Origin: a virus
Direction: 5' to 3' (one strand)
IMG/VR virus record: IMGVR_UViG_3300031977_001871
Location: 1-32,986 of that record
Length of the DNA stretch: 32,986 nucleotides
Below, piece after piece: positions 1-32,986 of this stretch (positions within the stretch are counted from its first letter, which is position 1; each line of letters starts with the position of its first letter). A model generated the notes under the pieces. The model made no database searches. It was given only the letters and a program-made list of their open reading frames with translations, and was not told the DNA's origin. Both the position numbers and the translations under genes were made by a program.

Positions 1-144
1 TGTTATATTGATAACTTTGTTGTACAGGTCTTCTTCTAGGTTCCTGATTGTTATATTGATAACTTTGTTGTACAGGTCTTCTTCTAGGTTCCTGATTGTT
101 ATATTGATAACTTTGTTGTACAGGTCTTCTTCTAGGTTCAGTGT
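1..144 (-). repeat. Near-perfect 48-bp tandem repeats inside the repeat gene
   Basis: Bases 1-48 and 49-96 are identical, and the third copy from 97 matches for 43 bases before diverging. Each 48-bp unit encodes one 16-residue unit beginning QQSYQYNN and ending RRRPV. The identity at DNA level, including silent positions, points to recent duplication or gene conversion, while units further right in the gene have diverged. The array continues beyond the window. Confidence 0.9.
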
Positions 145-1519
145 TATTATATTGATAACTTTGTTGTACTGGTCTTCTTCTAGGGCCAGTGTCATTATAT
201 TGATAACTTTGTTGTACTGGTCTTCTTCTAGGTGAAGGTTGGTTTACCTGAACTCTAGTTGGTCTTTGTCTAGATTCAGTGTTATTATATTGATAACTTT
301 GTTGTACTGGTCTTTGTCTAGATTCAGTGTTATTATATTGATAACTTTGTTGTGTACTTGCCTGTACCCTGTTGTGATACTGATAAGATTGTTGTACACT
401 AGTTTGTACCCTGTTATGATACTGATAAGCTTGTTGAGTAGAAGCTTGAACTCTATTATGATATTGATAAGTCTGTTGAGTTGATGCTTGTCCTCTGTTA
501 TGATAAGTATATCCTTGTTGTACTGGTCTCTGTCTTGTTACCCTATTATGGTACTGATATGCCTGTTGTACTGGTCTACGTCTTGGTATCCTATGATGGT
601 AGGTATAAGCTTGTTGTACAGGTCTACGTCTAGGTACTCTATTGTGGTACGTATATGTTTGTTGTGTACTTGTTTGTATCCTGTTATGATAAGTGTATGC
701 CTGTTGTACTGGTCTTCTTCTAGGTACTCTATTGTGGTACGTATATGTTTGTTGTACTGGACGTTGTCTACCTACCCTGTTATGGTACTGATACGATTGT
801 TGTACTGGTCTTCTTCTTGGTACTCTATTGTGATAAGTGTACGTTTGTTGAGTAGAAGTTTGTACCCTATTATGGTACTGATACGTTTGTTGTGTAGAAG
901 CCTGACCCCTATTATGGTAAGTGTACCCCTGTTGTACTACACGTTGTCTATTAACCCTGTTATGATACTGGTATGATTGTTGTACTGGTCTCTGTCTTGG
1001 TACCCTATTGTGATAGACATAAGTCTGTTGTACTGGTCTCTGTCTTGGTACCCTATTGTGATAGGTGTATCCTTGTTGTACTGGTCTCTGTCTTGTTACC
1101 CTATTATGGTAACTATAAGTTTGTTGGACTGGTCTACGTCTCTGTACCCTGTTATGGTACGTATAGTTTTGTTGAGTATTCTGTTGAACACGATTGTGAT
1201 AAGTGTAATCTTGTTGAACACTCGTTTGAACACGATTGTGATACTGATACGTTTGTTGTGTAGATGCTTGTACTCTGTTATGATATTGATACGACTGTTG
1301 CACAGTGAATTGGTAAGGTTGTTGGAAGTTATAAGGTCTTGTTCCAACTGCTGGTCTAGTAGCAATTACTTGGGCTGGCATCTGTCCTGATGCCTTTATC
1401 CATCCAGTAGGTGTCTTTGTATAGACAGAATCAACTGCCGACCATTCTGTTGGGGATGTCTTTACCCAACTACCTGTTGTATTTACCCACCCCGTAGGGT
1501 TCTTAATTCGTTGTGCCAT
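1..1519 (-). CDS. YxY[HN]N tandem-repeat protein, second copy, C-terminus cut by window edge
   Basis: The frame is open from the ATG at 1519 to the window edge with no stop; the 3' end lies outside. About 506 residues are visible. Residues 1-55 are Trp-rich, with short repeats of the form PTGWVN, GSWVK, PTEW and PTGWIK. From about residue 66 onward the protein is almost entirely a tandem array of units such as QQTYQYHNRVQAST (14 residues) and QQTYSYHNRVPRRRPV (16 residues), passing to QQSYQYNN units near the edge. It is a paralogue of the protein at 8717-10954. It starts 13 bases after the stop of the 767-residue fibre gene, so it is probably co-transcribed with the fibres. I recognise no family. 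The composition (Q, R, Y, N, no Cys seen) and position suggest a virion fibre or a scaffold, but this is inference. The long stop-free frames on the opposite strand result from the repeats. Confidence 0.85.
   Translation of the reverse strand, partial: MAQRIKNPTGWVNTTGSWVKTSPTEWSAVDSVYTKTPTGWIKASGQMPAQVIATRPAVGTRPYNFQQPYQFTVQQSYQYHNRVQASTQQTYQYHNRVQTSVQQDYTYHNRVQQNTQQNYTYHNRVQRRRPVQQTYSYHNRVTRQRPVQQGYTYHNRVPRQRPVQQTYVYHNRVPRQRPVQQSYQYHNRVNRQRVVQQGYTYHNRGQASTQQTYQYHNRVQTSTQQTYTYHNRVPRRRPVQQSYQYHNRVGRQRPVQQTYTYHNRVPRRRPVQQAYTYHNRIQTSTQQTYTYHNRVPRRRPVQQAYTYHHRIPRRRPVQQAYQYHNRVTRQRPVQQGYTYHNRGQASTQQTYQYHNRVQASTQQAYQYHNRVQTSVQQSYQYHNRVQASTQQSYQYNNTESRQRPVQQSYQYNNTESRQRPTRVQVNQPSPRRRPVQQSYQYNDTGPRRRPVQQSYQYNNTEPRRRPVQQSYQYNNQEPRRRPVQQSYQYNNQEPRRRPVQQSYQYN
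145..1320 (-). repeat. Degenerate 42/48-bp tandem repeat array
   Basis: The rest of the array in the same gene. Units code for QQxYxYHNRV or QQxYxYNN followed by either a 4-residue linker (14-residue unit, 42 bp, e.g. QAST, QTSV, QQNT) or a 6-residue linker (16-residue unit, 48 bp, e.g. PRRRPV, TRQRPV). The two lengths alternate irregularly. The frame is never broken. Confidence 0.85.
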
Positions 1520-1532
1520 ATTATATTAACTC

Positions 1533-3836
1533 TTAAGAGTAAGTTATCCATACATCTCCAACTTGCCCAGCACCTGATGTGGGGGCAGAAGAATGTATGA
1601 AAGTGTTTCGAAATGCTCCGTCTGAAGCACCAATGGTTGTAAAACCTGTAGTACCTTTACCAGTAACTGATAATGCATCCCCGATAGTTACATCATCGGG
1701 TAGACCTATTGTTACTGTTGCATTTTCACTACCTGAACCTGAGACTGTAATCTCATTTGCAGTTCCTGATATTCCTGATACGTAATTTCCTGTTGTGTCT
1801 GTTGCTAATGCAACTGAGTTTGCTTGTATAGTTGTGCTTATGGATATACCTGCTGAACCGTCAAAGTTTGCAGTACCAACAACATCTCCTGAAAGTGCTA
1901 TTGCTCTTGTCGTTGCTAATTTAGTAGCTGTAGATGCGTTACCTGTTACATCACCAGTGACATCACCATAAAGTCTTCCTGCTTGTATGTTTGCATTAGT
2001 GAGTGTTAATGCACCAGTAGATGCACCTGTTGCCGTTGTGGTTGCAAATCTAACTCTATCTGAACTTTCATCCCAACCTACGAAAACATTATCACCAGTA
2101 GAACCTCTTTCAAGAATAAGACCTAAGTCATTAGAGTTTGCACCCGTGTTACCTGAACCAAGTTCAATCAATGCATCTTCGATTGTTGTATTTGTTGCAC
2201 TGTTTGTTACTGTAGAACCATTGACTGTTAGGTCACCAGTGACTACTACGTCACCACTTGCATTTACGTTTGCGAATGTTACATTACTGTTTGTTGCAAC
2301 TGCCTGACCGATACTAAATGCACCACCTGAATATGATACACCAGTTCCAGCACTTAGATGAGCTCTAACTTCTGATGCACTTGGGCCTGTATATGTGATA
2401 ACACCAGTAGATGAATTGTATGCAAGTGAACCATCTCCACCTGAATCTGTTACTGATATAGCTCCTCTTGCATCTGAATCTGCATACATTGTAGGTTCTG
2501 AGTATGAGATTACACCTGATGTTGAGTTATATGCTAAATCACCACTTACTGAAATTGAACTTCTTGCATTTGCAGTTGTGAATTTAGTTACACTAAATGC
2601 ACCTGTTGATGAGTTATAAGATAGGTCACCAGCTGCAGATAATAAACCTCTTACTTCTGCGTCTGTTCTTTCTGTAAATGAGAATGCACCAGTTGAACTA
2701 TTATATGATAAATCACCACTTGCAGATACTAATCCTCTGATACTTGCATCTGATAAACCAGCAAGTGTAAGTGTTCCAGCTGCATCGTCATATGTTGATG
2801 TGATGTTTGTTCCACCAATTATCAATCCATTTACGATGTCTTCTATTTCTTCTTCAGTTTTTCCTGAAGAGTTGATTGTAAGTGTTCCGTTTGCATCGTC
2901 ATATGATGTTGTTATGTTAGTACCAGCAGTGACTAATGCATTTACTCTGTCGTCTACTCTTTCGTTTGTGAAAAATAGATTTCCATTTTCTGATAAATCA
3001 CCTGTGTCTAAAGTAACTGAACCACCAAGGGATACGGTGTTTGAGTTAATTGATAATGAACTGTTAGAAAGTTTTCCGTTAACAATAGAACCTGCTAACA
3101 TATCATTTGTGATACCACCAGCTTTTACTTGAACTGTATCTGATGCAAGTTCTAAAGAACTGTCATCTACTTGAACTGCAAGTGTTACTGCACCTGAAGT
3201 TCCACCACCAGTCAAACCATCTCCTGCTGTTACAGCTGTGATGTCTGCAGAGTTTGTGTTTGCAACTGTAAGTGTATTAGCTACATCATCATATGTTAAT
3301 GATACACCAGTTCCTGCTGTAAGTAATCCATTTACTCTATCGTCTACTCTTTCGTTTGTAAAATAAAGGTTTGTTGACCCTTCTGTAATCTCGTCTGTAT
3401 TATCTTTACCCGCTACTTGAGAATCTACATATGCTTTAATCGATTGTTGTGTTGCAGCGTGAGTTGCAGAGTTTGAAGCCATGTTGTCTTCATCTTTGAA
3501 ATCGATTGCGATGTCGTCTGCATTTACAGTGATACCTGTACCAGCACCAACATTAAGTGTTGCATCACCTGAAGTTGCAGTACCTGTTAAACCAGCACCA
3601 GCGTTAACTCCAGTAATATCACCGACATTACCTGTAATTGTTAGTTGGTTAGCTGCATCATCATATGATAATGAGATACCTGAACCTGCTTGTAAAAGAC
3701 TTGCAACTCTATCGTCCACACTTTCATTAAGTGCAGTTGCAGAAATGGAACCTACATATGTTCCGTCTGATTGGATGACCTCTGTTCCACTAACTGATAG
3801 TCCATTCTTGACATTAAAATTCTTTTCACCTGCCAT
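1533..3836 (-). CDS. Tail fibre-like repeat protein, 767 residues
   Basis: Long, Ser/Thr/Gly/Asp-rich beta fibre protein. Near residues 155 and 287 it carries the fibre motif LYFTNERVDDRV or LFFTNERVDDRV, followed each time by a TAGTG..SYDD segment. Residues about 370-470 hold repeats of the type SASGDLSYNSSTGAFS. Near residue 535 there is a GDLTVNGSTVT segment leading into a globular insert, and near 640 a NASTATKLATTRAIALSG segment typical of phage tail fibres. The C-terminus ends in GDVWITYS, resembling the GHLWYVV end of the 908-residue fibre. Its ATG overlaps the stop of the preceding gene (TAATG at 3834-3838), so translation is probably coupled. A virion fibre role is well supported; where it attaches is not known. 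Confidence 0.85.
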   Translation of the reverse strand: MAGEKNFNVKNGLSVSGTEVIQSDGTYVGSISATALNESVDDRVASLLQAGSGISLSYDDAANQLTITGNVGDITGVNAGAGLTGTATSGDATLNVGAGTGITVNADDIAIDFKDEDNMASNSATHAATQQSIKAYVDSQVAGKDNTDEITEGSTNLYFTNERVDDRVNGLLTAGTGVSLTYDDVANTLTVANTNSADITAVTAGDGLTGGGTSGAVTLAVQVDDSSLELASDTVQVKAGGITNDMLAGSIVNGKLSNSSLSINSNTVSLGGSVTLDTGDLSENGNLFFTNERVDDRVNALVTAGTNITTSYDDANGTLTINSSGKTEEEIEDIVNGLIIGGTNITSTYDDAAGTLTLAGLSDASIRGLVSASGDLSYNSSTGAFSFTERTDAEVRGLLSAAGDLSYNSSTGAFSVTKFTTANARSSISVSGDLAYNSTSGVISYSEPTMYADSDARGAISVTDSGGDGSLAYNSSTGVITYTGPSASEVRAHLSAGTGVSYSGGAFSIGQAVATNSNVTFANVNASGDVVVTGDLTVNGSTVTNSATNTTIEDALIELGSGNTGANSNDLGLILERGSTGDNVFVGWDESSDRVRFATTTATGASTGALTLTNANIQAGRLYGDVTGDVTGNASTATKLATTRAIALSGDVVGTANFDGSAGISISTTIQANSVALATDTTGNYVSGISGTANEITVSGSGSENATVTIGLPDDVTIGDALSVTGKGTTGFTTIGASDGAFRNTFIHSSAPTSGAGQVGDVWITYS

Positions 3837-4171
3837 TAGAATGTACCTCCATCAACTGTTGGTAATGATAGTTCACCGTTTGAACTATTATAAGATAAGT
3901 TTGTTTCACCCGATGCTAAAGATATAGAACCTCTAGCTCTTGCGTCTGTGAAGTAAAGGTTTGATGACCCTTCTGATAAATCGTCTGTGTCTTTAGATGC
4001 AAATGAAGTATTAAACTGTGACCCCGTAAAGTACAGGTTTGTTGACCCCTGTGCAAGATTATCGGTAGTCAAAGTTGACACTGCAGCTGCAACAACTTTA
4101 CCACTAGAACTGATTACTTCAGAAGAACCAACGGTCAAACCATAATCGATTGTAAAGTTTGCTGTTGCCAT
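3836..4171 (-). CDS. Short fibre-module protein ending DGGTF, 111 residues
   Basis: Small protein built from the same parts as the large fibres: an N-terminal segment like that of the 767-residue fibre (MATANFTIDYGLTVGSSEVI against MAGEKNFNVKNGLSVSGTEV), two LYFT motifs (LYFTGSQF and LYFTDARARG), a SYNSSNGELS repeat and a terminal DGGTF. It looks like a miniature of the next gene. A good Shine-Dalgarno GGGGA lies at 4178-4182. Its stop overlaps the start of the 767-residue fibre. It could be a short fibre, a co-assembling partner, or the remnant of a gene duplication; the sequence does not decide this. Confidence 0.8.
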   Translation of the reverse strand: MATANFTIDYGLTVGSSEVISSSGKVVAAAVSTLTTDNLAQGSTNLYFTGSQFNTSFASKDTDDLSEGSSNLYFTDARARGSISLASGETNLSYNSSNGELSLPTVDGGTF

Positions 4172-4176
4172 TAAAA

Positions 4177-4218
4177 ATCCCCTGTTTGTATGATGGTATT
4201 TAGGGGATTAACATCCCC
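4177..4218 (-). promoter_or_regulatory. Hairpin with competing Shine-Dalgarno pairing
   Basis: Read on the minus strand, GGGGAT (4218-4213), loop GTTA, ATCCCC (4208-4203) forms a 6-bp stem. Twenty bases further on, the ribosome binding site of the 111-residue gene is again GGGGAT (4182-4177). The single ATCCCC arm can therefore pair with either GGGGAT copy. There is no U-tract, so it is a poor terminator. Regulation is inferred only. Confidence 0.4.
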
Positions 4219-4226
4219 AAACTCAT

Positions 4227-4973
4227 CTACACTGTTAATAAATTTCTACTTATTTTAAATACTGTTGAACTCGAAGACGAAGGTGTGACTTTCAACCTGA
4301 CATCACCTGAATTTGTATCTACTGATGTTGTAAATAACTCTCCATTTGTGTGTACACTTCCATACACTTCATGTGTTGCACTTGATGAATTATGTATTAC
4401 CATAATTTCACATGCATGAAAATTTGTTCCTTGTGATGCCTGTACGTGATACTTTCCACTTCTATATGATAGTGATGGGAAACTATCTAGTACTACCTCG
4501 TCTGTTGCAGTAGTAGTCAATGTATTGTTTGCATCCATCCTTAAGTTCTGTAAGTTTAGAGGCCCTACTGCAGTTAATGTACCTGTTGATTCTAAATCAC
4601 CCACTTTTAGGTCTGCATATGACCATCCAGTTCCTTCGGTATTAACGGTTGTTGTCGGTTCTATTTCTAGACCATCAAATAATTTCCATGTAGAATCTGT
4701 TGCATCTCTAAACAAACCTGAGAATTCACTTGCACCACCATCTGATAAACCGTCATTATAGTTACCATACATTCCAAAATCAATCAAATCGTCTACTGTA
4801 TTTGCATTAGCAAGTTCAAACATAGATGTATCAACCGATTTAGTAACCGAATCTATGGTTGTTGTTGTTCCTAATACTGTCAAACCACCTGATATAGAAA
4901 CATCTCCAGTAACTTCTAAGTCACCTATTATTTCTTCACCGTAGTCTGCTAAAAATTTCTTTTTTATACCCAT
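4227..4973 (-). CDS. Fibre-like virion protein with shared C-terminal domain, 248 residues
   Basis: The N-terminus (MGIKKKFLADYGEEIIGDLE) leads into the fibre segment GGLTVLGTTTTIDS and then a domain with MFELANAN..DDLIDFGMYGNYNDG, GLFRDATDSTWKLFDGLE and EPTTTVNT, a combination I know from structural proteins of T4-like cyanophages. Residues about 145-248 form a second domain homologous to the C-termini of the two genes upstream (5074-5484 and 5499-6323), marked by GTNFHACEIMVIHN, YGSVHTNGELFTTSVD and VRLKVTP. The start has no strong Shine-Dalgarno. A late-promoter-like CATAAATA lies about 30 bases upstream and an intrinsic terminator lies beyond that, so this gene probably opens a new transcription unit. 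Virion fibre or decoration protein; exact position unknown. Confidence 0.82.
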   Translation of the reverse strand: MGIKKKFLADYGEEIIGDLEVTGDVSISGGLTVLGTTTTIDSVTKSVDTSMFELANANTVDDLIDFGMYGNYNDGLSDGGASEFSGLFRDATDSTWKLFDGLEIEPTTTVNTEGTGWSYADLKVGDLESTGTLTAVGPLNLQNLRMDANNTLTTTATDEVVLDSFPSLSYRSGKYHVQASQGTNFHACEIMVIHNSSSATHEVYGSVHTNGELFTTSVDTNSGDVRLKVTPSSSSSTVFKISRNLLTV

Positions 4974-5004
4974 TTAATATAATCCATAATTTTGAATCTA
5001 ATAC

Positions 5005-5012
5005 TATTTATG
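5005..5012 (-). promoter_or_regulatory. Probable late promoter, CATAAATA
   Basis: One mismatch from the T4-type late box TATAAATA. It lies about 30 bases upstream of the ATG at 4973 and 15 bases after the terminator of the previous gene, the expected place for a new start. Confidence 0.55.
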
Positions 5013-5026
5013 CATTTTGTAAGGGT

Positions 5027-5056
5027 AAAAAAAAGGGGAACCGAAGTTCCCCTTTT
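5027..5056 (-). terminator. Intrinsic terminator with TTCG tetraloop
   Basis: On the minus strand GGGGAAC, loop TTCG, GTTCCCC, then eight T (5034-5027). The stem is 7 bp of perfect pairing and can be lengthened by an A-run on its 5' side. It follows the stop at 5074 by less than 20 bases. The loop is the especially stable UUCG type. This is the only clear rho-independent terminator I find in the window. Confidence 0.9.
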
Positions 5057-5073
5057 CTCGTTCTATGAACTGT

Positions 5074-5484
5074 TTACGCGTCTACTACTGTTCTGTCAAA
5101 TTTAATCAATGTGCTAGCATTTGATGCTGGGGTTACACGTAATCTTACGTCACTCCCTGAAATATCTGCATCGAATGTTGCCAAAGATGTTGACTTCAAT
5201 GTACCGTACTGAGTTAAAGTAACTGTAGTACCATCATGTACTAACATAACTTCTGTAGAATGGTAATCCGTACCTTTAGACATTACTACAATATATCTTG
5301 CAGCCCTATATGTATTTTTAGCAAAGGTATCTAATGAGAATATATCTGTAGATGTTCTAGTAGATGTATTCCTCTTAGTATTTTTGGTTTCAACTGCTTT
5401 TGCTGTAACAATTTTATCATTGTCCACATCGAATTGAATCCCACGGATTAGTTCAGCTAGTTTAAATGCATTTGATTTTGCCAT
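5074..5484 (-). CDS. Small virion protein, stand-alone shared C-terminal domain, 136 residues
   Basis: Residues 1-30 (MAKSNAFKLAELIRGIQFD) look like the N-terminal segment found in small structural proteins of marine T4-like phages. Residues about 31-136 are the domain shared with the neighbours: YRAARYIVVMSKGTDYHSTE, VMLVHDGTTV, YGTLKSTSLATFDADISGS and VRLRVTPASNASTLIKFDR. The protein is little more than this one domain, so it is the simplest member of the trio. A strong Shine-Dalgarno (GGGAGG) precedes the ATG. The terminator at 5027-5056 ends its transcription unit. I infer a virion surface or fibre-tip role from the neighbours; no enzymatic motif is visible. Confidence 0.82.
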   Translation of the reverse strand: MAKSNAFKLAELIRGIQFDVDNDKIVTAKAVETKNTKRNTSTRTSTDIFSLDTFAKNTYRAARYIVVMSKGTDYHSTEVMLVHDGTTVTLTQYGTLKSTSLATFDADISGSDVRLRVTPASNASTLIKFDRTVVDA

Positions 5485-5498
5485 GTTCTAATCCTCCC

Positions 5499-6323
5499 TT
5501 ATGAATGTCTAATTTGGAACGTGTCTATTGTGGTATTAGTGTTAGCAGGAGTTACGAGTAATCTCATATTTCCTGAACTAACATCTGCACTCAATGTAAA
5601 CAAAGAGTTACCTGTATGGACATCACCAAACTGTGAATAATATGCGTTAGTACCATCATTTGCAATGATAACATCACAAGAGTGTGTTCCTGCTGAAGCA
5701 TGTTGTGCTGTCACAAAGAACCTTATACTCTTAATTGATGTTGCGACCTGTTGTAAAACTTGGTCGGCTGTCGTTGCAGAGAACGATGATTCCGTTCTGT
5801 TACCTTCAACTAAGTCACTGGTATTGGAGATATTATTAATTACTAATGTATCTCCATTTACTGCGTTTTCTGTTAAAGTGATAGTGGATGAGTTAGTAGT
5901 TGTATAGTCTGTACCACCCCCAATCAACTTAACACCGTTTAAGTATACGTTTTCACCACCTGATGTATATGATAATGAATTACCATTGTCATCATTTCCA
6001 GTAAATACTGTTTGGTTTCCTGTTACACTATATGTGAACGTGGAATACACATTACCTGCGTTAGCAAATGATAGTGTTCCACTCCCATCGGTTTTAAGTA
6101 CTTGGTTTGCCGAACCATCACTGGTTGGAAAAGAGTAAGCATCATTGATTGTCAAACTTGTTGGGTTTGAACCTAATTCGACTACAGCTGCAGAACCGTC
6201 ATTTTTCTCAGTGTAAAACCTACCGTGATAGGTATTTACTGCCAGTTCCCCTAGTGATAAATCACCAGTGCTAGGAACAGCATTCTGAGTAGATGAACGT
6301 TTAAACTGTATTACTGTTGCCAT
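5499..6323 (-). CDS. Fibre-like virion protein with shared C-terminal domain, 274 residues
   Basis: The N-terminus MATVIQFKRSSTQNAVPSTG, then LSLGELAVNTYHGRFYTEKN, is a widespread phage fibre/appendage start, also present in the 533-residue gene. Residues about 50-90 contain LKTDGSGTLSFANAG, also shared with that gene. Residues about 95-165 carry the module FTYSVTGNQTVFTGNDDNG...VYLNGVKL...DYTTTNSSTITL, which recurs in other virion proteins of the window. Residues about 170-274 are the domain shared with the next two genes, here with GTHSCDVIIANDGT, QFGDVHTGNSLFTLSADVSS and MRLLVTPAN. A strong Shine-Dalgarno, GGAGGAAGC, abuts the ATG. Probably an appendage protein; the substrate or receptor is not visible. 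Confidence 0.83.
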   Translation of the reverse strand: MATVIQFKRSSTQNAVPSTGDLSLGELAVNTYHGRFYTEKNDGSAAVVELGSNPTSLTINDAYSFPTSDGSANQVLKTDGSGTLSFANAGNVYSTFTYSVTGNQTVFTGNDDNGNSLSYTSGGENVYLNGVKLIGGGTDYTTTNSSTITLTENAVNGDTLVINNISNTSDLVEGNRTESSFSATTADQVLQQVATSIKSIRFFVTAQHASAGTHSCDVIIANDGTNAYYSQFGDVHTGNSLFTLSADVSSGNMRLLVTPANTNTTIDTFQIRHS

Positions 6324-6350
6324 GCTTCCTCCAGTTGTTAACTACTACTA

Positions 6351-7952
6351 TTAAAATGTTCCACCGTCAATTGCAGTAACGGTTACGGCACCACTTGACA
6401 CAGTGAAGTTAGCACTAGAGAAAGATGCAACACCCTTATTAGAGGAAGTAGCGTCTTCAACTGCTAGTGTAATTGCACCAGCACCATTAGTGATTGTCAT
6501 TGCTTCACCAGCTGTCAATGTAGCTGCATCAAATACTCCACCTGAAGTGTCACCAATTAAGATTTGACCATCGGTTGGAGCTGAACCAGCATATGAATCG
6601 ATTGAACCACTCAATGATAGAGCTGCACCTTCGACATTACCGAATGCAACGTTACCTAATGTACCTGAGAATACTGAACTTGTGTCTGTTGCGTCTGCAA
6701 TAAACTTAAATTTAGCATCTGTATCGTCCATACCAAAGAAACCAACTTTAGCACCACTTGAGTTGTACTTAAATTTGATACCTCTGTCTAGGTTGTCGTC
6801 TGCAGAATCATCACCGATTTCAAATACTGGGTCGGCAACTGATACTGTTGATGAGTTTACAGTTGTTGTTGTACCATTAACTGACAAGTTACCTGTTACT
6901 GTAAGGTTACCTGAAGTTGTTAATGTTGCAGTTGTGATGTCGTCTGAAATTAAGTTACCACCAACTGTTAAGTTGTTTCCGACAGTTACGTTATTAGGTA
7001 GACCAACTGTAATAGTTTGTCCACTTGCTGAAGTTTCAATTTCATTTGCAGTACCTTGTACTGTAAGTGATTGTGAATCTAAATCGACTGCACCTGTTCC
7101 ACTGTCACCTGCTACGTCTAAGTCTTGTGCTGTTACGTTAGTATCAACATAATCTTTAACTGCTGCTGAAGTAGGAATAGTTGTGTCGTTGTCGTTTGAA
7201 CCGATACCTTCTGATTCGATTACAACCGCTGCAGCTGCTAATTTACCAAATGTTATTTGTCCATTTGCAATGTGAGCTGTGTCGATTGAACCATCTACTA
7301 GATGTTCTGAATCAATAGAATCGTCTGCGATTTTAGCACCGTTAACTGCGTCTGCAGCTATCATGCCATTTTCAACTACACCTGAACCGATTGTCATTGC
7401 ACCATTAGATGCAAGTGTTACGTCACCTGAAACTGCTACGTTATCAAATGAGTCTGAACCGTCATGGACAAGAATGTGTCCTGATGCTGGTGCTGAAATA
7501 TCTGTATCAGATGCACCTGCGATTGATGAAGTTGTTGATACGAAAGACAATGCTCCTGAACCATCGGTTCCAAGTACTTGTCCGTTTGAACCATCTGAAG
7601 ATGGTAATGTTAATGTAAGGTTTGAAGCTACTGAATCGGGTGCTTTCAATGCAACGAAATTTGTTCCGTTGTCTGAATCTTCTCTCAACTTGATAGATGC
7701 ACCTGCTGTTGCACCGTTACCAACTATGAAGTCTGAAGGTGTTGGGGTTGAACCCACCAACATATCCGTGTAGTACTTACCACCAATTTCGTGGACGACT
7801 GCTTGGGTACCATCATGTGACTCAATGAAGAGAGTAGCATTTGCACCAGACCCTGCTCTATCCTGAACGTAGGCTAATTCACTTTCTGCTAAATCAGAAA
7901 TTGCGGGATTAGCACTTCCAGTAGACCTTTTAATCTGAATTACTGTTGCCAT
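6351..7952 (-). CDS. Tail fibre-like protein ending DGGTF, 533 residues
   Basis: N-terminus MATVIQIKRSTGSANPAISD with LAESELAYVQD is the same start type as the 274-residue neighbour. Residues about 85-145 contain LTLPSSDGSNGQVLGTDGSG, a common fibre segment. Residues 145-300 are Ala/Gly/Asp/Ser-rich repeats with AVKDYVDTNV. Near residue 350 lies VTGNLSVNGTTTTVNSS, leading into an insert that holds FEIGDDSADDNLDRGIKFKY and FFGMDDTDAKFKFIADATD. The final residues are VTAIDGGTF, the same DGGTF end as the 83- and 111-residue proteins. A clear Shine-Dalgarno (AGGAGA) is present. The gene is preceded by a 147-base leader with an exact late promoter and several stem-loops, so it is probably expressed as its own late unit. 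Fibre identity is well supported, location on the virion is not. Confidence 0.85.
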   Translation of the reverse strand: MATVIQIKRSTGSANPAISDLAESELAYVQDRAGSGANATLFIESHDGTQAVVHEIGGKYYTDMLVGSTPTPSDFIVGNGATAGASIKLREDSDNGTNFVALKAPDSVASNLTLTLPSSDGSNGQVLGTDGSGALSFVSTTSSIAGASDTDISAPASGHILVHDGSDSFDNVAVSGDVTLASNGAMTIGSGVVENGMIAADAVNGAKIADDSIDSEHLVDGSIDTAHIANGQITFGKLAAAAVVIESEGIGSNDNDTTIPTSAAVKDYVDTNVTAQDLDVAGDSGTGAVDLDSQSLTVQGTANEIETSASGQTITVGLPNNVTVGNNLTVGGNLISDDITTATLTTSGNLTVTGNLSVNGTTTTVNSSTVSVADPVFEIGDDSADDNLDRGIKFKYNSSGAKVGFFGMDDTDAKFKFIADATDTSSVFSGTLGNVAFGNVEGAALSLSGSIDSYAGSAPTDGQILIGDTSGGVFDAATLTAGEAMTITNGAGAITLAVEDATSSNKGVASFSSANFTVSSGAVTVTAIDGGTF

Positions 7953-8099
7953 TTTTTTCTCCTGAAAAAATTATTATAGTTTTAAAATTTACGTAAATTC
8001 TAGTTAACTAGAATATGATTATCATTATATTGCAGTCCACTCACTATGTGGGTCGTGTCTCACTGTCTGACACCTTGATTTGTGTTAGTATTTATAATA
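7953..8099 (-). promoter_or_regulatory. Structured 5' leader of the 533-residue fibre gene
   Basis: In transcription order, after the late promoter: GTGTC/GACAC stem (8073-8055); CCAC/GTGG stem (8051-8037); an A/T inverted repeat around 8011-8032; a perfect 18-base palindrome ATTCTAGTTAACTAGAAT (8014-7997) that as RNA is a 7-bp stem with a UUAA loop; an overlapping palindrome TTTACGTAAA (7988-7997); then the AGGAGA ribosome site. No other gap in the window is this long or this structured. Function unknown. Confidence 0.55.
8089..8096 (-). promoter_or_regulatory. Late promoter, exact TATAAATA
   Basis: Exact match to the T4-family late box on the minus strand, starting four bases after the stop codon of the 83-residue gene and about 137 bases before the ATG of the 533-residue fibre. 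There is no other gap of this length nearby, so it should drive that fibre gene. Confidence 0.75.
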
Positions 8100-8351
8100 C
8101 TAGAATGTTCCACCATCAATAATTGTGGTAGTTTCCCATTTGTCTGTTGAGGCATTATATGAAAGTATACCTTGGTCTACTTCAGTTGCACTTACATCTG
8201 CAATATCACTAATTGAATTGATGTTACCTGTTCCTCCAGTCGTGGAGTCTCCGATTGCAACTTGTTTTGCCTTAATGCCTGTTGATTGTAGTAGTCTTGA
8301 TTTTAATGTCACGTTACTTGCGTTCCCTGATATCTTTGCTTTTATAGCCAT
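8100..8351 (-). CDS. Small virion protein ending DGGTF, 83 residues
   Basis: Short protein MAIKAKISGNASNV... with the segment ISDIADVSATEVDQGILSYN and ASTDKWETTTIIDGGTF at the end. The pattern of 'DV..T....G..LSYN..T.KWE' is a known connector in fibres of marine T4-like phages, where it usually sits inside larger proteins. Here it stands alone. Shine-Dalgarno AGGAAGG lies upstream and overlaps the stop of the 110-residue gene. It may be a small collar or fibre-attachment protein. No catalytic motif. Confidence 0.75.
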   Translation of the reverse strand: MAIKAKISGNASNVTLKSRLLQSTGIKAKQVAIGDSTTGGTGNINSISDIADVSATEVDQGILSYNASTDKWETTTIIDGGTF

Positions 8352-8365
8352 TTAATGAACCCTTC

Positions 8366-8698
8366 CTATCTTGTTACGCCGGGTGTTATTATTGCTTGTC
8401 CCTCGATAACTCGGGTCTTTACACCTGAACTATCTGTTATTATTAAATCATATACATACCTACCAGCTTTTAGACCTGTGGTTTGTGTATCTGTTAAAGT
8501 AAGTGTTACCTTACCAGTTGATGGAGTTATAGATGTACTAAACGTTTCTGCAATGGTTGTGGAACCATATGTTTTTCTTATTTGTGCAGCTGCAGAATAT
8601 CCATTCAAGTCTATGATATTATCACTAGTATCAGTGACATCGATAGTAACTTCGTAATCGGTGCCTTGGTCTATAAATATGTTTGCTATGATTGCCAT
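8366..8698 (-). CDS. Ig-like / BppU-type virion protein, 110 residues
   Basis: All-beta protein with the pattern MAIIANIFIDQGTDYEVTID, DLNGYSAAAQIRKTYGSTT, ..GKVTLTLTDTQTTGLKAG and RYVYDLIITDSSG. This is a small structural protein type common in T4-like marine phages, with a fold that resembles the N-terminal domain of BppU baseplate proteins and Ig-like domains. It is the right size for a single domain. A TATAAATA box ends only five bases before the ATG and no Shine-Dalgarno is seen. Probably a small virion surface or appendage protein. Confidence 0.82.
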   Translation of the reverse strand: MAIIANIFIDQGTDYEVTIDVTDTSDNIIDLNGYSAAAQIRKTYGSTTIAETFSTSITPSTGKVTLTLTDTQTTGLKAGRYVYDLIITDSSGVKTRVIEGQAIITPGVTR

Positions 8699-8703
8699 AT
8701 AAC

Positions 8704-8711
8704 TATTTATA
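8704..8711 (-). promoter_or_regulatory. Late promoter, exact TATAAATA, abutting the start codon
   Basis: Minus-strand TATAAATA, then GTTAT, then the ATG of the 110-residue gene. It lies in the 18-base gap after the stop of the repeat protein gene. With usual spacing, transcription would start at or very near the A of ATG. Confidence 0.7.
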
Positions 8712-8716
8712 CAACT

Positions 8717-10954
8717 TTAAGTGTTCGGGTCTGTCAATTGTGAAGTTGGTACACTTTGGTGAGTCTTTTTCAATGTACCACTGTCATTTATATAGACTTC
8801 ATCCATTTTTCTTAATGTACCAGCATCGTTAATCCATATCTGTTTGATTTTTGCAAGAGGCCCGATTGTTCTTGTTGATGGGAACGGTTGTCGTACTGGT
8901 CTACGTCTTGGTATCTGATTATGATAGTTATAAGTCTGTTGCACAGGTCTACGTCTAGGTACCCTATTGTGATACGAATAAGTTTGTTGTAAATTTTTCT
9001 GTCTTGATACTCTATTGTGATATGTGTAATCTTGTTGCACACTTCTTTGTCTATCTACTCTATTGTGGTATTGATACGACTGTTGCACACTACGTTGTCT
9101 TGATGACCTTTGTAATACCTGAACCCTAGCTGGTTTTTGTCTAGTTTCTTGTGCATTTATTGGTACTCTAACAGGTCTTCTCTTTGACTCACTATTGTTA
9201 TACTGGTATGTTTGTTGTACTGGTCTTTGTTTAGTTATAACCTGATTCACCTGAACTCTTGTTGGTCTTTGTCTTGTTACGGCTTCATTTACTTGAACTC
9301 TAGCAGGTCTTTGTCTTGACACACGTTGTAATACCTGAACCCTAGCTGGTTTTTGTCTTGATACTACTTCATTAACCTGTACTCTTACTGGTCTTCTTCT
9401 ATCTTCATCTACGTTTCTCTGAGTTCTTACAGGTCTACGTCTTGGTACCTGATTATGATACGAATAAGTTTGTTGAGTAGTCACCTGTTTTTCATTTAGA
9501 GTTCCACTTGGGAATGCCGGTGTTGGTGTTGATGATGCAGCCAAAGTAACACCTGAGACAAATGTCTCTTGTCTTGCATATCCTCTAGGTCTTATCCTTA
9601 CAAAATAACCATCATTATCTCTCAATCGAAGAGGCACCTGGCCACCTGGCGTTGGTGCCGCTTGAACCTGTGATGTAAAGTCTCCTACATTTTCCCATGC
9701 AAGTTTAATTTGTTGACCACTATTAAGTTTAATAGCATACTGAGAAGCATTTGGATGTTGTGAAAGAAACTCAACTCCCTGAGTACCTTGTCCTTGAGGG
9801 TGTCCTTGTCTTTGTGGATTAGGTACACTTTGGTTTTGAGGTGCTGGTGAAGCTGGACTAAAGTCAGCTGCAAAGATTGTATTTTCTCCAACATACCTTA
9901 ATCTAGAATTCCATTGTCTTTGTACTTGACCGCTGGGGAATTGAACACCTGAGTAATTCCAAGTATTAGCAACAGCAGGTGCTACAGTATTTTGCATCCC
10001 AGTTCCAGTATAGTAAGGAGCTGCTGTTTGTGTGAATGAAGCAGTTGGCCCCCTGAAGAACATTGCACCCCTGAACGAATCACCTTCATGAAAATTTCCT
10101 GACCTTGTACCTGTTGGTGTAGGAAAAGGATATTGTTGAGGTATACCATTTATTTGTTGTTGCATTGGAAAACCCATAAACTCGAAAGAAGGTATGGTGC
10201 CTGTTACTTGACCATATGGTGTCTCCATCTTAATAGCCGCAGCATCACCCCCACCACCATATACACGCATATAATGAATGTAATTTGAGTGTGCTTGTGA
10301 CTGAACGGGTCTCTGTCTATTCTCAGTATTGTTATACTGGTACGACTGTTGAGTATTCTCTTGTGTTCTATTATGATACACATACACCTGTTGAGTATTC
10401 TGTTGAACACGATTGTGATAAGTGTAATCTTGTTGAGTAGATGTCTGTACTCTGTTATGATACTGGTATGTTTGTTGAGTATTCTGTTGAACACGATTAT
10501 GATAAGTGTAATCTTGTTGAACACTCGTTGGAACACGATTGTGATACTGATAATCTTGTTGTACAGGTCTCTGTCTAGCTACTCTATTATGATAAGTGTA
10601 TGTTTGTTGAGTATTTTGTTGTACTCTATTATGGTAAGTATATGGTTGTTGAGTATTTTGTTGTACCCTGTTATGATACTGATATGATTGTCTAGCAGGT
10701 CTCTGTCTTGTTACAACATTATTGTACTGATAGGTTTGTCTAGTAGGTCTCTGTCTTGTTACAGCATTATTGTACTGATAGGTTTGTCTAGTAGGTCTCT
10801 GTCTAGATTCTACGTTGTTATACTGATAACTTTGTTGAACAGGTCTTTGTTTGTTTTCTTGATTGTTGTACTGATATGACTGTTGAACAGGTCTTCTATC
10901 ATTGAAGGGTTGTTGAAAACTAGTCCCTGTATTGATATATGTTTCATTTGACAT
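8717..10954 (-). CDS. YxY[HN]N tandem-repeat protein, complete copy, 745 residues
   Basis: Four regions can be seen. Residues about 15-215 are a tandem array of QQSYQYNN/QQDYTYHNRV units with RQRP linkers. Residues about 216-485 are a unique region, rich in Gly, Pro, Phe and Gln, containing EFMGFPMQQQ, GAMFFRGPTASF and IKLAWENVGDFTSQV. Residues about 486-690 are a second array that mixes YxYHN units with a different 14-residue unit, RVQVNEVVSRQKPA. Residues about 700-735 are two copies of a short module (IWINDAGTLRKM, VYINDSGTLKKT) that is common in phage structural proteins. The protein is strongly basic (many Arg), with no signal peptide or membrane segment. SD AGAGGTG precedes the ATG. It sits between the main tail fibre and small virion proteins, so I infer a virion or fibre component. 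I do not recognise the repeat family. Confidence 0.9.
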   Translation of the reverse strand: MSNETYINTGTSFQQPFNDRRPVQQSYQYNNQENKQRPVQQSYQYNNVESRQRPTRQTYQYNNAVTRQRPTRQTYQYNNVVTRQRPARQSYQYHNRVQQNTQQPYTYHNRVQQNTQQTYTYHNRVARQRPVQQDYQYHNRVPTSVQQDYTYHNRVQQNTQQTYQYHNRVQTSTQQDYTYHNRVQQNTQQVYVYHNRTQENTQQSYQYNNTENRQRPVQSQAHSNYIHYMRVYGGGGDAAAIKMETPYGQVTGTIPSFEFMGFPMQQQINGIPQQYPFPTPTGTRSGNFHEGDSFRGAMFFRGPTASFTQTAAPYYTGTGMQNTVAPAVANTWNYSGVQFPSGQVQRQWNSRLRYVGENTIFAADFSPASPAPQNQSVPNPQRQGHPQGQGTQGVEFLSQHPNASQYAIKLNSGQQIKLAWENVGDFTSQVQAAPTPGGQVPLRLRDNDGYFVRIRPRGYARQETFVSGVTLAASSTPTPAFPSGTLNEKQVTTQQTYSYHNQVPRRRPVRTQRNVDEDRRRPVRVQVNEVVSRQKPARVQVLQRVSRQRPARVQVNEAVTRQRPTRVQVNQVITKQRPVQQTYQYNNSESKRRPVRVPINAQETRQKPARVQVLQRSSRQRSVQQSYQYHNRVDRQRSVQQDYTYHNRVSRQKNLQQTYSYHNRVPRRRPVQQTYNYHNQIPRRRPVRQPFPSTRTIGPLAKIKQIWINDAGTLRKMDEVYINDSGTLKKTHQSVPTSQLTDPNT
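8885..9495 (-). repeat. C-terminal repeat array of the 745-residue protein
   Basis: Mixed array coding for YxYHN units (16 residues) and RVQVxxxVxRQ[RK]P units (14 residues). The RVQV units are found only in this array and form a consecutive block at about 9100-9400, flanked by YxYHN units on both sides. Confidence 0.8.
10310..10910 (-). repeat. N-terminal repeat array of the 745-residue protein
   Basis: About thirteen units in tandem. The first units (right end) are the 16-residue QYNN..RQRP form; later ones are the 14-residue QQxYxYHNRVQQNT form. The same order change, N-type and H-type units in blocks, is seen in the second repeat gene at 1-1519. Confidence 0.85.
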
Positions 10955-10977
10955 TTAATTTTCACCTCTTAGTCCCA

Positions 10978-13704
10978 TTATACCACATACCACAAATGTC
11001 CATTGTTTGTACCTGAAACACTTGAGGGAGCTGTTGAAACTACTTCATAATCTGATTCGACAAAGTCTGAATCTATCTTAACACCTTTCCTTGTATTTAT
11101 AGAGAGAACACCACTACTATGTGTAAGACCATTACCTGCTACTGAAGACTTAAGTCTTATCTCACCACCATCACCAGCTGCATGGAACTCTAATCCACCA
11201 CTTACATTTAAGTCTGCAGAAATTTTACCTGTTGATGAATTGTAGTCAATACCTGGCCCACCTGACAAAGCTCCTCTTGCATTTGTATCACTATATTGTG
11301 CAGCTGCAGAGAAAGAAAGTGTATTTGCAGTATCATCGTAAGTTACAGTGATATTACTGTGAGTTCCACTAGTAATCATTCCAGCTGCAGCGTCTTGAGC
11401 TCTTTCAGTTGTAAAGTACTGTGTACCACTTGTACCAGTTGCAGAGGGGTCTTCTGTCAAGTTACTTGTATTAGCTGCTGCTATTCTAGCATCTGCTCTT
11501 GCATTTGTAAAGTAAAGGTTTGTCCCTTCTGATAAATTTGTTGTTGAGAAACCACTCAATGATACAGATGCATTTAACTTATCATTATCATTATCGTGAG
11601 TAAATGAGATACCACTGTGTGTCCCACTAGTAATTAGTGTTGCAGACGTATTTCTAATATATTCGGGGTCGACTGCAAATTCTAATGTACCTTCATTGTT
11701 GTCATCATCATTATATGTTGTAGATATACCTGTATGTGAACCATTTGAATTTACTATTAAATTTGCAACAGCATCTCTTGCTCTTTCAGGAGTGAAGTAT
11801 AAGTTTGTTGAACCTTCTGCAAAACTGTCGGTGTTTTCTCCAAGCGTATGAGGTGCAAAACGATTATTAACCCCATCCCATGTGAGTGCTTGTCCAGCTG
11901 CAATACCTGAGATAGTTACATCTGACAAATCACCAATACTTGCAGCTCCTATTCTTGCATCAGCTCTTGCATTTGTAAAATATAAGTTAGACCCCTCAGT
12001 AATATCACCTGAGTCTCCACTCATCTCACTGAGTTCGTCTTGTAAATCTAATTGTCCATCAACATATGTTTTGACTGCTAACTGTGAAGGAATTAAAGTG
12101 TCTGATGCACTTGCAAAAGTATTGTCTGTATCAATAGCTGCTTGTACTCTTGCATCTGCTCTTGCATTTGTATAATATAAGTTTGCAGGGTTTTCATCGA
12201 TGTGAGAAGTATTTAATTCTATGTTTGCACTTCCATCAAAAGATACACCTGATATATTTCTTGCAGTTTCTAATACTGTTGCACTTGCAGCGTTACCACT
12301 TGTGTCTTGATTACCTGTTTGGTTAACGCCAGGCAAATTGATATTTGCACTTCCGTTGAAGGATACACCACCTATTGTTCTTGCAGTCTCTAAAGTTGTT
12401 GCTGTACTTGCATTACCAACTAGATTACCTGTTGTAGTATCAATATATGCATTTGCAAATCTAACACCATTTGAACCTAAGTCTCTTGCACTATCTCCAT
12501 CGGGAATAATATCACTATCAAGGACACCAGTAAATGTAACTGTGTCTGCACTTGTATTACCTAAGTTTACGTTACCATCAAGATTGGTTTGTCCATCTAC
12601 TGTTAGAGTTGAATTAAAATCTACGTTTCCATGTACTTCTAGTGTAGTTGAAATGTCAACACTTCCATCTTGGTTCAACGTACCTACGTTGTGTATACCA
12701 TCGGTTGTTGTAGAACCATCAACATCTAGATTACCCTTAATGTAAGTGTTACCTGTTGCAGATGCAACTGTAAACTTATCAGTATTGACATCAAAGTCAC
12801 CACCAATGTGTCCTGTTCCTGATGCATCTAAATTACCGTTTAGGTCTAGATTACCATCTATTGTTGTTCCGTCTAATGTAGTTGCACCATCTACGTTTAG
12901 GGTTCCATCGATGTCTGCATTACCGTTTGCATTGATGTTACCAGCAGATGTAATAGATACACCTGTTGAACCGAATCCACCACCGACATCTAGATTACCT
13001 ACGTTGAAATCACCACTGAAGTCTCCTGTGACACCCCCTGTGATGTTTCCTGAACTAATTGATAGTGTGTTGTCTGTAAGTGTAGGTGCAGATAGTGTAT
13101 GACCTGTATCGAGGTCTACATCACCATTGATGAATGTTTTACCTTCTATCTGAACTACGTAACCTGATTGTAATGTTGTGACAATTGAAGCAATGTCACC
13201 GTTAATAATAACACCACTATCGTTGTTATTATAAATTGTGTTCTCTAGTGTTTCAGTCCAAAATGTTTGTACTGCAGTTTGTCCTGCTACATCAAGGAAT
13301 GAACCTGTAAATGCAACCACTCTGATAACATCACCAGCTGTTGCACCTGATGTAAGTGTAACCCTAGTGTGATTACCGTTTGCATTTACATTTGATATTG
13401 TGAAATCTGTTGAGAGTTGTTGTAAGTCACCGTTTTTAAATACGAGGAATCTGTGGTCTCTAAACTCTAATATGTTTTGGTCGGGTGAACTGTCTGCACC
13501 ATCGAATACTGTTTGACCACTAGTTGCAGTATAAATGAATCCTTGAAAAAAGAATTCTCTATCTCTCAAATCATTTACTGCATCAACAAGAGTAGTTTTA
13601 TCCTGAGTACGTAAGCCACCAATATCCCCAACATCTGATGCTAGTTCGTTATATGACTGTCTCCACTCTTCTAGTGTAGTATGTTGACTAACTGTTTTGG
13701 CCAT
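10978..13704 (-). CDS. Major tail fibre-like protein, 908 residues
   Basis: N-terminus MAKTVSQHTTLEEWRQSYNE is a conserved virion-attachment-type start of fibres in marine T4-like phages. Residues about 55-130 hold the module FIYTATSGQTVFDGADSSPD...FLVFKNGDLQ. Residues about 180-400 are Gly/Asn/Asp-rich repeats (NGNADIDGTLNVDGATTLDG). Residues about 430-500 have two STAT.LETAR.I.GVSF.GSANI segments. From about 505 to 770 there are five LYFTNARADAR-type motifs with EGSTNLYF linkers. The C-terminus is SSVSGTNNGHLWYVV, like the end of the 767-residue fibre. Its ATG overlaps the 3' end of the 70-residue gene by 17 bases, with SD GAGGA. A side or long tail fibre is the best call. The receptor is unknown. 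Confidence 0.88.
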   Translation of the reverse strand: MAKTVSQHTTLEEWRQSYNELASDVGDIGGLRTQDKTTLVDAVNDLRDREFFFQGFIYTATSGQTVFDGADSSPDQNILEFRDHRFLVFKNGDLQQLSTDFTISNVNANGNHTRVTLTSGATAGDVIRVVAFTGSFLDVAGQTAVQTFWTETLENTIYNNNDSGVIINGDIASIVTTLQSGYVVQIEGKTFINGDVDLDTGHTLSAPTLTDNTLSISSGNITGGVTGDFSGDFNVGNLDVGGGFGSTGVSITSAGNINANGNADIDGTLNVDGATTLDGTTIDGNLDLNGNLDASGTGHIGGDFDVNTDKFTVASATGNTYIKGNLDVDGSTTTDGIHNVGTLNQDGSVDISTTLEVHGNVDFNSTLTVDGQTNLDGNVNLGNTSADTVTFTGVLDSDIIPDGDSARDLGSNGVRFANAYIDTTTGNLVGNASTATTLETARTIGGVSFNGSANINLPGVNQTGNQDTSGNAASATVLETARNISGVSFDGSANIELNTSHIDENPANLYYTNARADARVQAAIDTDNTFASASDTLIPSQLAVKTYVDGQLDLQDELSEMSGDSGDITEGSNLYFTNARADARIGAASIGDLSDVTISGIAAGQALTWDGVNNRFAPHTLGENTDSFAEGSTNLYFTPERARDAVANLIVNSNGSHTGISTTYNDDDNNEGTLEFAVDPEYIRNTSATLITSGTHSGISFTHDNDNDKLNASVSLSGFSTTNLSEGTNLYFTNARADARIAAANTSNLTEDPSATGTSGTQYFTTERAQDAAAGMITSGTHSNITVTYDDTANTLSFSAAAQYSDTNARGALSGGPGIDYNSSTGKISADLNVSGGLEFHAAGDGGEIRLKSSVAGNGLTHSSGVLSINTRKGVKIDSDFVESDYEVVSTAPSSVSGTNNGHLWYVV
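11094..11101 (-). promoter_or_regulatory. Possible internal late promoter, TATAAATA
   Basis: Exact late box on the minus strand inside the 3' end of the 908-residue fibre gene, about 140 bases upstream of the ATG of the repeat protein at 10954. The distance suits a promoter for that gene, but the bases also code for conserved-looking fibre sequence (INTRKG), so chance is possible. Confidence 0.35.
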
Positions 13705-13900
13705 TTGTTAAATTCCTCAGAATATTCTTTATTTCTTTCATCTCTTCTCTTAGAGTATTTATTTCATTTATTTGTTTTTGAAACACTGTTTTTCTCTTCT
13801 TATAGATTGCAAGTGTCTCACTATCATTGTTGATGATAGCACCTGATTCCTCATCTCTATAGAGATGTTGTTCTCCTTGTACTCTTGCCAATTCTTTCAT
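13688..13900 (-). CDS. Small coiled-coil protein, 70 residues
   Basis: Sequence MKELARVQGEQHLYRDEESG, then AIINNDSETLAIYKKRK and a C-terminal half with heptad-like spacing (QINEINTLREEMKEIKNILR), predicted coiled coil. The same small gene follows the large DUF4815 gene in other T4-like marine phages, as I recall it. Its ATG overlaps the stop of the 2210-residue gene (TAATG), and its end overlaps the start of the fibre gene by 17 bases. This locks the three genes together and suggests an assembly partner or linker between baseplate and fibre. Function not established. Confidence 0.8.
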   Translation of the reverse strand: MKELARVQGEQHLYRDEESGAIINNDSETLAIYKKRKTVFQKQINEINTLREEMKEIKNILRNLTNGQNS

Positions 13901-16900
13901 TATGTTGCTAACGCTATTGCTCTAAGGTTAGATACTAATGGAACTACAGAAGTATTATGTGATTGTCCTACAATCTTAATTGCAAAAGAAGAAAACTCGG
14001 GTAAGTCTTCTACACTATATTCATATTCTTTAAAGTTCTTACCGTCTTTTTCTACAGTTGTATTTGGTGAACCATTAGTGTTAAAGAAGTTATAACCTAC
14101 ATCATCAAAAGGTGTAGATTCATCATTCAATAGAATCTTGTACATAACTTTTATGTCTGTACTTAATGGACTAAATCCATCTAAGATAACCCTAATAGAA
14201 GATGCTGGTTGTTTCAAGTTAACTCTCTTAGTTACATATGTCATTGCATTCAATTCACCCTCTGCATTTTGCGTTGGGATGATTGTTTGTGCATTAAGTG
14301 AATCCAAACCATTAATTCTGTTTGCATTACAAATAACACCCATTGAAGATATATCAACTACTGGTGATACGTTTTCATTCAAAGTAATAAATGATATTTG
14401 TGTTTTAAATGACCTTGCACCTGACAATGATGCCTGACTTGTTTCATTTATTCTTGATGCAACAATACTTGGTGCGTCTAAGAATACATTATCATTCAAT
14501 GTAACATACTGAGAAGAATTTCTCATTGTGTAAGGTGTTCCCTTCACAAAACCTTCGGGTGATTTCATTGAACACAATTGTAAGTTACAAGTTAATCTTG
14601 TATCTCTCAATGTTAATGATGGAATCATTGTATGAATTGAATCAAAGTAATAGTTTCTTGTAGCTACAACTGCTGTTCCACCACCGATAGATGACTCTAC
14701 AGTTGCTGTTGCTGTGTCAAAATCAGTTGTAGTCCAATCGATTGGAAGTTCATAACTATCAAGTTTTGGACTTGCAATTGCACTATGTGTTTTGTTTAAT
14801 AATGATACAGGTACACCACCAAGTGTATCATCAACTGCATCAATATTAACTTGAATACTGTTAGTTGAACTACCTAAGTTTGTAATTGTTAATGTATCTG
14901 AAATAGAATAATTACTACCACAGTTCTGTATCTTAATATCTGATATTGCACCACTAGATACTGTGACAAAAAGTGTTACACCTGTACCACTTCCACTCGA
15001 TGTAGTTTGAACGTCTTGATATGCACCATCTGCTGGTAGTGAACCTGATAATAGTGTTGCACTTCCTTCCCCGATGTTTGTTACACCGTTTTCTCTATCA
15101 CCCTGTATACCTGAAATGGTTACATTTGATGATACATCATACATTCCGTGTGTATAATGATACACTTTTACAGTACTTTGACCTTGTGTTGTTTGAATCG
15201 GATTAACTTGTAATGTATCTGTTGCTAAATCACCGTTCTCAAATATAATGTTTGAAGTTTTTGATGTATCAAACTTTGCAGTTTTCATATGGAACTTAAG
15301 GTCTTGTGTTTGTTCTGCAGTCCATGTTGATGCATTTTGTGATTTAAACAATGAACCTGCGTACGGTTGTCCTGATATCAATTGACCAGTTTTAATGTCT
15401 GCTTCACCCATTGTTGAAATGAATGTTTCATATTTGTTAGAGTTTGATAATACTACAAAACAGTATTCCTGTCCTTCTTCAACATACACTGGTGAGTTGA
15501 ATGTAAATGTTGTTGCAGTTGAACCATCCTCAGAAATGTTTATCTCTGAAGGATTCTTAGTTACTTCTGAATATGGAAGAACTATCTGGCCAGGGTAACC
15601 ATTTACCATGTTTCTAATTTCAACTGTTACAGGTAAACTTTCATCTTTAGTATTGAAGAATAAATCGATTGATGTTATAAACATACCACCACGACTCTCT
15701 ACTAAGAAAGATTCTGCTAATGGGTCTTGCCATCCTCTAAACTCCCACACATCGGGTATCGCTCTTATTTCATTTGGAATGATTGGTTCATTTGGGTCAG
15801 GCGTCACTATAGGTGGTGGTGGAGGTAATGGGTCTGTATTGTCGGGTGGTAGTGGTGGGTCTACTGGTGGTACCACTGGTGGTTCTGGCAATGGAGGTGC
15901 TGTCAAATCGACTGCAGTTCTGTTAAAGAACTCACCTGACCTTTCAATACTTCTACCTGATGTTAGATTTTCTCTAATAACTCTACCGTTCTTTGTAGAT
16001 ATAATTTCTGTTTGTGATGATTGCAATAATCCCTGTGCCTGATATACATTACTTGCATATGAAGGTGGGTTAGAAAGATTACTTTCACTTGCAGTTATCT
16101 TAACTTCTCTTTGTCCTGTTGGGAATCTTTGTGCATCGTTGTTTGGTATATCGAAATATGCACGAAGTCTTCCGTTTCTGTTTGATTTAACTGTGGTTCC
16201 TTTTGCAGTTGCACCACCGTCTCCGAATGCTGAACTGAAAGGTGTAATGTGTGCATTGACATTAATACCATCAAAGAACACATAGTGTTTTCTATTTGGT
16301 TGTAAGTTTTGTGCATCAAGTTCTATTCTTCTAGAACGGATGAAAGGAACAATACTTATACTTACAATTCTGTCTCTTCTGTCTTCTACGAAATCTTCAA
16401 CTACTGTAGTCTTAACACCATTTCTAGTTTGTGTCTCGGGTGTTTCTGTAATAACTCTTGTAACCTCTTCGCCAGGCACCCATTCACCACCTTGTGCTGG
16501 GTCTCCTGACCATGCACCTGGCCTTGATGAAACAACTTCTTCATTAACTGCATTAGGTTCACCTACCCAAGTTGTTTGCCATGCATTCCATACAGTTCCT
16601 AGAGAGTTTGCATTCTCAGCTAATACTGCATCAAAGTTACCTTCTCTATTGATTCTAACTTCGGGTAATCTTTCAGAGTCATTCCATACATCTGAATTTG
16701 GTGATAGTGTAAGATTACCAATGAATGCAAAAACGTTGTATGGGTTAACATTAATTGTTCTAGATGCTTTGTCTTGGTTTACATATGTCTTTTCAGTAAA
16801 TGGTAATGTAAGTAAGTTACCAGTCTTTGCATAACTTGAACTACTGTTGGTATTTAAAGCTAAATCAAAGAATGAAGTGTAAACCTGAGGTCTTAGTGTA

Positions 16901-19900
16901 CCCAGTTTAGTATCAACTGCAACACCATAATCGGGATGTGAAACATCACCGATACCATGACCTTTAAATGAATCAACAACAAATCCTGATTTATATCTAT
17001 CGAATCCATCTGCATCTTGGATTTGCATATTCTGTGTATCTCTTTCTAATAGAGATAGTGTTGTAAGTCTTTCTAAGTTTGCAACTCTATTTTGTATCCT
17101 ACCGATATCCTTCATGGTATATCGTCTATGGTCGATACTCTTAATTTTTATTTTCTTTACATTTGCAGTGAAAGGTGGAATAAACAATTCAAACATTTCG
17201 ATTGCATCGTCCATTACCTTTGGTTTAGTTGGTGATAAAGCTGGTACTCCACTGTTTACTTGGAAGTTACCTGCTTTGTGTAAGAATACTTTATCAATTC
17301 TAGGTACATAGAAAGTAATGTCACCTTGAATTGAACTATTTGTTACTGGTACATCTAATGCAGATGCAGTAAACTCTGTACTCTCATATTTAAATGGAGC
17401 TGCAGTAATACCTGTACTATTATTACTGATATCTACAAGACTTGCACTTGTTGGGTCGATGTCTTGTGTTGAGAAACTTGATAGACCGATTAACTGGTCT
17501 GCAACTGGTCTAAAATCAACTGCATCCGATAATTCAAATTGTCCATCGGGTTCTAATCCACCCAAGTCTACTTTGTTTGGTACGTACTTTGGAATGTCTT
17601 GATATGAAATTTGGTTATCATAAGATGATACATCAAAGAAGTTACCAGCACTATGTGTAAAGTAATCAAACACAATTAGTATTGCATTGTTTGGTGCTGG
17701 TTCACCTGGCTTTAACTGTATTTTTGCATAGTCATAGAAACCATCTCTCTGACCATCGTCAAAGAAGTATCTGTTCTTAATGTCTTTACTACCTGCTGAT
17801 ACATTTGATAATGTTCCTGTTGCAGTAGATGTTTCTCCTACTACAGATTCTGATGCACTGAATCTTTTACTTGACAAGTAATAGAAGTATGATGTATTAT
17901 CATCACCTGCGTAGTTAATGATTTTTGCTCTTGCACCTGATGTCTGTCCTTTAATGACTTCTTTATCTACAAAAGGTATTCCAGCATTTAATTGGTCGAT
18001 AGTTGCACTAGGTGGTAAAGGATTACTTCCTGCCTCTGCCTCATATATTCCTCTGATTTTAAATACGTCTGCAAGACCTAATGATATTTCTTTGTCATCG
18101 TATCCAGTTCCATAAAAACCATTATTTGAAGATTTGGTACCGACTTTTAACATCTTACCTTCTCTTAGTGTTTTATTTCTTTGTACTGGAGAACCGATGT
18201 TTACTGTATATGATATCTTTATAATTGCACCATTGTTTGCAGTGTTGAGATTACCAAATGATAATGTGGTACTATCTCCTGACAAACTGGTGAAGAAATC
18301 TCTTGGGTCTAATACGTCACCGTTTAGAAGTGTAGGTGAACCTGATGCCTGTTCAATAACTGCCATCTCAACAAATGAGTTTACATTCGATGCAGTGATA
18401 GCTGGGAATGTATTTCCTGAACCTGACGATATAGTGAATGCTTGACTAGCTACCTCTACTGTTGTCTGTCTTCTTACCTGACAACTATCGGGTGTAAATG
18501 ATTTTACAAAATCTCTACTGAATGCAAAGATATTTGCAGTTTGGTTTTGGTCGTATAGTTTAACTCTTCTTCTTGATACATTACCCTGATAACTATCACC
18601 AGCACCTATATTACTTGTAAGTGTTAATGATGTTGCAGTTCCAACTGCTGATACAGTGTATTCGTCACCATCAATTGGGTTGACAATGATGTCTCCCTCT
18701 TTAAGTTCTTCTTGGAATCTTGTTCCAAAACCTACTACTGATGCACTACCAGCTGTAAGTGATACTGTTCCTGATAAAACTTTTTCTGCATCAACTATTA
18801 CATCACCAGTAAACTTTTCTCTACTTGCATTACTAGGTGTTTGTGATACACCTCTTATTCTATCAATGTTGTAATTTCTAACAGATGAAATACCATTGGT
18901 GTATGTTGTTGAAGTAGTACCTGTACTCTTAATACTGTTACCTACTACGAATGAACCCTGAACATCGTGAACCAAAATAAAGTCATTTGTATAGTCAACA
19001 TCTGCAACAATACCGTGAGCTCCTGTTACTTGGTCATCTACTCTATCACCTACATTAATTGGAGTTACGTTTTGTAAATTAGTGATTCCAATTTTGGTAA
19101 ACATCTTAATGTCGAACAAATATAATGCATGTCTAGATAATGGGTCTAGTACACCATCAGAGTTTGTATCAACACTTTCTAATTCATCAAAGTTTCTTAC
19201 TCTTGCAAAACCGATTTGACCACTTGATGGTTCAGTGCCTGGCGTAGCAATAGTACTATCATATAATTTGATTAACTGGTTTGGTTTTAATGTGTCTTCT
19301 CCACCCTCATTACCAAACTCGGGTACTGAGTGAACACTTCCTAATTTAATATAATTACCAAGTCTTGCAGAAGTCGATGTTCCTGACAATGATGCAACGG
19401 TTCTTGCTTTAGGTATTGATATAGGTGTTGTACCTATCTTATCAATTTCATGTCCTCTGACATATGCCTTGCCTGGCGAAACTTGTAATACGAACTTACC
19501 AATATCTCCACCCTGTGAAGTAGTGTAGTATCCTTGATTATCGTTTTGTTGTAAGTGTTCTCTAACAGCTGGTATAAACTGTCTAACAGTAAAGTCACCT
19601 GATTGGTCGTATGTTCTTCTTGCAAGTGCATTTTCAAAATTACTGTAGTTTGCAGAAGATACTTTTAGTTCTGTTGTACCATTTACCACTCTGTACAATT
19701 CAATGAAGTTAGTGTCATCGGTTGCAGTAACTAACTTTTTGACGAATGTTGTTTGGATTTTAAATCTATCTGCGCCAGGTGCGTTTTCGTTTGTTGTTCC
19801 CTGTGCATTGTCTAATAGTGAACTGTCATCTGCAGAAGATATCAATTGTTCTGAGATATCTAAACCAATTCTATATGATGGTTGTCCTGAATACTTTTCT

Positions 19901-20532
19901 AAAATTAATTGTGCTGCGTCAACCTTTACAAAGAAACCTCTTAGGTATACTACACCTTCTGTGATACTTGCAATAGATGAACGACCAACTGGAAGTTTAT
20001 CAGTTGTCTGAACTTTAAATTGATTGTTATTACTTGCAGAAGTTGGGTTACCATTTTCATCGATACTTACTTCTTCTAGTTCTTCATCTGCATCAAAGTA
20101 AAATGAGTTAGATGAATCTGTTCCACCTGCTAAATATTTTACAATAAGAGTTGTTGGGTCATCAGATGTTTCTGCAGCTGTTAGATATACTCTTGCAACT
20201 GCACCTGAAGTTTTACCCTGAATGTATTTGTCTTTAAATGATGCTAGATATGTGGAAACTGAACTGTCCCCACTACTATTTGGATTGACATTATTAACCT
20301 TTACATAACCGTAATCATATACTACGTCTGTTTGAGCTCCATCTACAAGAGACCCTTCCTCAAACACATGTCCAGCAAATCTTTCGACTTGATTCTGTAA
20401 TATGGATTGAGACTGAGTTAATTCTCTTGCTTGTAATGGTCTCCCAGCACGAAATAGTACTTTATGAAACTTCTTGTCTTCAGAAAAATCATCGTGATAC
20501 GGGGTTACATTAAGGTCTGTCTTTTCTGTCAT
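13900..20532 (-). CDS. Giant baseplate/fibre protein with DUF4815 N-terminus, 2210 residues
   Basis: The N-terminus (TPYHDDFSEDKKFHKVLFRA, then GRPLQARELTQSQSILQNQVERF in two parts) is the DUF4815 signature of marine T4-like phages. It stands in the gp10 position after gp8, but is more than three times the length of T4 gp10. Residues 160-900 contain repeated G.TSGA.A modules (IQGKTSGAVARV, IKGQTSGARAKI). About residue 1390 there is IVSISIVPFIRSRRIELDA followed by HYVFFDGINV. Residues about 1543-1585 are a Pro-rich stretch. After it, WQDPLAESFLVESRGGMFIT and SIDLFFNTKDESLPVTVEIR begin a jelly-roll-like domain. The C-terminus (about 2090-2210) has VILDGFSPLSTDIKVMYKIL. The Shine-Dalgarno is weak. 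Likely joins baseplate and fibres; the function of individual domains is unproven. Confidence 0.88.
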   Translation of the reverse strand: MTEKTDLNVTPYHDDFSEDKKFHKVLFRAGRPLQARELTQSQSILQNQVERFAGHVFEEGSLVDGAQTDVVYDYGYVKVNNVNPNSSGDSSVSTYLASFKDKYIQGKTSGAVARVYLTAAETSDDPTTLIVKYLAGGTDSSNSFYFDADEELEEVSIDENGNPTSASNNNQFKVQTTDKLPVGRSSIASITEGVVYLRGFFVKVDAAQLILEKYSGQPSYRIGLDISEQLISSADDSSLLDNAQGTTNENAPGADRFKIQTTFVKKLVTATDDTNFIELYRVVNGTTELKVSSANYSNFENALARRTYDQSGDFTVRQFIPAVREHLQQNDNQGYYTTSQGGDIGKFVLQVSPGKAYVRGHEIDKIGTTPISIPKARTVASLSGTSTSARLGNYIKLGSVHSVPEFGNEGGEDTLKPNQLIKLYDSTIATPGTEPSSGQIGFARVRNFDELESVDTNSDGVLDPLSRHALYLFDIKMFTKIGITNLQNVTPINVGDRVDDQVTGAHGIVADVDYTNDFILVHDVQGSFVVGNSIKSTGTTSTTYTNGISSVRNYNIDRIRGVSQTPSNASREKFTGDVIVDAEKVLSGTVSLTAGSASVVGFGTRFQEELKEGDIIVNPIDGDEYTVSAVGTATSLTLTSNIGAGDSYQGNVSRRRVKLYDQNQTANIFAFSRDFVKSFTPDSCQVRRQTTVEVASQAFTISSGSGNTFPAITASNVNSFVEMAVIEQASGSPTLLNGDVLDPRDFFTSLSGDSTTLSFGNLNTANNGAIIKISYTVNIGSPVQRNKTLREGKMLKVGTKSSNNGFYGTGYDDKEISLGLADVFKIRGIYEAEAGSNPLPPSATIDQLNAGIPFVDKEVIKGQTSGARAKIINYAGDDNTSYFYYLSSKRFSASESVVGETSTATGTLSNVSAGSKDIKNRYFFDDGQRDGFYDYAKIQLKPGEPAPNNAILIVFDYFTHSAGNFFDVSSYDNQISYQDIPKYVPNKVDLGGLEPDGQFELSDAVDFRPVADQLIGLSSFSTQDIDPTSASLVDISNNSTGITAAPFKYESTEFTASALDVPVTNSSIQGDITFYVPRIDKVFLHKAGNFQVNSGVPALSPTKPKVMDDAIEMFELFIPPFTANVKKIKIKSIDHRRYTMKDIGRIQNRVANLERLTTLSLLERDTQNMQIQDADGFDRYKSGFVVDSFKGHGIGDVSHPDYGVAVDTKLGTLRPQVYTSFFDLALNTNSSSSYAKTGNLLTLPFTEKTYVNQDKASRTINVNPYNVFAFIGNLTLSPNSDVWNDSERLPEVRINREGNFDAVLAENANSLGTVWNAWQTTWVGEPNAVNEEVVSSRPGAWSGDPAQGGEWVPGEEVTRVITETPETQTRNGVKTTVVEDFVEDRRDRIVSISIVPFIRSRRIELDAQNLQPNRKHYVFFDGINVNAHITPFSSAFGDGGATAKGTTVKSNRNGRLRAYFDIPNNDAQRFPTGQREVKITASESNLSNPPSYASNVYQAQGLLQSSQTEIISTKNGRVIRENLTSGRSIERSGEFFNRTAVDLTAPPLPEPPVVPPVDPPLPPDNTDPLPPPPPIVTPDPNEPIIPNEIRAIPDVWEFRGWQDPLAESFLVESRGGMFITSIDLFFNTKDESLPVTVEIRNMVNGYPGQIVLPYSEVTKNPSEINISEDGSTATTFTFNSPVYVEEGQEYCFVVLSNSNKYETFISTMGEADIKTGQLISGQPYAGSLFKSQNASTWTAEQTQDLKFHMKTAKFDTSKTSNIIFENGDLATDTLQVNPIQTTQGQSTVKVYHYTHGMYDVSSNVTISGIQGDRENGVTNIGEGSATLLSGSLPADGAYQDVQTTSSGSGTGVTLFVTVSSGAISDIKIQNCGSNYSISDTLTITNLGSSTNSIQVNIDAVDDTLGGVPVSLLNKTHSAIASPKLDSYELPIDWTTTDFDTATATVESSIGGGTAVVATRNYYFDSIHTMIPSLTLRDTRLTCNLQLCSMKSPEGFVKGTPYTMRNSSQYVTLNDNVFLDAPSIVASRINETSQASLSGARSFKTQISFITLNENVSPVVDISSMGVICNANRINGLDSLNAQTIIPTQNAEGELNAMTYVTKRVNLKQPASSIRVILDGFSPLSTDIKVMYKILLNDESTPFDDVGYNFFNTNGSPNTTVEKDGKNFKEYEYSVEDLPEFSSFAIKIVGQSHNTSVVPLVSNLRAIALAT

Positions 20533-20556
20533 AAATTTTTACCAATATTTTAGTTT

Positions 20557-20571
20557 AAGTTCTAAGAACTT
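20557..20571 (-). other. Short inverted repeat between gp8 and the DUF4815 gene
   Basis: AAGTTCTAAGAACTT, a 15-base near-perfect palindrome three bases beyond the gp8 stop codon (stop at 20574-20576). No U-tract follows in either direction, so it is weak as a terminator. It could slow RNA decay or be chance. Confidence 0.3.
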
Positions 20572-20573
20572 GA

Positions 20574-22028
20574 TTACATCTCAATAATGAGTTTAATATC
20601 TTCTATTTGGTCTGCCGCTCTTGAAACTGCACCCCTGTTTTCGATGTATGTAATATTTCCTGAATGTCTTTCAACTTCGGGGAAGTTACTATCAACTGCA
20701 CTTACTGTACCAATTGTACTTGCACCAACAAACACTGTATTAGAACTTGTGAATGCATGATATGTGTTATCACTATTTGCAACCTTAAGATAAGATACAA
20801 TTTTATTTGTAGTGTCGATTGATACTACTCTTCCGTTTGCAACACCAACACCATCTGATGATGCATTTCTAATGATGTCATCAATTGCAAGACCTGATAC
20901 ACTTGATAGTGTCATCTTATCATATGCAGCTAGTGTCGCTGCAGATGCAACTGTTGTTGTTCCATCTTCGAATGGGTCTTTAACTAATCCGATTCTTCTG
21001 AAATCGTTATCGGTTGGGAAGTCACCTGAACCTTCTGCAAACTCTAATCTTGAGTTTACAATCACATAGTTACCACCTAGTTCTGATACTGGGTCTGCAC
21101 CATGACCATAAATTGGAGATATGATTGGTGTTAATGAACCACTTGTACCTGAACCGATACCTGAGATATCACTGATATTAATTGATGCTCTTCTGTAACC
21201 ACTTCCTTCGTTTGTTACTGTGACGTATGTGATTGCATTTGAAGCTACAACAACTGTACATGTACCACTTGTTCCATCACCTTTGATAGGAACATTTGTG
21301 TAAGTACCGTTAGTGTAACCTGAACCACCGTTAGTGACTCTAACGTGTAGAACTTCACCATCGTCTGCATTGTTCTCAACATCCCATTGAGCAGAACCAT
21401 CGTCACTGGCAGCGGAACCGAGTCCTGTCTCTCCGTTTACTTCTGTTTGAGCTCCCAATGTTTTCACTGGGATAAAATCGTTTGTTACAAATTTGATAAC
21501 GTCTGATGCACTAATAGTGTACATGTATTTCCAAAGGTATCCTCTACCTGAACCAGCACCAGTATCTGATGTTGCCACTAGGTTATCGGGGTCAACACCT
21601 GTTGGTTTTACAGTTGATGCAACTGCAACACCTGAAGTGTTTCTTCCAGTTCTGATACACTTATACACGTTGTATTCATCTGTGATAACATAGAATTTTG
21701 AATCATACAAACCTGTTGCACCTGAAGGAGCTGTGTTTGTTGATGAGTAATCGTGTGCATATTCGTCATAGATTGTTCCTGATGTCCAATCTCTTCTTGC
21801 AAGACCGTGTGATACGTCTGCAGTATTCACTTTCTTAAGTGAAACCATATCTTCATAAGCTTCAATCTCATCTCCAATCGCATTGATTGGGGTTTCTACA
21901 GTATCATCTGTTCCCCAAAGATAAGGTCGTCCTATAAAGAGGTATGTCGAGGAATTTGCTTCCCCAAAATCTTCTTTAAATTGTTTAGCATTATTAATCC
22001 TAAACTTTTCTGTAATTATAGCTGCCAT
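20574..22028 (-). CDS. gp8: Baseplate wedge subunit gp8-like, 484 residues
   Basis: The N-terminal half matches T4 gp8-type wedge proteins of marine phages: IITEKFRINNAKQFKEDFGE, STYLFIGRPYLWG, SGTIYDEYAHDY, FYVITDEYNVYKCIRTG, and GRGYLWKYMYTISASDVIKF. It is longer than T4 gp8 (334 residues). The extra length includes residues about 228-285 with two GSGY units (VTNGGSGYTNG, VTNEGSGYRRA). In T4, gp8 is one of the proteins of the baseplate wedge. An exact late promoter lies in the short gap before it and SD GGAG precedes the ATG. Order gp6, gp7-like, gp8, then gp10-position protein agrees with T4. Confidence 0.9.
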   Translation of the reverse strand: MAAIITEKFRINNAKQFKEDFGEANSSTYLFIGRPYLWGTDDTVETPINAIGDEIEAYEDMVSLKKVNTADVSHGLARRDWTSGTIYDEYAHDYSSTNTAPSGATGLYDSKFYVITDEYNVYKCIRTGRNTSGVAVASTVKPTGVDPDNLVATSDTGAGSGRGYLWKYMYTISASDVIKFVTNDFIPVKTLGAQTEVNGETGLGSAASDDGSAQWDVENNADDGEVLHVRVTNGGSGYTNGTYTNVPIKGDGTSGTCTVVVASNAITYVTVTNEGSGYRRASINISDISGIGSGTSGSLTPIISPIYGHGADPVSELGGNYVIVNSRLEFAEGSGDFPTDNDFRRIGLVKDPFEDGTTTVASAATLAAYDKMTLSSVSGLAIDDIIRNASSDGVGVANGRVVSIDTTNKIVSYLKVANSDNTYHAFTSSNTVFVGASTIGTVSAVDSNFPEVERHSGNITYIENRGAVSRAADQIEDIKLIIEM

Positions 22029-22055
22029 TTTTTATAATCTCCAATTAATATAAAC

Positions 22056-22063
22056 TATTTATA
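22056..22063 (-). promoter_or_regulatory. Late promoter, exact TATAAATA, before gp8
   Basis: Minus-strand TATAAATA in the 38-base gap between the gp7-like gene and gp8, about 27 bases before the gp8 ATG, with a GGAG ribosome site in between. This is a normally spaced late promoter, unlike the two that abut their start codons. Confidence 0.8.
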
Positions 22064-22066
22064 CAA

Positions 22067-25000
22067 TCAACCCGAGCTAACATAGGAAGAAAGTGTAATA
22101 TTTGATTTTCTGTTTGCTTTTTCTTCAAAATCGGGTACTAAGTAGGAAGAATAGTAACTATTTAAGTCTTGAATTCTCAATCCTTCGAGTTTACTTCTTT
22201 CATCCATCAATTTTCCACCCTCATTTTCTAATAATATTGCGTCATCATCACCGTGATGATGGATATAATATGCAATGTCAAATGCTCTTTGATTTGATAT
22301 TATATTTATACTTCGTAAAGTAGGCCCTAATCTTGCACTTGAAACTGTAGATGCAACACCCAAACTTCTTTCTGACACAAAATATTCATCTCTAATTGTT
22401 ATGGTTGCATCTTCTAATACCCATTTCTCATTACCGATGTTAACCCCATTAGTATTGGTTGTTGCAGTTTCAAACAACAATGCATCTCCAGTATCTTGGT
22501 CATGTGATTGATTAGGATATGCCTGTTCATCATCTACATGGTCTTGTTGTGTTTCATTTGATGGTGGTTCTTGTACCAAGAAGTTATCCACAGGTTCTTG
22601 AATCACTCTAGAACCATCTTCAAATATTAAGAACTCTTCTGCATATGAATCAAACTGAAGGACTTTACCTTTATCTGCTGGTCTAAAACTACCACCTGTT
22701 ACTAGGTCTTCTCTTCTTTGATATTCGTTATTGTTAAAGTCTAGTGACAATGATGTTTTTGCAAGATTACCTGATACACCACCTTCTTGTCTCAATCCTA
22801 CCTGTGAAACTGATGTTGCAAACGAATTGATAACAAATAAATTTAAGTGTCTTGCTCTGTGTGAACTATCACCTATCTCTGTGAATGCACCTGATTTTGC
22901 ACCTGCTGGATTTGATACACTAACAATGTCATACGTTGTTGGTTTAATTGCACCATTTGTTCTTGGGTCTGTTGTTGCAGTCGGTATACCTGCTTCATTT
23001 AATACTACTAATGCATCATTGAGTTCATCTTCTCTTGTCTCCATGATGACAAACACTTTATGTGTTGAGTTAATCTTAGCTTCTACTTCTAATACTCTAG
23101 AAACAAAACTGTCATCACTCTCAAGAATTTCTGTTCCAATAACATAACCCTGTCCAGTGACTTGGTCAATGATACCTGTTACGTTTATATCGTTTCCACT
23201 ATCATAAACAATACCGTTGATGTATCTTTCTGCTTTTAGTTTACCGTCTAATGTGTCTTCTAGTTCAATAGGATAATAATTATTGACTGCATTATCATCT
23301 GATGTATTCCATGTCTCATCTTCCCATACTATGTCTACTGAATCTACTTTTGAACCAATGATGAGTGTAGGTATGAATGCTCTTGTTGTTTCAGTACTAT
23401 CAAATGTTCTGTTATATACATCTGCAGTTGCATTAACGTTTGTTCTAATTGCAACCTCACCAAAGAATATGTGTCCAGCAGGGTGAATGAGGTTCTTAAC
23501 AATAGACCTCCACTTGTTGATAGATTCACCTACTTTGATTACATATGAATGTGTTTGATAATACTTACTATCAAAGATGTTCATTGCAGATGCATCTAAG
23601 TAACCATAGTCGTTTGCAAAGTTTCCATCTTCTATTGCCTCACCAACAAAGTTACCCATTGCTCTAATAGGATTGAACTTTGCAACCTTAGAAGTTCCAC
23701 CAGTAAATGTTAACCGTTCTCCTTCCTTAAAATAACCTGTGAGGTCTTTAAATTTTAATACACTAGTTGTTGTATTGTAATCGATAACAGTACCTGTTGC
23801 ACCTGAGGTACTACCTGTAATTGTTACTCCACGTGCAAGAACACTTGTTGGTGTAGTGACCAACATTGGGAAAGTACTACTTGACTTTATCTTACCATGT
23901 GTGTTATACTTATTACCCACCTCTGTCATTCTTAGTGAACCAACTCCACCAATAGTTGTTGAGTATGCAAGAACTTTTGCGTTCGTTCCTGATGGTACGT
24001 TGTGTTGTTTTATTGTTCCAGTTGCAGAGGATTGTGAACCCGTAATGGTTTCATTAGTATTAAATGAACCTGAATCATCGGGTCTTCTTTGTACTTCTAA
24101 TCTGTTACTATCTGTATCGATATAGACAATCTTACCAGTTCCACCACCAGCACCAGTTATGGTTTCACCTACTTGGAATCCTGATAGGTGTGTTGCAGAC
24201 ATATAAATGTATCCGCCAGGTGCAGCTGTTGGTAATGAGTTGTATCCAGCACCTTTATTGAGTATAGTTACTTTTCTAATTCCTGTGGGTGCAGTTAGAC
24301 CATCAACACTATCGTATGTTAGAGGTGTTCCGTCTTCTGCAAGAATACTATTAAACTGACCAAATATTTCTACAAAATCTCCACCGTTTAATGGAGTGGT
24401 AAATGTTATTGTATCGAGATTGTCATTTATAGTAAACCCATCTGTTTTGGTTACACCGTTTAAATCAACCCTTACAGTGTTTTCATCAAATGCCATGACA
24501 AGATTATTATCATCTAATCCTGAGAATACTGATTGTCCACTTGTTGCAGTATACTCGAAGTGTCCGAAGTGTACACCTGATTCAGATAACATGATGTCAC
24601 CTACAGCTTCGATTCTACCTAATGCACCTGAACCACCAGTTCCTGCGTTATCAAATATAATCAAATCACCGTCTGCAAATCCACTACCTTGTTCGGATAT
24701 GTAAACCTCTGTGACTGACCCTGATGTTAACCCATCAACCTGACCTGTTGCATCAGTGGCGTCATCCCCTTTTCCTGATTCAAAAACTATATTATCAGTT
24801 AAGGTGTACAGTGAACCAAGTGTTGCAGTGTCATCTTCGTTAATGAATCCTGTTCCATCCTCTAATAACAAATCACCTGAGTTATCTTCTAAATTAAATG
24901 CGTTAGAATAACCTACACTTGTTGTTGCACCTGATATTACACCTCTAAGTATACCTGTTTGTATTTCTTTGGTTTGTCTGTTTTCAACTTCTATCGAACC

Positions 25001-25936
25001 ATCTACTGTAAACTCACCGAAGTGAAAATCTGATATTTGTACTTTGTAGTTAATCTCAGAGTTGGGGTCAAAGAATACACCTTCGATTACAGCTTCTGCA
25101 ACCTTATTACCTAGTGAATCTTTTTGTACAATCCTACCATTTGATGGTGGTTGAAATCTAGGTTCATCCATACGAACTTGTACAAAGTTCTTTTGTTTCC
25201 AACCTGAATCTGATACATGAAGTGTGTTATCAATAGGATACACAACTTCTGCATTTTCTTTGTAAAGGATTCTAAACAAGAACTCTAGGGATTGTTTTGT
25301 ACCCTTAGTCTTGTATAAATCCTTAATGTGTTTTATAATAAGTTTCTTATCTGCTTCAATCAAGAAATCAATTGATGGCATGAAGTCCTTTTGGAAATAT
25401 GCAAGAAACTCTTCTGTTGTTCTGTCGATATCAGAATAATCTAATAACTTGTTATTTGCAAGTATAGAATTCTGTCTATGTGTTTTTACTTTACCAGTTT
25501 GATTACTGGTTCTACCGAGGACTTGTTCACCCTCTTTGAAATTGTAATCAGTAATCATGTCTAGATACATGACTTTATCGTTGATTACTTTTATCTTTGC
25601 TAATGCACCTGATGTCTTACCAAAAATATACTCACCAACTTGAAAAGGTTGAGTAGAAGATAAGTCGAGATTAGCACCGTCCCATATAGTGAACTTATTG
25701 TTCACCATAGGGGTTGGTTTAGCAGTTTCAGTTTCTTGAACGATACTTCCACTACCATCTTCTAACCCTAAGGTTTGAAGTTCACCTTGAGAATCTAGAG
25801 TCAGAATGTCCGACTCTAGAAAGTCAAAGTATGCATCTAAGAAGGCAACAAATTCGGGGGATTCCTCCCTTAGGTAATCGGGTAAAAGATTTACTAATCT
25901 ATCCGATAAATTGTGTACCGTCTTATATGTTTTCAT
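22067..25936 (-). CDS. Baseplate wedge protein, gp7-like, 1289 residues
   Basis: The N-terminus (HNLSDRLVNLLPDYLREESP, then EFVAFLDAYFDFLE) and residues about 165-250 (FMPSIDFLIEADKKLIIKHI, DLYKTKGTKQSLEFLFRILY, then VVYPIDNTLHVSDSGW) are typical of the large wedge protein found between gp6 and gp8 in marine T4-like phages. Residues 90-140 and 580-720 carry G.TSGA / GETITG.G..GKI units, and about 459-540 the module FEYTATSGQSVFSGLDDNN...RVDLNGVTK. Residues about 790-860 contain KYYQTHSYVIKVGESINKWR and KNLIHPAGHIFFGEV, also conserved in this type. Length is near that of T4 gp7 (1032). The identity with gp7 rests on position and size more than on sequence, so I give no symbol. Confidence 0.82.
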   Translation of the reverse strand: MKTYKTVHNLSDRLVNLLPDYLREESPEFVAFLDAYFDFLESDILTLDSQGELQTLGLEDGSGSIVQETETAKPTPMVNNKFTIWDGANLDLSSTQPFQVGEYIFGKTSGALAKIKVINDKVMYLDMITDYNFKEGEQVLGRTSNQTGKVKTHRQNSILANNKLLDYSDIDRTTEEFLAYFQKDFMPSIDFLIEADKKLIIKHIKDLYKTKGTKQSLEFLFRILYKENAEVVYPIDNTLHVSDSGWKQKNFVQVRMDEPRFQPPSNGRIVQKDSLGNKVAEAVIEGVFFDPNSEINYKVQISDFHFGEFTVDGSIEVENRQTKEIQTGILRGVISGATTSVGYSNAFNLEDNSGDLLLEDGTGFINEDDTATLGSLYTLTDNIVFESGKGDDATDATGQVDGLTSGSVTEVYISEQGSGFADGDLIIFDNAGTGGSGALGRIEAVGDIMLSESGVHFGHFEYTATSGQSVFSGLDDNNLVMAFDENTVRVDLNGVTKTDGFTINDNLDTITFTTPLNGGDFVEIFGQFNSILAEDGTPLTYDSVDGLTAPTGIRKVTILNKGAGYNSLPTAAPGGYIYMSATHLSGFQVGETITGAGGGTGKIVYIDTDSNRLEVQRRPDDSGSFNTNETITGSQSSATGTIKQHNVPSGTNAKVLAYSTTIGGVGSLRMTEVGNKYNTHGKIKSSSTFPMLVTTPTSVLARGVTITGSTSGATGTVIDYNTTTSVLKFKDLTGYFKEGERLTFTGGTSKVAKFNPIRAMGNFVGEAIEDGNFANDYGYLDASAMNIFDSKYYQTHSYVIKVGESINKWRSIVKNLIHPAGHIFFGEVAIRTNVNATADVYNRTFDSTETTRAFIPTLIIGSKVDSVDIVWEDETWNTSDDNAVNNYYPIELEDTLDGKLKAERYINGIVYDSGNDINVTGIIDQVTGQGYVIGTEILESDDSFVSRVLEVEAKINSTHKVFVIMETREDELNDALVVLNEAGIPTATTDPRTNGAIKPTTYDIVSVSNPAGAKSGAFTEIGDSSHRARHLNLFVINSFATSVSQVGLRQEGGVSGNLAKTSLSLDFNNNEYQRREDLVTGGSFRPADKGKVLQFDSYAEEFLIFEDGSRVIQEPVDNFLVQEPPSNETQQDHVDDEQAYPNQSHDQDTGDALLFETATTNTNGVNIGNEKWVLEDATITIRDEYFVSERSLGVASTVSSARLGPTLRSINIISNQRAFDIAYYIHHHGDDDAILLENEGGKLMDERSKLEGLRIQDLNSYYSSYLVPDFEEKANRKSNITLSSYVSSG

Positions 25937-25952
25937 TAATAGTTACCTATTA

Positions 25953-26438
25953 TTATACTACTGTTGCACCGTTTGATTCAGCAATTGAATACCATGCAGA
26001 ACCGTCCCAAAAACAAATAACTGCTTCACCCTTACTGTCTAAGACAATTTGGTTTGAAGATGCTGAGGATGAACCCCAACTTGTTACTGTGATGTTTGCG
26101 TCTGCAGCTGCATCGCCTGGGTCTGTTGTCATGATAATAATTTTTAACTGACCGACATGGTTACCATTATCCAATGTGTATGCAATGTCACTGTTAGAAC
26201 CTGAGATATCAATCTTAGTTACTAGTGTGTCATTACTACCCAAATTAGTTTGTGCAGTTGTTTCTGTTTCAATAGAATCACAAGCTAAAGTACTTGGGAT
26301 GTTTTGGAACAAAGTTGCCAGTGACATTTTTTTGTTTACTGGTGTACCGCCGGGGTTATCTACAATGTGCAATAAGTCATCCGTACCAACTTCTGTTGAT
26401 GCTATGGATGACAATGCTGTTATCTTTTTATCTGCCAT
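25953..26438 (-). CDS. Small virion protein, 161 residues
   Basis: The N-terminus (MADKKITALSSIASTEVGTD, DLLHIVDNPGGTPVNKKMSL) is a common start of small phage structural proteins that attach to larger assemblies. The rest is all-beta, with a C-terminal part (VGQLKIIIMTTDPGDA, EAVICFWDGSAWYSI) that looks like a capping domain. SD AGGAGA is clear. It sits between gp6 and the gp7-like gene, an insertion compared with T4 order. A baseplate decoration or short spike role is plausible but not shown. Confidence 0.78.
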   Translation of the reverse strand: MADKKITALSSIASTEVGTDDLLHIVDNPGGTPVNKKMSLATLFQNIPSTLACDSIETETTAQTNLGSNDTLVTKIDISGSNSDIAYTLDNGNHVGQLKIIIMTTDPGDAAADANITVTSWGSSSASSNQIVLDSKGEAVICFWDGSAWYSIAESNGATVV

Positions 26439-26470
26439 TTTTTTCTCCTAAAAATATAATCCGAGTTAAC

Positions 26471-26500
26471 GGGAAACTACTCGCGGGACTCGCGTCACGT
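26471..26500. other. GC-rich direct repeat in intergenic gap
   Basis: In the 71-base gap after gp6 the sequence ACTCGCGGG is followed at once by ACTCGCGTC, inside a block much richer in G and C than its surroundings. CGCG can pair with CGCG as a 4-bp stem over a 5-base loop. No U-tract follows. Purpose unknown. Confidence 0.35.
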
Positions 26501-26509
26501 TTTTCATCA

Positions 26510-28381
26510 TTATGAGTATGTTGGGGTTGAGTTAAATCCAACTCCAGCACTCGATTCACCACTTGCGATGGTGTCTGCCTCACCTTTAACCGTTACGTTA
26601 CTCAACTTGATGTCAATTAATTGACCTCTAGAAGAGACGATGTCATTACTGACTGGTGTCACGGTGAAAGCTATGGTAGAATCAGCATTACTTGTATCAG
26701 TAATATTAATTCCATCAATCTTTATTTCTCCAGTACCATAGTTTACAGTTCCTGCTTCTGAGTCTACATAAACTCTGTTTGCACCTGACTGATAGTAACG
26801 TCTTATTTTACCTAAACCGTCATCATCAAAGAACTGTGTATTTACACTATCTCCTGAAACTTTAAAACCTGTTGATTGTAATATACCACCACCTGATGCA
26901 TTGTGTCCATCATGTGGGTGATATAGTCCATTACCAAAAGTTATAGTATAACCTAATGATTTATTTTTGGTAATAATTTGTTCGTATTTTAATTTGACTC
27001 TTGATATACTTGAGAGTATAGAAGAGTTTGCATTATCTATTGCACTAGAAAACTTAGAATATCTAAAGATAGAATCAAATCCATTTAGGAAATTACTATC
27101 ATAATTATCGATTGCAGTTTCTACTGCACTTTCTAGTTCACCTAAACTAACTGTTGCTTCTCTTGGATTGTATTTGAAAACAACATTAAGTATAATGTCA
27201 ATTACTTTTGCATCTACTATGACTGGTCTTACAGTTAATATGTTAAGGTCTCTTAATTTTGCAACCACGTCTGCCTTCTCAGCTGTTGAAAGGTAATTAC
27301 TGTTAACTGGTTTTAATGATAAGAATATCTTACCATACTCGGGTGGATTGTTATCTTCCCCACCCCATATTGCAATTGCATCTGCATTCGGATAGAACTC
27401 TGACACTTTAGATTTGTAGTCATCAAGTGTTACCAGTCTGTTCTGTGATGCATAAGATTTAGATGCTTTGAATTTTATTGATTCAATAGATTCTTTTTCT
27501 GCACCACCATAAGCAGGTGTAACATTTTGTATTGATGCATCTGAGAAACCATTGATGTTATCTACTAGTGCAAAGTTCAAAGCACCATTTGCATGTACCA
27601 CATCTGTTACAAGATATGTGACCTGAATGATATCACCATCAAAAGGTTTTGCACCTAGTGTATCATCTCCGAAATAAAATTCTGTGTATCCATCTTCATT
27701 TTCTTGAGTGAAGTAAACCTTTGCAGTTGTTGTAATTGATGATACGTTTTCTGCTTTAGTGTAAGATGATGTCTTACCATCACTAATCAATTTTACACCT
27801 AAGGTCGTAACATCACTTCTTAAATTTGATAATACAAACTTAGGATTTTTTTCTGTGGAGTCGTATACAAATGTATCGGTTACATAGACACCTTGTTTTA
27901 CATTAACACTTGGATAAACAAAAGTGGTACCATTCTGAGTAGGAGTTACAGATGCTGTTGCAACAAACTCATAGGTTGTTCCGTTATAAACAGTAGAGAA
28001 TCTTTGTCCTCTAGGTAATGTCATAACTGCAGATGATGGAATAGTTCCATCTGCATTCCTGACTCCTACCAAATTAATATCAAAAACTGATGTTGCACTT
28101 GATACACTTGAAGGTGTAAATCCTAAATCTTTTGCACGTGATACTACGTTCTTTCTGATTTGTGCAGAATCTAAAAACATCTCACTAGCTGCAAGGTTAG
28201 TATTGAATGCAGAGATGTGAGATGAATATGCAAGAAGGTCAATTAGTGTTGCAAGGTTAGAACCTTCGAAGTTATAATCCTTGAATGCATCTTGTCCTTT
28301 TAGGAAGTTTTTGAGGTTACTCGATATATCATCGAATCCTATGTCTGTAACGTTGAGTGTTGAACTTTTTACTTTTGCCAT
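26510..28381 (-). CDS. gp6: Baseplate wedge subunit gp6-like, 623 residues
   Basis: Full-length match in type to T4 gp6 (660 residues), the J-like protein that joins baseplate wedges into a ring. The N-terminus has VTDIGFDDISSNLKNFLKGQ, then FEGSNLATLIDLLAYSSHIS and AFNTNLAASEMFLDSAQIRK, with VVSRAKDLGFTPSS, the classic start of this family. The middle has VDNINGFSDASIQNVTPAYG, then ESIESIKFKASKSYASQNRL and VTLDDYKSKVSEFYPNAD. The C-terminal part has VRPVIVDAKVIDIILNVVFK. Its ATG overlaps the gp25 stop (TAATG), so the two wedge proteins are probably made by coupled translation. Confidence 0.93.
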   Translation of the reverse strand: MAKVKSSTLNVTDIGFDDISSNLKNFLKGQDAFKDYNFEGSNLATLIDLLAYSSHISAFNTNLAASEMFLDSAQIRKNVVSRAKDLGFTPSSVSSATSVFDINLVGVRNADGTIPSSAVMTLPRGQRFSTVYNGTTYEFVATASVTPTQNGTTFVYPSVNVKQGVYVTDTFVYDSTEKNPKFVLSNLRSDVTTLGVKLISDGKTSSYTKAENVSSITTTAKVYFTQENEDGYTEFYFGDDTLGAKPFDGDIIQVTYLVTDVVHANGALNFALVDNINGFSDASIQNVTPAYGGAEKESIESIKFKASKSYASQNRLVTLDDYKSKVSEFYPNADAIAIWGGEDNNPPEYGKIFLSLKPVNSNYLSTAEKADVVAKLRDLNILTVRPVIVDAKVIDIILNVVFKYNPREATVSLGELESAVETAIDNYDSNFLNGFDSIFRYSKFSSAIDNANSSILSSISRVKLKYEQIITKNKSLGYTITFGNGLYHPHDGHNASGGGILQSTGFKVSGDSVNTQFFDDDGLGKIRRYYQSGANRVYVDSEAGTVNYGTGEIKIDGINITDTSNADSTIAFTVTPVSNDIVSSRGQLIDIKLSNVTVKGEADTIASGESSAGVGFNSTPTYS

Positions 28382-28806
28382 TATCTTACCCTACTTAAAG
28401 TAACTGTTAATTGTTGTTTATCTAAATTAGTCTGTCTAATTCTGTACGATATCTTTACGTCTACTTCTCCTCTACCAGTTACTTCTCCGAACTTAACTTC
28501 TACTCCTGTAACTCTTGGTTCAAAATCTAAAATAGTTTTTTTAATATCTTCTGCATACTTGTAATGATATCTAGGGTTATCTAATTCAAATAACATCTCC
28601 CTAATATTACTACCAAATCCTGGCTTGAATGGTCTCTCATAATAGTTAGTCATCATGATATTACGTACAGCTCTCTTGACTGCATCGGTATCATACTTTA
28701 ATGATATGTCACCAGTAACTGGATGTGGTCTGAAAAATAAATCTAAGTCTGCGTAGACTTTTTCTGATACTGTTTTCCCACTTGAGTTGATTTCTTTGTA
28801 TGCCAT
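28381..28806 (-). CDS. gp25: Baseplate wedge subunit gp25-like, 141 residues
   Basis: Similar in length to T4 gp25 (132 residues), with the family marks: FFRPHPVTGDISLKYDTDAV, KRAVRNIMMTNYYERPFKPG, FGSNIREMLFELDN, and the conserved EPR motif in ILDFEPRVTGVEVKFGE. Gp25 belongs to the GPW/gp25 family and helps link the wedge to the sheath. A TATAAATA box lies only five bases upstream of the ATG and no Shine-Dalgarno is visible, so the start context is unusual; the MAYK start agrees with the family, so the start itself seems right. Confidence 0.95.
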   Translation of the reverse strand: MAYKEINSSGKTVSEKVYADLDLFFRPHPVTGDISLKYDTDAVKRAVRNIMMTNYYERPFKPGFGSNIREMLFELDNPRYHYKYAEDIKKTILDFEPRVTGVEVKFGEVTGRGEVDVKISYRIRQTNLDKQQLTVTLSRVR

Positions 28807-28811
28807 CTAAC

Positions 28812-28819
28812 TATTTATA
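28812..28819 (-). promoter_or_regulatory. Late promoter, exact TATAAATA, abutting gp25 start
   Basis: Minus-strand TATAAATA, then GTTAG, then ATG. It occupies the 15-base gap between the stop of the 497-residue gene (28822) and gp25. The layout is nearly identical to that at 8696-8711. Confidence 0.7.
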
Positions 28820-28821
28820 CA

Positions 28822-30315
28822 CTAAACTTTGATTATTGAAATACTACTTCCTAAAACAGGGGCAGTATTGAAAATAACATTACTTGAACTGATAGTATAT
28901 GAACCTGTAAGAGGAAGAACACTCTGTTCTTCTCCATCAACAAAGACCTTTACTGTACCAACACCACTTGGTATTGAGAATATAGTAGTATTTCCGTCTG
29001 CAGTAAAACTTGAAACACCCTCATTACTTCCAGCATCATTGAAACTTATGAATCTTTGTATTAGTTTTCCATCTACAACTGTATCTTGATTTTGTTTCTT
29101 AGTCTCTGAATCAATCTGTTGTACTCTTTGTGAATTATCATTATTAGGTGTAACTTGTTGTACACTCATTACACCTTTAATACCAACGATGGTCGGAATT
29201 GCAGGTGGGAATCCTATTAGTTTTAGAAAATCACAAAATGTAAGTGTTAGTATTTCAAATATTTTTCCTAGACCAATTGCACTGAAAAACTTCTTAACAA
29301 TCTTAACCCAATCAAACAACAACTTCTTCTGCCAGTTTTGACAAAAGTCTTGGAATGCAATTTTGATTTCCATAATCTTTTGTTCTAATGATTCTACAGT
29401 TGTTTTAATCTTACCACCGATGATGGATAGTATATTAAACCCAAACACCGATAGTTTGTTCAATGCTTCATCTATCTTCTCACCAATCTCTCTTAGTTCT
29501 TTCATGATAGCTTCTTTTGCAAGTGCAGTAAGATTACCCAAACTTAATTTCTCCAGTAATTCCTTTCGTTTCTTCATAAACTTTTCAATAGCTAAATCTA
29601 CTAATGCACCGATGTCGGGTATGGTGAATAGTTTTATAAGAGACGGTAGACCTAATGCATCCCATATCTCTTCAAACTTATCAATCAACTTTCCAAAAAC
29701 TTTAAACAGTGCATTGTTTAGAAAACCCTGTATCTCTGTTTTGATATACTGCCAAGTCATCTTTGCTTTCCACTCATCACAAAGAACACCGAACTCTGCT
29801 TTCCATGCTCTTAACTTTTCGGGTATTAGGTTATAGAAGAAATCAATCTTTGCAAGTATCTTAGCTCTAATCTCTGACTGATATGTGGGGTCAAAGATTC
29901 TAACAATGTCAATTGCAAGTCCACCAAATTTGAAAATCAAATCTATTGGTATCAACTTCATTATAATTTCTGCAACCTTTCTAGGTATGTAAATGTGAAA
30001 CTCTTGAATCAATTCAGTGATTGCATCGTTAATCTCTTTCTGCCATTCACGTATCTTACCTTTAAAATCCCAATAAGGACTCAACAAGTTTTGTAACTTC
30101 TTAATAAAGTCTTCTATAGTCTTTATAAGTTCCCGTATCTCTTTACGTAAGTCTTCTGTAAGTTCATCTGCCATAGTAACAAGTGCAACTCTAAGTTGAC
30201 TTGGTATTTGTGCAAGTTGATTAAGTGCATTGACTAAGTCTTCCTTAGTTGGTAAGGAAAATATCGTGTCGGGTGAACATCCAAAAGATGTTGGAACTTG
30301 TACTGTGAATGCCAT
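28822..30315 (-). CDS. Helical virion protein with beta C-terminal domain, 497 residues, function unknown
   Basis: Residues about 20-380 are almost wholly helical, rich in Lys, Glu, Leu, Ile and Phe, with long amphipathic stretches (LTEDLRKEIRELIKTIEDFI, MKKRKELLEKLSL, IMKELREIGEKIDEALNKL). Residues about 385-430 are a Gln/Asn-rich linker. Residues about 435-497 form a beta module, FTADGNTTIFSIP..VKVFVDGEEQ..YTISSSNVIFNT, also found in fibre and wedge proteins of this window. The gene lies between the spike (gp5-like) and gp25, and its ATG overlaps the gp5 stop (TAATG), with no separate Shine-Dalgarno. I do not recognise a T4 counterpart. A baseplate hub, tail-tube connector or tape-measure-like role would fit; none is proven. 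Confidence 0.82.
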   Translation of the reverse strand: MAFTVQVPTSFGCSPDTIFSLPTKEDLVNALNQLAQIPSQLRVALVTMADELTEDLRKEIRELIKTIEDFIKKLQNLLSPYWDFKGKIREWQKEINDAITELIQEFHIYIPRKVAEIIMKLIPIDLIFKFGGLAIDIVRIFDPTYQSEIRAKILAKIDFFYNLIPEKLRAWKAEFGVLCDEWKAKMTWQYIKTEIQGFLNNALFKVFGKLIDKFEEIWDALGLPSLIKLFTIPDIGALVDLAIEKFMKKRKELLEKLSLGNLTALAKEAIMKELREIGEKIDEALNKLSVFGFNILSIIGGKIKTTVESLEQKIMEIKIAFQDFCQNWQKKLLFDWVKIVKKFFSAIGLGKIFEILTLTFCDFLKLIGFPPAIPTIVGIKGVMSVQQVTPNNDNSQRVQQIDSETKKQNQDTVVDGKLIQRFISFNDAGSNEGVSSFTADGNTTIFSIPSGVGTVKVFVDGEEQSVLPLTGSYTISSSNVIFNTAPVLGSSISIIKV

Positions 30316-31334
30316 TATGAATTAAGTTTAAGTATGTTTCCGTAAAGACTGATAGTAGGTGCAGTGACTGACAAGTCTTTGATTGATGTAATATCAGTTT
30401 TACCTGTTACATCAATTTGTGCATCACCACCAACGTCTAATTTTGCATCACCTAAAATCTTGACATTTACTTTACCACCGATGTACACTTCGTCATCTTT
30501 ACAGACAACTGTGTATCTATCGTTTACAATTCTAGTTACCTCAGACCCATCATGATGAATCTCATGGAATGTTCCTGACCTGTGTTGAACTGCAATTCTT
30601 TCGTGGTTAAGTGTATCATCTACTTCTAGTAAATGACCTGATTCTGTGAATGTTGTTTTATTGTATGGATACTTAGGTTCTCTTTTTACACCTATATCTG
30701 TGTCTTTGAAATTGTCTAGAGATATTTCTCTATCTTTATAGTTTGGTTTTTCACCTGTATGGTATTTACCTAAATCACTCTCACCTCTCTCTAGTGGATA
30801 ATATGGTAAATCGGATTTAGTTACTTTGTCATTGGTAATCTTACTACCTTTACCTTTGTAATCTATTTCGATTTTGGATGGTAACTTAGGTGACTCTTCG
30901 ATTGATACGTCTAGTCCAAATCCTCTTTGTGATGCATGTTTAGGATTCTCTCCATCGGGTGTATTTTTATAATCTGATTTAGATAACAATCTAGGGTCAT
31001 TAAACCCGTCTGTTGTTTTAGGTCTATATTTTTGTTTGTCATCTTCTCTAGAATATTGTGATGAGATACCAGCAACAACACCTGTGATGACTGGGTCTTG
31101 CATAGCTTTGTCTCTGAAGAACCCCACTACATTTGTACCCTCAGTCAAACCGTGTTGTGTACCAAAACCTGAATGACCTGTAGATGTAGTTGGAAGGATA
31201 ACCTGACACCATGGTAAGTCGGGTGTTGATATCATTTGTTTATCATGAGTGTGATACCCATGAATACGAACACGAACCCTTCCTATCTTTAGAGGGTCAT
31301 GTCTGTCTTCAACTACTCCGTAAAAATTTATCAT
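30315..31334 (-). CDS. gp5: Baseplate hub spike gp5-like, lacking lysozyme, 339 residues
   Basis: The N-terminal OB-fold domain is clear: MINFYGVVEDRHDPLKIGRV, RVRIHGYHTHDK, WCQVILPTTSTGHSGFGTQH and GTNVVGFFRDKAMQDPVITG are typical of gp5/VgrG-type spikes. Residues about 95-230 are a polar linker with many Lys, Asp and Pro. Residues about 230-339 carry the repetitive beta pattern (VYIGGKVNVKILGDAKLDVG, GDAQIDVTGKTDITS) expected for a triple-stranded beta-helix needle. T4 gp5 has a lysozyme domain between these parts (575 residues in all); here no lysozyme segment is present. The start overlaps the gp27 stop (ATGA). In the virion it should form the membrane-piercing needle. Confidence 0.92.
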   Translation of the reverse strand: MINFYGVVEDRHDPLKIGRVRVRIHGYHTHDKQMISTPDLPWCQVILPTTSTGHSGFGTQHGLTEGTNVVGFFRDKAMQDPVITGVVAGISSQYSREDDKQKYRPKTTDGFNDPRLLSKSDYKNTPDGENPKHASQRGFGLDVSIEESPKLPSKIEIDYKGKGSKITNDKVTKSDLPYYPLERGESDLGKYHTGEKPNYKDREISLDNFKDTDIGVKREPKYPYNKTTFTESGHLLEVDDTLNHERIAVQHRSGTFHEIHHDGSEVTRIVNDRYTVVCKDDEVYIGGKVNVKILGDAKLDVGGDAQIDVTGKTDITSIKDLSVTAPTISLYGNILKLNS

Positions 31335-32794
31335 GTTCTTTCACCTTTTTGTGGTGTATCATCAACTCTAACTCTTTCAATTGGTTTTGCAAATGATTCT
31401 TTTACACACTCTAGTATTAACTTAGCAGAATCTTTATTACCTATCTCTAGTGTCATGTCTGTAATCAGATACCTATCATCTGTCTTCTCATCTATTGGCA
31501 TCATACCATCATCGTGAGGAACCTCTGCAGCTGGAATATCTAATTCTACAACTGTACCCACTGATACGTCTGACCTTGCAGACACCTCAACCACAACAAT
31601 ATTCTGTTGTAACTGTTCTAACATTGCTTGTCTCTGTAAACAACTGTTTTCATTGTTGTCTGAATTATATGAGACAAAGACTTCCTTATCGTCTATTTTT
31701 TTTCTATTATCATATGCATGAGGCATTACATAATCATATTTTACTACTGAATTATATGATTCATTTAAACCATCCTCTTCTCCAAGTGTAACAACTTCGG
31801 GTGATACATCTTGGTCTTGTAACATCTTTCCTCTTAATAGTTTCTCAGGCCCTGATTTAATCATAGGGTATCCTGATAAATGGTCTTTCATTGTTTCATT
31901 GAAGTGTTTACTTAAATCAAAGACACTACTCTTTATTGTTTTCGAAATAGGATTTAATGTTTTTAATGTAGATGCAAAACCACCGTTTTGTAAACCTCTT
32001 AGGGTGTTAAAATGTGAAGGTCTATGATACCTAAGTATTTGAGTATTCAAACCAACTTGTTCTTCTTCTCTAGATATCTCTCTACTGTCAACTGAAGACC
32101 TATCTCTATATGTAAATTTTACAGGTGCATTTAACTTTATCATTTCATGTAAAGGCATAAATCTCATTCCACCTGTGAGTGTAGAAAATAAAAAGAATGA
32201 GTTTTTATATGCAATTTTTCTATCTGATGTGTCTGCATTATCTTTACAAAACTCTAGTACACTATTAACATTCCAATTGGGACTAATGAACTGAACATTC
32301 TTTGGTTCTGAATCAACAAACAAATCTAGGTCGTCTCTTTTTGCACCCAACTCATCAATCAAAACATTTGCAAGTACACTGGTCATTGACCCCCTATACA
32401 CTTTAGAAACTCTTTTCTTTAAACCAGTCATCAACATAGGGTCACATATATGTAATGAATAACTTGTGCTTGCTAAATCAACTCTCTGTTCTTTTACAGC
32501 TTTAAACACTCTAAAGTTTTTAGTAATCTTACCTTGTTTAGATATTTGTTCGTCACCTTCAAACTGTGCAATCTCTACAGTGATGTATTCTTGTCCTGTC
32601 ATTCTAAAACTTCTAAGTAAGTTCAATGAATCCAAAATTTGTAGATGTCCTGATACAAATTTTGAGTGAATACTTTCTTGTAGATATATTTTTGTAAAAA
32701 CTTCTGATAAATCAACTGAATCACCAAATTGATTTACTAGTATTATCCCAGTTACTGAAATAGCCTTGGGTTGTATATTTTGATTACCTGACAT
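31331..32794 (-). CDS. gp27: Baseplate hub protein gp27-like, 487 residues
   Basis: Marks of the gp27/gpD hub type: ISVTGIILVNQFGDSVDLSE, VFTKIYLQESIHSKFVSGHL and YITVEIAQFEGDEQ near the N-terminus, then VQFISPNWNVNSVLEFCKDN and YKNSFFLFSTLTGGMRFMPL at about residues 170-215, and at the C-terminus VGTVVELDIPAAEV and DDRYLITDMTLEIG. The gene lies directly upstream of the gp5-like spike, with which gp27 forms the hub complex in T4. It is longer than T4 gp27 (391). The ATG at 32794 overlaps a second in-frame TAA of the preceding gene's tail. No strong Shine-Dalgarno. It forms the cylinder joining tail tube and spike. Confidence 0.9.
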   Translation of the reverse strand: MSGNQNIQPKAISVTGIILVNQFGDSVDLSEVFTKIYLQESIHSKFVSGHLQILDSLNLLRSFRMTGQEYITVEIAQFEGDEQISKQGKITKNFRVFKAVKEQRVDLASTSYSLHICDPMLMTGLKKRVSKVYRGSMTSVLANVLIDELGAKRDDLDLFVDSEPKNVQFISPNWNVNSVLEFCKDNADTSDRKIAYKNSFFLFSTLTGGMRFMPLHEMIKLNAPVKFTYRDRSSVDSREISREEEQVGLNTQILRYHRPSHFNTLRGLQNGGFASTLKTLNPISKTIKSSVFDLSKHFNETMKDHLSGYPMIKSGPEKLLRGKMLQDQDVSPEVVTLGEEDGLNESYNSVVKYDYVMPHAYDNRKKIDDKEVFVSYNSDNNENSCLQRQAMLEQLQQNIVVVEVSARSDVSVGTVVELDIPAAEVPHDDGMMPIDEKTDDRYLITDMTLEIGNKDSAKLILECVKESFAKPIERVRVDDTPQKGERT

Positions 32795-32796
32795 TA

Positions 32797-32986
32797 TTAG
32801 ATTAGTCTTTCGAACTCATCAATCACTCTACCCATTAATGATGGGTTGATAACTTTGATAGACCTTTTTTCCTCGTTTTCATTTAACTCTTTGTTATAAA
32901 AAGTTACAGATGTATAACCTGCTGTAGGAACATTGGTTCTTAAACCATTATCATTTTCATAATAACATACACCATCTCTTGCATCT
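32797..32986 (-). CDS. 3' end of an unidentified gene upstream of the hub, about 62 residues visible
   Basis: The frame is open from the right edge of the window to TAA at 32799-32797. The visible C-terminus reads DARDGVCYYENDNGLRTNVP, then TSVTFYNKELNENEEKRSIK and VINPSLMGRVIDEFERLI. A second TAA follows directly and overlaps the ATG of the gp27-like gene. Position suggests another tail or baseplate protein, since these genes are clustered. Too little is visible to name the family. Confidence 0.7.
   Translation of the reverse strand, partial: DARDGVCYYENDNGLRTNVPTAGYTSVTFYNKELNENEEKRSIKVINPSLMGRVIDEFERLI

What the first reader, a model, noticed from the sequence alone, without database searches (positions are those of the whole stretch)
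8717..10954. A basic YxY[HN]N / RQRP tandem-repeat virion-locus protein of no recognised family
A 745-residue protein is largely made of two arrays of QQxYxYHNRV or QQxYxYNN units with Arg-rich linkers, around a unique 270-residue centre, and ends with two INDxGTL modules known from phage structural proteins. Rows of Tyr, Gln and Arg at fixed spacing could form a rigid fibre, bind DNA or polysaccharide, or form a phase-separating scaffold. Seen in sequence: repeats and composition. Inferred: virion role.
Basis: partly seen in the sequence, partly recalled or inferred. Interest (0 to 1): 0.75.

Follow-up and report, generated by a model that had tools for sequence, protein, structure and literature searches.

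The report
Two-faced repeat fibre of marine phages
The odd tyrosine-, glutamine- and arginine-rich protein is one of a pair of long repeat proteins in the tail-fibre region of a marine bacterial virus; it belongs to a widespread family for which I found no description, whose repeats change length almost only in even steps, as a long strand with two different faces would.

Summary
The repeats are real: a 745-residue ORF on the MINUS strand (8717-10954), two arrays of 14/16-residue QQxYxY[HN]N units around a 275-residue centre. It is not an orphan. A longer paralogue (P2, window 2-1519; 1373 aa in a longer contig) has the same plan; the two centres are 48% identical. Its end 'caps' place it in a large family of marine T4-like phage proteins (120 IMG/VR stretches from one capped scan) at the same two sites beside tail-fibre genes. 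There each site usually holds two ORFs, the first often ending in a variable domain (some Hint/intein-like); here each site is one fused ORF. Nothing better than E 0.3 was found in 50,697 phage records; Pfam and PHROGs name only the last ~35 residues. Most surprising: array indels between homologues are even in length (181 even, 4 odd), while neighbouring proteins show 78 even, 177 odd; aromatics and prolines keep opposite parities. This argues for a two-faced extended beta structure. In 41 of 41 loci with repeats, a glycosyltransferase-like gene and a gp13-like gene, two 2OG-Fe(II)-oxygenase genes are present too. Best reading: a beta-strand fibre of the host-recognition cluster displaying a variable domain. 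Virion location, fold and modification are inferred.

The parts
8717..10954 (-). P1, 745-aa repeat protein (locus A): N-cap, array, centre, array, C-cap
10886..10954 (-). P1 N-cap (aa 1-23, MSNETYINTGTSFQQPFNDRRPV)
   Evidence: profile of 15 distinct relatives' caps, own phage left out: E 1.3e-12
10310..10885 (-). P1 first array (aa 24-215), 14- and 16-residue units
9485..10309 (-). P1 central domain (aa 216-490), 48% identical to the P2 centre; no Pfam or PHROG match, no PDB sequence match below E 0.6
8885..9484 (-). P1 second array (aa 491-690)
8720..8884 (-). P1 C-cap (aa 691-745) with two INDxGTL motifs and THQSVP
   Evidence: profile of 12 distinct relatives' caps, own phage left out: E 1.4e-24, aa 692-740; phrog_13729 9.7e-6, aa 702-734
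2..1519 (-). P2, paralogous repeat protein (locus B), cut by the window end at 506 aa; 1373 aa in contig G001 (10 base differences in the shared part)
1382..1519 (-). P2 N-cap (aa 1-46, NPTGW...KTPTGW)
   Evidence: E 7.8e-19 for the window ORF; profile of 29 distinct caps
8366..8698 (-). conserved neighbour after locus A; matches phrog_1084 (unknown) best and phrog_3304 'L-shaped tail fiber protein assembly' second
10978..13704 (-). conserved neighbour before locus A, tail-fibre-like protein (908 aa)
1533..3836 (-). conserved neighbour before locus B, structural-protein- / tail-fibre-like (767 aa)

Best explanation
P1 and P2 are paralogous fibrous proteins of the tail-fibre / host-recognition module of an uncultivated marine T4-like phage. 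Short conserved caps probably anchor the chain (inferred). Between the caps run long arrays in which residues alternate between two faces: in this phage Tyr, Val and Glu on one, Pro and His on the other. The chain is therefore probably extended, beta-strand-like, and assembles sideways into a stiff, basic, Tyr/Arg-rich fibre (inferred from the even-only indels). The non-repeat domain in the middle, which sits where relatives carry very different domains, is displayed by the arrays and probably contacts the host surface (inferred). Shown: repeats, paralogy, family membership by caps and synteny, parity rule, protein-level conservation despite codon divergence, location. Not shown: presence in virions, fold, ligand.
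For: Cap profiles built without this phage hit P1 at 1.4e-24 and 1.3e-12 and P2's N-cap at 5.7e-18 to 1.2e-17 in the full-length copies. Conserved synteny of both loci: of 15 complete locus-A regions 14 hold two repeat ORFs and 1 holds one; of 37 complete locus-B regions 37 hold two. Parity: in this phage group 184 of 184 Y.Y[HN] spacings of up to 60 residues are even; in 136 distinct arrays of relatives 5058 of 5150 adjacent aromatic spacings are even (shuffled mean 0.457). In-array indels: 181 even, 4 odd in 69 homologue pairs, and 12 even, 0 odd in our 4 pairs; control neighbours 78 even, 177 odd in 210 pairs, same aligner. Faces: Pro 4912 to 44 opposite the aromatics in relatives, 303 to 2 here. 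Identical residues in different P2 units use different codons in 40-45% of cases, so the protein sequence, not recent DNA duplication, is held. The centre is the most divergent part in P1 (60% identity against 82 and 73% for the arrays, G001 against G003) and in 2 of 3 P2 pairs. A host-recognition cluster with tail fibres between baseplate and neck genes is described for pelagi- and cyanomyophages in PMC7029224 (abstract and 12 passages seen).
Against: No virion proteomics. AlphaFold2 gave no usable model of the centre (mean pLDDT 30) or of the first 190 residues of P2 (mean 37.5; cap 49-63, arrays 24-41), which equally fits disorder. P2's C-cap match is weak: 0.009, 0.009, 0.078 and 0.77 in four copies, while shuffles reached 0.39. 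Units within one gene share ancestry, so spacing parity is not made of independent events; the indel test is better, but its pairs are related too, and all its 185 array gaps come from locus-B relatives (the 7 locus-A pairs had none). Arg/Lys, Gln and Asn do not keep one parity (0.66, 0.53 and 0.43 even). The register is not kept across the centre in G003. In P2 of G001-G004 the centre is no more divergent than the arrays (83.3 against 83.5 and 84.3%). Family loci were found with one repeat pattern and are biased to it.
Confidence: 0.5

Rival explanations
1. The arrays are intrinsically disordered, sticky Tyr/Arg linkers (bottlebrush tethers or condensate formers) that join the caps to the central domain.
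For: Low-complexity Q/R/Y/T/N composition, net charge about +59; AlphaFold2 confidence in the arrays 24-41.
Against: Disorder does not predict even-only indels (181 to 4; control 78 to 177) nor opposite parities for Pro and aromatics.
Confidence: 0.22
2. A basic DNA-binding or DNA-condensing protein carried in the head.
For: pI 10.6 (P1) and 11.0 (P2 part).
Against: Both genes lie beside tail-fibre-like genes; in relatives the first ORF often ends in a variable non-repeat domain. One phrog that matches the 767-aa neighbour is classed 'head and packaging' (phrog_697), so the setting alone does not settle it.
Confidence: 0.1
3. A substrate of the phage's own curli (type VIII) export system, forming extracellular amyloid.
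For: The relative G003 (1 of 3 contigs searched) encodes CsgG (1.6e-52) and CsgF (4.9e-17), both over the curated cut-offs; beta-type alternation.
Against: No N-terminal signal peptide in P1 or P2 (read by eye); no curlin match in Pfam at E up to 1 in P1 and the window part of P2; the curli gene group has two candidates of its own with signal-like N-termini (by eye) and sub-cut-off Curlin_rpt matches, 0.058 and 0.0032.
Confidence: 0.06
4. A non-virion protein, for example one acting in fibre assembly or in superinfection exclusion.
For: Adjacent to a gene that matches a fibre-assembly phrog; no proteomic data.
Against: Length, repeats, two paralogues per phage and variable attached domains suit a structural part better (inference).
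Confidence: 0.12

Closest known systems
Host-recognition cluster of pelagimyophages and cyanomyophages (PMC7029224; abstract and 12 passages seen)
   Same: Similar setting: tail-fibre genes between baseplate and neck genes of T4-like marine phages, with glycosyltransferases; a CsgG/CsgF pair, which the paper reports for such phages, is in relative G003.
   Different: The passages seen name YHYH, concanavalin A, collagen, major-tropism-determinant and YadA domains, not this array family. A search of the paper library for four of the family's repeat strings gave 0 papers.
Phage C48C1 (OQ984149.1, Kyanoviridae) CDS0201, 3348 aa, annotated hypothetical
   Same: Tyr/Arg-rich arrays around non-repeat domains between tail genes; inside the segments taken as arrays even spacing of aromatics 313 of 357 and of Arg 166 of 174.
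   Different: Different repeat words (TYDGTYSRTR, GNYSRDF) and none of this family's caps seen by eye; common descent not shown. The parts set aside as non-array also leaned to even spacing (aromatics 115 of 170, Arg 109 of 121), so my segmentation is rough. C48C1 is the nearest isolate by a terminase fragment of relative G004 (61.5%).
T4 fibritin / whisker (wac), recalled, not fetched
   Same: Locus B lies, as I recall of wac, between fibre genes and the neck gene gp13.
   Different: Fibritin is recalled as a trimeric coiled coil; the arrays here have a two-residue period instead of heptads.
Silk-like, suckerin-like and mussel-foot-like repeat proteins (recalled)
   Same: Two-residue facial alternation or Tyr/Pro/basic repeats; stiff or adhesive fibres.
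   Different: No sequence relation tested or claimed; phage origin, caps and displayed domain.

Membership tests
The capped array family of marine T4-like phages (described here; no library entry found) | Conserved N-cap and C-cap | tested here: met
   P1 both caps, 1.3e-12 and 1.4e-24; P2 N-cap 5.7e-18 (G001 copy). P2 C-cap inconclusive, 0.009 to 0.77
The capped array family of marine T4-like phages (described here; no library entry found) | Site: fibre gene, array gene(s), then phrog_3304-like gene (locus A) or glycosyltransferase-like gene (locus B) | tested here: met
   locus-B neighbours found in this phage's longer contig G001, the 484-aa gene there only in part
The capped array family of marine T4-like phages (described here; no library entry found) | Array words RxPFTYQ, QQPYPYIAN, QEPNIR | tested here: not met
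   This phage uses QQxYxY[HN]N and R[RQ]RP words; Y.Y[HN]N was counted 0 in the 60 of 149 relatives' ORFs that one search printed. Hence a divergent variant
The capped array family of marine T4-like phages (described here; no library entry found) | Two-residue register in the array | tested here: met
Curli / curlin | Curlin repeat and Sec signal peptide | tested here: not met
   No Pfam Curlin_rpt match in P1 or the window part of P2 at E up to 1; N-termini read by eye only
T4 fibritin (wac) | Trimeric coiled coil with foldon (recalled) | not tested
   Only the gene position was compared
Known tail-fibre or depolymerase families in Pfam and PHROGs | Profile match over the array or centre | tested here: not met
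   No Pfam match at E up to 1; the only phrog match at E up to 0.1 covers aa 702-734

The most novel reading that the evidence does not exclude
These phages build a silk- or mussel-adhesive-like material: long two-faced Pro/Tyr/Arg strands, hydroxylated and then glycosylated in trans by the two 2OG-Fe(II) oxygenases and the glycosyltransferase-like protein encoded downstream, and in some relatives cut or joined by a C-terminal Hint domain, giving a covalently tailored adhesive fibre that carries a swappable host-recognition domain. Supporting facts: both oxygenase genes are present in 41 of 41 loci that hold repeats, the GT-like gene and gp13 (the loci were chosen by their repeats); the oxygenases pass Pfam's cut-off (1.7e-6 and 3.5e-21); Hint/intein matches 2.5e-7 and 1.2e-5, below the Pfam cut-off. 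Against: PHROGs files the first oxygenase under 'DNA endonuclease V' (phrog_274); PMC7029224 favours host lipopolysaccharide as target of such glycosyltransferases. That the enzymes act on the arrays is pure inference.
Probability: 0.2. Interest if true: 0.88.

Novelty: new variant of a known kind. Interest (0 to 1): 0.66.

Why it matters
Host recognition in marine T4-like phages rests in part on proteins that the libraries searched here do not name. One such family now has an anatomy (caps, arrays, displayed domain), a place, and a quantitative rule (indels of even length) that constrains its fold before any structure exists. The rule is cheap to test on any low-complexity phage protein, and the neighbouring oxygenase and glycosyltransferase-like genes turn the question of what the 2OG oxygenases of marine phages modify into a direct test.

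Tried and rejected
Orphan status: rejected by caps and synteny. A unique centre: rejected, P2 has it. Recent DNA slippage as the cause of the repeats: disfavoured by codon divergence and by the same order of unit lengths in the first 21 units of P2 in three strains; but the orthologous unit is the best match for only 11, 13 and 14 of 21 units, so some exchange between units is likely. Curli substrate: disfavoured. PDB relatives of the centre by sequence: two histone matches at E 0.61, taken as chance; of whole P1: none at E up to 1. Two AlphaFold2 jobs gave no usable model, so I ran no fold search. tblastn with P1, P2, the centre, one relative's array protein and one cap found nothing in the isolate phages, and a second cap only a chance-level match (E 0.3, 2 records of one Pectobacterium phage); BLAST's low-complexity filter weakens the array queries. 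That CDS0203 and CDS0204 of C48C1 are a glycosyltransferase and an oxygenase was my reading by eye; Pfam and PHROGs do not support it. In the S-RIM2 and Vibrio F86 proteins that matched CDS0201 I saw no arrays: F86 read whole, S-RIM2 only from residue 1401 on. Host: not settled; the single match in the species genomes lies in a contig binned as a Flavobacteriales MAG, while CsgG/CsgF recall SAR11 phages (PMC7029224). Papers: ten searches. The string searches for this family's and for C48C1's repeat words gave 0 papers each, as did C48C1 by name; I saw only listings with abstract starts, and no title or abstract start there was on this family; led to PMC7029224. Of PMC3037559 I saw the abstract start and five passages. 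NCBIfam and PADLOC were not searched.

Full report
What is there. The ORF at 8717-10954 is on the minus strand and gives 745 aa. It is made of 14- and 16-residue units, QQxYxYHNRVQxST and QQxYxYHNRVPRRRPV with [HN] and RVQVN variants, in two arrays around a 275-residue centre, and ends in a tail with two INDxGTL motifs. The repeats are far above chance (19 units against a shuffled mean of 0.001) and Tandem Repeats Finder sees 42- and 48-bp periods.

It has a twin. Searched against its own record, the protein matched itself and a second ORF at the window's low end. This P2 is cut at 506 aa by the window. In a longer IMG/VR contig, G001, where P1 is 100% identical and the shared part of P2 differs at 10 bases, P2 is 1373 aa. 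It too is array, centre, array, and its centre is 48% identical to that of P1. A 135-kb contig (G003) and a 72-kb contig (G002) carry homologues of both, a 17-kb contig (G004) of P2, and a 9-kb contig (G005) a P2 end. A scan with an alignment of five centres found the centre in four IMG/VR contigs, so this centre, and by what I saw this repeat dialect, are rare.

It belongs to a large family. From memory I knew of RSPFTYQ-type repeats in marine phage sequences; a degenerate pattern for them hit 120 stretches of IMG/VR before the scan stopped at its limit. All 120 loci held an ORF with the motif, 149 in all. These proteins share this phage's caps: profiles made only from those loci hit P1's C-cap at 1.4e-24, P1's N-cap at 1.3e-12 and P2's N-cap at 5.7e-18 to 1.2e-17 in the full-length copies; P2's C-cap is weak, 0.009 to 0.77, the last no better than shuffles. 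The gene order is the same: locus A is 908-aa-fibre homologue, array gene with the YIN-type N-cap, array gene with the HQSVP C-cap, phrog_3304-like gene; locus B is 767-aa-fibre homologue, array gene with the KTPTGW N-cap, array gene with the WDG..WP C-cap, 484-aa glycosyltransferase-like gene, and on to gp13-like neck genes. Where both flanks are present, locus A holds two array ORFs in 14 of 15 and one in 1 of 15, and locus B two in 37 of 37. In this phage each site is one fused ORF with a domain in the middle. One more single-ORF form, 378 aa with both locus-B caps and no inserted domain, lies in a contig of a Flavobacteriales MAG, the only confirmed match of 25 candidate stretches in the species genomes. 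The 120 loci come from one pattern and are not independent; some share a contig or are near-identical.

The first ORF's end varies. Among 90 first-ORF proteins, 56 tails with different first 60 letters were listed; 29 of the 56 are 145 residues or longer, some of these near-copies of each other, and some short ones are cut by the locus end. They include several unrelated-looking domains and Cys-started domains, most of which end in HN, that look by eye like Hint/intein modules. Of ten proteins scanned, four of them Hint candidates, three gave Hint or intein matches in Pfam (2.5e-7, 1.2e-5 and 0.006), none over the curated cut-off; the fourth gave none. Variation at this place is what a host-contact part would show. 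In this phage the centre is likewise the most divergent part in P1 (60 against 82 and 73%) and in two of three P2 pairs, but not clearly in G001-G004 (83.3 against 83.5 and 84.3%).

The two-residue rule. In this phage group all 184 spacings of up to 60 residues between successive Y.Y[HN] motifs are even (16, 17, 50, 50 and 51 in five proteins); the parity is not kept across the centre in G003. In 136 distinct arrays of relatives, 5058 of 5150 adjacent aromatic spacings and 4769 of 4820 Pro spacings are even, against shuffled means of 0.457 and 0.461; Arg/Lys (0.66), Gln (0.53) and Asn (0.43) are not so ordered. As units descend from one another, spacing alone could be inherited, so I counted length changes between homologues: 181 even and 4 odd inside arrays in 69 pairs (47 of the even ones are exactly 2 residues), against 1 even and 4 odd outside arrays; all array gaps come from locus-B pairs, as the 7 locus-A pairs had none. 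Four pairs of this phage group gave 12 even and 0 odd in arrays, 5 even and 7 odd elsewhere. Neighbouring non-array proteins of the same loci gave 78 even and 177 odd in 210 pairs, 126 of them single residues, with the same aligner settings. Pro lies opposite the aromatics 4912 to 44 in relatives and 303 to 2 here; Val and Glu lie with the aromatics in both; His lies opposite them here (125 to 5) but with them in relatives (789 to 14). A two-residue period fits extended beta strands and does not fit helices (3.6 or 7) or polyproline/collagen (3); that step is textbook knowledge plus inference. The protein sequence is what is conserved: identical residues in different P2 units of one gene use different codons in 40-45% of cases, and 26-34% of identical array residues differ in codon between strains.

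Neighbours. Downstream of locus B in this phage's own longer contig (where the 484-aa gene was seen only in part), in G003 and in G004 lie a 484-aa protein, two predicted 2OG-Fe(II) oxygenases and gp13-like neck genes. The oxygenases pass Pfam's cut-off (1.7e-6 and 3.5e-21); PHROGs, however, files the first under 'DNA endonuclease V' (phrog_274, 3.1e-14) and the second under 2OG-Fe(II) oxygenase. The 484-aa protein has no Pfam match at E up to 0.01 and no PDB match at E up to 0.1; its C-terminal half matches proteins of 18 isolate-phage records, some annotated glycosyltransferase or NDP-sugar transferase and some hypothetical, and its homologue in L155 has a sub-cut-off Glyco_transf_8 match (0.0024). 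In 41 of 41 loci with arrays, this gene and gp13, both oxygenases are present; as loci were chosen by their arrays, the reverse link was not measured. Modification of the Pro/Arg/Tyr-rich arrays is an attractive idea but untested; PMC7029224 (passages seen) proposes host lipopolysaccharide as the target of glycosyltransferases in such phages.

Context. The setting resembles the host-recognition cluster described for pelagi- and cyanomyophages (PMC7029224). No isolate phage record matched P1, P2, the centre, one relative or one cap, and a second cap gave only an E 0.3 match. The nearest isolate by a terminase fragment of G004 is phage C48C1 (61.5%). It has in its fibre region a 3348-aa protein with different Tyr/Arg words but a similar tendency to even spacing (aromatics 313 of 357, Arg 166 of 174 in the segments taken as arrays; 115 of 170 and 109 of 121 in the rest), which hints at a wider class.

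Verdict. Structure prediction failed, so fold and virion location remain inference.

Noticed in passing
L044:5006-7105, L097:374-2053, L096:3773-5458 (relatives): Array proteins that end in a Hint/intein-like domain just before the second array gene; in L044 and L097 a Cys start and an HN end, with no Cys/Ser/Thr after it, are seen by eye; Pfam matches below the cut-off.
   Followed up: partly
L019:9614-13796 (contig G003): A curli-type gene group in a T4-like phage: CsgG, CsgF, a FecR-domain protein and two proteins with signal-like N-termini and weak Curlin_rpt matches that may be the missing curlin subunits.
   Followed up: partly
L032:34820-44863 (phage C48C1): A 3348-aa Tyr/Arg/Gly repeat protein with inserted domains, annotated hypothetical, with mostly even spacing of aromatics and Arg.
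   Followed up: partly
L011:8834-11138 and homologues: Two 2OG-Fe(II) oxygenase genes present in 41 of 41 loci with array genes, a glycosyltransferase-like gene and gp13.
   Followed up: partly
window 2-1519 against G001: Ten base differences in P2; eight of them form two clusters with a similar pattern 96 bases apart, as unit-to-unit conversion or assembly of repeats would give.
   Followed up: no
window 25953-26438 (-): 161-aa protein with a Phage_depo_C match over Pfam's cut-off (4.6e-6), a depolymerase-type C-terminal domain.
   Followed up: no
L155: A T4-like phage contig binned in a Flavobacteriales MAG carries a 378-aa single-ORF form with both locus-B caps and no inserted domain.
   Followed up: partly
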